A stretch of DNA of 64,000 nt from Candidatus Poribacteria bacterium. Its GTDB lineage: Bacteria; Poribacteria; WGA-4E; WGA-3G. A program made the translations under genes and the position numbers. Shown here piece after piece: positions 1-64,000 of this stretch; the first letter of the stretch is position 1; each line of letters starts with the position of its first letter. Where the stretch lies: positions 1-64,000 of the forward strand of contig JAJECN010000058.1 in NCBI GenBank assembly GCA_022821965.1. Direction: 5' to 3'. The notes below the pieces were generated by a model. That model searched no databases. It saw nothing but the letters and a program-made list of their open reading frames with translations, and was not told the origin of the DNA.

Positions 1-4
1 AGAA

Positions 5-204
5 CTAATTCTTTAACCTTTCTTGCGGTTCGATTTCTTAATTATACTTTGCGGTTCGGTTAGGAGGGTTGAGTCAAGAACGATCTTCTCCGTATATCCA
101 ACCCGCCCGTTGGTTGGGTTTACGCGCTTTGGCAAAAAATCAATAACAGATTCTTTACTTTTCCTTGCGGTTCGGTTAGGAAACCGAACCTACCGGGCCT
201 GGGG
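5..204. repeat. Tandem leader-type repeats at the left edge
   Basis: About 245 bases before the first gene hold three copies of a motif around TTGCGGTTCGGTTAGG (near 24-33, 50-64 and 165-180). On the minus strand each reads as AACCGCAAGG or AACCGCAAAG followed by an A/T-rich run. The last copy forms a perfect 9-bp hairpin: GGTTCGGTT at 169-177 pairs with AACCGAACC at 182-190. It continues into CCTACCGGGCCTGGGG, a tail seen again near 18044-18059. Since the motif precedes start codons elsewhere in the window, it may lead a minus-strand gene lying off the left edge. The short plus-strand reading frame through here looks like chance. Confidence 0.6.
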
Positions 205-246
205 GTGAAAATTCGATCGAAAAATGGACAATTGAATGACCTTGGG

Positions 247-693
247 TTAAGACAAGGATCGTGATTCTATCTGCTCAACCGCCGTTTTAGCACCTTCTCG
301 TACGAGTGCGGAAGCATCGTCTCGGGCAAGCTGCTTGAGTTTACCGAGGCTAAGGCTTGCCTCCAGTTTACCGAGAGCAATGGCAACGAAGTAGCGCACA
401 TCCGCATCTTCATCGTCCAACGCTTCCAGCAGTGCTTGTGTATCCGTCAAGGTGGCGAGGTGGCGATCCGCATCGCCCATATTAATCAATGCTTGCGCGG
501 CGATACGCCGAGAATGGATGTCTCCGTGACGGAGAGAGGCGATCAATTCGTCGTTACCTTTCGGAATAACCGCGAGATTATCCCAGTCACAATCCAAGCA
601 GAACCATGAATTTCCATCTAATTGTCGGAGGTTCGCACTTCTACACGAGGGACATTCCTCAAAAATCTGTTGCTGACTCATGATCTCGTCCAT
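247..693 (-). CDS. Zinc-ribbon plus HEAT-repeat protein
   Basis: A 148-residue protein. The N-terminus carries a CPSC...CLDC zinc ribbon (about residues 14-36). The rest is a run of helical pairs containing phrases such as DADVRYFVAIALGKL, typical of HEAT or PBS-lyase repeats, which act as protein-binding scaffolds. There is no catalytic motif. The start is uncertain: an in-frame ATG four codons downstream (681) has a GGACGAG sequence in front of it and may be the real one. The 724-1131 gene lies just upstream on the same strand. A second zinc-finger/HEAT protein with the domains in the opposite order occurs at 27191-27754, so this combination recurs here. The partner is unknown. Confidence 0.75.
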   Translation of the reverse strand: MDEIMSQQQIFEECPSCRSANLRQLDGNSWFCLDCDWDNLAVIPKGNDELIASLRHGDIHSRRIAAQALINMGDADRHLATLTDTQALLEALDDEDADVRYFVAIALGKLEASLSLGKLKQLARDDASALVREGAKTAVEQIESRSLS

Positions 694-701
694 TGTCTCT
701 G

Positions 702-722
702 ATTACGGCACACAACGTGCGC
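702..722. repeat. Copy of the GTTACGGCAC repeat
   Basis: A degenerate copy (ATTACGGCACACAACGTGCGC) of a short palindromic repeat that also occurs at 3548-3576, 9736-9764 and 14737-14765. It fills the gap between two minus-strand genes. Confidence 0.5.
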
Positions 723-723
723 T

Positions 724-1131
724 TCAGTTTCCGTTTCCAGTGGTTGTTCCAGCTCCTTCAACCGTAGGATTGGTTTCCATTTCTGGTAGTTCGCGCCAGA
801 TTTCAGGACCCTCTGGTTTGAAGTTAATGGTCGCGATGAACTGCATGCCGTGATAGAAGTTGATTTTGAATTTGCCGCCCCCGAAATTCTGTCTAAGATA
901 CACCAGTGGGGCTTCAATCAAGGGACCCATTTCGTCCGCGTGATAGAACGCGAGCGGTTTAAATCGCACCGTATTGCCGACCGGTTCCTGCACGAGGAGC
1001 TGCGCCGATGTCGCAGGGAAGAGGACTTGAAATGCTTCCCAAAGGTCAGCAACGGTGGGATTTGAGTTCCCGATTCGTTTTTTGAAGTCGTTCTCAAGAT
1101 ATTCCGAGAACGTGTTGAAAACCCATTCCAT
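724..1131 (-). CDS. Conserved-looking hypothetical protein
   Basis: A 135-residue soluble protein that I do not recognise. It starts MEWVFNTFSEYLEND and has a mixed alpha/beta composition, with a central stretch rich in F, Y and G (LRQNFGGGKFKINFYHG) that looks like beta-hairpin. The tail is low-complexity (EGAGTTTGNGN). There is no signal peptide, membrane segment or cysteine cluster. It is followed by the zinc-ribbon/HEAT gene on the same strand about 30 bases downstream, so the two may be co-transcribed. Function unknown; the coding call rests on an uninterrupted frame and protein-like composition. Confidence 0.6.
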   Translation of the reverse strand: MEWVFNTFSEYLENDFKKRIGNSNPTVADLWEAFQVLFPATSAQLLVQEPVGNTVRFKPLAFYHADEMGPLIEAPLVYLRQNFGGGKFKINFYHGMQFIATINFKPEGPEIWRELPEMETNPTVEGAGTTTGNGN

Positions 1132-1136
1132 AGTAC

Positions 1137-1340
1137 GTAGTTGTCAGTTATTAGTTGTCGGTTTTAGAAGAATGGCTGTTAGCCATCAGCAGTCAGTCGC
1201 TTCGCTTGCAGCGAAAACTTAGACAAACATCTGCTATAAGGGATGTCAATCGCATGTGGCAGTGAAAGCGTCGGCAAATACCACACGCCCTCTTAACTCT
1301 CACTGCGAGGCAAACTGAAAACTGACGACTGATAACTATT
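1137..1340. repeat. Palindromic MITE-like intergenic element, copy 1
   Basis: First part of a 438-base gene-free gap (1132-1569). The left end reads AGTTGTCAGTTATTAGTTG and the right end AAAACTGACGACTGATAACT, which are imperfect reverse complements built from reiterated units of about ten bases. The interior contains AGCCATCAGCAGTCAGTCGC and a small TTCGCT/AGCGAA hairpin. Elements of the same design lie at 12081-12194, 13067-13185, 20253-20399 and 30235-30416. No protein is encoded, so this would be a non-autonomous element if mobile. Confidence 0.7.
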
Positions 1341-1342
1341 AC

Positions 1343-1496
1343 AACCTAAGTTGCGACCTATTACTTACATAGCACTCCGCTGGAGTGCAGGACGTTGATA
1401 TACCTTTTTCTATAGACATGTCACCCCTCTGGGGTGGGGAAAGTGTCTCAAAAACGCTGTAGAAACGTCCAAAATTTGTTAGTAGCAACTTGGGTT
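1343..1496. repeat. Second inverted-repeat element with two internal hairpins
   Basis: Bounded by AACCTAAGTTGCGAC (1343-1357) and its imperfect reverse complement (1482-1496, 13 of 15 matching). Inside are two perfect short hairpins with three-base loops: GCACTCC/GGAGTGC at 1372-1388 and CACCCC/GGGGTG at 1422-1436. It is distinct in sequence from the neighbouring element, so the gap seems to hold two unrelated small insertions side by side. No gene is visible here, and I see nothing further in 1497-1569. Confidence 0.55.
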
Positions 1497-1569
1497 ATTA
1501 CATTGGAGCCTTTAAGAAGTCCTTCCAATCAAAATTGGGCAGAGGAAACTCCTCTGTGGCTTTGCATTG

Positions 1570-1983
1570 TCAAAAAGTTGCTGCTTTCTCGAAGAACTCA
1601 ATATCTACACGTTCAACACCGGCTTGCCGGGCATTGTCAGCGACGCGCTGAACAACCATCTCACGAACAAACGGAATCGGTATCCGCTTGACCCGATGCT
1701 CGACTTCCTCAGTACAAGGCACCGTGGTGTTGTCAAGATAGGGACCGTCCTGAAGGGCAACCGCATTAGGATGATCGCACGTCTCTGGCACTAACTGCTG
1801 TAAACGCATTGAGACGTAATCGGTTACCCACTGTTTAAGTCCCTCTGCCTTTCCGGTATCAACTTGACCGACATCAGAACGTTGTCCCAACTTTTCGTTG
1901 ATACTGACGAGTAGATTTTCCACACGTGTCAAGCGTTCTTCTACATCTGTAAGCCGTTCGTTTGCACTGTCTTGTTCGTTCAT
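1570..1983 (-). CDS. Coiled-coil protein with C-terminal PCP_red-like domain
   Basis: 137 residues. The first 35 form a heptad-like acidic/basic helix (ERLTDVEERLTRVENLL). The last 45 residues (VEHRVKRIPIPFVREMVVQ onward) match the helical domain at the C-terminus of light-independent protochlorophyllide reductase subunit B (PCP_red). The same domain ends the radical SAM protein at 3583-4995, where EKRLKRVPSFARGMVIKSV aligns with it. A pair of cysteines lies in the middle (CDHPN, VPCTEE). The function of the stand-alone domain outside photosynthesis is not known to me. It starts with ATG preceded by GAGGAGAAAC, inside a copy of the leader repeat. Confidence 0.7.
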   Translation of the reverse strand: MNEQDSANERLTDVEERLTRVENLLVSINEKLGQRSDVGQVDTGKAEGLKQWVTDYVSMRLQQLVPETCDHPNAVALQDGPYLDNTTVPCTEEVEHRVKRIPIPFVREMVVQRVADNARQAGVERVDIEFFEKAATF

Positions 1984-2015
1984 GTTTCTCCTCTTTTTAA
2001 TTTTCCTTGCGGTTC
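1984..2015 (-). promoter_or_regulatory. Leader repeat supplying the ribosome-binding region
   Basis: Read on the minus strand this is AACCGCAAGGAAAATTAAAA, then a GAGGAGAAAC Shine-Dalgarno-like sequence, then the ATG of the PCP_red-like gene. The same block precedes the starts at 15063, 24296 and 63947. Confidence 0.6.
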
Positions 2016-2043
2016 AGTGCTGATGGAAACCGATAGCCATTCC

Positions 2044-2763
2044 CTAAATGACCCAATATTTCCAAAGATCCTCTGGAATTTCGTATTTAATCTCTTCCCG
2101 TTTTTTATGGGAATAGCGTGCAAAGATACCAAAACGTGGAATGTCTTTCACATTCGCTGACCCGGTATGGCACAAAAACGCGTGCCAGAGGACAACATCA
2201 CCCGCAGCACCTGTAAATTCACGAGGTCCATCCGGTGATAAATCCGAAAGCACATGCCATCCCCAGTCTTCAATATCGTAGAAACTGCCATCAATCTGCT
2301 CTGGATATTGCAGGAAGTATTTGTGCGTTGAATAGTGACTTTGGGGCCAAAAAACAAACGCACCGCCGCCGGGTTTGACATCATAGAGATAGGTCGTCGC
2401 ACCGAGCATAAACGGGCTCCAGCCACCGGGACCGTAGGCATCAATGTGTCCACTACCGGGCATCGACCACTCTTCCTCTGGATTGGGCCATTTGACGAGT
2501 GGTGAACCGCCACCACCGGTAAATTGCCCGCCGCCGAGCTGCTCGGTAATCTCTTGCATCGCAGGCAGTTGCCCAAACAGCGGCGAGAAACTGAAGTTCT
2601 GCACCACATAGTCGTTGGGCCATGTTTGCGGTGTCTCTAAGCTGGAATCAAAATGCTTCCAGATTTGTTCCCGCCACCCGTCAATTATCTCCGAATCAAT
2701 AAAATTTTCAAGAATAAGGTATCCATGTTCCTGAAAAAATGCAATCTGTTCTGTTGTAAGCAT
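2044..2763 (-). CDS. Phytanoyl-CoA dioxygenase family protein (PhyH), copy A
   Basis: 239 residues, close to the usual length for the PhyH family of Fe(II)/2-oxoglutarate oxygenases. The iron triad is visible: HxD in GHIDAYG, with the distal His in LWHAFLCHTG. IPRFGIFARY supplies the arginine that binds 2-oxoglutarate. The N-terminus EQIAFFQEHGYLILENFID is the classic family opening. No signal peptide; cytoplasmic. The downstream neighbour on the minus strand is the PCP_red-like gene, and upstream is a close paralogue (2803-3528). The substrate cannot be inferred; PhyH expansions in Poribacteria-like genomes are poorly characterised. Confidence 0.9.
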   Translation of the reverse strand: MLTTEQIAFFQEHGYLILENFIDSEIIDGWREQIWKHFDSSLETPQTWPNDYVVQNFSFSPLFGQLPAMQEITEQLGGGQFTGGGGSPLVKWPNPEEEWSMPGSGHIDAYGPGGWSPFMLGATTYLYDVKPGGGAFVFWPQSHYSTHKYFLQYPEQIDGSFYDIEDWGWHVLSDLSPDGPREFTGAAGDVVLWHAFLCHTGSANVKDIPRFGIFARYSHKKREEIKYEIPEDLWKYWVI

Positions 2764-2802
2764 CTAAGTTCCCTCTATCGGTAAAGGACTGATAGCCATT
2801 TC

Positions 2803-3528
2803 TTAAATTGCCCAATATTTCCAGAGATCCTCTGGAATTTCGTATTTAATCTCCTCCTGCTGTTTGTGGGCATAGCGAGCGAAAAGACCAAAACGAGGAA
2901 CATCCCTCACATTTTCCGATCCGGTGTGGCAGAGAAACGCGTGCCAGAGGACAACATCACCCGCAGCACCTATAAACTCACGGGGACCCTCTGGCGATAA
3001 ATCCGAGAGTACGTGCCAATTCCAACCTTCAATATCGTAGAAACTGCCATCAATCTGCTCTGGATATTGAAGGAAGTATTTGTGCGTTGACTGGTGACTT
3101 CGGGGCCAAAAAATGAAAGCACCCCCCTTGGGTTCAGCATCATAAAGGTAGGTTGTTGCCCCCACCATAAAAGGGCTCCAGCCAGCAACAGCACCATACG
3201 CGTCAATGTGTCCATCCTTGGGCATTGACCACGCTTCTTCAGGCTTGGGCCATTTGATAATTGGTGAGCCGCCACCGCCTGTAAAAAATTGTCCGCCCCC
3301 AAGCTGCTCAGTAATCTCTTGCATCACAGGCAAATGCCCAAATAACGGTGAGAAGGTGAAACCTTGAATCTCATAGTCGTTGGGCCACGTCTCTGGTGTT
3401 TCAAAACTGGAACCGAAATGCTCCCATACCTGTGTTCGCCACTCGTCGATTATCTCCGAATCAATGAGATTTTTAAGAACCAGGTATCCGTGTTCCTGAA
3501 AAAATGTTATCTGTTCTGTTGTCAGCAT
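2803..3528 (-). CDS. Phytanoyl-CoA dioxygenase family protein (PhyH), copy B
   Basis: 241 residues, nearly collinear with copy A (both start MLTTEQI and end DLWKYW[VA]I). It keeps the iron ligands HID and WHAFLCHTGS and the 2-oxoglutarate arginine in PRFGLFARY. The similarity continues a few dozen bases beyond the stop codons (GATAGCCATT before each), so the pair arose by a recent tandem duplication that included flanking DNA. Copy B has one extra F and a GA insertion in the metal-site loop (HIDAYGAVAGWSP against HIDAYGPGGWSP), the likeliest place for altered substrate specificity. Confidence 0.9.
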   Translation of the reverse strand: MLTTEQITFFQEHGYLVLKNLIDSEIIDEWRTQVWEHFGSSFETPETWPNDYEIQGFTFSPLFGHLPVMQEITEQLGGGQFFTGGGGSPIIKWPKPEEAWSMPKDGHIDAYGAVAGWSPFMVGATTYLYDAEPKGGAFIFWPRSHQSTHKYFLQYPEQIDGSFYDIEGWNWHVLSDLSPEGPREFIGAAGDVVLWHAFLCHTGSENVRDVPRFGLFARYAHKQQEEIKYEIPEDLWKYWAI

Positions 3529-3547
3529 ACGAGTTTCTTCTTTGGTT

Positions 3548-3576
3548 GTTACGGCACAACGGAGTGTGCCTACTAC
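3548..3576. repeat. GTTACGGCAC palindromic repeat
   Basis: Begins GTTACGGCACAACGGAGTGT and ends GCCTACTAC. It is an imperfect palindrome (GGCACA/TGTGCC) lying between PhyH copy B and the radical SAM gene, and resembles the better copy at 14737-14765. Confidence 0.55.
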
Positions 3577-3582
3577 GTCACA

Positions 3583-4995
3583 TTAGCGTTTTGGTCTGAA
3601 GGACGGAATACCGGTTTTATCGAAACGTTTTTTGACAGCCTGCATCAACTCAGGCGTAACCTCACGATAACCGTGTTCGCGTGCATATTTTTCAACGCTT
3701 TTGATGACCATACCACGCGCAAATGACGGCACGCGCTTCAACCGCTTTTCTGCCGCTGGTGTCCACTGCAAATCATAATCGGTTTCCGTTGCAAAAGCAA
3801 TCTTCTTCTCAATCTGAACGGGCGGTGCGCCGCTGGTGAGGTGTTTTTGCTTGGGTATTTCTGCAGCAACCTCGCTTCTTTGTCCCCGCTTCCCAGTAAC
3901 GGGTGAGGACCCCGGTTCATAGTCACACGATGCATCTTCAGCAAGATAGTTACCGGTTGTTGCATAGGCTCGCGCACGGCAACCACCACATACCTCCTTG
4001 AATTCACACACGCCGCATTTCCCCTCAAGCAGATCTCGATTTCGTAAGTCCTGAAAGGTTTTCGATTCATTCCAGAGCGTGCCAAAACTCTCTTCTTTGA
4101 GGTTACCAACGCTAACGGGTAGATAGGGACAAGGTGTTAGATCGCCCTCAGGTGTGATGCGGCAGTAGTAGATCCCACACGGACAGGTACCACTCGGATA
4201 CCCCTGAAGGAAAGCAGAGTCAGACTGTTGTTCATAGATAACGCGCTTATAATGTGGTGCACATTTTGCAGCGATGAGCATCTTCCCCGCATAAGCCGCC
4301 TGCAACTCGAAAAACGTTTCAAACGCCTTTTCATACTGCTCAGGCGTAATATCCATCACCGTCTTACCCCTTCCTGTCCGGACGAGAAAATAGAGATTCA
4401 GCACCTTCGCACCGAGCTGATATGCGAACTCTACAATCTTCGGAATTTCGTCGTAATTCCACTGCGTCACGGAGGTTTGAACGAGGAAATCAAGTTGCGC
4501 GCGTTTGAGTGCCTCTACACCGTTCATCGTTGCCTTCCACGCGCCTTCCATGCCTCGAAACCGATCATGGTTTGTGGGTTGGACAGAGTCGAGACTGATG
4601 CCCGCACCGGTAACACCGTGCTGTTGCATTTTCTCAACGACGCTATCGTTCAACAGTACACCGTTCGTGCCCATGACAACAAGAAACCCGGTATCGGAGG
4701 CATACTTTGATATCTCCAAGATATCCGGGCGTAATAAGGGTTCTCCACCGGTGAGAATGAGGAGGATGTGTGGATTGATTTCGGCGATTTCATCGATGAC
4801 ACGAAAACATTGTGATTGGCTTAATTCTGCATCCCTCGAATATTCCTGCGAACCTTGAATATCGGATATTTGAAAGGTTCCATCCGCTAATTCGTTTGTG
4901 TCAACAAAGCCTGCGGGGAGATAACAGTGTGTGCATTTCAGATTACACAATCGGGTGATATTCCACGAAACTGCTTGGACTTTTGTATTTTCCAT
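3583..4995 (-). CDS. Radical SAM/SPASM protein with C-terminal PCP_red domain
   Basis: 470 residues from the ATG at 4995. An upstream ATG at 5061 would overlap the TPR gene and add a non-conserved tail. The radical SAM cluster motif is C17-x3-C21-x2-C24 (CNLKCTHC). A GGEPLLRPD SAM-binding motif and a GISLDS strand follow. A SPASM-type cysteine set (CPCGIYYC, CPYLP, CGVCEFKEVCGGC) around residues 250-345 would bind auxiliary Fe-S clusters. After a linker, the last 55 residues form a PCP_red-like domain. The core resembles the NirJ/AhbC/AhbD group acting on haem precursors, but it could also be a peptide-modifying maturase; no substrate peptide is seen nearby. It follows the TPR gene by 31 bases. 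Confidence 0.8.
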   Translation of the reverse strand: MENTKVQAVSWNITRLCNLKCTHCYLPAGFVDTNELADGTFQISDIQGSQEYSRDAELSQSQCFRVIDEIAEINPHILLILTGGEPLLRPDILEISKYASDTGFLVVMGTNGVLLNDSVVEKMQQHGVTGAGISLDSVQPTNHDRFRGMEGAWKATMNGVEALKRAQLDFLVQTSVTQWNYDEIPKIVEFAYQLGAKVLNLYFLVRTGRGKTVMDITPEQYEKAFETFFELQAAYAGKMLIAAKCAPHYKRVIYEQQSDSAFLQGYPSGTCPCGIYYCRITPEGDLTPCPYLPVSVGNLKEESFGTLWNESKTFQDLRNRDLLEGKCGVCEFKEVCGGCRARAYATTGNYLAEDASCDYEPGSSPVTGKRGQRSEVAAEIPKQKHLTSGAPPVQIEKKIAFATETDYDLQWTPAAEKRLKRVPSFARGMVIKSVEKYAREHGYREVTPELMQAVKKRFDKTGIPSFRPKR

Positions 4996-5026
4996 ATTCT
5001 TGAGAGTATTTTCGCTCTGTGCCTGT

Positions 5027-5818
5027 CTATAGCCGGACAGATGGCGTGATGTCCGCCGCAAGTGTTTTAGCGACTGTCAAGTCAGCATTGGCTTTTTCCG
5101 TCTCTTTAAGGTGTCGCCACGCTTCGCCGCGGCTGCGATAGGCCTCAGCATGCTCAGGATCGCGTTGGATGACCTGGTTATAGTCAGCGATGGCTTTCGC
5201 ATACTCGGCATTTTTGGCGTAAGCCACACCTCGCCGGTAATAGGCTTTAGGGTACTCTGGCTTGAGTTCTATCGCAGTGTTATAGTCAGCGATGGCTTTC
5301 GCATGATTCCCGATGTAGCTGTAAGCGTTACCGCGCTTGATGTAATCCTCAACCACTTTCGGATTGAGTCTCAGGGTTGCCGTGTAGAACTTAATGTTTT
5401 CTTTAGCGTCTTCCATGCTCTCAATTTGGTCGGAGGGATAACCGCCATTGAGTTCCTGACACTGCCGTAGAAAGTTCATCGACCCAGCGACTCCGAGTGT
5501 TTTGGTAAGGACTCGACTGCCAATTTCATAGATTTCGAGATCCGTCATTTTCTGGATTTCGCTTTGACTCGCTGCAAATCGACGGGCACGGGCGCGTTCT
5601 TCAACTTCTCTGGTGGCCTCACGCTCTTGAATGTGCTTGACAATAGTGTCAATATCCGGTAAATTCGCTAACAATTGGTGTCGATCAACAGAATAATCAC
5701 CCGTACCAGGTTGACATTGCTGAATAAACCACTGCGTTTTGGCGGCACCGAGTTTAGCTAATAGGGCTTTGAACCCAAGTTCATAAATTTCACCATCAGT
5801 CATTTCCAATATATTCAT
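5027..5818 (-). CDS. TPR protein with duplicated N-terminal EIYELG domain, possible antitoxin
   Basis: 263 residues from the ATG at 5818, chosen for its GGGGGAGAGG ribosome-binding sequence. The N-terminus holds two copies of a module of about 40 residues: MTDGEIYELGFKALLAKLG...FIQQCQPGTGDYS and MTDLEIYEIGSRVLTKTLG...FLRQCQELNGGYP, separated by an E/R-rich helix. Three TPR units follow (AYSYIGNHAKAIADYNTAIE and relatives). The gene overlaps the upstream PIN gene by 23 bases, so translation is probably coupled. I infer that the duplicated module could bind the PIN toxin, as small proteins of this kind occur next to PIN genes, but nothing in the sequence proves this. Confidence 0.75.
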   Translation of the reverse strand: MNILEMTDGEIYELGFKALLAKLGAAKTQWFIQQCQPGTGDYSVDRHQLLANLPDIDTIVKHIQEREATREVEERARARRFAASQSEIQKMTDLEIYEIGSRVLTKTLGVAGSMNFLRQCQELNGGYPSDQIESMEDAKENIKFYTATLRLNPKVVEDYIKRGNAYSYIGNHAKAIADYNTAIELKPEYPKAYYRRGVAYAKNAEYAKAIADYNQVIQRDPEHAEAYRSRGEAWRHLKETEKANADLTVAKTLAADITPSVRL

Positions 5819-6281
5819 TTTCCTCTCCCCCCTGTAACCATGTATAAGGGTTGGCAACTTGGACGTAAAGGTTTAAACTACTACGCTTCGCCCTTCTGAG
5901 GATTCCATCATCTGTTGTTAGGAAAATATCCGCTTCGCCACTTTCTGAACAAGCAATATGCAAAGCATCCAATTCCTTAAACCCCAATGCCTCTAATTGT
6001 TTACCTCTTGTGATTTCCGGTGATCCAACTGCAACAGTCTGATGAGCAATAGTTAACCAATTCATGATCTGGGAACGTTGCCCTGGATCTGGCACCCGTT
6101 CTACTTCCTCCACCAAAACATTGCTAGATATCCAATGCCAGTATCCCATGCGTATCTGATCGAGAATTCGACTAATCGCTTGGGCTTCTCGACGAATCCG
6201 AGGTTGCCTTTGTTTATCAAAAAGCCTGCTCAAACAACAGGTATCGAAATAAATCCTCCAGCCTTGCAAATCAGTTTGCAC
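5796..6281 (-). CDS. PIN-domain ribonuclease (VapC-like toxin candidate)
   Basis: 161 residues with a GTG start. PIN-fold acidic residues are in place: D13 in IYFDTCCLSRL, E58/E59 in SSNVLVEEVE, D105 in FKELDALHIA and D124/D125 in FLTTDDGILRR. These coordinate metal ions for RNA cleavage in VapC-type toxins. The gene is first in a three-gene run (PIN, TPR, radical SAM) and overlaps the TPR gene by 23 bases. No small VapB-like DNA-binding antitoxin is present on either side, so the TPR protein is the only candidate partner. Slightly longer than the usual VapC of about 130 residues. Confidence 0.85.
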   Translation of the reverse strand: MQTDLQGWRIYFDTCCLSRLFDKQRQPRIRREAQAISRILDQIRMGYWHWISSNVLVEEVERVPDPGQRSQIMNWLTIAHQTVAVGSPEITRGKQLEALGFKELDALHIACSESGEADIFLTTDDGILRRAKRSSLNLYVQVANPYTWLQGGEENEYIGND

Positions 6282-6362
6282 GCGTGTCCGCCTACTCCGT
6301 TTTTTAATTCTGTGGGTTGTTCCACAAAGGCTGCGGTTGAAAACCTTATCGATAAAGTAGAG

Positions 6363-6842
6363 TTACAGTAACATTGTAAGTGCGAAAACAATTAATCCTG
6401 CCACCAGCATCAAGCCTCTCCACACATTGATATACGGGCTTGGACTGCGATATATTTTGTCATCGGGTGGGATTGCCTCAAGGTGTCGCCGATAGAGCGA
6501 ACTGTACAGCCCCCAGAAGAGTGTCATTACACCGAATGCCCCAAGTTTCGCTACAAACGTTAGCATATAGGCTTTGAAATTCTGGTTTCCACTACTTTCT
6601 GTAAAAAAGCCGCTATCCCATGCCACGATAAAGAATACCATCGCACCTGTCGTCAGAAGGATATGAATCATCAATCGTATCCAGGTGCGAAAACGGTTGT
6701 GAACCGCCAAAAGGCTTTGCGGTGGCAAACTTTGCTGCAGGATGGGCATTGCAATAAAAGTAGAAAAGATGACCCCTCCGAACCAGACTATTGCCGCGAT
6801 TAGGTGGACGCTTCGGATGAAAAGTTCTACGCTTTCCCGCAT
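6363..6842 (-). CDS. Four-helix membrane protein, CopD-like
   Basis: 159 residues with four hydrophobic segments (about 8-30, 53-75, 92-115 and 138-158). The first helix has the pattern RSVHLIAAIVWFGGVIF, with a histidine and a W-x-G-G turn, as in CopD/DUF2269/DUF4149-type integral membrane proteins, some of which bind haem or copper. MIHILLTTGAM in helix 2 provides a second histidine. It stands alone on the minus strand with non-coding gaps of 81 bases (downstream side) and 146 bases (upstream side). The family assignment is tentative. Confidence 0.6.
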   Translation of the reverse strand: MRESVELFIRSVHLIAAIVWFGGVIFSTFIAMPILQQSLPPQSLLAVHNRFRTWIRLMIHILLTTGAMVFFIVAWDSGFFTESSGNQNFKAYMLTFVAKLGAFGVMTLFWGLYSSLYRRHLEAIPPDDKIYRSPSPYINVWRGLMLVAGLIVFALTMLL

Positions 6843-6988
6843 TCTTCTTTAGAATTCCATTTTTCATAAATGATACCATATTCTGCACACAAAGTCAAAT
6901 TTGATTTGGAGTGAGGTCGCGTCATTTAACTCTCCCAACTTATCCCATAGAATCAACAGAAAGTCTAAAGATAAATAACCTTACAACA

Positions 6989-7858
6989 TCACGTTTTCAG
7001 ATTGACGAAAATCAGTGCAATCACTGCCAACAGTGCCCCGATGAGAGAGGTACGACTCAGTCGTTCATGGAGGAATACCATGCCAACGAACATCGTGAAC
7101 AGTACGCCCCCAGAACTTGACATCGGAAAGGCGATTAAGGCACTCACCTGATCCAACGCGATAAGGAGTGCCCAACTGCCCCCGACATTACAGACACCTA
7201 TCAGCACGCCATAGAAAACTTCCCACCAATTCGGCCACGTTCTCTGATAGAGGCATATCCCCAAATAGATAACCGTGGCGACACCGAACAGCAGGCTCAT
7301 ATAGAGCGATTTTTCATCAATAGGACACATTTCGTTGAAGGCTTTCATGGTGAGGCGCGAGATACCGGTAACCAGCAGAATCGTAATAGCAATAGCGAAT
7401 CCCAACCCTTGAGGCACTTCCGGCTTGTCAGGTGTGAATGCATACGTCGGCTCTTTTTCCCGCTGGCTGAGGAGTGGAATCGCTACGAAGGTTAAGAGAA
7501 GCCCTATGGTTTGCCACAAGTTTGGAATCTCTTGCCAGAATATCATCGCCACCAGAATCGGTAGCACGATCGACAGTCTGACGAGTGCAGCCGTGACGAC
7601 TATCCCGCTGAGCTGGATACCGATAGTGAACAGCTCAAACCCGAGTGCATACGTCACACCGTTTGATATACCTAACGCGAAGGTCAGCTTTGAGAATTCA
7701 AAATCTTGTTCTTGTGAGAGGACCCAAACACTGATGAAGAACGCACTGAGATAGTTGATAAAGCCGATAGGGTTTAAGCGTTGTTGGTTGTTTTTGGCGT
7801 GTTTGAGGAAAAGCCCGAAGCCAGAAAGCAGGATGATATTGAGTGCAAGAAAAAGCAT
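6989..7858 (-). CDS. EamA/DMT-superfamily transporter
   Basis: 289 residues with ten predicted membrane helices in two related halves, the EamA arrangement typical of drug/metabolite exporters. Hallmarks are the short hydrophilic joint between the halves (REKEPTYAFTPDKPEVP, about 132-149) and the terminal helix ending FVNLKT. In each half an acidic residue follows a helix (FWQEIP, FLHERLSRTSLIGA); the second is the common end-of-helix-9 signature. The exported substrate is unknown. The start at ATG is the only reasonable one. Flanked upstream by the octamer-repeat region. Confidence 0.85.
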   Translation of the reverse strand: MLFLALNIILLSGFGLFLKHAKNNQQRLNPIGFINYLSAFFISVWVLSQEQDFEFSKLTFALGISNGVTYALGFELFTIGIQLSGIVVTAALVRLSIVLPILVAMIFWQEIPNLWQTIGLLLTFVAIPLLSQREKEPTYAFTPDKPEVPQGLGFAIAITILLVTGISRLTMKAFNEMCPIDEKSLYMSLLFGVATVIYLGICLYQRTWPNWWEVFYGVLIGVCNVGGSWALLIALDQVSALIAFPMSSSGGVLFTMFVGMVFLHERLSRTSLIGALLAVIALIFVNLKT

Positions 7859-7869
7859 AAGCTTTAAAG

Positions 7870-7958
7870 ATTGGAAGGTTGGAGGGTTGGAAAGTTGGAA
7901 AGTTGGAAGGTTAGAAAGTTGGGCTCTTTTCCATCCTTCCTCCCTTCCATTCTTCCAG
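7870..7958. repeat. Octamer tandem repeat with inverted partner
   Basis: About seven copies of an 8-base unit close to GGAAAGTT or GGAAGGTT occupy 7870-7922. A pyrimidine-rich stretch (7929-7958, CCATCCTTCCTCCC and on) is the imperfect reverse complement. The region could fold into a long imperfect hairpin, and its purine/pyrimidine strand bias could allow triplex structures. It lies upstream of the transporter and downstream of the Gfo/Idh/MocA gene on the minus strand. Confidence 0.75.
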
Positions 7959-7968
7959 CCAAGCCCTT

Positions 7969-8946
7969 CTATTCCTCCATAGGCAGGGCGACTTTGGTTT
8001 TCTCTTTCGCAGATTGATAGGTTGCTAAAACAACCTCTACGGCGTGTTTTCCACCCCTACCGTCAATCATTGGGGTTCTGTTCTCCCGGACGCAGTCAAC
8101 AAAATGGGTTAGTTCACCAACAACCCCGTGCGGTCCCTCACGATCTGGAACGATCTCTTCCCAGTCACCACCGCGCTTTTTGAGATAGGCGAGATCGGCT
8201 GACATATTTAAACGGAGTGACCCCTCGGTTCCGTCAATAATTGTATCGTTGGTGCCGCGTGCGCCGAGGAAACCGCCCCACCGCAAAATACCGACCGCAC
8301 CCGAATCGTAGCGGATGAGAGAGATCGTATAATCCTCCCAATCATCATGCCCGGAGAAACTTCCGACCTCGGCGGCGACAGTCAGAGCCGTGCCCCCGAA
8401 CCAGTTAATCAGATCGGATTTGTGGATACCGTTTTCCAAAAGTCCACCGACGGTGCCGTACCAACTATCGGGTCGCCCTCGCGGGGCGTTATAAGGACCC
8501 GAGTAGTCGGTTTCGATGTAGGTAATGTCGCCGATGTCACCATTGTCCACCATTTGTCTACCGAGTTCATGGACAGGATAGAAGCGTAATACCTGACCTA
8601 CCATCAGATGTGTCCCCGCCTTATCCGATGCTTCAATCATCGTGTCTGCCTCGGCAAGGGTCAAGGAGAGCGGTTTTTCACAGAACGCATGCACACCCGC
8701 CTCCGCGGCATCAACGACGACCTGTGTATGTGCCACAGGCGGTGTCGCAACGACGACAGCATCCACAACAGCAAATAATTCCTGATAGTCTTGGAAGGCA
8801 CGGATCTGATGCTGTTCAGCGACGGCTTCCGCCGCATCCAAACGAAGGTCAGCCACGCCTACAAATTCACAATTTTCAACGTTAGGGAGCGCGTTGCAAT
8901 GGCCATTTCCCATGCCGCCTACTCCGACTACACCTATACGAACCAT
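7969..8946 (-). CDS. Gfo/Idh/MocA family oxidoreductase
   Basis: 325 residues. The N-terminal Rossmann fold has GVVGVGGMGNGH, then ADLRLDAA at the strand-2 acidic position that favours NAD(H). The CEKPLSLTLAEADTMIEA motif provides the catalytic-site lysine, as in inositol and glucose-fructose dehydrogenases. LLENGIHKSDLINWFGG contains the conserved histidine of the C-terminal domain. The reaction is likely NAD-dependent oxidation of a sugar or cyclitol. It is first of a minus-strand gene set, followed after the octamer repeat by the EamA transporter. Two other members of the family occur at 46939 and 54560 but are not close paralogues. Confidence 0.9.
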   Translation of the reverse strand: MVRIGVVGVGGMGNGHCNALPNVENCEFVGVADLRLDAAEAVAEQHQIRAFQDYQELFAVVDAVVVATPPVAHTQVVVDAAEAGVHAFCEKPLSLTLAEADTMIEASDKAGTHLMVGQVLRFYPVHELGRQMVDNGDIGDITYIETDYSGPYNAPRGRPDSWYGTVGGLLENGIHKSDLINWFGGTALTVAAEVGSFSGHDDWEDYTISLIRYDSGAVGILRWGGFLGARGTNDTIIDGTEGSLRLNMSADLAYLKKRGGDWEEIVPDREGPHGVVGELTHFVDCVRENRTPMIDGRGGKHAVEVVLATYQSAKEKTKVALPMEE

Positions 8947-8958
8947 TTTGTATCTCCT

Positions 8959-9720
8959 TTATTCTTCAAACTGATACATGCCCTGTTGATTGACTGAGAT
9001 TGTCGGTAATCTCCGGAACCTTTCAAACCAATTATACCCGATTTGTAGGTTTCGCCAAAAGTTTATCCGTAAGTCGTCATTCGGAAACGCACTTTTTAGC
9101 TGCGCTATTGCTTGAGTGTCCAATTTTGTTGGGAAAATGTGCACAGGGATTTTTGCGTGTCCGTTCGATTTTGCTTGCACTGCTACCCAATAGACCTCTT
9201 TGATATATTCATCGGTGATCGGAATACACCCGACAGTCACGCACCCGCCGTGTATGAATATATCGCCACCTGGCTCGTCTTTGTCGCCCAGAATTTGATC
9301 TGATCGGTTCGGATAATTAATGCCAAGCGACAGATAAAAATTGCTTCTCGGATTAAATTTGTCGATAAAATAAAAGCCCTCTGGAATCTGAAAATCGCCT
9401 TCGCGTCTTTTGGGACCTAAGTTTCCTGAAGTGCGGCAGACAGCATAGTGTTTCACGAGTTTGAAGACATCCTCGGATGCCGAAAACGCCCAGAGCTCCA
9501 AAATTTTTTCCTGTTTGAAGATCCGAATAAATATTTTTTCCGGTGGATAGGCAAGCCCACGGTCTGCAAACAGTTGGCGGAGCAAGGAATCTTTTTCTTG
9601 AATCGCTGTCCGGACGCGAGGGTATCTTCGCTGTTTGTCTGTAAAATTTTGCGTGCCCGTTGATTGGCAGGAAAAGGTCATCATCGCAAGTGTGAGGGAA
9701 AGAACAAGATGTGGCTTCAT
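8959..9720 (-). CDS. YafK-like L,D-transpeptidase-domain lipoprotein
   Basis: 253 residues. A hydrophobic start ending in TFSC (C18) looks like a lipoprotein signal, so the protein is probably anchored in the cell envelope. The catalytic block GDIFIHGGCVTVGCIPITDEY around residue 150 is the YafK/DpaA version of the YkuD domain: histidine, then the HGG turn, then the nucleophilic cysteine in VGCIPI. DpaA proteins cut the link between peptidoglycan and outer-membrane lipoprotein; classical YkuD enzymes form 3-3 cross-links. The activity here is inferred from the family. It precedes the Gfo/Idh/MocA gene by only 12 bases on the same strand but has no obvious functional tie to it. Confidence 0.85.
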   Translation of the reverse strand: MKPHLVLSLTLAMMTFSCQSTGTQNFTDKQRRYPRVRTAIQEKDSLLRQLFADRGLAYPPEKIFIRIFKQEKILELWAFSASEDVFKLVKHYAVCRTSGNLGPKRREGDFQIPEGFYFIDKFNPRSNFYLSLGINYPNRSDQILGDKDEPGGDIFIHGGCVTVGCIPITDEYIKEVYWVAVQAKSNGHAKIPVHIFPTKLDTQAIAQLKSAFPNDDLRINFWRNLQIGYNWFERFRRLPTISVNQQGMYQFEE

Positions 9721-9735
9721 GATGTTACCCGTTTT

Positions 9736-9764
9736 GGGTTACGGCACAGGGACTGGACTTACTC
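9736..9764. repeat. Partial GTTACGGCAC repeat
   Basis: GGGTTACGGCACAGGGACTG followed by GACTTAC: a decayed copy whose palindromic right half is lost. It overlaps the 3' end of the VTT-domain gene. Confidence 0.4.
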
Positions 9765-10457
9765 CTTTGTCTGTTTTACTATTCCGATTATTATTGAAAC
9801 CGCTATGACGATCCCGAACCCCCAAAACAGTGCCTTGATACTTCCAGTCACGCGATCACCGAGGTAGGAATAAAGTAACGTCGCTGGCAGTTGTCCGATT
9901 CCAGTGGCAATAGCAAACCCCAAAAATCGCATGCCGGTAAGTCCTGCCCCATAACTGATAACGTCAAAAGAGATGACTGGAACCAAACGCGCGATGAGCA
10001 CTGCATGTTTGCCGTATCGTTGAAAAAACTGATCAGACGTGTTGACAGCGGCTTCACTTAACAACTTGACAATGACCGGGCGTCCGAGGACGCGGGCAAT
10101 AAAAAAACAGAGGGCAGCCCCGAGCATCGCACTGCTCCAAGACAACGCTGCACCCCACCAAACGCCAAACAACAATCCGTTTGCAAAGGTAATCAGAAAC
10201 GCCGGCAGCGGCGCGATCACGCTCTGAAAGATCATTAGTATCGCTGACACAATAGGGGCAAGCACGCCATAACTCGCGATGTACTCCCGTGCTGTTTCGA
10301 GGCTCTGAAAAGCTGCAGTGAGTTCACGCAGATATTCCCAAACGTGTTTGTGGTAGATCCCAAGAAGGACTAAACCAACCAGTATCACAGGCAAAAACAC
10401 AAGGAGACGTTTCCTGTGGACGGAAACCGAACGGAGTCCGTCTACTATTTTACACAT
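9759..10457 (-). CDS. VTT-domain (TVP38/TMEM64, DedA-like) membrane protein
   Basis: 232 residues. After an N-terminal helix (LLVFLPVILVGLVLLGIYH) comes the VTT core: VSAILMIFQSVIAPLPAFL, the NGLLFGVWWGAALSWSSAMLGA segment with F-G-x-W-x-G, the IARVLGRP loop and the R-x-V/I-P-x-x-S/P motif ARLVPVISFDVISYGAGL. The family acts in lipid or small-molecule handling at the membrane. The ATG overlaps the stop of the hydroxyacyl-CoA dehydrogenase by eight bases (ATGTGTAA), which suggests coupled translation. Substrate unknown. Confidence 0.9.
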   Translation of the reverse strand: MCKIVDGLRSVSVHRKRLLVFLPVILVGLVLLGIYHKHVWEYLRELTAAFQSLETAREYIASYGVLAPIVSAILMIFQSVIAPLPAFLITFANGLLFGVWWGAALSWSSAMLGAALCFFIARVLGRPVIVKLLSEAAVNTSDQFFQRYGKHAVLIARLVPVISFDVISYGAGLTGMRFLGFAIATGIGQLPATLLYSYLGDRVTGSIKALFWGFGIVIAVSIIIGIVKQTKE

Positions 10458-11388
10458 CTTTCGCCTGCTGTATCAATGCCTGATTCATTTTGTCCCGAAG
10501 CACTTGTACCTTCTCATCTGTCCACTCGTAGAAGCCCTCCTTAGACTTTACGCCGAGTTTACCGGATTCAACCATTTGTCGGAGAAGCGGATTGATGTCA
10601 GACGAACTGTTGAGGTCTTTATAAAGTTCTTCAAAGGCGGCAAGCACAAGGTCCCAGCCTGCGAGTTCAAAGACTTCAAAGGGACCAGCGACACTGAGCC
10701 TCCGCCCGAAACTGTTCCGGACGACGAGATCCACGGTTTCTGCGCTGGCAATGCCCCGCTCGACAATAGCGAACGCTTCACGAATTAGGGCGGCTTGCAA
10801 CCGCGGACCGACAAAACCGAGTGCCTCTTTCTCAATAATTGCGGGGGTCTTACCGATAGCCGTCAGGAGTTCAAACGCCACCGAAACTGTTTCATCAGAA
10901 GTATCAGGACTGCGAATGAGTTCAACCAACGGAATGAGATAGGGTGGATTAAAATAGTGCGTATTGAGTATCTTATCCTTGCGTTTCGCGTTTACGCCGA
11001 TTTGGCTCGGCATTAATGCTGTTGTATTGCTTGCCAGAATCGTGTGGGGTGGGCATATTGCATCTAACTCCTCGAATATCTGCTGCTTGAGTGGCAGATT
11101 CTCAGTAACGGCTTCAACAACAAAGTCGGCATTTTCGACGACTATTGCGAGTTCGGTGGCAGTCTGAATCCGCTGCAGCGTTGCGGGGATATTTTCTTCT
11201 TCAATAATGGCATTTTCTGCAAGTACCTTGAGATTTTTCTCAACCTGCGTGCGTGCCGTTTGAAGGTGTTCGTCGGTGACATCGTGCATAAGGACCTGAT
11301 AACCTGCACTTGCAAACTCTTGTGCGATGCCGTGCCCCATCAGTCCCGCGCCAATGACAGCGATGTGGGAAATGTTATGAATTGTCAC
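10450..11388 (-). CDS. 3-hydroxyacyl-CoA dehydrogenase
   Basis: 312 residues from the GTG at 11388, chosen because AAAGGAG sits five bases upstream and the conserved NAD-binding start ISHIAVIGAGLMGHGIAQ follows at once. The 35 extra codons to an upstream ATG lie inside rsmI. Other landmarks are MHDVTDEHL at the NAD ribose site, FVVEAVTENLPLKQQIF, LASNTTALMPSQIG with the catalytic serine, and NTHYFNPPYLIPLVELI with the catalytic histidine. The C-terminal domain includes GFVGPRLQAALIREA. It oxidises 3-hydroxyacyl-CoA to 3-ketoacyl-CoA, or 3-hydroxybutyryl-CoA in butyrate-type pathways. It overlaps rsmI by 14 bases and the VTT gene by 8. Confidence 0.92.
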   Translation of the reverse strand: MTIHNISHIAVIGAGLMGHGIAQEFASAGYQVLMHDVTDEHLQTARTQVEKNLKVLAENAIIEEENIPATLQRIQTATELAIVVENADFVVEAVTENLPLKQQIFEELDAICPPHTILASNTTALMPSQIGVNAKRKDKILNTHYFNPPYLIPLVELIRSPDTSDETVSVAFELLTAIGKTPAIIEKEALGFVGPRLQAALIREAFAIVERGIASAETVDLVVRNSFGRRLSVAGPFEVFELAGWDLVLAAFEELYKDLNSSSDINPLLRQMVESGKLGVKSKEGFYEWTDEKVQVLRDKMNQALIQQAKDV

Positions 11389-12076
11389 TTTTTCTCCTTT
11401 CACCGGCAATAACGACCGTAAATTCGCCCCGCGGTGTGGTACGCTGAAACTTTTCCAATGCGGCACTGACCTGTCCGCGGAAGATCTCCTCAAACTGTTT
11501 CGTCAACTCACGCGTAACAACGATGTCGCGTTCGCCCATCACCTCAAGGACATCTTCAAGAAAACGGCAGAGTCGATGCGGGGACTCAAAAAGAATTAAC
11601 GTTCGTCCTTCAACAGCGAGGGTACTCAATTGACGTTTTCTTTTCGCTGATTTTGGAGAGAGAAAACCTTCAAAAGTGAAGTTATGAAGAGGCAATCCAG
11701 AAATGGATGCCGCGGCGATGGCTGCTGATGCACCCGGAATGGGAACGATTGGGATTTCTGCGGCAATGCATCCGCGTAGGAGCGGATATCCTGGATCGGA
11801 AATAATAGGCGTGCCAGCATCTGAAACAAGTGCAATTGTCTCACCTGTTCGTAGACGTTCAATCAGTTTATCACACTTAGATTGTTCGTTACCTTCAAAG
11901 TAGCTTGTCAGCGGCGTTTGGATGTTGTAATGCGTTAGTAGACGGCGGGTTTGACGTGTATCCTCAGCAGCGATGAGGTCTACCTCTTCAAGGATACGTA
12001 GCGCACGCAAGGTAATATCCTCTAAATTCCCGATGGGTGTACTCACGAGGTAAAGTGTGCCGGGTGGCGTGTTCAT
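11375..12076 (-). CDS. rsmI: 16S rRNA (cytidine-1402 2'-O)-methyltransferase RsmI
   Basis: 233 residues, slightly short but with all family landmarks: GTLYLVSTPIGNLEDITLRA at the start, AEDTRQTRRLL, LVSDAGTPIISDPGYPL, VVPIPGASAAIAAASISGL and FEGFLSPK. The LFESPHRL and VTRELTKQFEEIFRG blocks follow, and RGEFTVVIAG closes. RsmI uses SAM to methylate the ribose of C1402 in the 30S decoding centre. It begins an overlapping chain with the hydroxyacyl-CoA dehydrogenase and VTT genes. The start is ATG immediately after a palindromic repeat element. Confidence 0.96.
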   Translation of the reverse strand: MNTPPGTLYLVSTPIGNLEDITLRALRILEEVDLIAAEDTRQTRRLLTHYNIQTPLTSYFEGNEQSKCDKLIERLRTGETIALVSDAGTPIISDPGYPLLRGCIAAEIPIVPIPGASAAIAAASISGLPLHNFTFEGFLSPKSAKRKRQLSTLAVEGRTLILFESPHRLCRFLEDVLEVMGERDIVVTRELTKQFEEIFRGQVSAALEKFQRTTPRGEFTVVIAGERRKSDNS

Positions 12077-12080
12077 TTTA

Positions 12081-12194
12081 TTATTGGCTTTCGGCTATCA
12101 GCCATCGGCTTTCGGTTTCCAGAGAGCACTTGTGGCAGATCCCTAATCGGTAACCACCACAAGTACCCTGCTGACTGCCGACTGCTGAAAGCCA
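12081..12194. repeat. Palindromic MITE-like element, copy 2
   Basis: The arms (TTGGCTTTCGGCTATCAGCC on the left, CTGACTGCCGACTGCTGAAA on the right) are imperfect inverted repeats. The interior has a second inverted pair, ACTTGTGG and CCACAAGT. It separates divergently transcribed rsmI and the outer-membrane protein gene. It shares the AGAxACACTTGT core with the element at 13067-13185, so the outer-membrane gene is bracketed by two copies. Confidence 0.7.
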
Positions 12195-12236
12195 TTCCCC
12201 TTGCTATATTGGACATTTCCTGCTAAACTACCGATA

Positions 12237-13061
12237 ATGAAAACGACTTATGCTATCCTCTGTCTTCTGTGGTTGATAACGCCGGTATGTGCAAAGACGG
12301 AACTCCCATTTGAATCGGCGCGCCCGCTCTACGTTGGTGTACGGGCTTTAGGTATGGGCAATGCCTTCACCGCTGTCGCCGATGATGCCAGTGCAGGTTT
12401 TTGGAACCCTGCCGGGCTAATTCAGTGGCAAGGCGTGAAACTCTTTGCTGTCAATAAGTTTCATGACCGAAGCGATTACCGCTTCGACCCAAAAGGTATC
12501 GGCTATAGCTACCGCGGCTACAGCCTTTTTTGGGGGAACAAAATCGCGCTCGGTGTTGACAGCGGCGTTCCCGATTTCAATTATTACGGCATTGCTCGCC
12601 AACTCGGTCCGTATACTGCAGCAGGATTGAGTCTTAAATTCAAGCGAAGACACCCCTCCGATGTTTATCAATTCTTCGGCTACGAGACGACGTACGATCT
12701 CGGAGTCCTTTTCAAACCGCGTCCAGATTTCAAGTTCGGGTGTCTCGCACAGAACCTGGAAGGCTACGGCATCCAATGGCTGACGCTCGGTATCGCCTAT
12801 CGTTACGCGAGACACTGGTTGGAAAGTGCCCCTTGCGAATTTTCGGTCGATGTCGCTGTCCCCACAGCAGGCAAAACACCAGAATTGTACATCGGTGCAG
12901 AGTGGTTTCCGTTTCAGTTCCTCGGTATTCGCCTCGGCAGTTCAAATGGTGCCTTGACAACTGGAGTAGGCGTTGCGTGGAAAGGAATTGGTATCAACTA
13001 CGCCCGAATTGTTGAGAAACCCTCCGCGTCAGATTTCATCGGAATCGCCATCAGCTTTTAG
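12237..13061 (+). CDS. Outer-membrane protein, PorV/UPF0164-like
   Basis: 274 residues from the ATG at 12237, whose product opens with a clean signal peptide (KTTYAILCLLWLITPVCA). The mature start carries GVRALGMGNAFTAVADDAS followed by AGFWNPAGL, the signature of PorV/PorQ-like and UPF0164 outer-membrane beta-barrels. The rest alternates short aromatic strands (YGIARQLGPYTAAGLSLKF) and ends in F, as barrels do. The role is probably export or surface-protein attachment, but no secretion genes are adjacent. The upstream in-frame ATG (12201) would place 12 non-signal residues in front. Confidence 0.8.
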   Translation: MKTTYAILCLLWLITPVCAKTELPFESARPLYVGVRALGMGNAFTAVADDASAGFWNPAGLIQWQGVKLFAVNKFHDRSDYRFDPKGIGYSYRGYSLFWGNKIALGVDSGVPDFNYYGIARQLGPYTAAGLSLKFKRRHPSDVYQFFGYETTYDLGVLFKPRPDFKFGCLAQNLEGYGIQWLTLGIAYRYARHWLESAPCEFSVDVAVPTAGKTPELYIGAEWFPFQFLGIRLGSSNGALTTGVGVAWKGIGINYARIVEKPSASDFIGIAISF

Positions 13062-13066
13062 TAGTC

Positions 13067-13185
13067 AAATAGCCGTCGGCTGTTGGCTGTCAGCCTTCAG
13101 CAAGAAACACTTGTAGAGGTTATACGCACTTTATCTGCCATACACCGATGGCTGACTGCTGAACGCCAATAAACTGAAAACTATC
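13067..13185. repeat. Palindromic MITE-like element, copy 3
   Basis: Left arm GCCGTCGGCTGTTGGCTGTC, right arm GATGGCTGACTGCTGAACGC, core ACACTTGT as in copy 2. It fills the convergent gap between the outer-membrane gene and the protease gene and slightly overlaps the protease 3' end. Confidence 0.65.
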
Positions 13186-14623
13186 TATCACCTACCTCTT
13201 TCCAGTCTAATACCTCTTGACTCCACTCAAACTGTTGCAATGGACCAAATTTGAGATTGACCGTTAGACTCTTGGGTGTCGGCGAACTGTCAAACAGATT
13301 GAAATCTCGAACAACAACATAAGTGTGCTGCCCATCCATAATTGTTTTGCACGCCTCAATGAAGTCATCAAGATTGCGAATTTGTTTCCCGTTTATATCA
13401 AGAATAACGACCTTGGAGTTCCCATTCCGTTCTTGCAAACCGACCCGCGAGAAACTACTACCAGCAACGGCATGGGGTAAATAGACACCGTCAGCTTCAA
13501 GGAAGAGTATACGGCGCAATTGTGGTGTAATATCGTGAAAGATTGCACCGCCAAACCTAACGAATCGCGTCACTTTTTTTGCCTCTAAATCCTCCACAGG
13601 CACATCAATACGCAGGTTTTCTCCGTTCCGATAGAGGTCCAAATTGACGCTTTTCCCAACGTTCTGATTCAGGACAGCATCGAAGGTATAGAGGTCGTCC
13701 TTGATGAGTTCGTTATTGATGCGATAGATAATATCAGATGCGCGAAGGTCGGTTTCACCGGTCGTTCTCGGGACAATAGATTCAATTTGGATGACTTTCG
13801 GTGTCCCAGCTTTGGAGGGTCCAATCTCTTTTCGTAGTGCCGCGGGGAAATTAAAGTGTTTGATGGCTTCACCGATAGAGATGAGTTCCAGATCCACACC
13901 GATTTCGCCGCGTTGGATCGATGTCTTGTTCCGAATCAACTCAAGCGCATCGTAGAGATAATCGATCGGCAGTTCAAAACTGGAGGTATCCGTGCCGCGT
14001 GCATGAATCGCGATAACTTTGCCTTCGGTATTCCAGACAGGGCTTCCACTTGAGCCGCCGGTCCGGTCAAACGTGGTATGAATGTAACTGGAATGCCGGT
14101 CTCCTTTGTTAACATTGAGGTTCGTAATTCTTCCGAATTTGATTGTATATTCCTCTTTCTCGTTGTTCCCAATGAGTAAAAGTTCATCGCCAAGGGAGAG
14201 CGAACCCCATTCGCCAAGTTCAACCGCCTTGAGTTCAAAATCGACCTCGGCGGGATCAATCTGATAAAACCCGAAGTCGTGTGTCGGATCGTAGTAGAGA
14301 ATGCGTGCTTCTGTAAAACTACCGTCGTGGAAGTTAATTTTGACGTAAGAAGGGCTGCTGCCGGTGACATGACGGTTCGTGGCGATAATGCCGTGCTCCG
14401 CATCTACAACAAAACCGGTGGCAAAATTTGTGCCTTTCACTTCCGTTTCAAAGACAACCTCTGAAGAGGTTTCGACATTTACCACCATCGGCTTGTAGGC
14501 GGCAACTTGTTCTGTCCAGTCGTGTTGGGCGTTGGCACCCGTAACCAGCGTAAAAAGCAGGCAAATTGCCAAAATTGTAACGTTTGTGTAGTCTTTAACC
14601 ACACTTCCAAAAATCTTTTTCAT
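13181..14623 (-). CDS. Secreted trypsin-like serine protease with PDZ domains (HtrA-like)
   Basis: 480 residues from the ATG at 14623, which has AAAGGA in front and a signal peptide behind it (ILAICLLFTLVTGANAQ). The catalytic triad is complete: H85 in IIATNRHVTG, D116 in PTHDFGFYQID and S192 in TGGSSGSPVWN. A PDZ domain follows (DIIYRINNELIKDD to about residue 340). A degenerate second one near the C-terminus contains GVYLPHAVAGSSFSRVGLQ. The order matches periplasmic DegP/DegQ-type quality-control proteases, but the sequence around the triad is quite diverged. The 27 upstream residues of the longer frame are not signal-like and were left out. Confidence 0.88.
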   Translation of the reverse strand: MKKIFGSVVKDYTNVTILAICLLFTLVTGANAQHDWTEQVAAYKPMVVNVETSSEVVFETEVKGTNFATGFVVDAEHGIIATNRHVTGSSPSYVKINFHDGSFTEARILYYDPTHDFGFYQIDPAEVDFELKAVELGEWGSLSLGDELLLIGNNEKEEYTIKFGRITNLNVNKGDRHSSYIHTTFDRTGGSSGSPVWNTEGKVIAIHARGTDTSSFELPIDYLYDALELIRNKTSIQRGEIGVDLELISIGEAIKHFNFPAALRKEIGPSKAGTPKVIQIESIVPRTTGETDLRASDIIYRINNELIKDDLYTFDAVLNQNVGKSVNLDLYRNGENLRIDVPVEDLEAKKVTRFVRFGGAIFHDITPQLRRILFLEADGVYLPHAVAGSSFSRVGLQERNGNSKVVILDINGKQIRNLDDFIEACKTIMDGQHTYVVVRDFNLFDSSPTPKSLTVNLKFGPLQQFEWSQEVLDWKEVGDR

Positions 14624-14736
14624 GATTATCCTTTTGCTTTGGAATGTATTTTTAATTTTTAAGAGTTTAGCACAGAGACTTAGGGATGTCAAACCATTTT
14701 TCAAAACCTATCAAACATAAGATAGGAAAGGATTAC

Positions 14737-14765
14737 GGTTACGGCACACGGCGTGTGCCTACTAC
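14737..14765. repeat. Best copy of the GTTACGGCAC palindrome
   Basis: GGTTACGGCACACGGCGTGT followed by GCCTACTAC. GGCACAC (14743-14749) and GTGTGCC (14753-14759) form a perfect 7-bp stem with a 3-base loop. Other copies lie near 702, 3548 and 9736. Confidence 0.65.
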
Positions 14766-14782
14766 TTTTAAATATTCCTATC

Positions 14783-14811
14783 TTGACGGTGCATTTCAAA
14801 CGTGGTATATT
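14783..14811 (+). promoter_or_regulatory. Sigma-70-like promoter for the acetamidase gene
   Basis: TTGACG (14783-14788), a 17-base spacer and TATATT (14806-14811) on the plus strand. The next plus-strand gene is the acetamidase at 15063. Confidence 0.6.
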
Positions 14812-15027
14812 ATTCACATTGCTTTTTAATTTATTGTTCCTGGGCTAAAGAACGCCCAAGCAAAAATCCTTCCATTCCATTACGGGCAGGTTTCTGATTA
14901 CGTCTCAACGATGCCTCGGAATTTTGGAGTTTCTTTCATCTTGGAAAAAATAAAGCAAAATTGTAGCCTGCATTCTCACTGCGAAGCAGGCGCAGGCGGA
15001 TATACGGCGGGTAACGTTATTTATCCA

Positions 15028-15062
15028 ACCCACTTGAACGAACCGCAAGGAAAAATTAAAAA
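15028..15062 (+). promoter_or_regulatory. Leader repeat in front of the acetamidase start
   Basis: Contains GAACGAACCGCAAGGAAAAT running into TTAAAAA and then ATG. The AAGGA lies about ten bases before the start and would serve as Shine-Dalgarno. This is the most complete copy of the leader repeat in the window. Confidence 0.65.
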
Positions 15063-15983
15063 ATGGCGACACATCACTTTGAACCGACAGTCTATTACAC
15101 AGCGATTGGCGCGTATGAACCGGTGCTTCATATAGAGAGTGGCGACACCGTCTTCACAACAACCGTGGACAACGCAGGGTACGATGCCAACGATACACAG
15201 GTAACCGAGAGAGGCAACCCACAAACAGGTCCTTTTTATATTGAATCGGCAGAACCGGGGGATACACTATCAGTTCATTTCGATCGGATCGTCCCGAATC
15301 GTTCGATCGGACGCACGGCTATGGTCGTCGCGCCGAATGTTTTGGATCCGCACTATGTCGCATCCGAGATGCCGGAAGGCGGTCTTGCGGAGTGGCATGT
15401 TGATGTGGAGAAGTGGACAGCAACATTGATGACCCCAGAGACACAGTTGGGTAAACTCACGCTGCCGCTTGAACCGATGGTCGGATGTTTCGGTGTTGCA
15501 CCACCCCGTGGACAGGCGATTTCGACAGCGACCTCCTCTACACACGGCGGAAACATGGATTATCGCGGTTTTCAGGAGGGTGTCACCGTCTACTTTCCCG
15601 TTTTTGTCTCCGGTGGGCTCTTTTTTCTCGGCGATGGACACGCTGTACAGGGTGATGGTGAAATCGTCGGTACCGGCATCGAAATCTCTTTCGACGTTCA
15701 GTTTACGGTTGAAGTGCTTAAAGGGAAAGGCATCAACTGGCCCCGCGCCGAAAACAACGATTATATTTTAACAGCAGGCAATGCGCGTCCGTTGGATCAG
15801 GCGGTGCAACATGCGACGACGGAACTGCTTCGGTGGTTGAGTGAACTCGGTTTGGAAAAACAGGCAGCACACATCCTTTTAGGGCAAGCGGTAGAGTACG
15901 ATATGGGCAATGTGTTCGATCCGGCGTACACGATGGTCTGTAAAATCAAAAAGTCGATACTGCGTGATATTGGGATTATGTAA
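15063..15983 (+). CDS. Acetamidase/formamidase family protein
   Basis: 306 residues, matching the FmdA/AmdA family in length and order. Landmarks are SGDTVFTTTVDNAGYD near the start, NPQTGPFYIESAEPGDTLSV, PMVGCFGVAPP, the STHGGNMDYR metal-site block and VKSSV-like PVFVSGGLFFLGDGHAVQGDGE. These zinc enzymes hydrolyse formamide or short amides to ammonia and the acid. No amide transporter is adjacent, so it probably acts alone in nitrogen scavenging. It has its own promoter and leader. Confidence 0.92.
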   Translation: MATHHFEPTVYYTAIGAYEPVLHIESGDTVFTTTVDNAGYDANDTQVTERGNPQTGPFYIESAEPGDTLSVHFDRIVPNRSIGRTAMVVAPNVLDPHYVASEMPEGGLAEWHVDVEKWTATLMTPETQLGKLTLPLEPMVGCFGVAPPRGQAISTATSSTHGGNMDYRGFQEGVTVYFPVFVSGGLFFLGDGHAVQGDGEIVGTGIEISFDVQFTVEVLKGKGINWPRAENNDYILTAGNARPLDQAVQHATTELLRWLSELGLEKQAAHILLGQAVEYDMGNVFDPAYTMVCKIKKSILRDIGIM

Positions 15984-16006
15984 TGTGTGGTGTGATATTT
16001 ATCTGA

Positions 16007-16540
16007 CTAAAGAAGCTTAGCGTTCGCAGTGAGAATAGGTATTTCCTGAGTTTTGAAATCGCCATCGTTTGTTATTAAAGTGAATCCATTGTTTTTGCAG
16101 ATTTCTGTTATGACTTGATCATTGAAGTCGTAATCACCAGTGGCATAATCATTGAGCAGATTGTCCATGCCGAGCGTTTCAAAGTCGCTTTCAATCCGTG
16201 AACAGTGCTTCATAATTTGTTTGACATCATCAACAATATTCTTAGCGACGGGTTTGAAACCTTGGCTATTGCGAAAATCTTTAAATTGATTGATGCGCGG
16301 TGCAATAAGTTTCCATCTCACTCGAGCGTAGCTGTTGATAAACTCTGAAACAACAAGAACATCAATGTAAATTCGGCTTTTTGCTTGCAGAATGCGGTTA
16401 AAAGCGTTGGTGTAGATAGACCTCCAATAAGTGCTCAGTTCCAGCGAACCTGACACATACAACCAGATATTAGCATCCAAAAATAGTCTGTCTTGGGAGG
16501 TAAAGGGGTAGTGCTGCACCGCTGCAGCTTTATGGTTCAT
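16007..16540 (-). CDS. PIN-domain protein paired with a STAS-like protein
   Basis: 177 residues. Conserved acidic positions of a PIN nuclease are present: D22 in LFLDANIWLYV, E66 in VVSEFINSY, D138 and D141 in GDYDFNDQVI and D159 in LITNDGDF. Its ATG lies inside the 3' end of the STAS-like gene (11-base overlap), so the two are translated as a unit with the STAS-like protein first. That order and overlap resemble toxin-antitoxin operons with the antitoxin upstream. The target RNA is unknown. Confidence 0.8.
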   Translation of the reverse strand: MNHKAAAVQHYPFTSQDRLFLDANIWLYVSGSLELSTYWRSIYTNAFNRILQAKSRIYIDVLVVSEFINSYARVRWKLIAPRINQFKDFRNSQGFKPVAKNIVDDVKQIMKHCSRIESDFETLGMDNLLNDYATGDYDFNDQVITEICKNNGFTLITNDGDFKTQEIPILTANAKLL

Positions 16541-16895
16541 AGCTCTCCTCCTCCAAGACTTCTTGAATTATTTGTTTATATCTCTCGGGGTCTTTGAAGT
16601 ATAACTTGGCATCGTCAACAACGCGCCCTAACAGCGAGATATCGTCGGGTACCGCGTCCTTAATTTTCAACAAGGAACGAATGTGTTCTTCATTGAACGT
16701 GCCATACAACTGACCTACGGCGGCATTGAGGAAAGCAGCTGTTAGTGCCGTGACATTTTGAAATGAAAGGACGACCTCTTGGTTCGCCCTCAGAGCAGCG
16801 TCAAGGTGTTTATGAACCTTCTGCCCATCGTCGAAGGCGACGCAAAAAGGACTGCCCACAACTTCAAACATGGATATTCTAATATTTTCTGACAC
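16530..16895 (-). CDS. STAS-like domain protein (DUF4325-like), candidate antitoxin
   Basis: 121 residues from the GTG at 16895, which follows a strong AAGGAGGTAACC ribosome-binding sequence. The frame continues 30 codons further upstream without such a signal. The middle portion (EVVLSFQNVTALTAAFLNAAVGQ) fits the DUF4325 STAS-like fold: beta-strand, then a T-A-x-F-L-N-x-A-x-G helix. It has no DNA-binding motif, so if it neutralises the PIN protein it would be through direct contact. DUF4325 proteins are also found with histidine kinases, so the pairing alone does not prove a toxin-antitoxin role. Confidence 0.7.
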   Translation of the reverse strand: MSENIRISMFEVVGSPFCVAFDDGQKVHKHLDAALRANQEVVLSFQNVTALTAAFLNAAVGQLYGTFNEEHIRSLLKIKDAVPDDISLLGRVVDDAKLYFKDPERYKQIIQEVLEEESYEP

Positions 16896-17095
16896 GGTTA
16901 CCTCCTTAAAAAATGTGTAAGTCTTAATAGATGTAAATTGTCCAAACTTCAGTAATATCATATCACAAAAAATCGCGAAATTCAAAAAAATAAAGAAGAA
17001 AAACTTTAGTAATCATAAGTATTTTTGGTATTCGTTAAATCCTACCGATCCTTCCACGTCTCTACAATTATCCTACAGTCGTTATCACAACCATT

Positions 17096-17923
17096 CTAAG
17101 ATTTATTCATATCCAATTCCGCCATAGATCTAAGGTTCAATAGCGGTGTCATCACACCGCCAGCAGCGGGGAGGACGACTCCCGTATCGTAAAGTTTCAT
17201 AGCAGAAATCGTAGCGTGTGCGACATCTTCAGGAGCACCTGCACGGACCATAAAGATGTAGCCTTTCTCCGCCGCTTCTTCATAATCGGGAATACGGACG
17301 CGCGATAGATCTGTATCAATCACACCGGCCGCGATGCCGTTTACCTTAATCCCGTGCGCTGCCAATCGTCCAGCGTAGGCGCGCATGCTCATCTCCAACC
17401 CTGCTTTTGAGATACAGTAGGCTGTCCGGTTGTCGGATGCCATTATGTCGGAAATTGAGAGCGTGTAGATGATGCACCCGCGGACCTCGTTTGCTACCAT
17501 GTAATTCGCGACGCGCTGCGTGAGGAAATGGGTTGCCTTAAGGTTCGTATTGACGATTAGATCAAACTGCTCTGGTGTCTCCTCAAGAATGTCAGCGATA
17601 CGGGTGATGCCAGCGTTATTGATGAGGATGTCTACCTTTCCGAAGGCATCGTGTGCGGTGTCAAGCAATCTTTCGTGTGCATCAAGGTCGCTAATGTCGG
17701 CTTGGATGATAACGGCTTTCCTGCCGAGTGCTTCCACCTCTTGTTGCACAGATTCAGCAGCATCACGGTTTTGGTTGTAGTTGATTAGCACGTCAGCACC
17801 TTGGCGTGCCAATTCGATTGCGATTGCACGTCCGATGCCGCGACTGGAACCTGTTACGATTGCGGATTTGTCTGTGAATGAAACGTCTGTTGCAAAGAAT
17901 CCAAGATCTGTATCTGTTGGCAT
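17096..17923 (-). CDS. Short-chain dehydrogenase/reductase (SDR)
   Basis: 275 residues from the ATG at 17923 (AAGGAG seven bases upstream). The longer frame runs through a repeat and is discarded. Classical SDR motifs: TGSSRGIGRAIAIELA for the cofactor, NNAGI, catalytic Ser in YTLSISD and Y-x-x-x-K as YCISKAG. The beta-2 strand ends in INYNQNRDAA, leaving NADPH or NADH open. It probably reduces a 3-keto or sugar substrate. It lies downstream of the oligopeptide transporter on the same strand, separated by a palindromic element. Confidence 0.9.
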   Translation of the reverse strand: MPTDTDLGFFATDVSFTDKSAIVTGSSRGIGRAIAIELARQGADVLINYNQNRDAAESVQQEVEALGRKAVIIQADISDLDAHERLLDTAHDAFGKVDILINNAGITRIADILEETPEQFDLIVNTNLKATHFLTQRVANYMVANEVRGCIIYTLSISDIMASDNRTAYCISKAGLEMSMRAYAGRLAAHGIKVNGIAAGVIDTDLSRVRIPDYEEAAEKGYIFMVRAGAPEDVAHATISAMKLYDTGVVLPAAGGVMTPLLNLRSMAELDMNKS

Positions 17924-17951
17924 ATTTTTCTCCTTAGGTGTCAATAAGTCC

Positions 17952-18059
17952 GGTGCGGTTAGGAATGCAGATCGCAAATGTAAAGCAAAGACAAATTTTA
18001 CCGCGTGTGGGTAAAATTTGGGTGAGTACACCGCAAAACCGCACCTACCGAGCCTGGGG
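17952..18059. repeat. Nested palindromic element
   Basis: Outer arms GGTGCGGTT (17952-17960) and AACCGCACC (18037-18045). The inner perfect 11-bp hairpin CAAATTTTACC (17992-18002)/GGTAAAATTTG (18010-18020) has a 7-base loop. It ends CCTACCGAGCCTGGGG, as at 191-204. A related TGTAAAG(T/C)AAAGACAAAT string recurs near 41145. Lying between the oppC-like gene and the SDR gene, the inner hairpin might also stop transcription. Confidence 0.65.
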
Positions 18060-18065
18060 AATCTT

Positions 18066-19148
18066 TTAATCTGAATATGGATCCGCGGCATCGCGGAGGG
18101 CATCCCCTAAGAAGTTGAAAGCGATGACGACGATGAGTACTGGAACAGCAGGAAAAATGAGCCAGGGGTAATGGAGCAGGACAGTAACACGCTGTGCCTC
18201 TTCTAACAATACTCCCCAACTCGTCATCGGGGGACGGATGCCCAATCCCAAGAAACTGAGTGCGGTCTCTCCCAGAATCATGCCGGGGATAGCGAGTGTA
18301 GCGATAACGATGATATGACTATAACATCCGGGTAGCAAGTGTCGTGTGATAATGTGCCACTGTCCTGCGCCCGCAGCACGCGCTGCCATCACGAAATCGC
18401 TCTCCCGATACGCCAAAACCTTTCCGCGCACTTGTCGCGCCAAACCACCCCAACGTATAATTGACAAAATAATCGTAATTCCGAAGTAGATTTGGATGCT
18501 CGACCAACCGGGTGGCAGTGCGGCACCGAGTGCCATCCAGAGTGGGATGTCCGGGAATGCTGAAAGGATTTCAATAATACGTTGGATTAGATTGTCTACC
18601 CATCCGCCCCAGTATCCAGATATTGTGCCGAGGATAGAACCAAGAACGATGCTCAGAAGAACGCCGACTAAGCCAAGCGTCATTGAGACGCGTGCACCGT
18701 ACATAATTCGCGAAAGCAGATCGCGTCCCATCCGGTCAGTGCCTAATAGGAACATGGGACCGGCGGAACTAAAAAAATGTCTTCTGCCATCCGCATCCTT
18801 AAAGAAGAATACGACGGGATGCCGTTGTGTCATATCCTTGGTGAATTCTAACTCAAGACTTTCTGGGTTACGGACAGATTTTAACCCGTGAACATAAAAT
18901 CCATCTTCAACCGAGAAATGGAGGCGTTGGGGCGGTACATGCCGCAGTCGCATGTTGATTTCGTTGTAGTGATAGGGTGCGAAGAAGTCGGCACCGATGG
19001 CAAGGATATAAAACAGAAGCAGAAGAGCACCAGCAATAACCCCCATCCGATTCTTGCGAAACCTTCGCCAGATGAGTTGACGGTAACTCAATTGTCCTAC
19101 TTCCGCTGCATCTTTAACTTCTTCCCCAGTCTCAATTGTAGGTTTCAT
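18066..19148 (-). CDS. Oligopeptide ABC transporter permease, OppC-like
   Basis: 360 residues. The N-terminal cytoplasmic tail and first helix (RFRKNRMGVIAGALLLLFYI) are the OppC hallmark. A periplasmic insertion of about 90 residues (55-145) precedes the FLLGTDRMGRDLLSRIMYGARVS block. Helices 2-6 include the EAA-type coupling motif ESDFVMAARAAGAGQWHIITRHLLP. It forms the heterodimeric channel with the OppB-like permease upstream. The ending RDAADPYSD is typical. It is last in the D-F-MNT/HEPN-A-B-C run. Confidence 0.93.
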   Translation of the reverse strand: MKPTIETGEEVKDAAEVGQLSYRQLIWRRFRKNRMGVIAGALLLLFYILAIGADFFAPYHYNEINMRLRHVPPQRLHFSVEDGFYVHGLKSVRNPESLELEFTKDMTQRHPVVFFFKDADGRRHFFSSAGPMFLLGTDRMGRDLLSRIMYGARVSMTLGLVGVLLSIVLGSILGTISGYWGGWVDNLIQRIIEILSAFPDIPLWMALGAALPPGWSSIQIYFGITIILSIIRWGGLARQVRGKVLAYRESDFVMAARAAGAGQWHIITRHLLPGCYSHIIVIATLAIPGMILGETALSFLGLGIRPPMTSWGVLLEEAQRVTVLLHYPWLIFPAVPVLIVVIAFNFLGDALRDAADPYSD

Positions 19149-19235
19149 ATATTAATCCAAATTGTGTAGCCCGTAATGTAATGGAGGGCGGATAGGTGAA
19201 ATGCACGTCATAGACTTAACAGACGTTATTACTCC

Positions 19236-19257
19236 GCAAGGTAAAATTAAAAATCAT
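19236..19257 (+). repeat. Stray leader repeat
   Basis: CTCCGCAAGGTAAAATTAAA on the plus strand, opposite to the flanking genes and with no start codon that it could serve. It touches the stop codon of the OppB-like gene. It shows that the leader block also occurs without a gene behind it. Confidence 0.5.
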
Positions 19258-20240
19258 TCATAGCGAATCCTCGGATCCACCCAAGCGAGGGCTATGTCTG
19301 CAAGTAGGTTGCCGATAACTAAAAGGAGACTCAACATCATAATCAACGTCCCCGCAAGATAGATGTCCTCGTTCAACAAACTGCGTAAGAGAATCGGTCC
19401 GACTGTCGGTAAGCCCAAGACAATTGAGACAATCGCTGAACCGGAGAGAATGCCGGGTAGACTCATTCCTAAAATACTGATGAGCGGGTTGATGGCAATA
19501 CGCACGGCATGCTTCCCGACCACGACAATTTCTTTCAGCCCTTTTGCACGTGCCGTTTGAACAAAGGGCTGCCCTAACACATCAAGCAGGTTACCGCGCA
19601 TGATCCGCATCAGACTGGCGGTTCCGTTAATACCGACGACAATCACTGGAATCCAGAGATGTTTGAAAAGATCGCCGAGTTTGCCCCATGTCCATGGCGC
19701 GCCTTCATAGTAAGCCGAAAATAACCCAAATAGCGGAACGCCAAAGATGTCAAACGCAAACACCATCAACGAGAGTGCCAAGAGAAACGCCGGTATGGAC
19801 ATTCCGACAAAACTAAGGAAGGTAAGGAAGTGATCTGACCATTTGTATTGATGCGTGGCTGAATAAATCCCAAGTGGGATAGCAACGACATAAGTGAAAA
19901 TAAGCGATCCGACAGAAATAAGGAGCGTAAAGGCGATCCGATCCCATATCAGTTCATCGACTTCGCGCTTATACTCAAACGACTCACCGAAGTTGCCGCG
20001 TACAAAACCGCTTATCCAGATGAAGTAACGTTTCCATAAGGGGTCATTCAGCCCGTAGCGTTCGCGCAATTCCTCAACTTGTGCGAGCGAGCTGCTATCG
20101 CCAAACTCCTCTTCTAAGCGTTGAATTTCGCGGTCGAGGTAATCGCCTTGCGGGAGTTGGATAATAATAAAAGAGATAATGGAAATCGCCAAAAGTGTCG
20201 GAATAGCAATCAGACATCGGCGAATGATATAGGTAATTAT
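19254..20240 (-). CDS. Oligopeptide ABC transporter permease, OppB-like, with non-standard start
   Basis: Six-helix permease with the OppB signature: first helix, then PQGDYLDREIQRLEEEFG, RYGLNDPLWKRYFIW, GSLIFTYVVAIPLGIYSA and the coupling motif QTARAKGLKEIVVVGKHAVR. The conventional start would be TTG at 20192, but that cuts the first membrane helix. The frame is open further upstream and encodes ITYIIRRCLIAIPTLL, the expected OppB N-terminus. This begins at ATA (20240) or ATT (20237), eight to eleven bases after AAGGAG. No ATG, GTG or TTG exists between the upstream stop (20258) and 20192. I take ATA/ATT as the probable start; a CTG eight to nine codons in is another option. Confidence 0.88.
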   Translation of the reverse strand: MITYIIRRCLIAIPTLLAISIISFIIIQLPQGDYLDREIQRLEEEFGDSSSLAQVEELRERYGLNDPLWKRYFIWISGFVRGNFGESFEYKREVDELIWDRIAFTLLISVGSLIFTYVVAIPLGIYSATHQYKWSDHFLTFLSFVGMSIPAFLLALSLMVFAFDIFGVPLFGLFSAYYEGAPWTWGKLGDLFKHLWIPVIVVGINGTASLMRIMRGNLLDVLGQPFVQTARAKGLKEIVVVGKHAVRIAINPLISILGMSLPGILSGSAIVSIVLGLPTVGPILLRSLLNEDIYLAGTLIMMLSLLLVIGNLLADIALAWVDPRIRYE

Positions 20241-20252
20241 GGGTGTATCTCC

Positions 20253-20399
20253 TTGTTATTGGTTGTCAGTTGTCGGTTATCAGTTTTCAGTTAAGGCACT
20301 TATATCTAATCGAATCCGTTTGATATGCAGAGAGTCCCTCTTAACTGACCACTGAAAGGCTAACCTGCGAAGCAGGTTAGCCGAACTGACAACTGATAA
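20253..20399. repeat. Palindromic MITE-like element, copy 4
   Basis: The left arm repeats GGTTGTCAGTTGTCGGTTAT; the right arm is CAACTGATAACT. Inside is a perfect 11-bp hairpin, GGCTAACCTGC (20358-20368)/GCAGGTTAGCC (20372-20382), with loop GAA. The element splits the transporter operon between the binding-protein and OppB-like genes. It could attenuate transcription so that more binding protein than permease is made, but that is inference. Confidence 0.7.
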
Positions 20400-22352
20400 C
20401 TATTTCTTAGATATCCAACACTGTTCAGGATAATGTGTTGCTGGTGTAACAATTGCCCACGGACCTAAAATGCCATCATTTGGCACATTGTGAAAATGGT
20501 CCGCTACAACCAAGAGCGATGGCGAACGTGCTGCGGAACCGAGGTGAAAGGGTCCCTCGTCAATGTGAATCCTGACCGCGTCACGAACATATTGATGTCG
20601 CTGTTTCTCGTCGGGTTCCCGCTTAATCTCATCGTATAAGTCAAGCAATTTCTTTAGCGGTCCGGTGGGCGGTTCACCTTTTTCACCGCCAGTCTCATAC
20701 CATTTCCCGACCTTCGGGTGCCAGTACTTCGCGAGTGTGGGAAATACCCAATCCGGATACGTAAAGAGATCCATTTCTGCTTCACCATGCATACTGATTG
20801 TAAATTTGCCGAGTGTGCGGCGGAGACTCAATTCGGCACCGGGTGGTGTATAGAGCAGCGTTTTCAAGCCGAGTTCTTCCCACCCCTCTTGAATAATTAA
20901 TCCAATGTCGTTTTCCTGACTATTGAGATTGGAACTCGGAACATCCATGAGTATCTCAATACGCTCGCCATCTGGACGTAGTCTATAGCCGTCTTTATCC
21001 CGTGCTGTGAGTCCCATTTCATCTAAGAGGCGATTTCCCGCAGCGATATCGAAATCCGCATCAGCGCGTTTCCACTCCTCAAAGAGAGTTTGCCCATCCT
21101 CGTCAGCGAAATGCCATCCCTCTTGGCTAACTGTCGCTGCCTGCGGTTCTAACAACCCGCGCCATGCGATTTCGTTACATTTCACGCGGTCAATGCCATA
21201 AGCGAGTGCCTTTCGGAATCGTTGGTCGCGGATGAGTTTTCTTAGCACTGGATCGGGCGCGGTCCAGTTAATCAGGATAGCAGGTTGCGCGCCAGCCGTG
21301 CTTTTCCAGCGACGTACTTTATAGCTACCCTTCTCTTGTCCTTTCAGATAAAGGGCAAGATCCCGGAGTTCCATTCCACGGTATTGGCAATCGATTTCCC
21401 CAGCGAGGATTTTGAGGACGCGTACCTGTGGTTCGGGTACTAAACTGGTCTTGACTCTGTCAATGTACGGAAGCTGCCTACCAAGTTCATCAACGACGTA
21501 ATAATATGGATTGCGTTCTAATTCAACACGGAAGCCGCCCTTTTCATATTTCGTTACTCGCCAGGGCCACAACGTTGGACGTCCTGGGTTCTGGTGTGGG
21601 ATGTTTTCTTTCTCGAATCGAATGAAATCGTCATATTCGGGGTTGTGGTCGGGATGGAACTGCTTCATGTAGTGCTGTGGAATATTGTATTGGTTGCACC
21701 ACCAAAATCCGGTTGCCAACCAAAGCGGCACGAGCCAGTTGGGACCCGCAAATTTCATTACAATCGTGTAATCATCTGGTGTCTCAACTTCCATTGGGAT
21801 GCCGTTTACTTTGCACCAAACGGGCGCGCCGTACTTATGCCGTTCATCAAGACAGAGGTCATAATAAAAGGCAAATGAGGCAGAAGTATACGGATGCCCA
21901 TCTGACCATTTGACCCCCTTGCGGAGATGCAACGTCAACATACTGCCATCTTCGTTAAACTCCCACGATTCTGCTAAACCGGGTTCCAAACCGGATGCAT
22001 CAAATTTCCAACGGATGAGGGGGGCATACCCCGCTGTCATCTTCCACGTCCCTAAATCTGGATGTGTGTGAAACCGGTGCCATGTCCCGCCGTAGGGACC
22101 GGGACGTTCATATCCGTCGAAATCGGTTTTAGCAACGAGCGGATTTTCTGGAAGCCGCTCTGAAAGCAGCGGAAGTTTACCCTCCGCGACCTGTTTTGCC
22201 CACATCGGCGCCTCTTTCGCCTCAACTCCACTCGGAAAATCAGAGGTATCCTCTAATTGACCGCTCGAACACCCAACAATAAGAATGGATAAGATGAACA
22301 GTAGTTTAATACAATTCAGGGTAGGTTGGAAAGTTCGCGTTGTTTCGTGCAT
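20400..22352 (-). CDS. Oligopeptide-type ABC transporter substrate-binding lipoprotein
   Basis: 650 residues. It has a lipoprotein signal with C28 in ILIVGCSSG, so the protein is tethered outside the cytoplasmic membrane. The SBP_bac_5 fold is indicated by LAESWEFNEDGSMLTLHLRKG, VKWSDGHPYTSASFAFYYDL, YDPEPQVRVLKILAGEIDC-like SLVPEPQVRVLKILAGEID and LRKLIRDQRFRKALAYGID. It is longer than E. coli OppA (about 540), mainly in the W-rich centre. The ligand is unknown, probably a peptide or a nickel/opine-like compound. A GGAGG site lies within the end of the MNT-HEPN gene, one base away from this ATG's neighbour stop. Confidence 0.9.
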   Translation of the reverse strand: MHETTRTFQPTLNCIKLLFILSILIVGCSSGQLEDTSDFPSGVEAKEAPMWAKQVAEGKLPLLSERLPENPLVAKTDFDGYERPGPYGGTWHRFHTHPDLGTWKMTAGYAPLIRWKFDASGLEPGLAESWEFNEDGSMLTLHLRKGVKWSDGHPYTSASFAFYYDLCLDERHKYGAPVWCKVNGIPMEVETPDDYTIVMKFAGPNWLVPLWLATGFWWCNQYNIPQHYMKQFHPDHNPEYDDFIRFEKENIPHQNPGRPTLWPWRVTKYEKGGFRVELERNPYYYVVDELGRQLPYIDRVKTSLVPEPQVRVLKILAGEIDCQYRGMELRDLALYLKGQEKGSYKVRRWKSTAGAQPAILINWTAPDPVLRKLIRDQRFRKALAYGIDRVKCNEIAWRGLLEPQAATVSQEGWHFADEDGQTLFEEWKRADADFDIAAGNRLLDEMGLTARDKDGYRLRPDGERIEILMDVPSSNLNSQENDIGLIIQEGWEELGLKTLLYTPPGAELSLRRTLGKFTISMHGEAEMDLFTYPDWVFPTLAKYWHPKVGKWYETGGEKGEPPTGPLKKLLDLYDEIKREPDEKQRHQYVRDAVRIHIDEGPFHLGSAARSPSLLVVADHFHNVPNDGILGPWAIVTPATHYPEQCWISKK

Positions 22353-22353
22353 C

Positions 22354-23298
22354 TCAAACGTCCTCCTCGCGTCTGACGAGGGAATCTGTGAATCTGTTCA
22401 TATCTTCAGAGACATGTTCAAAAAGTTCGCCAATGGATTTCGCATGCGGTATGGTCTTTTCATATTTCAATTCCCTGCCGTAAATGTTGTTCACCTTGTG
22501 ACGGAATTCTAAAAGTTCTTCCAGTTCGCGACGTGTATTTTCGGAAATCACTGGACGGCGTTCCGGTCGCTTTTCTGCCATTTGCGCAAGTAGGTTTTTA
22601 TGCCATCTACTCCCCGTCGGCATAAGCGTATCAACTTCACGCGCAATCCGTTCAAAAATCCGCTCTATGCCATTATAGACATCAGCAAGATCTGTAGCGA
22701 TTGTATTTTCAATAAATTCCGTGACATCAGTGGGAACCTCCTCAATATTATCCAATCCTCTTTGAATTCTTTCAAGCGTTCCATTTATTTTATCAAGTTC
22801 ATCATTGATGCGTTGTGTGAGTCTTTTGCGGTTTATTTCGTAAATGTCTCCATCCTCAGTAGGAAAAACCTGTCGCTGTAAGTGTTTGTAAAGTGTCTGC
22901 CATAATCCTGGGTGGGCTCCTTTTTCAATAGGAATCGCTTGGTATTTTATTCGCTCCCGGAAGTGCCCTTTCGACGTATCGAAGTTAATGAAGTCTATTT
23001 TAAATCCTGATTTGAAGTCCATAACCCTTCTCCACGCTTTATCATAATCATCCGTGGAGAGTCCGGACACAGCGATATCAATATCTGATCTGCTTGTGAA
23101 CGCTATCGGTTCTGTGAGTGAACCGAAGACAGTGACTTGGGTTGCACCGAACTCTTCATAAAGCAGTGTCGCTACTTGATATGCAGTGTCCCATGCCCGA
23201 CGGAGCAAACTTTCGTCCATTACTCGGCTCTTCCACTGCCGTGCCAGCTGCTTCCTACACGCTGAGAGTTCATCTGGAGACATCTTTTGTTTTGACAT
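22354..23298 (-). CDS. Fused minimal nucleotidyltransferase-HEPN protein (MntA-HepT-like)
   Basis: 314 residues from the ATG at 23298; longer frames run back into the ATPase gene. Residues 33-125 form a nucleotidyltransferase domain with the motif G59-S60...D72-I-D74 (11-residue spacing) and a third acidic residue at D102 (KIDFINFD). In MntA antitoxins this domain AMPylates the toxin. A helical linker of about 60 residues leads to a HepT-like helical domain (about 195-310) ending in the motif R266-H-x-x-x-N271-x-Y273. The usual RNase motif is R-x4-6-H, so the final His appears as Asn. Only 2 bases separate it from the upstream ATPase and 1 from the downstream binding protein. Fusion of both halves is unusual, and the host operon is a transporter. 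Confidence 0.8.
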   Translation of the reverse strand: MSKQKMSPDELSACRKQLARQWKSRVMDESLLRRAWDTAYQVATLLYEEFGATQVTVFGSLTEPIAFTSRSDIDIAVSGLSTDDYDKAWRRVMDFKSGFKIDFINFDTSKGHFRERIKYQAIPIEKGAHPGLWQTLYKHLQRQVFPTEDGDIYEINRKRLTQRINDELDKINGTLERIQRGLDNIEEVPTDVTEFIENTIATDLADVYNGIERIFERIAREVDTLMPTGSRWHKNLLAQMAEKRPERRPVISENTRRELEELLEFRHKVNNIYGRELKYEKTIPHAKSIGELFEHVSEDMNRFTDSLVRREEDV

Positions 23299-23300
23299 CA

Positions 23301-24296
23301 CTAAACCCCCTGTAATTCCAAAGTATCGCTGTGGTGACATGCTACCCGAACGCCCTGTGCTACCTGACGGAGTTCTGGTGTTTCCTGTTTGCATATATCC
23401 GTCGCATAACGACACCGCGGGTGGAAATAGCATCCAGTCGGTGGCTGTGAAGGATCCGGGACATCTCCCTCAAGGCGGATATGTTCCCGTCTCCGCTGTG
23501 CATTCGGATCTGGGAGCGGCACGGCAGATATCAACGCTTCGGTGTAGGGATGTTTCGGGGATTGATAAAGGGTTTCAGCGTCGCTGATCTCCACAATTTT
23601 GCCGAGATACATGACTGCAACACGGTCGCTGATATGTTCAACAACGCTCAAGTCGTGTGCAATAAAGATATAAGAGAGATTGAATTCTTCGCGGAGTTCT
23701 GCGAGTAGGTTGAGAATCTGTGCTTGGACGGAAACATCCAATGCTGAGACCGGTTCATCTGCGACGATGAGTTCAGGTTGGAGTGCTAACGCCCGCGCAA
23801 TACCAATGCGTTGGCGTTGTCCACCGCTGAAGGCGTGTGGATAACGGCGTATATCCTGCGATTGCAAGCCTACGGATTCCAGCAGTTCAACAATTCGGTC
23901 TTGAAGTGCTGTCCCTTTTTCGGTCTGATTGACGCGCATCGGTTCTCCGACGATATCTCCTACCGTCATCCGTGGATTGAGCGAGGCGTGAGGGTCTTGA
24001 AAAATCATCTGGATGCGTCTGCGAAAGGGGCGCATCTCTCGGTGTGTCAATTTCGCCAGATCCACCTGTTCCTCGCCGAAAATGAAACTTCCACTTGTCG
24101 GTGGAATTAACCGGAGTAAACATCGACCAGCTGTCGTCTTTCCACAACCACTCTCACCAACAAGACCAAGCGTTTCACCGCTATGCACGTCGAAGCTGAT
24201 ACCATCAACCGCCTTGACATAACCGATGGTACGTTGAAAGATGCCTTTTTGTATAGGAAAGTATTTTCTGAGGTCGTTTACCTCAAGCAATTTCAT
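23301..24296 (-). CDS. Oligopeptide ABC transporter ATP-binding protein, OppF-like
   Basis: 331 residues. Walker [17 protein letters not shown]-loop [17 protein letters not shown], signature [17 protein letters not shown], Walker [15 protein letters not shown] and H-loop [13 protein letters not shown]. The C-terminal oligopeptide-specific region has [23 protein letters not shown] and a GCYFHPRC cysteine set that can bind an Fe-S cluster. The start [13 protein letters not shown] with [16 protein letters not shown] is the OppF variant. ATG at 24296 sits directly behind a leader repeat. It powers import with the OppD-like partner. Confidence 0.95.
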
Positions 24297-24331
24297 TTTT
24301 AATTATACCTTTCGGCTCGATGAGGTGAGTT
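24297..24331 (-). promoter_or_regulatory. Leader repeat before the OppF-like gene
   Basis: On the minus strand: CTCACCTCATCGAGCCGAAA, then GGTATAATTAAAA and ATG. It is diverged from the 15028 copy but aligns along its whole length. It provides the AAGG ribosome-binding core and also creates a TATAAT string. Confidence 0.6.
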
Positions 24332-24400
24332 CGTGAATAATGTTAATCAACGTATATCTGAAAAAACACCCAAGCAAAAACCCTGCACTAAAGAAATAAA

Positions 24401-25435
24401 TTAAAAATCTGTGTGAAGCCAGCATCGGACAGCATGCCTACAACTTTCCGCTTCCGCATTGACTATCGCGAGTTCCGGCATCTGCTCACATTCCGACATC
24501 CGTTCCGAACACCGAGGTTGGAATGAACACCCTACCGGCAGTCCCAACGGATGCGGCACTGTTCCAGGTATAGAGGGCAAGGTTTTCTGCGGTGTTTTCC
24601 CGAGGACGGGTATAGATTTTAGCAATCCCTGCGTGTAAGGATGCAGCGGATTATAGAAGATGTCATCAACGGTGCCTCTTTCGACGACACGCCCGGCGTA
24701 CATGACAACGACTTCATCAGCGAGATCCGCAATCACACCAAGATCATGGGTGATGAGCATAATCGCCATTCCCATTTCCGCCTGCAGTTCCTGCATCAGA
24801 CCGAGTACCTGTGCCTGGATCGTCACATCAAGTGCTGTTGTCGGTTCATCAGCGATGAGTAACATGGGAGAACAACAGAGTGCCATCGCAATCATGATAC
24901 GTTGACGCATACCACCGGAGAGTTGGTGCGGATATTCATCAACGCGTTGCGCAGGGGCAGGTATGCCGACGCGTGCGATCATCTCAATTGCACGCTCGCG
25001 TGCCGTTTTTTTGTCAACCTGCTCGTGCAACACAATTGCTTCGGCAATCTGGTTCCCGACAGTATAAACTGGATTGAGGGAGGTCATCGGCTCCTGGAAA
25101 ATGATGGCAATTTCGTTGCCGCGGATTTGGCGCATCAATTCACTTTTCGGGGACACCTGAGCGATATCCAGTGGTTCATCATCACCATTGCGACGAAACA
25201 GGATCTCGCCCGCTTCGATTCGTCCGGGCGATGGGACGAGTTGAAGCAGGGATAGCCCAGTGATGCTTTTCCCACAGCCACTTTCGCCGACAACGCCGAC
25301 GGTCTGTCCGGGACCGATTTCAAAACTAACATCACTTACAGCGTTCACGATGCCATCGTCTGTTGGAAAGACCGTTTTTAAACCAGAAATTTCCAGGAGC
25401 GGTTTTTCGTGAGATGTTTTTTCTACTGAAGCCAT
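24401..25435 (-). CDS. Oligopeptide ABC transporter ATP-binding protein, OppD-like
   Basis: 344 residues. Walker [22 protein letters not shown]-loop AIIFQEPMTSLNPVYTVG, signature QLSGGMRQRIMIAMALCC, Walker B LLIADEPTTALDVTIQAQVL and H-loop LITHDLGVIADLADEV. The C-terminal region has LPVGCSFQPRCSERMSECEQMP, the cysteine-rich peptide-transporter tail. It heads the operon, with the OppF-like gene about 100 bases downstream. That gap contains the leader repeat and a CCCAAGCAAAAA repeat copy near 24368. Confidence 0.95.
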   Translation of the reverse strand: MASVEKTSHEKPLLEISGLKTVFPTDDGIVNAVSDVSFEIGPGQTVGVVGESGCGKSITGLSLLQLVPSPGRIEAGEILFRRNGDDEPLDIAQVSPKSELMRQIRGNEIAIIFQEPMTSLNPVYTVGNQIAEAIVLHEQVDKKTARERAIEMIARVGIPAPAQRVDEYPHQLSGGMRQRIMIAMALCCSPMLLIADEPTTALDVTIQAQVLGLMQELQAEMGMAIMLITHDLGVIADLADEVVVMYAGRVVERGTVDDIFYNPLHPYTQGLLKSIPVLGKTPQKTLPSIPGTVPHPLGLPVGCSFQPRCSERMSECEQMPELAIVNAEAESCRHAVRCWLHTDF

Positions 25436-25550
25436 TCTCTTGGATTACCTTAGAGGGTACGCTAAACTTTAGGCAATTATACACAAAAAGCAGTCGCGTG
25501 TCAATTCTTAAATTTTGGCAAGGGTATTAAAAAAACTAAAGGAGGGTATA

Positions 25551-25572
25551 GGCGCGGTCGCTAAACCGCGCC
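25551..25572. terminator. GGCGCGGT/ACCGCGCC hairpin
   Basis: A perfect 8-bp stem (25551-25558 with 25565-25572) and a 6-base loop between the anti-sigma gene and the oligopeptide operon. On the minus strand it is followed 13-20 bases later by a T-rich run, so it may end the sigma/anti-sigma transcript. It also resembles short palindromes scattered elsewhere in the window. Confidence 0.5.
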
Positions 25573-25640
25573 GGGGCAAAAGGAAGGATTTCGAGAGTCC
25601 CCGTCGAAAATGAATGCGCTCACAAACCGGAACTATAATC

Positions 25641-26360
25641 TTACAACGCCGTTTTAATATGATTCCAAAATACAGTAAGTTTCTCGCTCGCACCATCTTG
25701 CGAATAGTTGACGACGCTGGCTTCACCTGTCTGCTTTTCGTAACCTGGGGTATCGGTGTGCCACATCCTCGACGCATCTGGCGTTGCACTGAAGAAATAA
25801 TCAGGATCGTGTTGAACAGTAGTTATCGATTGCTGTTGCGTGTGTATGTCCTCCACTTTTGTATTGGTGTCTTTAATCACTGCCCATGGAGACGGTGAGA
25901 TTTTGACGTATTGGAGCCGTGTTTTTTCCATCGCAGTTAAGTCGAACTCTGGTTCTATTGGGTCTGTAAAGAACGCAACTTTGAGGACAAAACCGGAAGC
26001 AACGAGATAGAAAAGCGGGGCAATAGCGTTGACAAATTTCGGAGAAAGTTCCAACTTCAAGCGGTCAAAACACCACGCTAACGGATTCGCGAAGAACGCG
26101 AGTTGTCGTCGTCGGTGGAGTTGCCGGACGCGTTGTTGAATGTTCCCTACTAATTCTGGCGGTGGAATCGGTGCCTCTGCGTTCTCCAATATATTCGCGG
26201 TGTTCCACAACGCTTCGTATTCCATCTGGCATTCTGGACAGGTCCGTAGATGTTCCAAAAGCGCCCGCCGTGAAACTTCCTCAGAAATTGGATCTGCCAT
26301 CTGAGCATCCTTTTTCACGACAAGATGCGGTAGATTGTTAAGAGTTTGTTCGCAATTCAT
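25641..26360 (-). CDS. Anti-sigma factor with zinc-finger N-terminus
   Basis: 239 residues. An N-terminal ZAS-like finger is formed by H36/C40/C43 (LEHLRTCPECQMEYEAL). A single membrane segment follows near the middle (IAPLFYLVASGFVLKVAFF), with a soluble extracytoplasmic tail rich in H, D and Q. The gene begins 16 bases after the sigma factor gene. The product would hold the sigma factor at the membrane until an envelope signal arrives. The zinc finger lacks some of the usual first-half spacing, so metal binding is likely but not certain. Confidence 0.85.
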   Translation of the reverse strand: MNCEQTLNNLPHLVVKKDAQMADPISEEVSRRALLEHLRTCPECQMEYEALWNTANILENAEAPIPPPELVGNIQQRVRQLHRRRQLAFFANPLAWCFDRLKLELSPKFVNAIAPLFYLVASGFVLKVAFFTDPIEPEFDLTAMEKTRLQYVKISPSPWAVIKDTNTKVEDIHTQQQSITTVQHDPDYFFSATPDASRMWHTDTPGYEKQTGEASVVNYSQDGASEKLTVFWNHIKTAL

Positions 26361-26376
26361 TGAGATACTCCCTTCC

Positions 26377-26934
26377 TTAGAGATAATATTTGCTCAACTT
26401 CCGCTTGAGATTTTTCAGTGCCTGATTCAACCGTGAAGCCACAGTGCCTTCTGAGCACTTTAAGATATCAGCAATTTCCCGGTATTTAAGGTGCTGCATA
26501 TAATAAAGTGTGACGACCTCGCGTTGCTTTGCTGGTAAACGATTAATAGCACCCTGGACCACCTCGCTCTGCTCGGTCTTAATCACCGACCGTTCAGGTG
26601 AGTCCTCTTCAGAAGCTGCGCTATCAATCTCTGTTTCTCTGGTGTAAGCGGTAAGCTTGCGTTCATGCGATTGCGATTTACGAATATGCTGTTGGCACGT
26701 ATTGATGCCGATACTATATAACCATGTCCCGAACTGCGACTGAAACCGAAACGATTTAATTGATTTGTATGCCTCTAAAAACGTTTCCTGCGTTGCATCA
26801 GCGGCATCTTCTGGATTACCAAGCATCCGGTAGGCAAGCCCATAAATCTTTGAATGATGCCGATTGACGAGCTCGTTGAATGCCTCGGCATCGCCTTCTA
26901 CTGTTTGGTGTACATATACATCATCAGGAATCAT
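26377..26934 (-). CDS. ECF-type sigma-70 family RNA polymerase sigma factor
   Basis: 185 residues with region 2 (FNELVNRHHSKIYGLAYRML, ATQETFLEAYKSIKSF with the GTWLYSIGINTC end) and region 4 (LPAKQREVVTLYYMQHLKY followed by the helix-turn-helix YREIADILKCSEGTVASRL). There is no region 1 or 3, which places it in the ECF group. It is paired with the anti-sigma gene downstream. Two 31-base direct repeats lie upstream (26965 and 27042) and could be the autoregulated promoter or an operator. Confidence 0.94.
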   Translation of the reverse strand: MIPDDVYVHQTVEGDAEAFNELVNRHHSKIYGLAYRMLGNPEDAADATQETFLEAYKSIKSFRFQSQFGTWLYSIGINTCQQHIRKSQSHERKLTAYTRETEIDSAASEEDSPERSVIKTEQSEVVQGAINRLPAKQREVVTLYYMQHLKYREIADILKCSEGTVASRLNQALKNLKRKLSKYYL

Positions 26935-26964
26935 ATCATACCCGCTTTGTCAGTATCTTATCTG

Positions 26965-26995
26965 GTTTGTTGCCTCAGGATTGATTTCCCTTCAA
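26965..26995 (-). promoter_or_regulatory. Direct repeat 1 upstream of the sigma factor gene
   Basis: Minus strand: TTGAAGGGAAATCAATCCTG followed by AGGCAACAAAC, about 30 bases before the sigma gene start. It matches repeat 2 at 24 of 31 positions. Confidence 0.5.
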
Positions 26996-27041
26996 TTTTT
27001 TTAGAAGGGTAGATCGTACATACAAACCGCGATGTTGTTTA

Positions 27042-27072
27042 GTTTGTTGTATCGGAATCAATTTTCCTTCAA
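27042..27072 (-). promoter_or_regulatory. Direct repeat 2 upstream of the sigma factor gene
   Basis: Minus strand: TTGAAGGAAAATTGATTCCG followed by ATACAACAAAC. It is spaced 77 bases from repeat 1, and both are preceded by a T/A-rich run. I see no gene in 26935-27190. Confidence 0.5.
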
Positions 27073-27190
27073 GTTTTTTTATTTTCTCTCGTTTTTGAGG
27101 GTGGAGAAAGGAAACTGCGAACTAATTATCTGTATTATCATTAGTTTTCTGGCGAACGCCACGGATGACAGGGTCCAGCAAGCAGCAGTG

Positions 27191-27754
27191 TCAAACTTCA
27201 CACGCCGCACAGACCAAGGCAAAGCGTTTGGCACCGTTCGTCTCAAACTCGGTTTCGTAATCGTGACTGACCGGCACATTTGACGCGCCACACCAATCGC
27301 ATCGCCCAGAAAAGGTGTGCGCTTTCTGTCCCAACAGCATCTCCTTCTGTTCTTCAATTTTTCGGGTCGCAGCGATGAGGTCAAGTGCATTTTGGCGAAG
27401 CTTTTCATCGGTCTCCTCTTTGGCGATCTTTTCAAGGAGCGGTTGCAGTCTCGGATCGTTCGGATTCCCGCCGTCCTCGAGTGTATGCCACGCGGCTTTG
27501 CGGACACGCAGATCGGAGTCAACCAACCCTTTGTAAAGTGCTACCCAAACTTTGTCAACGCTTTTCCGAACATGACAGGGACAGAGATTATCCATCGCTT
27601 CGACGCGATCATCCGGGTTGGAAGAATACGCGAGAGAGAGGTAGTATTCTACCTCATTACCGCGCAACCTATCTTCACGACGACGATGCGCTTTTTTCTG
27701 GTACTTGTTCATGCCTCTCATCTTTTTTTGCTTCGGAATTCCATGTTTTGGCAT
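27191..27754 (-). CDS. HEAT-repeat protein with C-terminal zinc finger
   Basis: 187 residues. A very basic N-terminus (KHGIPKQKKMRGMNKYQKKA, then HRRREDRL) would suit nucleic-acid or ribosome binding. Helical repeats follow (DDRVEAMDNLCPCHVRK, DSDLRVRKAAWHTLEDGG, DEKLRQNALDLIAATRKI). The C-terminus has CDWCGASN...CAACEV, a four-cysteine zinc site. Composition and order suggest an adaptor; no enzymatic motif is seen. It parallels the zinc-ribbon/HEAT protein at 247-693 with the modules swapped. Confidence 0.75.
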   Translation of the reverse strand: MPKHGIPKQKKMRGMNKYQKKAHRRREDRLRGNEVEYYLSLAYSSNPDDRVEAMDNLCPCHVRKSVDKVWVALYKGLVDSDLRVRKAAWHTLEDGGNPNDPRLQPLLEKIAKEETDEKLRQNALDLIAATRKIEEQKEMLLGQKAHTFSGRCDWCGASNVPVSHDYETEFETNGAKRFALVCAACEV

Positions 27755-27863
27755 CTGTTTCCTCCGTTATTAGAGCGAATTTCGTCTTTCTCTTCTGCCA
27801 CGATTTTTTTTACTTCTTCAATCATGACAAAACTCCTTCAAGAAACACCAGCATGGTGTGTGC

Positions 27864-29216
27864 TTACCACTTTGTCGAGTTTATAAGGTCTTCAACTTCA
27901 TCAATCTCTTTCGGAACACCGCTTGTTAACACCTCACAACCGGTCTCAGTGACGAGGATATCGTCCTCTATGCGGACACCGATACCTAAGTAGGCTGGCG
28001 GAACATTCCCTCTATCTTCAGCGATATAAAGCCCCGGTTCAATCGTCATCACCATCCCGGGTTGGAAGGTTTTGAAATCACCGCTCGATTCGTGGACACA
28101 ATTGACATCGTGTACATCTAAACCGAGCATGTGTCCGACGCGGTACATGTAAAACTTTCGGTATTTCTCTTTTTCTATTAATTGCTTCGCTTTTCCTTTG
28201 AGCAGACCGAGACTGAGCATACCCTCCGTCAACAACTCAATCGATTCTTGGTGTGGTTCGTCAATAGAAACACCGGGACGGATACAGTCAATAATGGCAT
28301 AATGCGCTTCAAGGACAAGCTGATAGATTTCTCTCTGTGCGTCAGTGAAAGTGCCATTTGCGGGGAAGGTGCGGGTTACATCGCCGGAGTAGCGTTCGTA
28401 TTCTGCGCCTGCGTCAATAAGTACGAGCGTGTTGTCTTCAATTCGGCAGTCATTCGTTGTGTAGTGGAGCGTCGTCGCGTTTCCGCCACTCGCAACAATA
28501 GTAGGAAAAGCTGCACCGTTCGCGCCGTTCATACGGAATGTCGAATCAACGAGAGCCTCCAACTCGTACTCATACAGCCCTGGTCGAATCGCCTTCATTG
28601 CCGCAACGTGACCGGCGGCTGTAATTTCCGTCGCCAATCGGAGACGTTGTTGTTCCGTCTCATTTTTGATTAACCGCAGTTCACTGAGAATCGGACTCGG
28701 GTCAACCAGCGTGTCAAACCCTTTCCCAGAGCGAATTCGTGACCTGACAGACTGCGTGAAGCGCGTAAGGATTTCGGTATCAACATCTTGATTGGAACCA
28801 AGGGTATAGTAAAGTCTTTCAGCACCCTGTAGATACTTCCCGATTTTTTCACTGAATTTCTCTATTGAATAGGCTTTATCCGCCCCATAGTGTCTACGAG
28901 CATTCTTAACGCCGACGCGCTTACCATTCCATATCTCCGCCTGTCTGTTTTTTGGGCGGACGAAAAGAATATATTGGTGCTTCGGATGATCAGGCGCGAT
29001 GACACAGATCGACTCCGGTTCTTCAAACCCCGTCAAGTAATAAAAATTCGGATCCGGACGATACACATATTCGGTGTCGTGATTCCATATTGCCGGTGGT
29101 GCACTGGCGAAGATAGCGACCCCTCCAGGTCCCATTTTTTCAATGAAGGCTTTGCGATTCTGCTTATGCAAGCCGTTTCCTCCTATAAAGATGTCGTAAT
29201 TGTTAGAGATACTCAA
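27864..29216 (-). CDS. Xaa-Pro aminopeptidase (M24B family)
   Basis: 450 residues, the size of PepP. The N-terminal domain contains PNFYYLTGFEEPESICVI. The catalytic pita-bread domain supplies five metal ligands: D in LIDAGAEYERY, D in SGDVTRTFP, H in YRVGHMLGLDVHD, E in MTIEPGLYI and E in GVRIEDDILVT. It removes N-terminal residues preceding proline. Its start lies inside the 3' end of the AstE/AspA-like gene (14-base overlap), so both are probably translated together. A possible peptide-use link with the opp operon nearby is inference. Confidence 0.93.
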   Translation of the reverse strand: MSISNNYDIFIGGNGLHKQNRKAFIEKMGPGGVAIFASAPPAIWNHDTEYVYRPDPNFYYLTGFEEPESICVIAPDHPKHQYILFVRPKNRQAEIWNGKRVGVKNARRHYGADKAYSIEKFSEKIGKYLQGAERLYYTLGSNQDVDTEILTRFTQSVRSRIRSGKGFDTLVDPSPILSELRLIKNETEQQRLRLATEITAAGHVAAMKAIRPGLYEYELEALVDSTFRMNGANGAAFPTIVASGGNATTLHYTTNDCRIEDNTLVLIDAGAEYERYSGDVTRTFPANGTFTDAQREIYQLVLEAHYAIIDCIRPGVSIDEPHQESIELLTEGMLSLGLLKGKAKQLIEKEKYRKFYMYRVGHMLGLDVHDVNCVHESSGDFKTFQPGMVMTIEPGLYIAEDRGNVPPAYLGIGVRIEDDILVTETGCEVLTSGVPKEIDEVEDLINSTKW

Positions 29217-30189
29217 TGGGTGTCCCGATTTTTCCGATGATGCCCCCGCTCGCTACCATTGGATAGACGGGCTTTGCCCAGAAAACACCATCGACTGGGG
29301 CACGGACGGATTCTCGGACATTGCCGAACACGTCACAGATGTCAGCAACATGTTGATACATCGCAAGTTGCTCATACAACTCCGCTTTGTAATAAACAAA
29401 CCCACCTTCATTGCTGAGGAGCGGTACGAATTTTTTAACAACGATTTGCCGCTCAGGAATCTGCGGTGTTCCAGCAATGAATTTATAGTATTGCAGGACA
29501 TTGAACACACCACGCACGCCTTTTTCGATGCTCTCCACATCCCATCCGTGGGTTCCTCCCAATTCGGGATCGATGGTGGGAATGCCGAGCTCTGGTGCCG
29601 CTTGTGCGAGTTGTCCGTCCGGTCCCTTCTGATTGAGAATATGTCCTATGCCGAAGACACGTGCAAGTTCAAGGCATTCATTATGTAGGGCATGCTTTCC
29701 GTCAACACGGACACGTACTTCATCAATCATCGGGTGTACGCCGCCTTGGTGCAGGTCGAGGCAGTAATCGGCTTGTTTAATAGCGCGCTGAAATAGGTGA
29801 TAGGCTATCCGCTCGCTCGATGTCCCGTCCCGTTTCCCTGGGAAACATCGGTTCATCTTGCGGTTATCCACGGGGTTTAGTGCCTGTTTCGTGTGAAATG
29901 CGTGGAAGTTGACGAGCGGAACGGCGATAATCCTGCCGTGCAACTGCTCGGGCGTGATCGTAGAGAGCACCTTGTGAATAACAGCAATTCCATTGAGTTC
30001 GTCTCCATCACTGATCGCTTGGATGTAGAGCGTTTTACCGGGGTACCTCCCGTTGATTAGGACAACAGGCAGCCGGACAGCCGTCCCGTCAGGCATGCTG
30101 CCGACCTTGATATGTCCTTCCATCCGAGTTCCGGGTTCGGCGACTAATTGCCCAACTACCAGTTGACTATGGCGAATCTTATTCCTCAT
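29203..30189 (-). CDS. Succinylglutamate desuccinylase/aspartoacylase family protein
   Basis: 328 residues from the ATG at 30189; an in-frame ATG 12 codons earlier is possible. Zinc site: INGRYPGKTLYIQAISDGDE in place of the H-x-x-E of carboxypeptidases (here D-x-x-E), and DLHQGG with the third ligand H. Also NFHAFHTKQALNPVDNRKMN and RCFPGK for substrate binding. The C-terminal beta domain ends in GGIIGKIG. Members deacylate N-acyl amino acids, and the divergent first ligand set is common in the uncharacterised subgroup. It leads the two-gene unit with the M24 peptidase. Confidence 0.88.
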   Translation of the reverse strand: MRNKIRHSQLVVGQLVAEPGTRMEGHIKVGSMPDGTAVRLPVVLINGRYPGKTLYIQAISDGDELNGIAVIHKVLSTITPEQLHGRIIAVPLVNFHAFHTKQALNPVDNRKMNRCFPGKRDGTSSERIAYHLFQRAIKQADYCLDLHQGGVHPMIDEVRVRVDGKHALHNECLELARVFGIGHILNQKGPDGQLAQAAPELGIPTIDPELGGTHGWDVESIEKGVRGVFNVLQYYKFIAGTPQIPERQIVVKKFVPLLSNEGGFVYYKAELYEQLAMYQHVADICDVFGNVRESVRAPVDGVFWAKPVYPMVASGGIIGKIGTPIEYL

Positions 30190-30234
30190 AGGGGTTATTT
30201 TAGCACAATTGGGAAAAAGAATCAAAAGTTTTAT

Positions 30235-30416
30235 TGGCTATCAGTGCTATCAGTTGTCAGTTATTTATAGTTTTCAGTTATCGGTTATCAGTTAAGTAAA
30301 ACAGTCCTTGGAACAGCTACGTTTTCTGTGAAGGTTCCACGGCAAACCTCTTTAACTGAAAACTGAAAGGTTTTTTCGCAGAAAAATCGAACTCATAACT
30401 GATGACCGATAACTAC
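30235..30416. repeat. Palindromic MITE-like element, copy 5
   Basis: The left arm begins GCTATCAGTGCTATCAGTTG; the right arm ends CTGATGACCGATAACT. Internal pairs include TTAACTGAAAACTGAAAGG against CAGTTATCGGTTATCAGTT. It separates divergently transcribed aspartoacylase-like and rpiA genes. Confidence 0.65.
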
Positions 30417-30463
30417 ATAAAAACTTGATTTCAAGGGTATCTTCTGGTAAACTAATATACATC

Positions 30464-31153
30464 ATGAACACTGAAAATCAGAAAAAGATTGCTGCAGAAA
30501 AAGCGACAGAGAGTATCCAATCGGGCATGGTTGTCGGATTAGGAACGGGTTCCACCGTCTATTACGCGCTCCTGAAACTCGGCACGATGGCGCGAGAAGG
30601 ACTTGATATTATCGGTATTCCTACTTCCGAGGGGACCGAGAAAATCGCATTAGAACAAAAGATACCACTCACAACGCTCGCGACACACTCTACCATTGAT
30701 CTGACGATTGACGGTGCCGATGAGGTCGATAAAGACCTCAACCTCATCAAAGGTGGTGGCGCAGCACTCGTCAGGGAAAAGATTATCGCCAACGCGTCGC
30801 AAAAAATACTGATTGTCGTTGATGAAAGTAAGGTGTCACGTGTTCTCGGCACGACGTTTCCGCTTCCTGTCGAAATTGTGCGGTTTGGGTGGGAAGCCAC
30901 GCAAACTGAGGTCAATCGGATTTGTGGAAGGTCAACGTTACGCGTCGCATCCACTCAGGACGGCAAGCAAAACCCGCTAATCACCGACAACAGTAATTAT
31001 ATCCTCGACTGCCATTTTGATGGTATCCTGGCACCGGCAGAGGTTGAACTGCAGCTAAACAATATTCCGGGCGTGGTGGAGAACGGGATTTTCGTCAACC
31101 GTGCTGACAAGATTATTATCGGTACGTCCTCCGGTATCCAGTATATGGGGTAA
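30464..31153 (+). CDS. rpiA: Ribose-5-phosphate isomerase A
   Basis: 229 residues from the internal ATG (NTENQKKIAAEKATESIQ follows). The alternative TTG 13 codons earlier has no support. Landmarks: VGLGTGSTVYYALLKLG, TIDGADEVDKDLNLIKGGGA with catalytic Asp and Lys, and IVVDESKVSRVLG. It interconverts ribose-5-phosphate and ribulose-5-phosphate in the pentose phosphate pathway. The next gene, a beta-barrel protein, starts 5 bases after the stop, though no functional link is evident. Confidence 0.96.
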   Translation: MNTENQKKIAAEKATESIQSGMVVGLGTGSTVYYALLKLGTMAREGLDIIGIPTSEGTEKIALEQKIPLTTLATHSTIDLTIDGADEVDKDLNLIKGGGAALVREKIIANASQKILIVVDESKVSRVLGTTFPLPVEIVRFGWEATQTEVNRICGRSTLRVASTQDGKQNPLITDNSNYILDCHFDGILAPAEVELQLNNIPGVVENGIFVNRADKIIIGTSSGIQYMG

Positions 31154-31158
31154 CATTA

Positions 31159-32049
31159 ATGGTTCGACACCTGACTTTGCTTTTCCTCCTCATTTCAGCA
31201 TCCATCACGGTTTCTAACCCAGTCAGGGGTGAAATATTCACGGAAAGTGGGTTGGTGGATATACCAACGGGTAATGTATTGAAACACGGGATATTCGGGG
31301 CAAGCACGTATATCGCCTTCCAACATCCTTCTGAAAATACATCCCTAACTAACGAGAATAACGCCCTCGGCGATGCCGTTGCGGTTCGCCTTAATTTTGG
31401 GCTGCTCGATCGGGTTGAAATTGGACTGACACATCTGTGGAATGAACACGGTTCTGAACCTTCCACCGAACGGACTGGAAATCTGAAAGTGCAACTCTTA
31501 AGGGAACAAGAGGTTGGGGCAATTCCGAGTGTGGCGATAGGGATTGAGAACGTCGGCAATAAACTTCTTCCATGGGACTCGGAAGCGGAAGCAAATGAAA
31601 CCCCTTCAGCGTTTCTTGCGATCAGTAAAACCTTTAACTTGCCGCGGATTCACCAATTCTCTGGACACATCGGTATGGGGACGCAGCGTTTTGCGCTTGA
31701 GGAAAGCCCTATGGGTCTATTTGTTGGGTTGAGCAAGGAATTTCAACCGGCTTTCGCGAGAGGTGATATTACGACGAGTTTGGAATTCGATGGGACAGGT
31801 GTGAACGCGGGGCTGCGGTATATCACGTCAAGTGGACTTCAGGTCGCACTCGGTGCCGAGACGTTGAACAACCCAGACGAATTAAACTATCTCGTTGTCG
31901 TCTCATGGTCAAATGAGCAGATGCTTGAACAGATCAAGGAAACGAGACGACTCATCACACAAGCAACAAAACTTATAATCGAGGCAAAACGCGCGATTGC
32001 TGAGATAAGAAAAGTGGATAAAACTACTGAGACACCTTCGCCTCAATAG
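31159..32049 (+). CDS. Outer-membrane beta-barrel protein, YjbH-like
   Basis: 296 residues. Signal peptide (LTLLFLLISASITVSNPVRG), then FTESGLVDIPTGNVLKHG, a hallmark of the small YjbH-like barrel family, and repeated amphipathic strands (LLDRVEIGLTHLW, SVAIGIENVG, SSGLQVALGAET). The C-terminal 45 residues switch to a helical, coiled-coil-like tail (LIIEAKRAIAEIRKVDK), unlike a typical barrel end. It is immediately downstream of rpiA and overlaps the convergent OmpA-like gene by 26 bases. Confidence 0.75.
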   Translation: MVRHLTLLFLLISASITVSNPVRGEIFTESGLVDIPTGNVLKHGIFGASTYIAFQHPSENTSLTNENNALGDAVAVRLNFGLLDRVEIGLTHLWNEHGSEPSTERTGNLKVQLLREQEVGAIPSVAIGIENVGNKLLPWDSEAEANETPSAFLAISKTFNLPRIHQFSGHIGMGTQRFALEESPMGLFVGLSKEFQPAFARGDITTSLEFDGTGVNAGLRYITSSGLQVALGAETLNNPDELNYLVVVSWSNEQMLEQIKETRRLITQATKLIIEAKRAIAEIRKVDKTTETPSPQ

Positions 32050-32926
32050 ATTCCATCACTTTTTGGAGCGATGTCAGCAGTTCAGATAAAAAATCTTGGG
32101 GTGGCACGAGTATAATTTCGATCCTCCGATTTTTGGCTTTTGCTTCCGGTGTTTCGGCGGTATCTATGGGTTGATAGAAGGCGTATCCTGTCGCAGCTAA
32201 ACGTTCCGCACTGACGTTGGCGTGTTCTTGCAAGTATTTTACAGCGGCGATTGCGCGTTCGGTGGAGAGGTTCCAATTCCGCAGTGCCGAGCCGCCGATA
32301 GGTGTATTGTCCGTATGTCCCTCAATCCGTATCGCGTAATCCGAATAGTCTGCGTTTAGCAACACTTCTTCCGAAATTGCGTCCAGAAGTTCTTTTCCTT
32401 CGGCACTCAGAATCGCGCTGCCTGTTTCAAACAGAATTTTCCCTTTAACATCAAGTGTCAATCGTCCTGCCTCATCTAACACAGCACCCACTGTATCTTT
32501 AAACCGCTCTTGGATAGCCGCAATTGAACGTTGCGATTGCTCCCGAATCCTCTGTAATTCAGATTCAATCTCAGTAAGTTTTGCGCGGAGACTTTCTTTC
32601 TCTTGCTCAAGTGCGCTTTTGTCCTGCTGGAGTGCGTTCCGTTCAGCTGCGATTTTCCGAGCGGCTTCGCTTGCATTTTGCAATATCTCCTGCGTCTGGC
32701 TGAGTTCTGAACGCGTCTCCTCCAGCGTGGCTTGCGTTTCAGCTAACTTCTTTTCCAGATCGACTTTAGCGGTCTCAGTCGTTTGCAAAGTCGCTTTGGT
32801 CGTCGCCAATTCCGTCTGTGTCTGTTTGAGTTCGTCCGAAGTTGAATAGAGCATTACTGCCAAAACGATGGCAACAATAGCAGCAATACAGATAGATACG
32901 ATCGCCAGAATTCCTTTTTTAGACAT
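32024..32926 (-). CDS. OmpA/MotB-domain protein with long coiled coil
   Basis: 300 residues: an inner-membrane-type anchor (ILAIVSICIAAIVAIVLAVM), about 130 residues of uninterrupted coiled coil, then an OmpA-like peptidoglycan-binding domain (about 160-285). The latter has IRIEGHTDNTPIGG, NWNLSTERAIAAVKYL, RLAATGYAFYQP and AKNRRIEIIL. Anchor plus coil plus OmpA is the MotB/TolR-side architecture and spans membrane to cell wall. ATG overlaps the RNHCP gene stop by eight bases with AAGGAG in front. It is last of the AAA-Toprim-RNHCP-OmpA chain. Confidence 0.88.
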   Translation of the reverse strand: MSKKGILAIVSICIAAIVAIVLAVMLYSTSDELKQTQTELATTKATLQTTETAKVDLEKKLAETQATLEETRSELSQTQEILQNASEAARKIAAERNALQQDKSALEQEKESLRAKLTEIESELQRIREQSQRSIAAIQERFKDTVGAVLDEAGRLTLDVKGKILFETGSAILSAEGKELLDAISEEVLLNADYSDYAIRIEGHTDNTPIGGSALRNWNLSTERAIAAVKYLQEHANVSAERLAATGYAFYQPIDTAETPEAKAKNRRIEIILVPPQDFLSELLTSLQKVMESIEAKVSQ

Positions 32927-33224
32927 TTATTTCTCCTTGTAGGCTAAGGATGGCTTCAAAGTTATCATTTTTTGATGTCTTGTTCTTTTTTTCTATGCCG
33001 CACGTCGTGCAGCGGTGTGTCAGGATATAATTGCCGTGCCTTACGGTAAACCCTACCGGTTCCATCAACCCTCGACAGGACGCGGACCGGTCACCGGGGT
33101 TCACATCAACGTGCTGGCTCCAGAGACATTCTGGACAGTGGTTGGTGTAGCCATCTCCTTTGACAGCGGCACCGCAATGTGCGCAGGTGAAATCTTCAAT
33201 GTGGCGTTGGAATCTCTTTTTCAC
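32919..33224 (-). CDS. RNHCP-domain zinc-binding protein
   Basis: 101 residues with a GTG start overlapping the Toprim stop by four bases (GTGA). Contains FTCAHCGAAV, the NHCPECLWSQHVD segment that gives the RNHCP family its name (here TNHCPECL), GDRSASCRGLMEPVGF, and HRCTTCGIEKKNKTS: three cysteine pairs for structural zinc. The family has no known function to my knowledge. The overlaps tie its expression to the Toprim and OmpA-like genes. Confidence 0.85.
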   Translation of the reverse strand: MKKRFQRHIEDFTCAHCGAAVKGDGYTNHCPECLWSQHVDVNPGDRSASCRGLMEPVGFTVRHGNYILTHRCTTCGIEKKNKTSKNDNFEAILSLQGEINV

Positions 33225-33832
33225 TGGCTATCACGCGTCCCAATTACTTGACTGATTCGGTCTAATGTTCGTTTTAAGCTTGGAGAGGCGGTAGCGGCGC
33301 GTTCCAAATCCCAGTGGTCTTGAACGAATTCGCTTAAAAGCGTGTTATATTGATTACCAATGCCGAGTGTTGAACCTTGTGTCGGTACTAATGCTTCACG
33401 GACCATTTTCTTTTTACTTCTTCGGGCGAGTGACAAAAGAAACTCTTTGGGGTTCAAAATGTTGTCCGTCGACGACGGGATTCGATGCAAGGGGACAGAT
33501 AGAAAAGCTGCAAATCCCATCCGATCCGCCATCACCCAAGCTTCAACCTCCATAACTGCCACACGAAAGAAAAATTTTGGATTGAGAGGTCCTTTAATCC
33601 ACGAGCGGATAAGTCTTGGTGGGCACTCCCGGGGCGAGTCTAAATCTGTCAAGAGAAAAATAGCTGCTCCATTAGCAGATCGATTGAGTTCGGGTGCTTT
33701 TTGTCGAAGTGGAACATTTCCCTTACCTCGAATCGTGTACCAAATTTCAATGTCAAAATGTCTAAGAATTTGCGTTGAAATTGATTCGCTAAGTTCATCC
33801 TCAACCGCCAAGATTACGTTGGTTATGCTCAT
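33221..33832 (-). CDS. Toprim-fold nuclease-like protein (DUF4276/RloB-type)
   Basis: 203 residues. A Toprim-like arrangement is visible: acidic E11 in ILAVEDELSES, and D63-x-D65 in IFLLTDLDSPREC. A later conserved acidic pair lies in VEAWVMAD. In AAA-plus-Toprim systems this protein is the nuclease, using metal bound by the E and DxD. The start ATG overlaps the AAA gene stop by four bases (ATGA). The family name is from memory and uncertain; the Toprim motif itself is clear enough. Neighbours: AAA ATPase upstream, RNHCP protein downstream. Confidence 0.7.
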   Translation of the reverse strand: MSITNVILAVEDELSESISTQILRHFDIEIWYTIRGKGNVPLRQKAPELNRSANGAAIFLLTDLDSPRECPPRLIRSWIKGPLNPKFFFRVAVMEVEAWVMADRMGFAAFLSVPLHRIPSSTDNILNPKEFLLSLARRSKKKMVREALVPTQGSTLGIGNQYNTLLSEFVQDHWDLERAATASPSLKRTLDRISQVIGTRDSQ

Positions 33833-34980
33833 TCTGGTAAAACCAACCCCCCAATATGCTTAGGGTGGGTTTGCGGGAGTACAACTTCACCTACTGTAAA
33901 CCCATTCTTAAGAAGCACACATACATCATCAAAATCAGAGGAAGGTTTGACTACCGTTCCTTCTTTGCTGGGTGTGAGCATTAGAACCTCTCTACCATCA
34001 ATGCCGGGTTCTATAAGCAGGACATCGCTTTGCGTGCTAACCAACACCTGAGATCCTCGATTTCTTTGCAGGCGCGAGATAGAAGGCGCGAGTTTAGAAA
34101 CGATGCCCATGTTTAAAGAGAGTTCCGGTTCCTCTAATAATATGACTGAGTTGCTTTCAAGAAGAGACCACAAAAGTCCAATAAGACGAAGCATTCCATC
34201 CGAAAATTGGTCTTCGTGCTGTTCTTGTTCATTTGAACGCCAGTGTGAGTAATGTGCTTGTAGGTGCGGACGACCTCTGTTGTCACGAATAAATTCCAAT
34301 TTTTCAAACTGCGGGACAGCGATTTTGAGGGTCCGTTCAATCCTTTTGAGGCGAGCATGACGGGTGCTCGGATGCACACCCGCGACTCTTTCAAGGAAAG
34401 CCTGACCAAAAGGGTCGTCTTCAATAATTTTACCTTGTATCGAATCAGCGAAACGAATGAGTTGCGGGACCAGATGGAGATAGGTGACATTCCGAAGAAA
34501 TCCGCCAATCTCTCGGAACTTCGCATTGGCAGCGATCTGCTCAAGTGCGGTCTGGGTAAGGCGATCTGGATCTTCGTTGTCATCTGCATCCGGTCTATCA
34601 AGAAGGAGTTCATCCTCTCTCCAGACGCGCTCATAAGTGAGATGCGTTTGGCAATGTCCAAGATCTGCTTGACGAAACCCGATGCTATATCGCCACATGG
34701 CAGAGGCATCTGGCGTGTCCGCGATATGAATTTCGATGGCAATCTCTGGGTCTTGCCCCACGGATAGGCACCGAATTTTGGAAACACCACCTCGGTCATT
34801 GATTGCTTTTTGGAGACCGCCACCTTCGGCTTTCGCGATATCGCGGAGAAAACGAAAAATGTCTAACAGGTTAGATTTACCTGACGCATTTGGACCGACA
34901 ATAAACTGACGCTCCCTGAGAGGAACATTAATCTGTTGAAAATTCCGCCAGTTTTTTGCAATAAGCCGATTGATAATCAT
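33829..34980 (-). CDS. AAA family ATPase (AAA_21/OLD-like)
   Basis: 383 residues from the ATG at 34980. The 44 extra upstream codons are not conserved-looking. Walker A GPNASGKS (29-36), Q-loop region, signature-like FSDGMLRLIGLLWSLLES, Walker B with VILLEEPELSLN, then QVLVSTQSDVLL in the H/switch position, where the usual STHS is STQS. It is an SMC/ABC-like ATPase of the sort that partners Toprim nucleases in OLD-type and abortive-infection systems. It begins a four-gene chain of overlapping reading frames and lies 145 bases downstream of the WD40 gene. Confidence 0.88.
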   Translation of the reverse strand: MIINRLIAKNWRNFQQINVPLRERQFIVGPNASGKSNLLDIFRFLRDIAKAEGGGLQKAINDRGGVSKIRCLSVGQDPEIAIEIHIADTPDASAMWRYSIGFRQADLGHCQTHLTYERVWREDELLLDRPDADDNEDPDRLTQTALEQIAANAKFREIGGFLRNVTYLHLVPQLIRFADSIQGKIIEDDPFGQAFLERVAGVHPSTRHARLKRIERTLKIAVPQFEKLEFIRDNRGRPHLQAHYSHWRSNEQEQHEDQFSDGMLRLIGLLWSLLESNSVILLEEPELSLNMGIVSKLAPSISRLQRNRGSQVLVSTQSDVLLIEPGIDGREVLMLTPSKEGTVVKPSSDFDDVCVLLKNGFTVGEVVLPQTHPKHIGGLVLPE

Positions 34981-35125
34981 AATAGTAAGCTTCCCTACAA
35001 TAGATAGTTCTGCAAATGTGATATGAAAATGATAACACATCCAAGGCAAGAAATCAAACCGAAACGGACAGCCTATACCGTCCTTAGAAGGGTAAGATAG
35101 CAAGGAAATCACACCTAATGAGACT

Positions 35126-37249
35126 TTAAACGTCTATGAAGGGTTTTAGATCCCACAGCAGGATTGTGCAGTCGTGACTTCCACTTGCGAGAAGCGTGTT
35201 GTCTGGCGAAAAGGCGAGCGACTGCACATCCGTTGGATGTCCCCAAAAGGTAGTAATCTCCTCACCAGTAGCAACATCCCACAACCGAATTGTCATCTTC
35301 GCCATTCCTTCCTCCCTCCGCCACCAAGTCCCCGATGCGAAATATTTACCACACGGTGAAAAAGCGAGGGCGTACGGCTTCTGTGTCTGTGGCTGCGGTA
35401 TCTCCAAAAGCGTTGTTAGCGTTTCGGCGCACCATAACCGAAGTTCACCGAACATCCCTGTAGCAATTATGCCGCCACACGGTGAAAACGCTACCTTCAT
35501 AAATGTACGAGGTTCATCTAAGGGAAATGTCGCAATTTGTTCACCCGATGCAGTATCCCACAACCTGGAGGTTTCATCGCTTGAACTACTGACCAGTCGC
35601 TTGCCATCCGGTGAAAACGACACCGACCATACGAAATCTGTATGCCCTGTGAGCGGTTTCAACTTTTCGTTACGTTTGAAATCATATAGATAGATTGTAC
35701 CTTCTCTACTTCCGACTGCAAGTCGTTCGCCTATCGGGGCAAATGCGGTTTTCCATATCAATTGTGCCTGTTCGGTTTCAGTAAATTCAGCAATCGGTTC
35801 GTCAGGTTTCTCAGCATCCCACACCGTAACATTTTCGTCTTGCACATTGGCAGCCAGCATTTTTCCGCACGGCAAAACAGTAAAAGAAGAGATACGTGTG
35901 TTCTTTAGTAATGTTTCCCGACTCTGCTTACGTACAACGTCCCATAACACAATACCGGTGCGATATCCTTTTGTCGCCAGCGTCTCTCCGTCTGGTAAAA
36001 ACAGTACGGGATCTGGATAACAAGCAAACTCACGAAGCGTTGAAGATGTATGAATATTACCAACCTCAGTCTTTTTGTCGGTAATAGCCGAGTGTGGAAA
36101 TTTTTTAAACCATTTGGCATCAATACTCTTCGGGTGCAATTCGATCGTGTGTAGTTTTTCACGACGTTCCATATTCCAAATCTCAATCGTATCTTGCCTA
36201 TCAACAGCAGCAAGTAACACACCTTCTGGTGAGTAGAATGGCTCTTTCGAGGATTTACCTGAGTCCGTATAAACCATCTTTTGTACATCCTTTCGGAGTT
36301 CCCATACACGCAGTATTTTTTCTTCACCATCTTCACCCCTTGATGCAGATGATGCTAAGAATAGACCACATGGTGAGAAAACAATACGATGACCCCACTT
36401 GCTATGTTCTGTGAGGTAAGCGAAGCGTTCACCCGTCGCAATTTCCCATACAGAGATAAAATTGTAAATACTATCGGCAGCCTCAGTTTTGCTTAAGGTT
36501 TCATCCGGACACGCACACGCTATCAGACGACTGTCCGGAGAAAAGACAAACTTACTACCCGCAAACTTGATAATCGCTTCGCCTGTTTCCGGGTGCCATA
36601 CGTAAGTTTGCGTGCCTTCCGTGTCAGGGTTAATGAGTTTACCGTCGTGGACCGAATAAAGTTTAGGATTGTGAACTGTCGCAGCGAGGAATTTGCTGTC
36701 TGGCGAAAACTCAAGATGGGAAACATCGTTCGATTCCGTATCACGTTTCCCTCGATCCATCTGTGCGATGCACTCACCTTGATGAATATCCAATACTTCA
36801 ACATTGCCATCTTGATTCGCGGTGGCAATCCACTTGCGATCTGGAGAAAAGACAACACGTGCATAGATATTCTGCTCTTCCATCCGCTTCATCTGTGCGA
36901 TGCACTCACCACTCCGAACACCCATCACCTTGAGGATACCATCCCAATTGGCGATAGCGATCCACTCACCATCCGGTGAAAAATCAGCACTGGCGATCAA
37001 CCCTCGCTCCGTTTCCCATAACGCAATCGGTGACTTTGACGACATTTCATACCACCAGAGTCCTATACGAGTTTGAACGGCGAAATACACACCGCCGGGT
37101 GGGAGTGCCAGTTTCGGTCCCGCACCAGATAATACAATTCCTTTTCCCAATCGGGCGATTGCGCCTTCTGGCAATGCCCATGTTGTCCCTTCAGGGTCAC
37201 CTGGAACAACGTTAAGTGGTGCTGGTCTGCGGCTTTGCATGATATTCAC
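35126..37249 (-). CDS. WD40 beta-propeller protein, paralogue 1
   Basis: 707 residues composed almost wholly of WD40-type repeats (SFSPDGKRLVSSSSDETSRL, AFSPDNTLLASGSHDCTILL and a dozen more), enough for two seven-bladed propellers. It starts with SRRPAPLNVVPGDPEGTTWA and LPEGAIARLGKG, a head found in its upstream neighbour. No signal peptide and no enzyme domain. Probably a cytoplasmic protein-interaction scaffold. It lies 34 bases behind paralogue 2, so they form a tandem pair. Near-identical stretches suggest recent duplication or gene conversion, with differences concentrated in the middle blades. Confidence 0.88.
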   Translation of the reverse strand: MNIMQSRRPAPLNVVPGDPEGTTWALPEGAIARLGKGIVLSGAGPKLALPPGGVYFAVQTRIGLWWYEMSSKSPIALWETERGLIASADFSPDGEWIAIANWDGILKVMGVRSGECIAQMKRMEEQNIYARVVFSPDRKWIATANQDGNVEVLDIHQGECIAQMDRGKRDTESNDVSHLEFSPDSKFLAATVHNPKLYSVHDGKLINPDTEGTQTYVWHPETGEAIIKFAGSKFVFSPDSRLIACACPDETLSKTEAADSIYNFISVWEIATGERFAYLTEHSKWGHRIVFSPCGLFLASSASRGEDGEEKILRVWELRKDVQKMVYTDSGKSSKEPFYSPEGVLLAAVDRQDTIEIWNMERREKLHTIELHPKSIDAKWFKKFPHSAITDKKTEVGNIHTSSTLREFACYPDPVLFLPDGETLATKGYRTGIVLWDVVRKQSRETLLKNTRISSFTVLPCGKMLAANVQDENVTVWDAEKPDEPIAEFTETEQAQLIWKTAFAPIGERLAVGSREGTIYLYDFKRNEKLKPLTGHTDFVWSVSFSPDGKRLVSSSSDETSRLWDTASGEQIATFPLDEPRTFMKVAFSPCGGIIATGMFGELRLWCAETLTTLLEIPQPQTQKPYALAFSPCGKYFASGTWWRREEGMAKMTIRLWDVATGEEITTFWGHPTDVQSLAFSPDNTLLASGSHDCTILLWDLKPFIDV

Positions 37250-37283
37250 TCCTTAACAGATTTGGCATTCAGCATCCGTTGCT

Positions 37284-39365
37284 TTAAGAACCGATGAAGG
37301 GCTTCACATCCCAGAGCAGAATAGTGCCATCAAAACTTCCACTCGCCAGCAGTGTGCCATTTGGTGAAAAGGCAAGTGACTGCACGTCCGTTGTATGACC
37401 CCAGAAGGTATGGATATTCTCACCTGTGGCAACCTCCCACAATCGGATTGCCATCTTCTCCATTCCCCTTTGCCACCAAGTCCCCGATATGAGATACTTA
37501 CCACACGGCGAAAAAGTAAGGGCATCATACGTCCGTCGGCTGTTCTCAGTTTGCGGTATCGTGCGCAACGTTGTCAGTTGCTCAGCGCACCATAATCGGA
37601 TTTCATTGTCCATTCCTCCCGCGATTATCTTACCACACGGCGAGAACGCTATCCCTTCAGTGCAGCGAGGTTCATCCAGAGGTAGTGTCCCAATTTGCTC
37701 GCCTGATTCAACATCCCACAAGCGAGTGGTGTCATCGCTCGCCCCGCTGGCTAACCGCTTGCCATCTGGCGAAAACGCCAGCGATGTAACGTAATCCGTA
37801 TGTCCGGTAAGCAGCGTTGGCTCCTCTGGGTTCTGGAAGTTCCATACATAAACCGTGCCTTCTCTGCTCCCCGCTGCGATCCGATCACCAGTGGGAGCGA
37901 ACACCTCGTGACGCACCCATTCTGAAGGTTCTTTAGGTGCTGTGAACTCAGCGACAGGTTCGTCCGAATTGCTGGCATCCCATACCTTGGTCTCATTGTG
38001 GAGGCGGGTGCCCAGTATCCTTCCACAAGGCAAAACAGTGTACGTATAAATATTCTCATCCTTCAACAATGTTTCGCGTGGACACTTCTGGGCAACATCC
38101 CATAATTCAATACCTGGATAATCGCGGGTACTTACGAGCGTTTGGTCATCCAACCAAGCTACTTTCGGATAGGGCCATGGGAAATGGGGTTCACGAAGTG
38201 TTGGGAATGTTTGTGTTTTGCCATCCGTCCGTTTGTTGGACAGCGCGTAGGCGACAGCCAACTGTGGACATCTGAAAAACCACATCGCACCAACGCTCCC
38301 TCTCAAAAGCTCAATTGTTTGTAGTTTTTCACCGGATTCTACACAGCAGATGTCAATGGCTACAGTCGTTTTCTCATAGCGAAATATGGCAGTCAATAAC
38401 TGCCCCTCTGGTGAGTAGAATGGAAGTCCCCAATCTGTTTCGGAGTTAGTATAAACTTTGTTTTCTATACCCGCTGCGAGGTCCCATACGCGCAAACTTT
38501 TATCTCTACTACTCGACACAATAAATTTACCACACGGCGAAAAGGTTATATTCTCCACCCAATCCGTATGCGCTGAGAAGTGCGAGATCCGTTCACCGGT
38601 TGTTACATCCCACACTGAGACGCAGCAGTCAACGCGATCAGCAGCACCGGAGGTTTCGTCAGCAGCTGCACCTGCCAACAGACGACTGTCCGGAGAAAAG
38701 ACAAAATTTCCACCAGCAAACTTGACGATTGCCTCACCTGTCTCTGGATGCCATACGTAAGTTTGTGTGCCTTCCGTGTCAGGATTCAGAACCTGTCCAT
38801 CACGTGAAAGTTGGGGGTTGTCCACTGTAGCGGCGAGAAGTTTGCCATCGGGCGAAAATTCAAGCTGGTGAATATCATTCGATTCAAATTCGCGCGCGCC
38901 TCGGTCCATCTGTGCAACGCATTCACCGGTATGGATATCCAATACCTTCACAACCCCATTCATCACTGCAATAGCAATCCACCTGCCGTTCGATGAGCAG
39001 GCAAGCCCACCAAAAGCGTCTTGACCCTCCATCTGCGTGACGCACTCTCCGGTTTGAACGTCCAATACTTTAATGACTTGATCCCAACTGCCAATGACAA
39101 TCCATTTGCCATCATGAGAAAAATCAACAGAACTAATTAGTCCGCGTTCCGTTTCCCATAACGAAATCGGCGACATTGAGGAGACATCATACCACCAAAG
39201 TCCTACTCCTGTTCCAACGGTGAAATACGTGCCATCAGGAGATAGTTTTACATCACCTACGTCCCCTTTTCCGAATCGGGCAATCGCGCCTTCTGGTAAT
39301 GCCCATGTTGTCCCCATGGTATCCTCTGCCACTACATTGAAGGGTGCAGGTCTTCGGTTTTGCAT
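37284..39365 (-). CDS. WD40 beta-propeller protein, paralogue 2
   Basis: 693 residues, head QNRRPAPFNVVAEDTMGTTW followed by ALPEGAIARFGKG. It aligns over its whole length with paralogue 1, but several loops are shorter and a block of the middle (EKTTVAIDICCVESGEKL) differs. Regular WD units such as AFSPDGKRLASGASDDTTRL and AFSPNGTLLASGSFDGTILL define the blades. It follows the M20 peptidase gene by 16 bases on the same strand. The role is unknown; both copies may gauge or scaffold something through their variable surfaces. Confidence 0.88.
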   Translation of the reverse strand: MQNRRPAPFNVVAEDTMGTTWALPEGAIARFGKGDVGDVKLSPDGTYFTVGTGVGLWWYDVSSMSPISLWETERGLISSVDFSHDGKWIVIGSWDQVIKVLDVQTGECVTQMEGQDAFGGLACSSNGRWIAIAVMNGVVKVLDIHTGECVAQMDRGAREFESNDIHQLEFSPDGKLLAATVDNPQLSRDGQVLNPDTEGTQTYVWHPETGEAIVKFAGGNFVFSPDSRLLAGAAADETSGAADRVDCCVSVWDVTTGERISHFSAHTDWVENITFSPCGKFIVSSSRDKSLRVWDLAAGIENKVYTNSETDWGLPFYSPEGQLLTAIFRYEKTTVAIDICCVESGEKLQTIELLRGSVGAMWFFRCPQLAVAYALSNKRTDGKTQTFPTLREPHFPWPYPKVAWLDDQTLVSTRDYPGIELWDVAQKCPRETLLKDENIYTYTVLPCGRILGTRLHNETKVWDASNSDEPVAEFTAPKEPSEWVRHEVFAPTGDRIAAGSREGTVYVWNFQNPEEPTLLTGHTDYVTSLAFSPDGKRLASGASDDTTRLWDVESGEQIGTLPLDEPRCTEGIAFSPCGKIIAGGMDNEIRLWCAEQLTTLRTIPQTENSRRTYDALTFSPCGKYLISGTWWQRGMEKMAIRLWEVATGENIHTFWGHTTDVQSLAFSPNGTLLASGSFDGTILLWDVKPFIGS

Positions 39366-39381
39366 TGTATTTGCTCTGAGA

Positions 39382-40620
39382 CTATAGTTCCGCGCGTGTC
39401 ATGAAGGTCGCGTAGATAGTGGAGGTTCTGACCAGATCGGGAATATGCACGCGCTCATTGATGGCATGTCCGCCCTCACCCCGCGGTCCATACCCGACAC
39501 CGGGCAAGCCTGTATTGACGAAATAGTGTAAGTCTGTAAACCCTGTGGTGCCTTTAAACCGCGGTTGATTGAAACGGACAATACGGACTGCGTCGGCGAA
39601 CGCCTGTGCTATTGGCGAAGCAGTATCCGTCAAACACGGCTCAATTCGCAAGATTGCGCGTGCTTCTGCGTCCAAATCGGGGTAGTATTGACATGCGCCA
39701 GAAATTGCTTCCCGCAATTCAAGCTCAGCAAATTCAAGTTCCTCGTTTGGCGTAATCCGCCGATCGATCGAGAATGTGACGCTTGCTGGGACAGTGTTAA
39801 CTTTGTCGCCATCGGTGCCACGAAAGGTTCCACCGATGTTTAACGTTGGATAACGGTCACTGCCATCAGGGAGTTTAAATGCCCGTTCCGACGATTTTAA
39901 ATTCCGTTTAACCCGCTGCAACGCCGTCACGAGTTCGGCAGTCTTCTCAAAGGCGTTTATTCCTTTATCCGGCTGCGCGCCGTGCGCGGCTTTGCCCTTG
40001 ACCTCAATTTCTAACCAGAGCACACCGTTATGTCCGTTGCCGATGTTCATCTCCGAACCGCCTTCGCAGTTGACAACATAGTCCGCATTGACCAAACCTT
40101 CCTCAACGACGTATCCCGCCCCCAACTGCCCGCCGGTTTCTTCATCGCAGGTGAATGAGCACTCGACGTTGAATTTTGGTTTAACCCCAGTTTTTTGGAC
40201 AGCCTCAATTGCAAACAGAAGCGCTGCGATAGCATCTTTCATATCGTCGGCACCGCGCCCGTAGAGCCACTCGCCATCAATCTCACCACTGAAAGGATCA
40301 TCAAAACGCCAGTCTCCGGCAACGGGAACCACATCGTAGTGTGCGTTGAAATGCACCGTCTTTTCTGCGCCGACATCCCAACGCGCAATGAGGTTTAGTC
40401 GTGGATGGCTGTCTGCATTCGGGATAACCTGTTCCGCACGACGTTTTGGGACCTTGGCAACCCGTGTCTGCATCCCCAATGCTTTACATTTCGCCTCAAG
40501 TAGCCCAACAATCTCGGCATAATTTTCACCGGGTGGATTGACTGTAGGAATTCTGACAAGCTCCTGCAGCAACACACAGAGTGCGGTCTGATTGTCCTTG
40601 ATATAGGTTTGAACAGACAT
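39382..40620 (-). CDS. M20 family metallopeptidase (ArgE/DapE-like)
   Basis: 412 residues from the ATG at 40620 (AGGAGACCTAAA in front); five extra codons exist upstream. Metal ligands: H in FNAHYDVVPVAGDW, D in GRGADDMKDAIAALLF, E-E in TCDEETGGQLGAGY, D/E in CEGGSEMNIG, and H in EGGHAINERVHIPDL. The dimerisation domain sits between about 185 and 310. It hydrolyses N-acyl amino acids or dipeptides. It may be co-transcribed with the cupin gene, which ends 21 bases upstream. Confidence 0.92.
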   Translation of the reverse strand: MSVQTYIKDNQTALCVLLQELVRIPTVNPPGENYAEIVGLLEAKCKALGMQTRVAKVPKRRAEQVIPNADSHPRLNLIARWDVGAEKTVHFNAHYDVVPVAGDWRFDDPFSGEIDGEWLYGRGADDMKDAIAALLFAIEAVQKTGVKPKFNVECSFTCDEETGGQLGAGYVVEEGLVNADYVVNCEGGSEMNIGNGHNGVLWLEIEVKGKAAHGAQPDKGINAFEKTAELVTALQRVKRNLKSSERAFKLPDGSDRYPTLNIGGTFRGTDGDKVNTVPASVTFSIDRRITPNEELEFAELELREAISGACQYYPDLDAEARAILRIEPCLTDTASPIAQAFADAVRIVRFNQPRFKGTTGFTDLHYFVNTGLPGVGYGPRGEGGHAINERVHIPDLVRTSTIYATFMTRAEL

Positions 40621-40641
40621 TTTAGGTCTCCTCAATCGCCA

Positions 40642-41055
40642 TTATTTGACAACTGCTTGATCTCCAGGTGACAAGTGCTCGACAGTTTCACCCGTTTCCG
40701 TGAAGGTGCGGGTCACGCTAACAGAGGCATACGTCCACAATATTTTCATAGGTGCATCGCTCTCATTCCAAAATCGGTGTGGAATGCCCGCGGGAACGAA
40801 CGTCGTGTCAAAGGCTTTCATAGTGAAAACCTCGCCATCAACCTCACAGGAGGCTTCGCCTTCAAGGATCGTAACGGATTCATCGCAGTTGTGGTAGTGG
40901 CGTGCAATTGCGGCACCTGGGTCAAACATCGTCACGCCGTTGGTGAGTGAAGTGGAGTCGATCCATTTACCGGCTAACGGAACGGTCTTCACGCCGGTGC
41001 CTCGGTCAATAGGGTTCTGTTTCTCAAAATCAATGATGTGTGCTTTCATGCTCAT
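40642..41055 (-). CDS. Cupin-domain protein
   Basis: 137 residues forming one cupin barrel. Motif 1 is [20 protein letters not shown], with H, H and E ligands; motif 2 is [15 protein letters not shown], with the fourth ligand H. It is a small metal-binding enzyme or sensor. The substrate cannot be told from sequence; location next to a peptidase suggests an amino-acid or sugar derivative. ATG at 41055, or two codons later at 41049. Confidence 0.85.
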
Positions 41056-41186
41056 CTTTCATCCGTCGCCTTTCGTTAAGATTTGCTTCAGTTTAGCACG
41101 AAGAGGGAAAAATTGCAAAAGATAAAGAGAAGATAGGGAGGCAGTGTAAAGTAAAGACAAATCGCGCTTTAATCGCACAATTTCTG

Positions 41187-42404
41187 CTAAACATTTTGTG
41201 GATAGTGAGCTTCAGGAAAAACTGCTGCAAATCCATCAATCGCCCGCTGTATCTCCGCTTCGGTGTGTGTCGCCATGACGGTAAGTCTTAGGCGACTCGT
41301 GTCCGGCGGCACAGCCGGCGGACGGATGGCTGGTGCGAATACGCCTTCAGCAAGCAGTACTTCTGCGACGCTTGTTGCCCGTTGCGGATTTCCTAACACA
41401 ACCGGAAGAATCTGTGTTTCGCTCGGCAACAGCGTGTAACCTAAATCAATCAGTGCTATTTTGAGGCACTTCGCATGTGAGAACAGACGTTGCCGTAATT
41501 CGGGAGCAGAACGCATCACATCAAGCGCAGCATTCGCCGCCGCTAAGGTCGCAGGTGGTAGCCCTGTTGTGAAGATAAAGCCACGCGCCCTGTTAATAAG
41601 CAGTTCAATCAATGCGTGACTCCCCGCTATATACCCGCCGAGTGCCCCAACCGCCTTGCTGAACGTACCCATTTGAACAATGTCTGTTCTTTCCAGTCCA
41701 AAATGTGCAACGGTGCCGCTTCCATTTCCCCCTAACACGCCAAACCCATGTGCGTCGTCTACGAGCACCATTGCATCATGTTCTGCTGCAAGGTCACAAA
41801 TATCGGGCAGGGGGGCAATATCGCCATCCATGCTGAACACACCATCTGTCACGATAAGCCGCCGCCGAAACGTAGTAGACTCCGATAACAAAACTGTGAG
41901 GTGTTCCATATCGCAGTGCCGATAAACTTTTTTGGTGGCACGACTGAGGCGGCATCCGTCTATGATGCTGGCGTGGTTAAGCGCATCACTTAAGATGAGA
42001 TCGCCTTCACCTACAAGGACAGGGATAATACTCGTATTGGCAGCATAGCCGGAACTGAAAACAAGCGCGGCTTCGGTGCCTTTGACCTTCGCGAGATTGG
42101 TTTCCAGAGTCGTGTAGAGTTCGTTATTCCCCGAAATGAGACGGGAACCGCTTGCCCCTGTGCCAAAAATTTGTGTTGCTTCAACAGCAGCAGCGATAAC
42201 CTTGGGATGCGTGCTTAACCCCAAATAGTTGTTTGAACCGAGCAACACAACGTCCCGTCCATCAAGATTGATTGTCCCGGTTGGGGCACTCATGACGGTG
42301 CGTAGGTGACGGCGTAAGCCTGCCTGCTCCAATGCTTCACGTTCTGCATCCAACCAGTTTTCTAATTTACCTTGTGGTTCGGTCAGGTGAGTCTTAGATG
42401 TCAT
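41187..42404 (-). CDS. PLP-dependent AONS/KBL family acyltransferase (BioF/Kbl-like)
   Basis: 405 residues from the ATG at 42404 (GGAAAGGAAG upstream). PLP enzyme of the alpha-oxoamine synthase group: [65 protein letters not shown] and the PLP lysine in [17 protein letters not shown]. It condenses an amino acid with an acyl-CoA, either 8-amino-7-oxononanoate synthase (biotin) or glycine C-acetyltransferase. No other biotin gene is nearby, so I do not assign a symbol. Residues 5-17 ([13 protein letters not shown]) are encoded by a copy of the leader repeat, which is unlike the family. Confidence 0.9.
42354..42392 (-). repeat. Leader repeat read in frame within the AONS/KBL gene
   Basis: Codons 5-17 of the AONS/KBL gene. 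The segment aligns with the acetamidase leader (15028-15065) at about 31 of 38 positions, including GAACC(A/G)CAAGG(T/A)AAATTA. Here it is translated rather than lying in front of the start. Confidence 0.6.
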
Positions 42405-42423
42405 CTTCCTTTCCGTAAATCTA

Positions 42424-42470
42424 TAGGAAACGCCCAAGCAAAAACCCCTCCGCTTCGCGTACGGGCTGAG
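42424..42470. repeat. GCCCAAGCAAAAA repeat
   Basis: AACGCCCAAGCAAAAACCCC followed by TCCGCTTCGCGTACGGGC. GCCC and the distal GGGC can pair. The same layout occurs at about 14850-14892, with a shorter relative near 24366. Orientation relative to genes varies. Confidence 0.5.
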
Positions 42471-42553
42471 TTTTTGGTGCTATACCGTAGATATCCCTAA
42501 GTCAACGAAGTCGGAAATCGGAGTTCCTCCTACGAGCACCTACAGCGATGGGT

Positions 42554-43468
42554 TTACCCCATGAACTGTCTCAGGAAAATATGGCTTTGGCTTAAAGCAC
42601 GCTGTCGCGTCTCCAATGTTTCCTCATAAGCCCGATCCTCTACCTCAACACAGACTGCCCCGTCATAACCGGTATCACTCAAAACGGAGAAGAAGCTGCC
42701 CCAATCGACATCGCCAAGTCCCGGTAACTTCGGGGTATGATACGACAGAGGTGTTGCGAGGATGCCTACCTCGTCAAGCTTCGCTTTGTCCAATCGCACA
42801 TCTTTCGCATGCACGTGGAAGATGCGATCAGCAAAGGTCACGAGTGGTTTGAGGTAGTCTATTTGGAGCCATATACAATGGGATGGATCAAAGTTAAGCC
42901 CGAAGTTCGGCAAAGGGATCTCTTCAAACATCCGTTCCCAAACCGCGGGACAATAGGCGAGGTTTTGCCCAGCGGGCCATTCGTCTTCGGTGAAAAACAT
43001 GGGACAATTCTCAATACCGATGCGGATACCATGGTCGGCGGCGAATTGGATGAGAGGCTCCCATACCTGCTTAAAGCGGTGCCAATTCTCATCTATCGTG
43101 CGCGTCTGGTCTCTGCCGATGAACGAGTTTACGATGCCTACCGACAAACGTTCCGCTGTTAGAATTAACTTCTTGAGGTGTTCGCTATAGATAGCTGCCT
43201 CTGTTTCATCAGGGGTCAGCGGGTTGGGGTAGTAGCCTAAGCCGCTGATTGTTATCCCCGCATCTGAGACACATTGCAGGATTCCATCCACTTCTGCATC
43301 GGAGAGCGTCGCTACGTCAACGTGGGTAACACCTGCATAACGCCGTTCCGCTTCTCCTTTGGGCCAGCACATCAATTCAACGCAATCGAAACCGGTGTCA
43401 GCAGCGAATTGGACGACTTCTGTCAATGATTGCTCCGGCAAAATTGCACTCACAAATCCGAGTTTCAT
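42554..43468 (-). CDS. Sugar phosphate isomerase/epimerase (AP endonuclease 2-like TIM barrel)
   Basis: 304 residues from the ATG at 43468 (AAGAGGTTGTGT upstream); 22 earlier codons are omitted. TIM-barrel landmarks: [76 protein letters not shown] and [14 protein letters not shown]. The E, D, H, H and E residues at strand ends form the divalent metal site. It probably acts on a ketose or inositol derivative. It lies next to the TnpB element, whose guide boundary falls between the two genes. Confidence 0.88.
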
Positions 43469-43531
43469 ACACAACCTCTTTTCGTTTTTGAACATTTTAC
43501 TACAGAAAGCGGTAGCTCGCAAGTGCATAGT

Positions 43532-43560
43532 CAACTACCCAAGCCTAAAGACTTGGGGTT
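43532..43560 (-). ncRNA. Probable 3' end of the TnpB guide RNA (omega RNA)
   Basis: On the minus strand the last codons and stop of tnpB lie in ACCCCAAGTCTTTAGGCTTG, followed by GGTAGTTGAC. This forms a 6-7 bp hairpin, as at right ends of IS605-type elements. In known systems the guide is the sequence after the right end; here that would begin around TATGCACTTGCGAGC. The true 5' end is probably inside tnpB. The boundary is inferred, not measured. Confidence 0.5.
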
Positions 43561-44840
43561 GTAACAGCGTCAAACAGCATGAGCTGCTTAGCGTGTTTAA
43601 AACCCGCGGTCTTTGTTGCTTCGTTTGTGTTTCTCGCTTCAGTGAGGGTGGCAACCCACCGCTCTCCACGAAAGGCAGCAGCTGCCTTAAAAAGTATGTT
43701 TCGTGCAGCGTTGTGGTCTCGGTCTAAAGCCATGCCACAAGACTGACACTTAAAAGTTCGTATCGCCAGCGAAAGTTTCTTTGGCGACTTCTGACCGCAG
43801 CAGGAGCAAGTTTGGGATGTATTCTTGGGATCAACTTGATGGAAGTGGAAACCGTCTCTTTCGGCTATGTTTCCACACCACTTAAAGAAGGTTGCCCAAG
43901 ACGCATCGGAAATGCTCTTGCTGAGGTGTTTGTTCTTTACCATATTGGATACGCCTAAATCTTCTGCTACCAGCACATTGTTTGCTTTATGGTGGTAGAG
44001 TTTATAGACGAGTTTACCGATAAAGTCTTTGCGTTTGTTTGCTGTCCGTTCATGGTGTAGGGAAAGTTTGTGTTGTTGTTTCTTTCTACGGTTAGAACCT
44101 AACTTTTTACGCGATAGATCTTTAGAGTGTTTTCGTAGCAGTCCTTCAGCTTGACGATACCAACGAGGGTTATTTTCCTTTTCACCTTCGGAAGTCGTCA
44201 AATAGTGTGTTGTTCCAACATCAACAGCGATCGCATCTGTCGGTTCAACTTTCGGCGTATCAGGAAGTTCACAGGTAATATGAGCATACCACCCCGACGC
44301 TTTTTTGACGAGCGAAACTTCTTTCGGATCGCCTTGCAGCGGGCGGTGCATGTAGATTTTGACTTCGCCAAGTTTCGGCACTTTCAAGCGGTCATGTTTC
44401 CATGCTGTTTCTCGTATCGGGTTCTCGCGGACGCGTATCGTCTGTTTGTCAATCTCTTTTGTCTTTTTCCGAACGACTTTGGTATATTTGCGGAGACTCC
44501 AAGTCAGAGAACGCACACGCTTTTTGTAGCGAGGATACCCTTTTTTCGCAGCTCCGTTCTTACAACGCCTGCGGAAATTCACGAATGCCTTATCGTTTCT
44601 CCGTAGGGCGTGGTTCTGAAAATCTTGTGGCACTTCTCGGAAATCGTCATACTTCTCACGCGCTGCCTTTAGGAGTTGCTGCTGCTCATTCAGCGAAACA
44701 AAAGCACCTTCAGTCTCATACGCAACAAGCCTATCGTGGCGCGCAGAGTTCTGAAGGTCGCAAAGGTGGTCAAGCCACTTAAACAACGTTGTCCCCTGTG
44801 TCTGTGTCGGATACACAGGATATTTGAAAGTCAGTTTCAT
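43545..44840 (-). CDS. tnpB: RNA-guided endonuclease TnpB (IS200/IS605 family)
   Basis: 431 residues, full length. The RuvC residues are intact: D207 in IAVDVGTTHYL, E293 in VLVAEDLGVSNM and D375 in LDRDHNAARNIL. The zinc finger is C345-x2-C348 with C365-x2-C368. An N-terminal WED/REC-like region (KYPVYPTQTQGTTLFKWL, and so on) precedes them. TnpB cuts double-stranded DNA next to a TAM using the right-end-derived RNA, and helps retain the element. The gene appears functional, being free of frameshifts. Promoter: a TATAAT at 44937-44942. Confidence 0.95.
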   Translation of the reverse strand: MKLTFKYPVYPTQTQGTTLFKWLDHLCDLQNSARHDRLVAYETEGAFVSLNEQQQLLKAAREKYDDFREVPQDFQNHALRRNDKAFVNFRRRCKNGAAKKGYPRYKKRVRSLTWSLRKYTKVVRKKTKEIDKQTIRVRENPIRETAWKHDRLKVPKLGEVKIYMHRPLQGDPKEVSLVKKASGWYAHITCELPDTPKVEPTDAIAVDVGTTHYLTTSEGEKENNPRWYRQAEGLLRKHSKDLSRKKLGSNRRKKQQHKLSLHHERTANKRKDFIGKLVYKLYHHKANNVLVAEDLGVSNMVKNKHLSKSISDASWATFFKWCGNIAERDGFHFHQVDPKNTSQTCSCCGQKSPKKLSLAIRTFKCQSCGMALDRDHNAARNILFKAAAAFRGERWVATLTEARNTNEATKTAGFKHAKQLMLFDAVTTPSL

Positions 44841-44869
44841 GGTATATCGTGTGTCGCGCGTTTCTCTCC

Positions 44870-44922
44870 TTGTTAGGGGGAGGCAAGCAGATAATCAAGC
44901 GATTACCCTAACAATGCTTGCC
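44870..44922. repeat. Interleaved inverted repeats, pseudoknot topology
   Basis: TTGTTAGGG (44870-44878) pairs with CCCTAACAA (44906-44914), and GGCAAGCA (44882-44889) with TGCTTGCC (44915-44922). The order A-B-A'-B' cannot form as two nested hairpins but can form an H-type pseudoknot. It lies 30-82 bases upstream of tnpB in the transcribed leader if the 44937 promoter is used. Confidence 0.7.
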
Positions 44923-44936
44923 AACACGATACTATA

Positions 44937-44942
44937 ATTATA
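44937..44942 (-). promoter_or_regulatory. -10 element for tnpB
   Basis: TATAAT on the minus strand (GGTATAATTATAG), with a weak TTAGAC-like -35 about 17 bases further upstream. The region 44841-45208 is otherwise gene-free. It holds the pseudoknot, this promoter and the promoter of the PhyH pair. Confidence 0.5.
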
Positions 44943-45136
44943 CCGTATTTTTAGTCTAAAAGTCAAATGTTTTTCAACGTTTTGGTCTAATTCACAAGGG
45001 CGGTTTTTCCTCCCAACGCTAAAGCATTGGGATTCCAAAACCGATAATTCTCTTGAGATTGCCCGGATTTGTTCAGAGAGTAGGGATTCAGAAACCCTCC
45101 TACAGAAGGACTGAATGATGCTGCCGAGAAAAACAT

Positions 45137-45165
45137 TTGACAAAAATAGAAATCGCTCGTATAAT
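45137..45165 (+). promoter_or_regulatory. Consensus sigma-70 promoter for the PhyH pair
   Basis: TTGACA (45137-45142), 17-base spacer, TATAAT (45160-45165): a perfect match to the sigma-70 consensus, 44 bases before the ATG at 45209. Confidence 0.75.
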
Positions 45166-45208
45166 TCTCGCGCGAACCATATACGTCAATTACAGATGGA
45201 GAGGGCAC

Positions 45209-46024
45209 ATGACACCCAAACAGCGATACCTTTTTGATCTAACGGGGTACATCCACCTCAAAAACGTCCTCAGTGATGAAGAATTGAAAAACGCCCAAGA
45301 TGCGGTCGAGCGATGCGTCCAAACGCCGGAGGACGAACTTCCACCCGGTATTAGTTATGGCGGTGGGGGTTATTCTAACGGCTTTTCGTTCGACAAATCG
45401 CTTGAAGCACTCACACTTCATCCGAAAACATGGCCCATTGTGAAGGAACTTACCGATAATAAACCTCGTTTTAATCGAGGCAGCCTCGTTGCCAAGAGAC
45501 CAGAGCACGATCAGGTTATTGGTAAGTTGCACTGTGCCCGTGAAGATTGTGGATGGCAGACACGCCGCCATGAGGTCAAGGACGGAAAAGTTCATTGCAA
45601 CGACTTCGTCGTCTTCTTCTACTTCGCCGATGTCTATCCCGGCGACGGTGGTTTAGTTGTACTGCCGGGTTCCCACAAAGCAAACTTTGAACGTCCGGAA
45701 GGACTCTTTTTTCCGGATCCAGAGGATCCACCCGATGAACTTCATCCTGCGTTAGTGAATGTGACAGCACGCGCCGGCGACGCAATTGTCCTGTCCGAAT
45801 TGCTGACACACGGGGTCCTCATCTGGAAACCGAAGGATCGATATCGAAGGTTCCTCATCTTGCGCTACAAAACACAGTTTTTCCAAGACGCCAGAGGACA
45901 CAGGGATCCGTTCCCACCTGAAGTAATGAAGCGACTTTCCCCCGAAACCCTTGAACTGTCACAACCCGCATTTTATACGCACATCAAGGATATTGTCAAA
46001 AGTGAACATGTACAACTAACCTAA
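45209..46024 (+). CDS. Phytanoyl-CoA dioxygenase family protein (PhyH), copy C
   Basis: 271 residues from the ATG at 45209 (GGAGAGGGCAC upstream). Start TPKQRYLFDLTGYIHLKNVL is typical of the family. H-x-D equivalent in HCNDFVVFFYF (NDF instead of H-x-D, with an upstream KLHCAREDCGW histidine), distal His in ELLTHGVLIWK, and arginines in RRFLILRY. The metal site is less canonical than in copies A/B, so iron binding may use a different first histidine. It is followed after 12 bases by copy D, and both form one operon with the Gfo/Idh/MocA gene. Confidence 0.88.
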   Translation: MTPKQRYLFDLTGYIHLKNVLSDEELKNAQDAVERCVQTPEDELPPGISYGGGGYSNGFSFDKSLEALTLHPKTWPIVKELTDNKPRFNRGSLVAKRPEHDQVIGKLHCAREDCGWQTRRHEVKDGKVHCNDFVVFFYFADVYPGDGGLVVLPGSHKANFERPEGLFFPDPEDPPDELHPALVNVTARAGDAIVLSELLTHGVLIWKPKDRYRRFLILRYKTQFFQDARGHRDPFPPEVMKRLSPETLELSQPAFYTHIKDIVKSEHVQLT

Positions 46025-46036
46025 AAGGAACGAAAA

Positions 46037-46876
46037 ATGACACCAGAACAACGTTATCTATTTGACGTTACAGGCTATTTGCACATCGAAGGTGCAGTCA
46101 CAGGGGATGCACTCAAGGAAGCACAAGAGGCTGTCGATCAGTACATTCATACGCCTCTCGATGAACGTCCTGAAGGATTTACGACGCGCCCTCGCGATTT
46201 AGAACCCGGCAAAGGCGGGAGATACGAACACGGATTCGCTTTCGATCGGTCGCTTGAGGCGATGACGGTGCACCCCGCTATCTGGCCCCTTATCAAAGAG
46301 TTTACCTACGATAAACCCCGGTTTGTCACTGGCACCCTCACACTCGAACAACACAACCCAGACAGGCAACCGATGGGGACAAATCCGGCAGGCTTGCACT
46401 GCGCACGTGAGGGACGGAAATGGCTTACCCGCTACGAGGTCCAGAATAGCCAGATTTACTGTAACGATTTCGTGGCGTTCTTCTACTTGACGGACGTGCA
46501 GCCCGGCGACGGTGGGCTTATTGTTATCCCCGGTTCGCATAAGAGCAAATTCGACAGACCTGAAGATCTCTTGACCCCAGGACCCGATGGCATTGATCCC
46601 GAACAGGACGACGTTTTTACCAATCTCACACCAAAGGCGGGCGATTTTCTCGTTATCTCTGAACTCTTGACACACGGTGTTTTACGGTGGAAACCAAAAG
46701 ATCGGGATAGACGCTTCCTAATTCTACGCTATCGTCCACAATACGATGGCAAGCAAAGTCTACCGGAGACAATTGTCAACCGTTTAACACCTGAAGTTCA
46801 GGAACTGGTGCAAACCGCGTCTTATGGACACACAAAAGAAATCGTCAAACAAGACGTTGTAGAGTTGACCGTTTAG
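46037..46876 (+). CDS. Phytanoyl-CoA dioxygenase family protein (PhyH), copy D
   Basis: 279 residues, a paralogue of copy C: TPEQRYLFDVTGYLHIEGAV start, LHCAREGRKWLTRYEVQNSQ, IYCNDFVAFFYLTDVQPGDGG, ELLTHGVLRWKPKDRDRRFL. It carries a longer EPGKGGRYEHGFAFDRS loop. Its ATG follows an AAAGGAACGAAAA ribosome-binding sequence. Copies C and D are clearly more distant from A and B than from each other, indicating two separate duplications. Likely cytoplasmic oxygenase of unknown substrate. Confidence 0.88.
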   Translation: MTPEQRYLFDVTGYLHIEGAVTGDALKEAQEAVDQYIHTPLDERPEGFTTRPRDLEPGKGGRYEHGFAFDRSLEAMTVHPAIWPLIKEFTYDKPRFVTGTLTLEQHNPDRQPMGTNPAGLHCAREGRKWLTRYEVQNSQIYCNDFVAFFYLTDVQPGDGGLIVIPGSHKSKFDRPEDLLTPGPDGIDPEQDDVFTNLTPKAGDFLVISELLTHGVLRWKPKDRDRRFLILRYRPQYDGKQSLPETIVNRLTPEVQELVQTASYGHTKEIVKQDVVELTV

Positions 46877-46938
46877 CACAAACCTTTACAGCAGGAGTGA
46901 GCTCCTGATCTCAACACCGAAACGCAATGGAGGACCCA

Positions 46939-47979
46939 ATGGGAACACAATATCGTGTTTGCATCGTTGGCTGTGGCAGAATGGGCGGTACAATTGATGA
47001 GGAAGTCCGTGCGACACCACACGGCGCGTTACCCTATTCGCACGCCGCAGGATATACTGCTTTTGATCGGACAGAACTTGTCGCCGCTGCAGATGTGGTT
47101 GAAGAGAAGGCACAATACGTCTGCAACAAATGGGAGATACCGAAGTACTACTTAGACTACCGCGAAATGATAGTCCAAGAGAAACCGGATATTGTCAGCA
47201 TCGCTACACGTCCCGGTAACCATGCCGAGATTACGGAATTTGCTGCCGAAAACGGCGTGAAGGGCATCTATTGCGATAAACCGCTTTGTGCTTCTATGGA
47301 AGAGGCAGATGCGATGGTAGAGGTGTGCGAAAAATACAATGTCAAGTTCAACCTCGGCACGCAGCGGCGTTACACGCCGGGATACATCAAAATGCGTGAG
47401 ATCCTCGAAAGTGGTGAACTTGGTGACAGACGTTCCATTATCGCTTATAGCGGCGGTTCTGCGCTTTGGGGATATACGCATGCAGCGGATATGCTCCTCT
47501 TCTTAGCAAGCGATTCTCCAATAGAATACGTGCAAGGCAACGTTGATGTTGACGACGCTGATTTTGAGGACAACCGCACGGAATCGGATCCCGGTATCGT
47601 AATGGGGTTTATCCGTTTTCAGAATGGCATCAACGGTATCAGTATCCCCGGCACGGCTTACGAATTTGAGGTGAATTGTAGCGAAGGCACAGTGCGTGCG
47701 CTCAACAATGGACTCGGTTTTTACCTCCGTAAACGGCAAGGACAGTTTAACGAGATTTTGGAAGCATCATTCCCACCCTACGAGCGGAAAAGCGGTACCG
47801 TGGGTTGCATTGAAGACATCGTTGATGCGATTGACACCGATACCGAGACACAAGGCAATATTCATCTTGCCCATCGAAGCACCGAGATGGTGTTCGCGAT
47901 CGTTGATTCACAACGGCAACAGGGTAAACGGGTGTCAATGCCGATGGAAAACCGAGGGCTTTATCTCGGAAGGTGGTAA
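46939..47979 (+). CDS. Gfo/Idh/MocA family oxidoreductase
   Basis: 346 residues from the ATG at 46939. The in-frame ATG at 46927 overlaps the GGAGG ribosome-binding site and is unlikely. Rossmann motif YRVCIVGCGRMGGTIDEE, then AAADVVEEKAQ, IATRPGNHAEI, YCDKPLCASMEEADAMVEV with the catalytic lysine, and a C-terminal ALWGYTHAADMLLFLASDS with the conserved His. A gene of this family beside PhyH genes is a common poribacterial arrangement; the two enzyme types may act in one oxidative pathway. That is inference. Confidence 0.9.
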   Translation: MGTQYRVCIVGCGRMGGTIDEEVRATPHGALPYSHAAGYTAFDRTELVAAADVVEEKAQYVCNKWEIPKYYLDYREMIVQEKPDIVSIATRPGNHAEITEFAAENGVKGIYCDKPLCASMEEADAMVEVCEKYNVKFNLGTQRRYTPGYIKMREILESGELGDRRSIIAYSGGSALWGYTHAADMLLFLASDSPIEYVQGNVDVDDADFEDNRTESDPGIVMGFIRFQNGINGISIPGTAYEFEVNCSEGTVRALNNGLGFYLRKRQGQFNEILEASFPPYERKSGTVGCIEDIVDAIDTDTETQGNIHLAHRSTEMVFAIVDSQRQQGKRVSMPMENRGLYLGRW

Positions 47980-47985
47980 AACTAT

Positions 47986-48024
47986 TATCTGAATCAGGAT
48001 TTTAGGATTGCCAGGATAAAAGGA
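47986..48024. repeat. AGGATT-type short intergenic repeat
   Basis: ATCTGAATCAGGATTTTAGG followed by ATTGCCAGGATAAAAGGA: three spaced AGGAT units. It lies between the Gfo/Idh/MocA and methyltransferase genes. Confidence 0.4.
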
Positions 48025-48040
48025 AGGTAGTACAAAACCG

Positions 48041-48808
48041 ATGCTCAGAAAATTTTATGTTTTCATATACATTGTCGGCGCGGGTTGTCTGCTAACTTAT
48101 GTTACAATGGTACCAAGAGGTGAGTCACAATCAGAAACCGCGCCTACGCGTCCAGCGAGTACACACTATGAACAACGTACACCCAGCCGAGACGGGATCG
48201 GCAAAATCTACATGGGACGCGAAATCTCTCGCGTAATGGGGCACCAAGGAGCGGAATGGTTGGAACGTCCTGAGCGTGAACGTGAAGAGATGCCGAACCG
48301 GCTTGTTGAGATGCTGAAACTCAAAGAGGGGGATGTTGTTGCGGATATCGGTATTGGCACAGGCTACATCGCTCGAAAAATCTCACCGAAAATCGGTGAG
48401 ACAGGTATCATCTACGGCGTTGAAATTCAGCAGGAGATGCTTGACATCCTTGCTGAGAAGATGGCAGAAGAAGGTATCACCAATATCAAAGGCGTCTTAG
48501 GCACGATTACCGATCCGAAACTGCCGCCGAATTCAGTTGACCTCGCCATTATGGTAGATGTCTATCATGAGTTTTCCCATCCGTATGAGATGATGCAGAA
48601 CATCTGTAGCGGTCTCAAAACGGGTGGCAGAGTCGTTTTTGTCGAATACCGTGCCGAAGACCCGCATGTTCCGATCAAACGACTGCACAAGATGAGTGAA
48701 TTGCAGGTGATTAAGGAGGCAACACCGCATCCGCTTTCTTGGGTAGAGACACTCAAGGACCTACCGTGGCAGCACGTTATTATTTTTGAGAAAATTGCGA
48801 CACAGTAG
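48041..48808 (+). CDS. SAM-dependent methyltransferase with N-terminal membrane anchor
   Basis: 255 residues. An N-terminal hydrophobic segment (FYVFIYIVGAGCLLTYVTMV) precedes a class I methyltransferase core: motif I VVADIGIGTGYIARKIS, the acidic end of strand 2 in GVEIQQEMLDI, IMVDVYHEFSHPYEMM and GRVVFVEYRAED. The hydrophobic start would put the enzyme at the membrane or export it. Exported SAM enzymes are odd because SAM is cytoplasmic, so an N-in anchor is more plausible. The substrate is unknown. Confidence 0.85.
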   Translation: MLRKFYVFIYIVGAGCLLTYVTMVPRGESQSETAPTRPASTHYEQRTPSRDGIGKIYMGREISRVMGHQGAEWLERPEREREEMPNRLVEMLKLKEGDVVADIGIGTGYIARKISPKIGETGIIYGVEIQQEMLDILAEKMAEEGITNIKGVLGTITDPKLPPNSVDLAIMVDVYHEFSHPYEMMQNICSGLKTGGRVVFVEYRAEDPHVPIKRLHKMSELQVIKEATPHPLSWVETLKDLPWQHVIIFEKIATQ

Positions 48809-48865
48809 AACTTTTCTGTACAATCCAGCATCAGCAAGACTCTGATAATCAGAAGGTAGGAATAT

Positions 48866-48894
48866 TTGACAAAAACGCAATCATATCGTAAAAT
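48866..48894 (+). promoter_or_regulatory. Sigma-70 promoter upstream of the PSCyt/DUF1549/DUF1553 gene
   Basis: TTGACA (48866-48871), 17-base spacer, TAAAAT (48889-48894) with TATAGT beside it. It would give a leader of about 125 bases to the GTG at 49025. Confidence 0.65.
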
Positions 48895-49024
48895 ATAGTA
48901 ATATTGCTAAACCTTTTGGTTAACGAAGCGTCACAATTGCTAATTCTTATAGCAAGTTGCAGCTTGCAGTTTATAGGAAATCTGCACGCTGCTGCCTACA
49001 ACGTTGAAAAGGGAGAGAATTCCA

Positions 49025-52000
49025 GTGAAGATCGCTAATAATACGATACCACTAACTGCCATGTTGGTGTGTTTCTGCCTTGCCGTGTTAGGATTATCCA
49101 CGGTATTTGCAGAACATCACGAAACGGAACAAGCAAATATAGATTACAATCTCGACATCCGTCCGATTCTTGCGAATAATTGCTATGCCTGCCATGGACC
49201 GGATGCCAAGGCTCGACAGGCTAATCTGCGGCTTGATACGAAAGCGGGAGCGTTCTCTGAACCGAGTGGATATCCGGTAATCGTCCCGGGTGAACCCGAA
49301 GAGAGCGAACTCCATCTCCGTATCATATCCGATGATGACACCTACCGCATGCCACCCGCGGGCTTCAATAAGACGTTGACACCAGAACAGATTGAAGCCG
49401 TCACACAATGGATTCGCGAAGGGGCGAAATGGGAAGAGCATTGGGCATTTACTACACCCGTCAACCCGACACCGCCTGATGTGAAGAATGCAGATTGGGT
49501 CAGAAATCCCATTGATGCTTTTATCCTTTCACGCCTTGAAAAGGAAGGCTTACAACCCGCAAGCGAAGCCGATAAACGGACGCTCATCCGCCGACTAAGT
49601 TTCGATCTTACTGGCTTACCACCAACACGCGAAGAGATCCATCAATTCCTTGCAGACGATTCACCCGACGCTTACGAAAAAGTTATTGATGCTTTCATGG
49701 CAAAGCCCGAATACGGTGAGCATCTCGCACGCTTCTGGCTGGATGTCGCACGCTACGGCGATACGCACGGACTCCATTTAGATAATTACCGTGAAATGTG
49801 GCCCTACCGCGATTGGGTTATCGAGGCATTCACTAAAAATATGCCGTTTGATCAATTCACGACTGAGCAATTGGCAGGGGACCTCTTACCAGAACCGACG
49901 CTCGAACAAAAGATCGCCACTGGCTTTAACAGATGCCACGTCACGACAAGTGAAGGCGGTTCGATTGATGAGGAATACTACGTTCAGTACGCGATTGACA
50001 GAGCCGACACTACCTCTACCGTCTGGATGGGATTAACTGTCGGATGCGCACAGTGCCACGATCATAAATACGATCCAATCACGCAGAAAGAGTTCTATCA
50101 ACTCTACGCCTACTTCAACAATATCACCGAAAACGCGATGGACGGCAACCGCAAGGATTCTCCCCCTGTCGTGAAGTTGCCGACCCCGGAACAGGAAGCA
50201 GAACTCGCAGCGTTTGATGAACAGATCGCCGAGTTGGATGCACAGACGAAAGCACCTATCCCTGAACTCGATGCGACGCAGATCGCGTGGGAAAATAGGA
50301 TGCCGCGCTGGACAACGCTGAAACCGACTTCGCTCTACTCAAAAGGCGACGCGACGCTTGAAGTTTTGGAGGACAACTCCATATTAGTCAGTGGTAACAA
50401 CCCTGAACAGGAGACCTACGAGGTCACTGTCGAAATACCACCCGGAAAATGGAGTGCCGTTCGTTTAGAAGGTCTTACGCACGAATCCCTGCCGAAAGGT
50501 GGGTTCGGTAGAAGTGATAACGGCAATGTTGTTCTGACAGATTTCTCGCTTTTCATCGCGCCATCCGCAGATAGCGATGCCTCTCCCACAGAAGAAAATA
50601 CTGAAACACAGGTAGAAGGCGAAACGCCTACTGATGTTGACCCTGAAGCAGAAGCGGGAAGTGCGCCTGCCGCTGATACCGATACCGAGGCAGAAACGGA
50701 AGGTGAAACCACCGTTGACACGGAAGATGAAACTACCGTTGATGCGGATCCCGATGCACAAACAGAAACTGAAAGCGCATCAACAAGTGAGGCGAGCGCG
50801 GAAGGTGAGACTGAAAACGCCGATCCTAACGATCCATGGACACCTATCCAAATCGTGCAAGCGTGGGCTGACCACGAGCAAGCACTTGGAGAAAATAAAC
50901 TTGAAGGTGTCGTTGCAAATGCGATTGACGATAAACCAGAAACCGGATGGGCACTCGACAGAAGGCGCGAAAATCGTCAAGCCATCTTCCTCGTCGCCGC
51001 ACCCTTTGGAACAGAGGGTGGTAGGTTGAAAATTCGTCTCAAGCACGAATATGACTTACGGAGCAAGCAGCTCGGGCGGTTCCGCCTCGCCCTTACAGAT
51101 GCTGCAACCATCTATCCGATCGGTTCCAAAATAACCGTAGGGAACTGGCACGCTGCCGGTCCATTCACTGCCGAACACGGCAACCTCGCTTTCTATCAGG
51201 TCTACGAACCTGAAACGAAAAACGTCAGCACAGGCGATACTTATGAGGTGAACGGTAAGACCATCAAATGGGAGCAGCAGACACACTGGGTTGACGAACA
51301 GGTACACAACGACATCGTCGGTGAAAACAGTGCGACCTATCTTTTCCGAAACATATCTTCTGTCACACAACAGAAGGCACTCTTGCACATCGGGAGCAAC
51401 GACGCACTAAAGGTTTGGATGAACGGCACTGAACTCCTCGCCAAAAATGTCCAACGAGATGCCGCTGCTGACCAAGAGCAAGTTCAGGTACAACTCAAAC
51501 CCGGTAACAATGCCCTGCTCCTGAAAGTCGTTAACTACTCAGGTCCTTCCGGTTTCTATTTCCGCATTGAAAGCGCGTCGCCGATGATCCCATCAAACAT
51601 TGTCGATATCGCTGGCACATCTCGCGGTGAACGTGAGACCGCTCAGAAAGATCAAATCAGGGATTTCTATCGAAGGAATATCCCACTTAATAAGGCAGTC
51701 AATGAAGATGCCAAGCGTGCATTCGCGGATCTGAAAACACTATTCGCTGACTTATCGGAAGTCCAAGGAAAGCGGAATACACTTGATGGGTCACTCACGA
51801 CTACGCTCGTGATGCAAGAGCGAGAGGAACCGAGAGGTGCTTACGTTTTAGCACGCGGTGAATATCAAAATCGAGAGGAACAGGTTTATCCGCAAACCCC
51901 GGCAATACTGCCAGAAATGCCAGAAGACGCAGCACCGGACCGCCTCGGTTTAGCGAAGTGGCTGCTCTCACCGGAACATCCGCTTACTGCGCGTGTCGCG

Positions 52001-52891
52001 ATTAATCGATTCTGGCAAAATGTCTTCGGCATGGGTATTGTGAAAACATCAGAAGACTTCGGCACACAAGGCACGCCGCCAGTGCACCCGGAACTCCTTG
52101 ATTGGCTCGCGACTGAATTTATCGCAGCCGACTGGGATATACAAACAATGCTGAAGCTGATGCTTACCTCGGCAACATATCGGCAGAGTTCACAGGTTAC
52201 GCCTGAAAAATTGGAGCTCGATGCAGATAACGCTCTGCTCTCCCGCAGTCCAAGGTACCGGCTCGATGCCGAAATCGTGCGTGATAACGCGCTTGCCCTC
52301 AGCAATTTGTTGCATACCAAAGTTGGTGGTCCGAGCGTCAAACCGCCGCAACCTGATGGGCTCTGGAAAGCCGTCGGGTTCACCGGATCCAATACTGACA
52401 CGTTTGTTAAAGATTCCGGTGCCGATAAGGTGTATCGCCGGAGTCTCTATACATTCTGGAAGCGCACTGCACCGCCGCCACAGATGAATATTCTGGACGC
52501 ACCATCGCGTGAAGCCTGCACAATCCGTCGTGAACGTACCAATACACCGATGCAGGCGTTAATGCTGATGAACGATCCGCAGTTCTTTGAAGCGGCGCGC
52601 GCTTTTGCAGAACGCACCATTAAGGAGGGTGGCGAAACACCGGAAGCACGTCTCGCTTACATCTTTGAAATGGCAACTGCCCGCCTCCCGAAACCGAAGG
52701 AGGAGACACTGCTACTGAAGACGTTCCAAATCCACCATCAAGAATTTGAGGCGAACCCAGAAGCAGCCAAAGAATTAATTGCTGTCGGTGAATCACCGCC
52801 TGATGAAACCTTAGATGCAGTCGAAGTCGCTGCATGGACAATGATAGCAAACCTAATTCTCAATCTGGACGAAGTCCTGAACAAGGGTTAG
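49025..52891 (+). CDS. PSCyt1/DUF1549/DUF1553 (planctomycete-type) cytochrome protein
   Basis: 1288 residues from the GTG at 49025 (AGGGAGAG seven bases upstream); a TTG seven codons earlier is less likely. Signal peptide (LVCFCLAVLGLSTVFA), then a PSCyt1 haem c motif C53-YACH in ILANNCYACHGPDAKARQ, DUF1549 (WVRNPIDAFILSRLEKEG, FWLDVARYGDTHG, CAQCHDHKYDP) and DUF1553 at the C-terminus (INRFWQNVFGMGIVKTSEDF, APSREACTIRRERTNTP). Between them lie an extremely acidic stretch (about residues 516-600, made of D/E/T/A) and a carbohydrate-binding-like beta region near 700-850. It is probably periplasmic; partner of the following DUF1501 gene. Confidence 0.9.
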   Translation: MKIANNTIPLTAMLVCFCLAVLGLSTVFAEHHETEQANIDYNLDIRPILANNCYACHGPDAKARQANLRLDTKAGAFSEPSGYPVIVPGEPEESELHLRIISDDDTYRMPPAGFNKTLTPEQIEAVTQWIREGAKWEEHWAFTTPVNPTPPDVKNADWVRNPIDAFILSRLEKEGLQPASEADKRTLIRRLSFDLTGLPPTREEIHQFLADDSPDAYEKVIDAFMAKPEYGEHLARFWLDVARYGDTHGLHLDNYREMWPYRDWVIEAFTKNMPFDQFTTEQLAGDLLPEPTLEQKIATGFNRCHVTTSEGGSIDEEYYVQYAIDRADTTSTVWMGLTVGCAQCHDHKYDPITQKEFYQLYAYFNNITENAMDGNRKDSPPVVKLPTPEQEAELAAFDEQIAELDAQTKAPIPELDATQIAWENRMPRWTTLKPTSLYSKGDATLEVLEDNSILVSGNNPEQETYEVTVEIPPGKWSAVRLEGLTHESLPKGGFGRSDNGNVVLTDFSLFIAPSADSDASPTEENTETQVEGETPTDVDPEAEAGSAPAADTDTEAETEGETTVDTEDETTVDADPDAQTETESASTSEASAEGETENADPNDPWTPIQIVQAWADHEQALGENKLEGVVANAIDDKPETGWALDRRRENRQAIFLVAAPFGTEGGRLKIRLKHEYDLRSKQLGRFRLALTDAATIYPIGSKITVGNWHAAGPFTAEHGNLAFYQVYEPETKNVSTGDTYEVNGKTIKWEQQTHWVDEQVHNDIVGENSATYLFRNISSVTQQKALLHIGSNDALKVWMNGTELLAKNVQRDAAADQEQVQVQLKPGNNALLLKVVNYSGPSGFYFRIESASPMIPSNIVDIAGTSRGERETAQKDQIRDFYRRNIPLNKAVNEDAKRAFADLKTLFADLSEVQGKRNTLDGSLTTTLVMQEREEPRGAYVLARGEYQNREEQVYPQTPAILPEMPEDAAPDRLGLAKWLLSPEHPLTARVAINRFWQNVFGMGIVKTSEDFGTQGTPPVHPELLDWLATEFIAADWDIQTMLKLMLTSATYRQSSQVTPEKLELDADNALLSRSPRYRLDAEIVRDNALALSNLLHTKVGGPSVKPPQPDGLWKAVGFTGSNTDTFVKDSGADKVYRRSLYTFWKRTAPPPQMNILDAPSREACTIRRERTNTPMQALMLMNDPQFFEAARAFAERTIKEGGETPEARLAYIFEMATARLPKPKEETLLLKTFQIHHQEFEANPEAAKELIAVGESPPDETLDAVEVAAWTMIANLILNLDEVLNKG

Positions 52892-52960
52892 AAAAGCACA
52901 CTGCTTGCTCTTCTACACTTAGAAGTGCGGTTTGTAACCGCGCAAGGAGTTAGTTACACA

Positions 52961-54439
52961 ATGGACCCAATTAAGGAATATCTGAAACTTGAAACCCGTC
53001 GCCAATTCTTCGGGAAATGTGCGTCCGGACTCGGTGGTGCAGCACTTGCTTCGCTGCTGCCGAACGTCGTCGCCAATGCGCTCGAAAGTCAAGCGAACCC
53101 GAGATTCGGAGGTCTACCAGAGTTACCACACTTTGCGCCGAAGGCGAAACGTGCTATCTACCTATTTATGTCCGGTGCACCGTCCCAATTGGATCTCTAC
53201 GATTACAAACCGGATATGGGGAAATGGTTTGATACCGACCTCCCAGAATCTGTCCGGATGGGTCAACGTCTCACAACGATGACATCAGGACAGGATAAGT
53301 TCCCTATCGCTCCCTCTATATTTGAATTCAAGAAGTATGACAACGGTGGCGATGGTGTATGGATCAGTGAGTTGTTACCGCACACCGGAGCAATGGCGAA
53401 AGACCTTGCGATCATCAAGACGGTCCACACTGAGGCGATTAATCACGATCCGGCTATCACCTTCTTCTGTACTGGTGATGAAAGTCCCGGTAAACCGAGT
53501 CTCGGCGCGTGGCTTAGCTATGGACTCGGCAGTGAAAACAGGAACCTACCTGCTTTTATTGTAATGAACGCCACATGGAGCGGTCCGAAGGGTGCACAGG
53601 CACTCTATAACCGTCTCTGGGGCTCTGGTTTCCTCCCCTCAGAACACCAAGGCGTACTGTTGCGTAGCCAAGGCGATCCTGTTCTGTTCCTCTCGAATCC
53701 AGAAGGGGTTAACGAAAAAACAAGGAAACAGATGCTGGACACCCTCGTTGAACTCAACAAGGAACTCTACGAAGAGGTAGGCGATCCAGAAACACATGCT
53801 CGTATCTCTCAATACGAAATGGCATTCCGCATGCAGACGAGTGTTCCCGAACTTGCCGATCTGTCGGATGAACCCGAGCACGTCTTGGAAATGTACGGAC
53901 CCGAGGTCAAAACTCCGGGCACATTCGCCAATTGCTGTATCCTCGCTCGTCGGATGATGGAGCGTGATGTTCGCCTCGCCCAGATATTCCATCGCGGCTG
54001 GGATCAACACGGTCAGCTGCCCACGAACATCCGCAATCAGGCGCGCGATATCGACCAACCCTCGGCTGGACTCGTTCAAGACTTGAAACAGCGCGGGATG
54101 CTGGACGAAACCTTAGTGGTTTGGGGTGGTGAATTCGGACGAACCGTCTATTGCCAAGGTACGCTTACGCCGGATAACTATGGACGCGATCACCATCCAA
54201 AATGCTTTACACGCTGGATGGCTGGCGGCGGTATTAAGGGTGGCGTTGTCCACGGCGAAACCGATGACTTCAGCTACAATATCGTCAAAGACCCTGTTCA
54301 TGTTCGGGATATCAATGCCACGATCCTTCACCTACTCGGCATTGACCACGAACGGTTAACCTTTAAATTCCAAGGGCTTGACCATCGATTGACAGGCGTT
54401 GAAGAAAAAGCACGTCTTGTCACTGAACTCTTGGCATAA
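52961..54439 (+). CDS. DUF1501 protein with twin-arginine signal
   Basis: 492 residues from the ATG at 52961; a longer frame starts at 52925 in the gap. Twin arginines in [20 protein letters not shown] mark a Tat-exported protein folded in the cytoplasm. The DUF1501 core (alkaline-phosphatase-like fold) shows [78 protein letters not shown] and [20 protein letters not shown]. It is nearly always encoded next to PSCyt/DUF1553 genes in Planctomycetes, as here, and the two probably work together outside the cytoplasm. Exact reaction unknown. Confidence 0.93.
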
Positions 54440-54455
54440 TCCGAAACAGTATTTT

Positions 54456-54480
54456 GGCGCGCTTTCAGGCGCGCCTATTT
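54456..54480 (+). terminator. Terminator after DUF1501
   Basis: GGCGCGC (54456-54462), loop TTTCAG, GCGCGCC (54469-54475), then TATTT. It ends the PSCyt-DUF1501 unit. Confidence 0.7.
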
Positions 54481-54559
54481 GCTGAGAAATGGTAGATATG
54501 CTATCGGTGAGCTTGGAGATATTGCTTCCTAAGCACGCCAATTAAACGTTAGGAACTGG

Positions 54560-55726
54560 ATGAAAAAACTAAAAGCAGTTGTTGTTGGTGCTGGCTGGTC
54601 GGCTGAAGGGCACACAAAAGCTTTCCAACATTACGGTGTTGAAGTCTTAGCTATCTGTGCTCGTAAACCGGATGTCGTGCAAAAAGTCGCCTCTCAATTA
54701 GGAGTCGCTGAGGCTTCAATCGATTGGCGTGAAAGCCTGTTGAAACACAAACCGGATATCGTTGCACTCACAACACCTGCAATTTTGCGGACCGAGGTTA
54801 TCGAACTGGCGGTAGAACTCGGATGCCATATCATCAGTGAAAAACCTTTAGCACTCACCGCAGAGGAAGCAGGATATATCTACAACCTCATCAAAGACAC
54901 AGGACTGAAACACGGCTTTGCTGCGACCCATCTATACGATCCAAGTGTCGCTTATGTCCGTCAATTGCTGACGCAGCAAAAAGTCATCAGCGACCTAAAG
55001 GAGATTGATATCGGATACAAGCGTCGGATGTCAAGGGCAACCTCTTCAAAGATGGTAAAACCGTGGAATTGGATGACCTCATTAGCGCACGGTGGGGGAG
55101 TGTTGAACAACGGACTCACGCATCGGCTCGGTATGCTGGAACGGATGACAGGTATGAAAGTTGTTTCTACTGTCGGTGAAGCCAGAACGTTTATCAGAGA
55201 AGCACCGGTCGTGCCAGAGATTCGCGATTTTCGGGTGTGGAGCCGTAAAGAACTCACGCCCGAAGAAGCATCCAAATTTGAATGGCGGATATGCGACGCT
55301 GAAAGTGATTTCTCGGCATTTTTTTGGATGGGGACCGATTCCGCGGCTCAGACAAAGTCTTCGCAAAAAATCTTGGTGACCATGCGGACACATCCGGGGG
55401 TGCCAGCGCATAGGCCTACCGGAGGCTGGTATTTCTATGGGACTGGCGGAACGCTCGTCGGAAGAGGTGGCCACATCCTATCTCCTCTAACAAAACACAT
55501 TGGCGAAACAAGTGAGGAATTATCCGTTCCGCAAACTTTAACAGATGACCTACCCCGTATTGGGGACGACATCCAAAATAAATGGGTCGCGCTTGTTCGG
55601 GATTTTCTCGCGGATATCGAGAATCGGTCACACGAACCCTATCTGACTTTTCAAGATGGTTGGCGTTATCAAGTCGCTATCGATGCGATTCGGACAAGCA
55701 AAGGATGGACACAGATTCCTAACTAA
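54560..55726 (+). CDS. Gfo/Idh/MocA family oxidoreductase
   Basis: 388 residues. Rossmann motif KKLKAVVVGAGWSAEGHTKA, then LAICARKPDVV, VALTTPAILRTEV and CHIISEKPLALTAEEAGY with the catalytic lysine. The C-terminal domain contains SLAHGGGVLNNGLTHRLGML in place of the more common D-x-G-x-H. It is the longest of the three family members here because of the segment at 210-300. It is preceded by a terminator, so it has its own transcript, and is followed by the AAA ATPase after 93 bases. Confidence 0.88.
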   Translation: MKKLKAVVVGAGWSAEGHTKAFQHYGVEVLAICARKPDVVQKVASQLGVAEASIDWRESLLKHKPDIVALTTPAILRTEVIELAVELGCHIISEKPLALTAEEAGYIYNLIKDTGLKHGFAATHLYDPSVAYVRQLLTQQKVISDLKEIDIGYKRRMSRATSSKMVKPWNWMTSLAHGGGVLNNGLTHRLGMLERMTGMKVVSTVGEARTFIREAPVVPEIRDFRVWSRKELTPEEASKFEWRICDAESDFSAFFWMGTDSAAQTKSSQKILVTMRTHPGVPAHRPTGGWYFYGTGGTLVGRGGHILSPLTKHIGETSEELSVPQTLTDDLPRIGDDIQNKWVALVRDFLADIENRSHEPYLTFQDGWRYQVAIDAIRTSKGWTQIPN

Positions 55727-55819
55727 ACCTCACCACGGAAACGATACCCTAAATTATGAAATCTACTACAACCTTAGTTTACAAACGGCATCCGACACCT
55801 TCACCCCTCTGGAGGTACC

Positions 55820-57289
55820 ATGCCTAAACTGGTTGTCAAGAACTTCATAAATATCCGTGAAGCAGAGATCGATATGGATAAAACCTTAGTGGTTTTTATT
55901 GGTGAGACAGCCAGTGGGAAAAGTGTCCTTGCGAAATTATTGTATTTCTTCCAAGAGTTAATCCGCGACTTTCGGCAACACATCAGACAAATTAATACAC
56001 ACCCCTCAGAATATTTGCAAACCCCCGGGCAAGAAATGTCCACGGTATTCCAGGCACAAATCGCCCGCAAATTCCGAGAGTTTTTTGGTGATGCCGAGGG
56101 GGTCTCAAAACCGGTTGCGAAAAGTCAGAAGACTACCGGACAAAAATCGACTGAGGAAAAAGAGGGAACCACAAAACCCTTTGAAATCACTTACCACTAT
56201 ACACGGGAAAGTGCTATCAGACTGACGTTAACCGATGAGAAAACGCTTCATATTGTGTTACCTGATGTTATGGAGGAAGTCGAAAGTCTCTGTTACAACT
56301 TGCTGGAGAAGTTGCAACAGATTGACACAAAACAATTCGATAGTGTTCCAACAGAAAACGATTCACCCGCAAAAACAGATACAACCTCAGAAGACGATCA
56401 AAACATCCAAAATACCGATCGATTCTATTATATTCTGAACATGGCGATCGGAATGAGTGACATCACTGAGAAATTAGCAGGTAAATATCGCGACAGTCTT
56501 TTTATTCCTGCAGATAGAAATATCGCAACCAACTATCCGGATGCCCTTAAAAGGATTTTTTACGGCGGTATAAAAAGCGATCTCCACACGCGCGCCGCAG
56601 CCCGTTCACGCGTGAATCTTCATCTCATCGCACGCTTTTTGGAAAAAAACGAGGAATTCCTTGATACTTTTAGTACACAGAACTTTCGGAACCTTTTTGA
56701 CCAAAGAATTGAGGAGGAATCAGATGAAGTTGATAAACCTATGATGGAATTCCTACTGAAAAAAATTTCTTATATCTTAAACAGCAAATATGAAACGATC
56801 GGAGAGATTTCCCAATCAAGACTCTTTTCGCACCCAACCGGTGAGAACACAACTTTTTTAGAACATGCCTCGACAGGGCAGCAAAACGTTATCCGAATCC
56901 TACAAGATGTGTTCATGAGCATGCTTTACAATGAAATGATTTTTCGCGTGATTGAAGAACCGGAAGCACACTTGCATCCAAAAACACAGAAGCATCTCAT
57001 GCACATCATCGCCCTGATGCGAAACCACATTGACAGCCAAATCATTCTGACAACCCATAGTCCGTATCTTTTGGCGGTCCTCAAAAACCTTTTAACCGCC
57101 GGACAACTGGCACAAAAGAATCCAGACGCTGCTGTTGAGATAGAAGCGCGTGTCTCAAAGTTATGTGGGCTAACACCGGACGATGTCGAAGTCTACCACC
57201 TCAAAGATGGGATAAGTCATCCGATTGTTCAACCTAAAAAAGAACCGGTTCTCGAAAATCCGCTTGCGGACCTTCTTACAGAATTTTAA
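55820..57289 (+). CDS. AAA family ATPase, SMC/RecF-like
   Basis: 489 residues. Walker A GETASGKSVLAK (28 onward). A variable middle of about 300 residues includes a charged, low-complexity linker (KSQKTTGQKSTEEKEG) and a D/N-rich stretch. It ends with the signature ASTGQQNVIRILQDV, Walker B IEEPEAHLHPKTQKHLM and the switch segment ILTTHSPYLLAVLKN. This is the AAA_21-type ATPase used as sensor or regulator in many anti-phage systems. The next gene, an ion channel, starts 43 bases later on the same strand. Confidence 0.88.
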   Translation: MPKLVVKNFINIREAEIDMDKTLVVFIGETASGKSVLAKLLYFFQELIRDFRQHIRQINTHPSEYLQTPGQEMSTVFQAQIARKFREFFGDAEGVSKPVAKSQKTTGQKSTEEKEGTTKPFEITYHYTRESAIRLTLTDEKTLHIVLPDVMEEVESLCYNLLEKLQQIDTKQFDSVPTENDSPAKTDTTSEDDQNIQNTDRFYYILNMAIGMSDITEKLAGKYRDSLFIPADRNIATNYPDALKRIFYGGIKSDLHTRAAARSRVNLHLIARFLEKNEEFLDTFSTQNFRNLFDQRIEEESDEVDKPMMEFLLKKISYILNSKYETIGEISQSRLFSHPTGENTTFLEHASTGQQNVIRILQDVFMSMLYNEMIFRVIEEPEAHLHPKTQKHLMHIIALMRNHIDSQIILTTHSPYLLAVLKNLLTAGQLAQKNPDAAVEIEARVSKLCGLTPDDVEVYHLKDGISHPIVQPKKEPVLENPLADLLTEF

Positions 57290-57332
57290 CTGTCCGCCAC
57301 CTCACCCTACAAAATCAAGGTAAAAGAGACAG

Positions 57333-58490
57333 ATGTACGAAAAGCATGGAGAAACAATCAAAGCACAAACCTTCCTTGACGCATTACAAAGCGACGCTGC
57401 ATCAGTCACTTTCACAAATTGCACGATTGAAGGGGTTGTTGATTTCTTTTTTCGAGAATGGGAACGCGACGAAAACCACCGGATTCTGCTGAATAAGAAA
57501 CTTTCTTGTATCGGGTGCACATTTAAAAACATCGTCAATTTCCGGACGGTCGTCTTCCAAGAAGAGGTGAATTTTCGGCGCTCCCTCTTTGAAGCAGATA
57601 TTGACTTCGATGAAGCCATTTTACACGCCCCCTGCGCCTTCCGCGAAGCCATCTTTCAGAGGCGTGCTGATTTTCATAGCGCGATCTTCCACAAGAGTGC
57701 CAGCTTTTGGCGGGCAAGATTTCACAATGTCGCCGACTTCCATGGTGCCCACTTCAACGAAAACGCCGTTTTCCATGAGGCTAATTTTCTAATTGAAGTC
57801 AACTTTCGCCGCGCGCTGTTCCAAGGCATGCTCGATTGCACAGGCACATGGTTTCCTGAAACGTCAGCGTTCAATAACGCCACATTCTTCGGAACCGCTA
57901 ACTTTACCGGTGCACAGTTTGTCTCTGTCGCTGCCTTCCGCGATGTTCAGTATATTCCAGACACGCTCTTGCATGCAGTGAAAGCGAAACTCAGTAGAAA
58001 ACTGCATCGTCCCACTGCGTTCTATTTGGAGAGCCGTCATATAGACGAAGTCGCGAACCCATTTTTCAAACGGTATGTCGGCGATCAGCAGTTCATACGT
58101 GCGTTCAATCAGGCGAACCCTCTCTTGGCAAAATTATGGCGATGGAGTTCGGATTATGGACGGAGTCTGGGGCTTTGGGCACTCTGGTCGGTATTTTTTG
58201 CGATTCTGTTTACGCTTGCGTATATGCCGTTTCCGGAATGGTTGCCGGCATGGATTCAAGACTGGGCACCGCGTTTTCATCAAACGACGGGTTTCTATAG
58301 TGGCCGGACGTTAACCTTCTCGGACTGCTTCTATTTTAGTGTCGTAACGTTCACAACACTCGGTTTTGGGGATGTCGTCGCCGACAACGCTTCTGCACGC
58401 TTCCTTGTCGCACTGGAGGTAATTTTTGGATATGTGATGTTGGGTGGGTTGATTAGTATTTTCTCAAATAAACTGGCAAGTCGGAGTTAA
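57333..58490 (+). CDS. Pentapeptide-repeat protein fused to a potassium-channel domain
   Basis: 385 residues. Residues about 60-215 are pentapeptide repeats (A/F-x-F-x-x-A/x pattern: VNFRRSLFEADIDFDEAILH, ADFHSAIFHKSASFWRARFH), a right-handed beta-helix. The C-terminal 110 residues hold two membrane helices (LGLWALWSVFFAILFTLAYM; ARFLVALEVIFGYVMLGGLI) around a pore loop FSVVTFTTLGFGDVV. TLGFGD at about 342-347 is a potassium-type selectivity filter. A gated channel coupled to an ATPase next door fits a membrane-depolarising effector; a housekeeping channel is the alternative. Confidence 0.88.
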   Translation: MYEKHGETIKAQTFLDALQSDAASVTFTNCTIEGVVDFFFREWERDENHRILLNKKLSCIGCTFKNIVNFRTVVFQEEVNFRRSLFEADIDFDEAILHAPCAFREAIFQRRADFHSAIFHKSASFWRARFHNVADFHGAHFNENAVFHEANFLIEVNFRRALFQGMLDCTGTWFPETSAFNNATFFGTANFTGAQFVSVAAFRDVQYIPDTLLHAVKAKLSRKLHRPTAFYLESRHIDEVANPFFKRYVGDQQFIRAFNQANPLLAKLWRWSSDYGRSLGLWALWSVFFAILFTLAYMPFPEWLPAWIQDWAPRFHQTTGFYSGRTLTFSDCFYFSVVTFTTLGFGDVVADNASARFLVALEVIFGYVMLGGLISIFSNKLASRS

Positions 58491-58511
58491 CAAACAACAA
58501 GGAATCGGTAC

Positions 58512-60944
58512 ATGCAAATTAGAACACGACCCATCTCTCGGCGCAGCTTGCGAGTCAAAACTTACTTTAGAAATATTTTAGGCATTCTGTTAATCAACTT
58601 CGCCTTCATATTTTTCAATGGTAGTGGCGAGGTAACCTCGCCCCTACATGCGATTGCACACGAATCTCGCTCATCCCCTCATGCGGACTATTTCGATTAT
58701 ATCACACTTTTCTCTCAGGGAAGAATCACCCGTTTCACAGAGATGCCGATTCGGGTGTACATCTCGCCTGTTTTAAGGGAGAGTCCGTATCTACCAGAAA
58801 TCCGATACGCCATGCAGACATGGCAAACCGCCAGTGATGGCGCTGTTCGTTTTGAAGAAACTGAGACCCCTCAGAACGCAAACATCCGCGTCAGTTGGGG
58901 TTACACCGGTCTTCTCACCGATTTTCAAGACACCAGACTCGGCAGTGCAGAACTCACGCGCCTCAAAGAGACGACACAAACGGTTGGGCAAAATCAGCCT
59001 GTCTCCGCTTCCACACGCCCTTTCACAGTCGAGGTAATCCTCATGTTAGAAGGCGATGCAACTATCGGTGAACTATCGCAGGAAGAGATGCGCACTGTGT
59101 GTCTCCATGAGTTCGGACACGCAATCGGGTTATGGGGTCATAGCCCACACCCAGGGGACATCAGCTACTCGACAGCAATAGCACAACAGCCCTCCGCACG
59201 CGATATAGTCACTTTACGGAAACTTTATAGCACACCGCTTGATACACCACAACATGACATTGCCATAAATAAGTTAAAAGCTGAGATCGAAGAGAAACCC
59301 CACGCCGACGTAAAAAAACATCTCCGCTCACACTACCTCCTTGGAACCGTCTATTTCGACAAAGGTGATACAGCGTCAGCAATAGCGAGCTTCCAGACTT
59401 GCAGACATCTTGATACCAAGTTTCAACCCGCAGTAGAGAAGCTGATTCAAGCCTACCATGAAATAGGTGAAACCCACGAGGCAATCGCTCTCCTTGAGAA
59501 ACGCGTCATTCAAAAATCGTCTCCAGCGGATTACAACACACTCGGTATCTTCTATTACGAGAAAAAGGATGTCGAGAAGGCGATACAGGCGTTTGAAAAA
59601 GCACTCCACATCGCCCCCTATCACAAAGCTGCGCGGCGAAATCTACATCAACTCCTCCGAGCAAAGGGATTTAGAGCCTTAGCATCAAAAGACTTTGAGA
59701 CTGCTACCACCACCTTTGAAAGGGTGCTGCAGATGGAGCCTCTCGATGCTCCCACATACCAACTCATGGGCAACGGATATGCCCAAGTTGAGCAGTTTGA
59801 AAAGGCGATCAACTACTACCAGAAAGCAATCGATCTTAATCCTGTTGATGCGTTGACACAACAAAACCTCGCACAATGCTATAATAACTACGGCGTAGCC
59901 CTACGAAATCGTGAGAAATGGGACGAGGCGATTGATGCCTATCGTAACGCTTTGCGGTTGATGCCTACGCTTCACATCGCCCGAACAAACCTGAGTGATG
60001 CGTTCACCCGAAAGGCGAACGCGCATAACGAAGCAGGCGAACTCGACGAAGCCGTGGAGGCGTATCTCGAACTACAGAAACTCCACCCAGACGAAATGCG
60101 CATCCGTAATCTGCTTGGCGAGTTATATCTCAAAAAAGGCGACTATGCCAACGCGCTGTCGGCATTTCAGCACGTTTACAACGTCAATCCGAACGCTGAT
60201 CACGCTTTGCATAATCTTATCGCTGCGTATCACCATTATGCGCGAAGCCTCAGCGATACGGAAGACTACACGACAGCGATCCAGCTGCTTGTGGAGGCAC
60301 TTCGACTCGCGCCGACCGATCTGAATCTACGTTTGAGTCTCGCGAACGCCTATCAGGGTGCTGGAGACTATGAACGTGCTGCTGTCGAAGTGTCCCGTAT
60401 TTTGGCACAAGAACCGGAAAATAGACAGGCTAAAGAAGAACAGATTAACTTGCAAATCCGACGCGGGAATGCGCTTATGCGGCAACGACAATACGCCGCC
60501 GCGCTCGCCGAATTCGAGGCAATCCCTGAATCCAAGCGCGACATTGAAATCTATAACACTATTGGTTATCTCTACCTCGTGGAAGGTGAACACGCGGAAG
60601 CCTTTGTTGGTTTTGAAACCGTCCTCCAGAAAGACCCGATTAATATGCCTGCCTTTCGGAATCTGTTGTCGTTAGAATCGCAGTTGATCCGCAAACGCGG
60701 AAATAAAATGAGAGAGAAAACCCTCGTCAAGGTTCGATGCCTTCTCGCTATCTCCTTGATGCATCGGAAACAACCGACCGCCGCTGTCGAAAAATATCAA
60801 CTCGCGCTGAAATCAAAATCCGAAGAGATGGACACGCTCCTCATTGAAACCGGCAGACGACTCGCCAATCGGTTCCAGCAACACGGCGATACCGAAAACC
60901 GTGAGATGATCCTCGATTGGGTTGAAGAACGTAGAGGCAACTGA
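58512..60944 (+). CDS. Matrixin-like metalloprotease with TPR tail
   Basis: 810 residues. Hydrophobic N-terminal segment (NILGILLINFAFIFF, about 22-36), then a metzincin-type zinc motif HEFGHAIGLWGHSPHPGD (HExxHxxGxxxH) around residue 199, which fits the matrixin family. The remaining 550 residues are TPR repeats (DYNTLGIFYYEKKDVEKAIQ, AYRNALRLMPTLHIARTNL and more) that probably bind the protease targets. A short palindromic repeat is translated within the start (see 58621-58647). It lies 21 bases behind the ion-channel gene and may be part of the same transcript. Confidence 0.88.
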   Translation: MQIRTRPISRRSLRVKTYFRNILGILLINFAFIFFNGSGEVTSPLHAIAHESRSSPHADYFDYITLFSQGRITRFTEMPIRVYISPVLRESPYLPEIRYAMQTWQTASDGAVRFEETETPQNANIRVSWGYTGLLTDFQDTRLGSAELTRLKETTQTVGQNQPVSASTRPFTVEVILMLEGDATIGELSQEEMRTVCLHEFGHAIGLWGHSPHPGDISYSTAIAQQPSARDIVTLRKLYSTPLDTPQHDIAINKLKAEIEEKPHADVKKHLRSHYLLGTVYFDKGDTASAIASFQTCRHLDTKFQPAVEKLIQAYHEIGETHEAIALLEKRVIQKSSPADYNTLGIFYYEKKDVEKAIQAFEKALHIAPYHKAARRNLHQLLRAKGFRALASKDFETATTTFERVLQMEPLDAPTYQLMGNGYAQVEQFEKAINYYQKAIDLNPVDALTQQNLAQCYNNYGVALRNREKWDEAIDAYRNALRLMPTLHIARTNLSDAFTRKANAHNEAGELDEAVEAYLELQKLHPDEMRIRNLLGELYLKKGDYANALSAFQHVYNVNPNADHALHNLIAAYHHYARSLSDTEDYTTAIQLLVEALRLAPTDLNLRLSLANAYQGAGDYERAAVEVSRILAQEPENRQAKEEQINLQIRRGNALMRQRQYAAALAEFEAIPESKRDIEIYNTIGYLYLVEGEHAEAFVGFETVLQKDPINMPAFRNLLSLESQLIRKRGNKMREKTLVKVRCLLAISLMHRKQPTAAVEKYQLALKSKSEEMDTLLIETGRRLANRFQQHGDTENREMILDWVEERRGN
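58621..58647. repeat. Palindromic repeat embedded in coding sequence
   Basis: GTAG-T-GGCGAGGT-A-ACCTCGCC-C-CTAC: two nested arms, with a single mismatched position (58625/58643). In frame it encodes GSGEVTSPL, just behind the hydrophobic signal of the matrixin gene. Confidence 0.65.
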
Positions 60945-60989
60945 TTTTAGCGTCTCAAAACCTTCTCTTGCTCACGTTAAAAAAAGAAA

Positions 60990-61011
60990 GGTCGGGCAGA
61001 TATGCCCGACC
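60990..61011 (-). terminator. Terminator shared by converging genes
   Basis: GGTCGGGCA (60990-60998), loop GATA, TGCCCGACC (61003-61011): a perfect 9-bp stem. On the minus strand it is followed by CTTTCTTTTTTTAAC, so it should stop the Spy-like gene transcript. The plus side has no T-run. Confidence 0.75.
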
Positions 61012-61044
61012 CCAAGGTATATTCGCGGTTCTTCCGTCCGACGA

Positions 61045-61581
61045 CTAATTACGACCGCCACCACCGCCACCACGACGGTTGCCGCGTTCACCACCACGCC
61101 AACGATTCTCGCGTTGCTGCTGTTCCATCTGACGTTTCTTCGTTAATTCGTTGAGTTTTTTCATCTGCTCTTCCGTCAAAACCTTTTTGAGACTCGTTTG
61201 GAACTCCTTGCCTACGGTTGTGGCAAATTCCCGCATCCCCGCCATAGCTGTCCGCATATCACCGGATGCCCGTACCTCTTTCATCTTTGCGGTAAACTTA
61301 TCGCGAGCTGTTTGATAGACAGGACGCGCTTTTATGAGTGTCTCATCGTCCACTTGTATAGCAAACGTCAGGTCTATCCAAGAATTGTCAACGAAAGAGG
61401 CGAGGTTCATCATTCCCATACCACCCCTGTTGCCTCGATCACCGCCCTGACGATTTCCACGTTGACCTTGTTCGCTCCGATCTGGACGTTGTGCCGACGT
61501 TGCATGTTCAAAAACAAATACACCCACGATTGCGATAACTGCGATTGCGCCGATTGCAAAAAATTTCTGCTTCATTTTCAT
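61045..61581 (-). CDS. Small periplasmic Spy/CpxP-like protein with Gly/Arg-rich ends
   Basis: 178 residues. N-terminal signal anchor (FFAIGAIAVIAIVGVFVFEH), then a basic low-complexity region (GQRGNRQGGDRGNRGG). The central 90 residues are helical, with LTEEQMKKLNEL, which is the CpxP/Spy-type phrase found in many small periplasmic chaperones and metal sensors. The C-terminus (RWRGGERGNRRGG and a run of glycines) repeats the RG-rich character. The RG-rich tails make it unusual for this family and might bind RNA or polyanions; that is speculation. Confidence 0.75.
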   Translation of the reverse strand: MKMKQKFFAIGAIAVIAIVGVFVFEHATSAQRPDRSEQGQRGNRQGGDRGNRGGMGMMNLASFVDNSWIDLTFAIQVDDETLIKARPVYQTARDKFTAKMKEVRASGDMRTAMAGMREFATTVGKEFQTSLKKVLTEEQMKKLNELTKKRQMEQQQRENRWRGGERGNRRGGGGGGRN

Positions 61582-61795
61582 TTCTCCTATAAAAATTTTG
61601 GTTGTGTGAACATCTCCAACACTTTTTGAAAGACGCTCACAATTTGGTTTTGCCTCTTTAGTAAGATGTGTTCAGAAAAGGTTCGTTTTTTCTTTTTATT
61701 CACTAAAGGATGGAAATAAATATTTCAGAAGAGAATCGGGATTCGGAGATCAACTACAAGGAAATAGAACGTCTTTGACCCAAAGCTTTCGCCCT

Positions 61796-61825
61796 TTGAC
61801 ATCCACCAAATCTATATGTTATAAT
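61796..61825 (+). promoter_or_regulatory. Sigma-70 promoter for murB
   Basis: TTGACA (61796-61801), 18-base spacer, TATAAT (61820-61825), 22 bases before the ATG. Both hexamers match the consensus exactly. Confidence 0.7.
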
Positions 61826-61846
61826 AAAGAGAAAGGGAGAGGCAGC

Positions 61847-62767
61847 ATGGATTGGAAAAACGCACTATCGGAAATCATAACACACCCCAACTCACGGCTC
61901 CGGTTTAAGGAACCCCTCGCAAAACACACTTATTTCGGTATCGGTGGTGAAGCGACCGCTTACATCGAAATTAGTACCATAGCCGAACTATCAGCATTGG
62001 CACGTTTTCACCGGCAATGGGACATTCCAATTGCGATTATTGGACGCGGGTCAAATCTACTCGTGAGCGATACCGGCTTCAACGGTATCAGCGTCAGGTT
62101 AATCGGTGAGTTAGCGAAATCAGAGGTTGATGGTAATACTGTCTCAGTCGGTGCGGGACTTTCACTGCCGCGTCTCTCAAAAACGATGTCACGACAGGGC
62201 TTGAGCGGTGTGGAATTTGCGCTTGGTATTCCCGGCTCCGTCGGCGGTGCCTTGATTATGAACGCCGGTGCATGGGGAAGCAGTTTCGGAGATGTCATCA
62301 CAAACGTCACAGTTATGGACGATACCGGTGAACTCGTCAACCTATCTCACGCCGAGGCAGCGTTTGAGTATCGACACAGCGGTTTAGATACCTATTTCTG
62401 TGTTACCGGTGCAACGCTCGAACTTGAATCGGGAGATGCTGAGACAATCACAGCGCGGATGCAAGCGTTCTATAAGCAGAAAGTCGAGACGCAACCTTTC
62501 GCCGAAGAAAATGCTGGGTGTATGTTCAAAAACCCACCCGGTGACTCCGCAGGACGGTTGATTGACATCAGCGGGTTGAAAGGTTATCGCATCGGTGGCG
62601 CAGAAGTATCCACGGTGCACGGGAATTTTATTCTCAACATCGACAATGCAACAGCGACAGATGTGTTGAACTTAGTCACGCATATCCAACAGCAGGTGCG
62701 TGAAAAGACCGGCATCTCGCTCCAGACAGAAGTCAAACGATTAGGGTTTGATGCTAAGGTCGAATAA
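61847..62767 (+). CDS. murB: UDP-N-acetylenolpyruvoylglucosamine reductase MurB
   Basis: 306 residues from the ATG at 61847 (GGGAGAGG upstream). It converts UDP-GlcNAc-enolpyruvate to UDP-MurNAc with NADPH and FAD. FAD-site landmarks: IAIIGRGSNLLVSDTGF and LGIPGSVGGALIMNAGAWG. Catalytic serine and partners: FAEENAGCMFKNPPGDSAGR, LIDISGLKGYRIGGAEVS, YRHSGL and the terminal QTEVKRLG with the glutamate. It stands alone, far from a dcw-type cell-wall cluster, with its own promoter. It overlaps the convergent dehydratase gene by 14 bases. Confidence 0.96.
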   Translation: MDWKNALSEIITHPNSRLRFKEPLAKHTYFGIGGEATAYIEISTIAELSALARFHRQWDIPIAIIGRGSNLLVSDTGFNGISVRLIGELAKSEVDGNTVSVGAGLSLPRLSKTMSRQGLSGVEFALGIPGSVGGALIMNAGAWGSSFGDVITNVTVMDDTGELVNLSHAEAAFEYRHSGLDTYFCVTGATLELESGDAETITARMQAFYKQKVETQPFAEENAGCMFKNPPGDSAGRLIDISGLKGYRIGGAEVSTVHGNFILNIDNATATDVLNLVTHIQQQVREKTGISLQTEVKRLGFDAKVE

Positions 62768-63947
62768 CCGTTCCATCCATCCGACGTACCGGTGCCCAAC
62801 TGCCGTTGAGTGGGTCTTCCGGGAATGGGAATCGCGCCGCGAGTTCCTCGTCTAAATCAATACCGAGTCCCGGTGCCTCATTTACCCAAAAACAGCCATC
62901 TCGAATTTCAGGACAACCGGGAAAGACCTCTTTGGTATTCTCACCGAAGACGTGCTGCTCCTGAATACCGAAGTTATAGCACGCCAAATCCAGTGCGACA
63001 TTCGCCGCATGCCCGACTGGAGAGACATCGCCTGGTCCGTGCCATGCGGTGCGTACGCCGAAGAATTCACAGAACGCAGCAAGTTTACGTGCCGGACTGA
63101 TACCACCAATCTGTGAGATATGCACCCGGATAAAATCGATAAGTCGATCCTTGATGAGGTGGACGTACTCATTCGGATTATTGAACAATTCACCCATCGC
63201 AATCGGGATACTCGTCTGCTGGCGCATCAGTTGGAAATAGTCAACATCCTCTGGAGCAAACGGGTCTTCAAGAAAAAAGAGGTTATACGGCTCCAATCCT
63301 TTAGCAAGATTAATTGCTTGGATAGGTGGGATCCGCTCATGCACATCGTGGAGGAGTTCCACCTCATCGCCGAGGTGTGTCCGCAAATGATCGAAGAGTT
63401 TGATGATGGTATTGACATAAGGGGTCGGTTCAAAGGCAGGTGAACTCCGCTTTCCACCGCCTGCGCCGTAAGTTGAATAGCCGGGTATTGCCACTTGTGC
63501 GCGGACATAGCGATAGCCTTGCTCCATATAAGCGCGGATGCTCTCCTCTACCTCCTCAAAGGTGCCGCCGCCTGCATGTGCATAAAGCGTTGCAGCCTCA
63601 CGACATTTACCGCCGAGCAGTTGATAGACAGGCATGTTGGCACGCTTGCCCATGATGTCCCACAAGGCGATGTCTACACCGCTGAGCGCATTGTTTAAGA
63701 CGGGTCCATTTCGCCAATAGGAACTGACAAAACTGGTCTGGAAGATGTCCTCTATATTCGCTGGATCTTTCCCAATGAGGAAGGGCTTGAGATATTCATC
63801 GACTGCTGTCGCCACGGCAAGTGGACGCTGTGTAAACGTCGCACAACCGATGCCGTATAAGCCAGGTTCACTCGTTTCAATTTTAACAACAACGAGTCGG
63901 GTGCCATTCGGTGCTGTCAGAATCGTTTTTACATCAGTAATTTTCAT
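62754..63947 (-). CDS. Enolase-superfamily dehydratase, mannonate dehydratase (ManD/RspA)-like
   Basis: 397 residues. Metal ligands follow the ManD pattern: D in LLHDVHERIPP, E in FFLEDPFAPED, E in IPIAMGELFNNP and the catalytic His in WHGPGDVSPV. Also ALSGVDIALWDIMGKRANMP and LLGGKCREAATLYAHAGGG in the capping/barrel start. The HDVH pair and GELFN distinguish the group from galactonate dehydratases. ManD removes water from D-mannonate or gluconate, though many RspA relatives have weak or unknown activity. Start ATG lies behind a leader repeat at the window edge. Confidence 0.9.
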   Translation of the reverse strand: MKITDVKTILTAPNGTRLVVVKIETSEPGLYGIGCATFTQRPLAVATAVDEYLKPFLIGKDPANIEDIFQTSFVSSYWRNGPVLNNALSGVDIALWDIMGKRANMPVYQLLGGKCREAATLYAHAGGGTFEEVEESIRAYMEQGYRYVRAQVAIPGYSTYGAGGGKRSSPAFEPTPYVNTIIKLFDHLRTHLGDEVELLHDVHERIPPIQAINLAKGLEPYNLFFLEDPFAPEDVDYFQLMRQQTSIPIAMGELFNNPNEYVHLIKDRLIDFIRVHISQIGGISPARKLAAFCEFFGVRTAWHGPGDVSPVGHAANVALDLACYNFGIQEQHVFGENTKEVFPGCPEIRDGCFWVNEAPGLGIDLDEELAARFPFPEDPLNGSWAPVRRMDGTVIRP

Positions 63948-63972
63948 GTTTTTAATTTTCCTTGCGGTTAAA
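63948..63972 (-). promoter_or_regulatory. Leader repeat before the dehydratase gene
   Basis: On the minus strand: TTAACCGCAAGGAAAATTAA, AAAC, then ATG. The block matches the acetamidase and PCP_red leaders nearly base for base. Confidence 0.6.
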
Positions 63973-64000
63973 TAGCATGCGATTGCTAATAGATGTGCGT

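What the first reader, a model, noticed from the sequence alone, without database searches (positions are those of the whole stretch)
22354..23298. Toxin and antitoxin halves fused: nucleotidyltransferase-HEPN gene inside an oligopeptide transporter operon
Seen: one 314-residue protein holds the nucleotidyltransferase motif (G59-S60, D72, D74, D102) and a HepT-like domain in which the expected R-x4-H reads R266-x4-N271. It sits 2 bases after the OppF-like gene and 1 base before the binding-protein gene. Established: MntA and HepT are normally separate genes, MntA silencing HepT by AMPylation. Inference: the fusion may be a self-restrained regulator, possibly dead as an RNase, and its position may tie it to peptide uptake or nutrient signals.
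Basis: partly seen in the sequence, partly recalled or inferred. Interest (0 to 1): 0.7.

Follow-up and report, generated by a model that had tools for sequence, protein, structure and literature searches.

The report
Fused MntA-HepT-like protein in transporter operon
This gene from a sponge-associated bacterium joins a toxin-like domain and its enzyme 'safety catch' in one protein; it sits inside a peptide-transporter operon, but it belongs to a family that also sits in unrelated operons, is often lost and is swapped between strains, so it looks like a passenger rather than a part of peptide uptake.

Summary
Window 22354-23298 (-) is a real 314-aa gene joining a nucleotidyltransferase (NTase) to a PF20797 'HepT-like_2' HEPN domain, in a Poribacteria dpp/opp operon (2-bp and 1-bp gaps). 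Its folds match MntA and HepT. The interpretation needs correcting. (1) The Asn in place of the RX4H His is a family feature: N 88, H 18, Y 14 of 124 relatives, against near-invariant NTase residues, Arg266, His267, His233 and Tyr273 (the AMP-acceptor position of HepT). Loss of RNase activity is not shown. (2) The operon does not tie it to peptide uptake. Fused homologues sit in front of unrelated genes (DUF6785, VWA-CoxE, SDR) and in leu- and his-like operons. It was lost at least 7 times within its genus while OppF and SBP stayed. A sister genus kept it after losing the binding protein and permeases. (3) It is under purifying selection (dN/dS 0.16), but its tree conflicts with both flanking genes, which agree with each other. 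Best reading: a single-chain, self-AMPylating MntA/HepT-type module for growth control or defence, carried as an operon passenger. No activity was tested. MNT-HEPN fusions are known, so this is a variant, not a new kind.

The parts
22354..23298 (-). Fused nucleotidyltransferase - HepT-like (PF20797) gene, 314 aa
22933..23157 (-). NTase (MntA-like) domain, residues 48-122; G59 S60 D72 D74 D102 nearly invariant in relatives
22381..22701 (-). HepT-like_2 (HEPN) domain, residues 200-306
22480..22503 (-). R266-H267-x3-N271-x-Y273 motif (RX4HXY position of HepT; Y273 is the predicted AMP acceptor)
   Evidence: PMC7641770
22600..22602 (-). H233, near-invariant His N-terminal to the motif (candidate alternative catalytic His)
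   Evidence: PMC3710099
22362..22367 (-). AGGAGG in the last codons of the fused gene, presumed ribosome-binding site for the SBP gene
23301..24296 (-). OppF/DppF-like ATPase, upstream neighbour
20400..22352 (-). SBP_bac_5 solute-binding protein, downstream neighbour
24401..25435 (-). OppD/DppD-like ATPase, same operon
18066..20192 (-). two permease-like genes of the operon (19254-20192 and 18066-19148)
   Evidence: translations; not searched against Pfam
17096..18103 (-). SDR oxidoreductase, last gene of the operon; in the sister genus it directly follows the fused gene(s)

Best explanation
A single-chain relative of the type VII toxin-antitoxin pair MntA/HepT. Shown: an N-terminal MntA-like NTase and a C-terminal HepT-like HEPN domain in one chain, both under purifying selection, with the NTase active site and the acceptor-position Tyr273 conserved. 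Inferred: the NTase moves AMP from ATP onto Tyr273 of its own HEPN domain (in cis or within a dimer) and so keeps the HEPN site shut. When ATP, the NTase or the modification is disturbed (stress, infection), the HEPN site acts on RNA, either cleaving it with residues other than the RX4H histidine (H233, H267 and E212 are candidates) or binding it, and growth slows. The gene sits as a translationally coupled passenger in several housekeeping operons, is lost cleanly and often, and its alleles appear to be exchanged between strains, as defence or toxin-antitoxin genes often are.
For: Domain and fold matches. Conservation across 119-124 relatives: G59, S60 and D72 in all 119 with the site, D74 118, D102 115, R266 123/124, H267 118/124, H233 121/123, Y208 and E212 123/123, Y273 120/124, against N271 at 88/124. 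Tree changes: 0-3 at the catalytic and Tyr positions, 10 at 271. All 120 sequences with Tyr273 keep a His at 267 or 271; the 4 that lack both also lack Tyr273. Split two-gene homologues with 4-bp overlaps and RxxxxN or RxxxxH occur on cyanobacterial plasmids. dN/dS is 0.16, similar in both domains. At least 7 losses; junctions. Allele exchange: OppF and SBP trees have 0 conflicting strong splits, the fused gene conflicts in 7 of 14 and 9 of 15, AU p 0.00016. One genome has three DNA methylase genes, the one searched carrying an Mrr_cat domain, in the same slot. Chemistry of AMP on the RX4HXY Tyr: PMC7641770.
Against: No activity was tested. The RX4H His is absent in this protein and in all 26 aligned opp-locus orthologues. 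Anantharaman et al. (PMC3710099) hold that HEPN domains fused to NTases are usually inactive, domesticated substrate-binding domains. The family is rare on plasmids and was not found in the phage and viral collections. Discordant trees could in part come from sorting of tandem copies (two or three copies exist in the slot in sister genera), although none of the genomes of this genus that I saw keeps two.
Confidence: 0.45

Rival explanations
1. Domesticated nucleotidyltransferase: the HEPN domain has lost RNase activity and only presents a substrate (protein or RNA) to the NTase, which regulates some other cell component.
For: Fused HEPN domains usually lose the RNase motif (PMC3710099); the RX4H His is replaced in most relatives; chromosomal, stable loci with one clade per locus for most of them.
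Against: Tyr273, R266, H267 and H233 stay conserved, which a mere substrate-binding domain would not obviously need; one paralogue clade that lost H267 and H/N271 lost Tyr273 too; repeated loss and allele exchange are unlike a core regulator.
Confidence: 0.3
2. Regulator of oligopeptide uptake or nutrient sensing, tied to the operon it sits in.
For: Conserved position between OppF and SBP in 29 of 38 genus genomes, tight coupling, ribosome-binding site for the SBP inside the gene.
Against: At least 7 losses with OppF and SBP kept at 91-95% identity; a sister genus keeps OppF and the fused gene (15 of 17 loci) but has lost the SBP orthologue and, in the loci read, the permeases; homologues in front of unrelated genes; other lineages fill the same slot with DUF4956-CotH-VTC or methylases.
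Confidence: 0.08
3. Small-molecule (antibiotic) nucleotidyltransferase with a HEPN-like C-terminal domain, as in kanamycin NTase or AadA.
For: Same two-domain order; whole-chain matches to ANT(4')/KNTase at Z about 9.3-9.7 and AadA at Z about 8.
Against: Those alignments have rmsd 6-9 A, so the domains are arranged differently; the separate domains match MntA and HepT far better; the HEPN motif residues are kept.
Confidence: 0.07
4. Decaying relic with no function.
For: Repeated deletions, some leaving short remnants.
Against: dN/dS about 0.16 across both domains in 26 orthologues and invariant catalytic residues.
Confidence: 0.03

Closest known systems
Type VII toxin-antitoxin HepT/MntA (SO_3166/SO_3165; PMC7641770)
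   Same: MntA-like NTase fold and motif, HepT-like HEPN fold, NTase before HEPN, Tyr at the AMP-acceptor position
   Different: One chain instead of two; GS-x11-DxD instead of GS-x10-DxD; R-x4-N-x-Y instead of R-x4-H-x-Y; PF20797 instead of PF01934/PF08780; operon-embedded
PF20797 HepT-like_2 family, split NTase + HEPN pairs of cyanobacterial plasmids (Gloeothece, Pseudanabaena)
   Same: Same HEPN family by profile, same gene order, R-H-x3-[NH]-x-Y motif
   Different: Two overlapping genes instead of one; on plasmids, next to transposases or defence-like genes
Legionella HEPN-MNT (PMC11586414)
   Same: MNT/HEPN folds; shows that RX4H need not be the RNase site (R98A and H103A had negligible effect; Mg site Q44/E47)
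   Different: Separate genes, canonical RX4HXY; equivalence of E47 with E212 here was not tested
MNT-HEPN fusion proteins (PMC3710099; also in BREX loci, PMC12839542)
   Same: Same domain fusion; loss of the RNase motif noted as typical
   Different: Here the acceptor Tyr and alternative His residues are kept, and the genes occupy housekeeping operons
Kanamycin nucleotidyltransferase / AadA
   Same: NTase plus helical C-terminal domain
   Different: Different domain packing (rmsd 6-9 A)

Membership tests
PF20797 HepT-like_2 | Score above Pfam's gathering cut-off | tested here: met
   98.8 bits vs 27
Type VII TA (HepT/MntA) | MNT fold with GS-x10-DxD motif | tested here: met
   Fold match Z 11.7 to MNT; motif is GS-x11-DxD, one residue longer than the published form, nearly invariant
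Type VII TA (HepT/MntA) | HEPN-fold toxin with RX4HXY | tested here: not met
   Fold met (Z about 15-15.6), but the motif is RX4NXY; RX4HXY in 18 of 124 relatives
Type VII TA (HepT/MntA) | Acceptor Tyr in the motif | tested here: met
   Y273; Tyr in 120 of 124 relatives
Type VII TA (HepT/MntA) | Toxin and antitoxin as two separate genes | tested here: not met
   One open frame in the window and in the other intact opp-locus orthologues
Type VII TA (HepT/MntA) | NCBIfam NF047752 MntA antitoxin equivalog cut-off | tested here: not met
   20.8 bits vs 60
Type VII TA (HepT/MntA) | AMPylation of HepT and toxicity of unmodified HepT | not testable with these tools
   needs protein or growth assays
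MNT-HEPN fusion proteins (Anantharaman 2013) | NTase and HEPN domain in one chain, RX4-6H entirely or partly lost | tested here: met
Aminoglycoside nucleotidyltransferases | Shared two-domain architecture with superposable domains | tested here: inconclusive
   whole-chain Z about 8-9.7 with rmsd 6-9 A

The most novel reading that the evidence does not exclude
Poribacteria carry a family of single-chain, self-AMPylating HEPN proteins that are immune or growth-arrest effectors using a non-RX4H site. They live as passengers translationally coupled inside housekeeping operons (dpp, leu-like, his-like and others), are exchanged between strains without their neighbours, and are dropped by precise deletions.
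Probability: 0.25. Interest if true: 0.65.

Novelty: new variant of a known kind. Interest (0 to 1): 0.4.

Why it matters
It is a natural one-chain version of a toxin and the enzyme that disarms it, in which the supposed catalytic His drifts (N/H/Y, about 10 changes on the tree) while the AMP-acceptor Tyr and the AMP-transferring site stay fixed. That allows a direct test of which HEPN residues do the work, and of whether AMPylation can act within one chain. It also shows that a conserved operon position need not mean a shared function: this gene is lost and swapped independently of its neighbours.

Tried and rejected
Mobile-element origin in phages or viruses: no match among 50,697 phage records and no relative confirmed in the viral contigs; only 6 plasmid records match, mostly cyanobacterial. 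PHROGs gave nothing useful. PADLOC gave only weak PDC-S09 NTase matches. Sequence searches of the PDB were dominated by coiled-coil noise, so the fold comparison was used. A link to peptide uptake was rejected. Decay was rejected by dN/dS. No paper in the library holds PF20797, 'HepT-like protein' or 'HepT-like domain'. Distance Tyr273 to the NTase site: no coordinates available.

Full report
What is there. The gene lies on the minus strand at 22354-23298 and encodes 314 residues. Two bases separate it from the OppF-like gene and one base from the SBP gene. Pfam puts PF20797 HepT-like_2 on residues 200-306 (98.8 bits, cut-off 27) and a Polbeta nucleotidyltransferase on 48-122 (26.3 bits, just under its cut-off of 26.9). 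NCBIfam's MntA model is only touched (20.8 bits against 60). An AlphaFold2 model on an alignment of 75 relatives (A1) has mean pLDDT 84.8. Residues 156-310 match HepT toxins best (Z about 15-15.6) and residues 28-127 match MNT antitoxins (Z 11.7). Whole-chain matches to kanamycin NTase exist but at rmsd 8-9 A.

Organism. Close relatives are named Candidatus Poribacteria MAGs, a phylum best known from marine sponges (PMC3909097).

Where relatives sit. In the genus of the window, 29 of 38 genomes have the gene between OppF and SBP; for some of these a contig end cuts one neighbour, and for one (G002) only the C-terminal part is on that contig, upstream of the SBP. OppF and SBP are 86-96% identical to the window's while the fused gene is 66-85% identical. 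Nine genomes lack it and have OppF joined to the SBP. Three of these (G016, G019, G030) keep short remnants of the fused gene, such as its first 18-29 codons plus its last 40. On a tree of OppF+SBP, with sister genera as outgroup in which the gene is present, this needs 7 changes, so at least 7 losses. When the gene is present, its last codons usually carry an AGGAGG-like sequence, the presumed ribosome-binding site for the SBP. In most of the losses the SBP start has moved up to the former start of the fused gene, next to OppF's stop.

Separation from the transporter. In a sister genus (g20), 17 of 18 genomes keep OppF at 81-86% identity, but none has the SBP orthologue (best E about 1e-11, against 0 elsewhere). 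In 15 of the 17 OppF loci one or more fused genes follow OppF directly. In the loci read further the order is dppD, dppF, two or three fused genes, SDR, with SBP and both permeases missing. Other lineages hold different genes in the slot: three DNA methylase genes (the one searched has an Mrr_cat domain too) plus the fused gene in G063, and DUF4956, CotH and VTC genes in G037/G040. Elsewhere fused copies stand in front of DUF6785 (26), VWA_CoxE (16), another fused copy (23), SDR (3) or Gfo/Idh-like genes (2; named from the sequence, not searched), usually within 20 bases. The DUF6785, SDR and Gfo/Idh loci each have their own clade, and the opp-locus copies of this genus group together; the VWA_CoxE array is mixed with its tandem copies. 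More distant fused forms of about 255 aa lie between an aconitase-family pair that looks like leuC and leuD, and after hisB (IGPD) and a glutamine amidotransferase that looks like hisH.

Evolutionary mode. dN/dS is 0.16 overall and about 0.15 in each of the two domains, so both halves are constrained. OppF and SBP trees share 11 strong splits with no conflict, whereas the fused gene conflicts with them in 7 of 14 and 9 of 15 strong splits, and the flank clade holding the window is rejected for the fused gene (AU p 0.00016; the clade was picked after seeing the trees). The middle gene thus seems to have been exchanged without its neighbours. Sorting of tandem copies is the rival reading, but no genome of this genus that I saw has two copies in the slot.

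The motif. Across 119-124 sequences the NTase residues are nearly invariant, as are R266 (123), H267 (118), H233 (121 of 123), Y208 and E212 (123 of 123) and Y273 (120). Position 271 is N in 88, H in 18, Y in 14, R in 3, C in 1, with 10 changes on the tree against 0-3 at the others. All 26 aligned opp-locus orthologues have N. Every sequence with Tyr273 keeps a His at 267 or 271. Split, two-gene homologues on cyanobacterial plasmids carry N or H as well, so the Asn is older than, or independent of, this fusion.

Meaning. In Shewanella, MntA adds three AMPs to the Tyr of RX4HXY (PMC7641770). That Tyr is kept here, with the NTase. The HEPN survey noted that families lacking the RX4H His can have a second conserved His upstream (AF0298, AbiV), and that HEPN domains fused to NTases tend to lose the RNase motif and become domesticated (PMC3710099). 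In Legionella, mutating R and H of RX4HXY hardly affected RNase activity, and an Mg site with Q44 and E47 did the work (PMC11586414). So N271 by itself does not show a dead RNase. My best reading is a single-chain, self-AMPylating MntA/HepT-type module acting in growth control or defence (0.45). The main rival is a domesticated NTase with the HEPN domain as substrate holder (0.3). The enzymatic steps are inferred, not shown.

Novelty. MNT-HEPN fusions are already described (PMC3710099; in BREX loci, PMC12839542). What is added here is a variant: fused PF20797 proteins with a drifting RX4H His but a fixed acceptor Tyr, embedded in several housekeeping operons, repeatedly deleted and apparently exchanged. 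No paper on PF20797 was found, but most subscription journals are not held.

Noticed in passing
window 16007-16985 (-): Two overlapping genes: a STAS-like DUF4325 protein (16530-16985) and a PIN-domain protein (16007-16540). The pair stays together in the 11 other genus loci checked, and the PIN gene is broken or partial in several others; it looks like a toxin-antitoxin-like pair.
   Followed up: partly
L159 1472-6361 (G063): Three tandem N6_N4_Mtase-like proteins (Mrr_cat domain found in the one searched) between OppF and the fused gene in the same slot.
   Followed up: partly
L168, L169 (G037, G040): DUF4956, CotH and VTC genes occupy the OppF-SBP slot in another family: the slot looks like an insertion hot spot.
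   Followed up: no
L034 8099-8473: PemK/MazF-like toxin gene between two loci with fused NTase-HEPN paralogues in the window's own genome.
   Followed up: no
L041 6255-7148, L043 7599-8516, L045 15670-16554: A paralogue clade that lost H267, the 271 residue and Tyr273 together, while the NTase motif is mostly intact (one copy has D74N).
   Followed up: partly
L173 3-2640 and L170 5307-7281: Distant fused NTase-HEPN genes between aconitase-family genes that look like leuC and leuD, and after hisB and a hisH-like gene, i.e. again inside housekeeping operons.
   Followed up: partly

Follow-up and report, generated by a model that had tools for sequence, protein, structure and literature searches.

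A candidate HEC-01-type ATPase–Toprim pair beside a resident RNHCP–OmpA-like pair in Candidatus Poribacteria

An overlapping four-gene chain and its resident half

The window (the whole 64-kb stretch of DNA analysed here) is contig C19 of the 5.7-Mb genome of a Candidatus Poribacteria sponge symbiont, and the relatives of its locus derive from Candidatus Poribacteria metagenome-assembled genomes. Four genes overlap one another on the minus strand, and a tract with its own ancestry lies across two of them:

33829..34980, minus strand: AAA/ABC-type ATPase (HEC-01A), 383 aa, with Walker A GPNASGKS and Walker B LLEEPELS; proposed sensor/regulator
33221..33832, minus strand: Toprim nuclease (HEC-01B; DUF4276-like), 203 aa, with acidic residues E11, D63, D65, E97 and D103; proposed effector
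32919..33224, minus strand: RNHCP protein (PF12647), 101 aa, zinc-ribbon-like; a resident gene outside the AAA-Toprim module
32024..32926, minus strand: OmpA-like protein (PF00691), 300 aa, a membrane-anchored coiled coil with a C-terminal OmpA domain; resident and paired with RNHCP
33200..34400, no strand assigned: exchanged tract covering the C-terminal half of the AAA gene and the Toprim gene, with an ancestry unlike that of its flanks by identity, dS and AU test

Rechecking of the coordinates reproduced exactly the four overlapping minus-strand ORFs and the three overlaps reported by the first-pass annotation, which are ATGA (4 nt) between the AAA and Toprim genes, GTGA (4 nt) between Toprim and RNHCP, and ATGTCTAA (8 nt) between RNHCP and the OmpA-like gene. 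The AAA start was taken as 34980, where homologues begin; the ORF caller extends the frame upstream to 35112. Short overlaps are ordinary by themselves, since 9 of the 42 same-strand neighbours in a crude ORF call covering the 64-kb window overlap, the chain's three included. Both the 4-nt Toprim/RNHCP overlap and the 8-nt RNHCP/OmpA overlap are found again in most relatives within the genus. The start position of RNHCP is unchanged in genomes that lack Toprim, and in one genome (G011) the GTGA overlap with RNHCP is supplied by the upstream peptidase gene instead. A promoter and terminator scan recovered promoter-like sites no more often than in shuffled sequence and terminator-like sites more often (8 versus 3.0 in shuffles), none of which lies between genes so as to clearly split the chain. 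The four genes may well be co-transcribed.

The RNHCP protein matches PF12647 (E 3.4e-30; 104.3 bits versus a curated cut-off of 24) and has invariant cysteines at C14/C17, C30/C33, C50 and C72/C75. The OmpA-like protein has a hydrophobic N-terminus and matches PF00691 over residues 165–267 (E 2.6e-19; 69.8 bits versus a cut-off of 27.2). It also matches ZorB (E 4e-19) because the OmpA/MotB peptidoglycan-binding domain is common to both; membership in Zorya was rejected, with no ZorA-like gene adjacent. Of these two resident genes of the Poribacteria family, RNHCP probably encodes a protein that binds zinc and the OmpA-like gene one that tethers the membrane to peptidoglycan. Almost every g1 and g19 genome has the OmpA-like gene next to RNHCP, and the two are nonetheless separable, the OmpA-like gene being missing from G022 and G035. 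RNHCP stands without AAA-Toprim or OmpA alongside in genomes of the sister genus g18, and the RNHCP gene of a proteobacterial locus (L193) likewise has neither partner nearby. No RNHCP gene was found in viral contigs, and no useful paper on DUF4276 or RNHCP proteins was found in the literature searched.

Relationship of the ATPase-Toprim pair to known systems

Both subunits of the pair match HEC-01 (Hma-embedded candidate 1, PADLOC) over their full length, and their genes lie side by side in the HEC-01 order. Residues 1–380 of the ATPase align with positions 1–379 of the 382-position HEC-01A profile (E 4.1e-142), and residues 1–196 of the Toprim protein align with positions 1–197 of the 204-position HEC-01B profile (E 4.5e-59). 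All eight PADLOC families matched by the Toprim protein were HEC-01B and none was AriB, while its match to Pfam DUF4276 is weak (E 3e-5) and under the cut-off. The sole difference from HEC-01 is that the pair here precedes RNHCP-OmpA in the operon, which is nothing essential. Several HECs, HEC-06 among them, have been shown to be active (PMC12988326); no experiment on HEC-01 was found in the literature searched.

The ATPase contains an AAA_21 domain (E 1.5e-37), and its Walker A and B motifs are kept in the homologue alignment, with K35, S36, E283 and E284 invariant. The acidic residues E11 and D63 do not vary among 35 Toprim homologues, and D65 is nearly invariant (at least 90%); all three had been flagged from the sequence. 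Matches of the ATPase to other systems are weaker. The match to the PADLOC AriA profile PDLC02980 (E 4e-33) falls far behind that to HEC-01A and is co-extensive with the generic AAA_21 domain, that to the NCBIfam MAD3 family (E 1.8e-19) lies far below the cut-off, and that to GajA (E 8e-13) involves the N-terminus.

The structures closest to the AF2 model of the ATPase (pLDDT 84) include PtuA (Z 20.8) and AriA (Z 19.5). SMC/Rad50 heads match it equally well, so the ATPase fold alone is no proof of defence. For the Toprim model (pLDDT 89.5), each of the six best-scoring chains is a Toprim protein of the OLD or AriB kind. The top match is 6nk8, a Toprim domain of a class 2 OLD protein (Z 8.7, rmsd 3.9, 159 aligned residues), and PARIS AriB 8ux9 also matches (Z 7.9); these Toprim Z-scores of 7–9 are modest. 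Neither the Toprim nor the RNHCP protein has a significant sequence relative in the PDB.

The class 4 OLD architecture consists of an ATPase and a Toprim protein encoded by separate adjacent genes (PMC10568477, PMC12796447). The pair has this arrangement, with the Glu/DxD and Walker A/B residues conserved. PARIS (AriA-AriB), a class 4 system in which AriA sequesters AriB (PMC12409363), is organized in the same way; the Toprim protein here, at 203 aa, is ~100 aa shorter than the matched AriB chains (305–306 aa), and PARIS membership was rejected because the Toprim protein has no AriB profile match. In OLD and Gabija GajA a single chain combines both domains; here they are split, and the GajB helicase is absent. 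MADS MAD3, Septu PtuA and AbiL share the ATPase superfamily but differ in their partners, the partner here being an HEC-01B/DUF4276-like Toprim protein. The first-pass description of the AAA and Toprim genes as an OLD/PARIS-like defence-type module is supported by the HEC-01 profile matches and the fold matches. Judged by its sequence, the pair looks like a defence candidate of the already catalogued HEC-01 type.

Presence, decay and exchange of the pair

The locus was extracted from every one of the 38 genus genomes and from 18 genomes of the two sister genera, g18 and g19, that carry RNHCP. Gene order is constant: an M20 peptidase gene, zero to three or more WD40 genes, an optional AAA-Toprim pair, RNHCP and the OmpA-like gene, followed by YjbH-like and RpiA genes on the opposite strand. 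This neighbourhood is housekeeping-like and not a defence island. The AAA-Toprim pair occupies the same chromosomal site across two genera, which is its least ordinary feature and a longer stay than is typical of mobile defence genes.

Within the genus, RNHCP is present in 38/38 genomes and AAA-Toprim is intact in 18/38, plus one (G022) in which contig ends split the pair. The pair is lost or broken in the other 19 genomes: Toprim is damaged beside an intact AAA gene in five (G001, G013, G018, G026, G083), both genes are damaged in three (G004, G008, G016), and the pair is absent with RNHCP retained in 11. Genus g19 (n = 16) is similarly mixed, with seven intact pairs, two cases of Toprim-only damage (G066, G070), one of damage to both genes and six absences. 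Two genomes (G010, G077) have a Toprim 3' scar, and absence in G010 reflects loss because the last Toprim bases remain directly before RNHCP.

Damage falls preferentially on the Toprim gene. Seven genomes (five of the genus and two of g19) have a damaged Toprim gene with an AAA gene that is open and full length or nearly so, and none has the reverse. For random independent lesions in targets of 203 versus 383 residues, the probability of seven Toprim-only cases out of seven is (203/586)^7 = 6e-4, and that of five out of five is 0.005, with the caveat that some lineages are perhaps not independent and that the G001 and G026 lesions could be sequencing frameshifts. The pattern would fit a costly Toprim effector held by the ATPase, as in AriA-AriB.

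The pair also has a history of exchange. Compared with its nearest relative, G001, the window shows 90–96% identity across most of RNHCP, the OmpA-like gene and the downstream flank but only ~70% over 33200–34400 (~1.2 kb), the stretch that contains Toprim and the AAA C-terminal half. In this tract dS is 1.6–2.2, versus 0.17–0.32 in RNHCP, OmpA and the flanks. High dS with a dN/dS near 0.1 indicates that the tract was imported rather than placed under relaxed selection; intact copies have dN/dS of 0.10–0.17, as under purifying selection. The window's genome (G000), G001 and G008 are close together in a FastTree phylogeny of concatenated flanks, while an AU test on the AAA C-terminal half rejects a clade of these three (p 5.3e-6). 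The test thus rejects common descent with the flanks, and the pair undergoes exchange and decay on its own. In one further genome, G020, divergence from G000 is unusually low across the OmpA-like, RNHCP, Toprim and AAA genes together (dS 0.39–0.65 versus 0.9–1.6 outside), which suggests one or more transfers of a ~3-kb tract holding all four genes. Plain homologous recombination of a tract suffices to explain this, and shared function is unneeded.

Profile searches of six-frame translations for AAA, Toprim, RNHCP and this OmpA-like protein identified 14 loci outside the resident site with AAA and Toprim and without RNHCP or this OmpA-like protein (L097–L102, L159, L160, L162, L163, L164, L191, L194 and L195; Toprim is truncated in L160). 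These loci lie in other Poribacteria, in Proteobacteria and on two virus-collection (IMG/VR) contigs. Of the latter, one (L194) carries the pair on a stretch with genes for a terminase small subunit and an HNH endonuclease, and in the other (L195) the pair follows a phage-repressor-type (cI-type) gene and a CII-like regulator. No RNHCP gene was detected in the proteobacterial genomes of L162, L163 and L164 or in the Poribacteria genome G047, and AGPOR5 carries RNHCP and the AAA-Toprim pair on different contigs. Second copies of the pair occur elsewhere in G001 and G005. A tblastn search with the Toprim protein gave no match in plasmids or GenBank phages. Locus L192 is an outlier, with a Toprim relative but no recognisable AAA gene next to it.

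A candidate sensor–nuclease pair in a resident operon

We consider it probable that the chain consists of two unrelated modules in one operon: a split OLD/PARIS-like HEC-01 sensor-nuclease pair and the resident RNHCP-OmpA pair. The first-pass annotation had offered two readings of the chain, a four-gene defence system with a membrane component and a tightly packed operon, and the second is the better one. The four-gene system was rejected, as AAA-Toprim and RNHCP-OmpA are separable. The gene-order comparison proposed with it went against it: RNHCP and the OmpA-like gene are not beside AAA-Toprim at the 14 loci outside the resident site, and the chain breaks in close relatives.

In the proposed mechanism, the ATPase would be a scaffold resembling ABC/SMC heads that detects infection and keeps its Toprim partner inactive. 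A trigger would release the Toprim nuclease to cut nucleic acid, either host tRNA (as PARIS does) or DNA (as OLD and Gabija do), and this cutting would stop growth or phage replication. The Toprim-biased damage supports the split between sensor and toxic effector that would be expected of an HEC-01 candidate. Points that count against this explanation are the housekeeping-like setting, the single site across two genera, the G020 four-gene block, the tie of the ATPase fold with SMC heads and the modest Toprim Z-scores.

The pair might instead have a cellular job in DNA or RNA metabolism, as illustrated by Cran1, a class 5 OLD protein of archaea with a role in cell-cycle progression (PMC12796447). 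Its long stay at one chromosomal site, purifying selection and a chromosomal, non-island setting are consistent with such a job, but loss or breakage in half of the genus (19/38), allele exchange, second copies and occurrence on contigs with prophage-type genes make it rather unlikely.

A toxin-antitoxin-like addiction module, with Toprim as the toxin and AAA as its restrainer, would not need direct phage sensing. The one-sided Toprim damage fits this arrangement, as does the likewise sequestering AriA of PARIS (PMC12409363). Addiction alone leaves carriage beside prophage-type genes unexplained, however, and the idea overlaps largely with a role in defence; as a separate account we judge it improbable.

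Less credible still is a genuine four-gene system in this clade, in which RNHCP and the OmpA-like protein would serve as sensor, anchor or guarded target for AAA-Toprim. The overlaps kept in most pair-bearing genomes of the genus, the identical gene order in g19 and the apparent block transfer in G020 are on its side. RNHCP is present throughout the genus, yet the pair is missing from 11 genomes; 14 loci carry AAA-Toprim without either partner; in g18, RNHCP has no AAA-Toprim or OmpA neighbour; and the AAA C-terminal half and Toprim were exchanged without RNHCP or OmpA. A variant in which the pair has long been settled because it uses or guards the RNHCP-OmpA envelope pair, the four genes forming a defence unit peculiar to this clade whose trigger is linked to the membrane, is in our estimation very improbable.

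Reading the chain as two modules removes a false four-gene "system" and provides a natural history for the HEC-01 pair, which keeps to one site but has been lost, has left scars, has exchanged alleles and shows Toprim-biased damage.

AAA-Toprim pairs at other sites

Standalone copies of the AAA-Toprim pair (ATPase plus Toprim nuclease) lie in three Poribacteria genomes, and the pair is also found on two IMG/VR contigs:

L101, 6218-7818: standalone copy, Poribacteria
L160, 7316-8053: standalone copy, Poribacteria
L102, 216-950: standalone copy, Poribacteria
L195, 3310-5042: pair on IMG/VR contig
L194, 3829-5597: pair on IMG/VR contig

Because near-identical putative phytanoyl-CoA-dioxygenase-like genes, named from their sequence, lie at most a few kb from AAA-Toprim in all three Poribacteria genomes, the standalone copies suggest a second shared site. 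On the IMG/VR contigs, the L195 pair has a gene of the phage-repressor type nearby, along with a CII-like regulator, and a terminase small subunit and an HNH endonuclease are encoded in the same stretch as the L194 pair. The 11 kb proteobacterial locus L191 matches AAA and Toprim a second time, at another position and with diverged sequence.

WD40 genes and a second ATPase in the window

35126-39365, minus strand: WD40 genes arranged in tandem, preceding the AAA gene
55820-58490, plus strand: second OLD/AriA-type AAA_15 ATPase (PADLOC AriA, E 1.2e-34) and pentapeptide-repeat protein gene

Among close relatives, WD40 copy number before the AAA gene ranges from none to three or more. The pentapeptide-repeat protein gene starts 43 bp after the AAA_15 ATPase gene and encodes a C-terminal Ion_trans_2 ion-channel domain; these ATPase and channel neighbours could form a membrane-effector defence module.

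Other genes in the window

43545-44840, minus strand: TnpB/Cas12f-like OrfB protein (PF07282, PF01385)
5796-6281, minus strand: first PIN-domain gene
16007-16540, minus strand: second PIN-domain gene

The second PIN-domain gene shares an 11-bp overlap with a DUF4325 STAS-like gene, a possible toxin-antitoxin-like pair.
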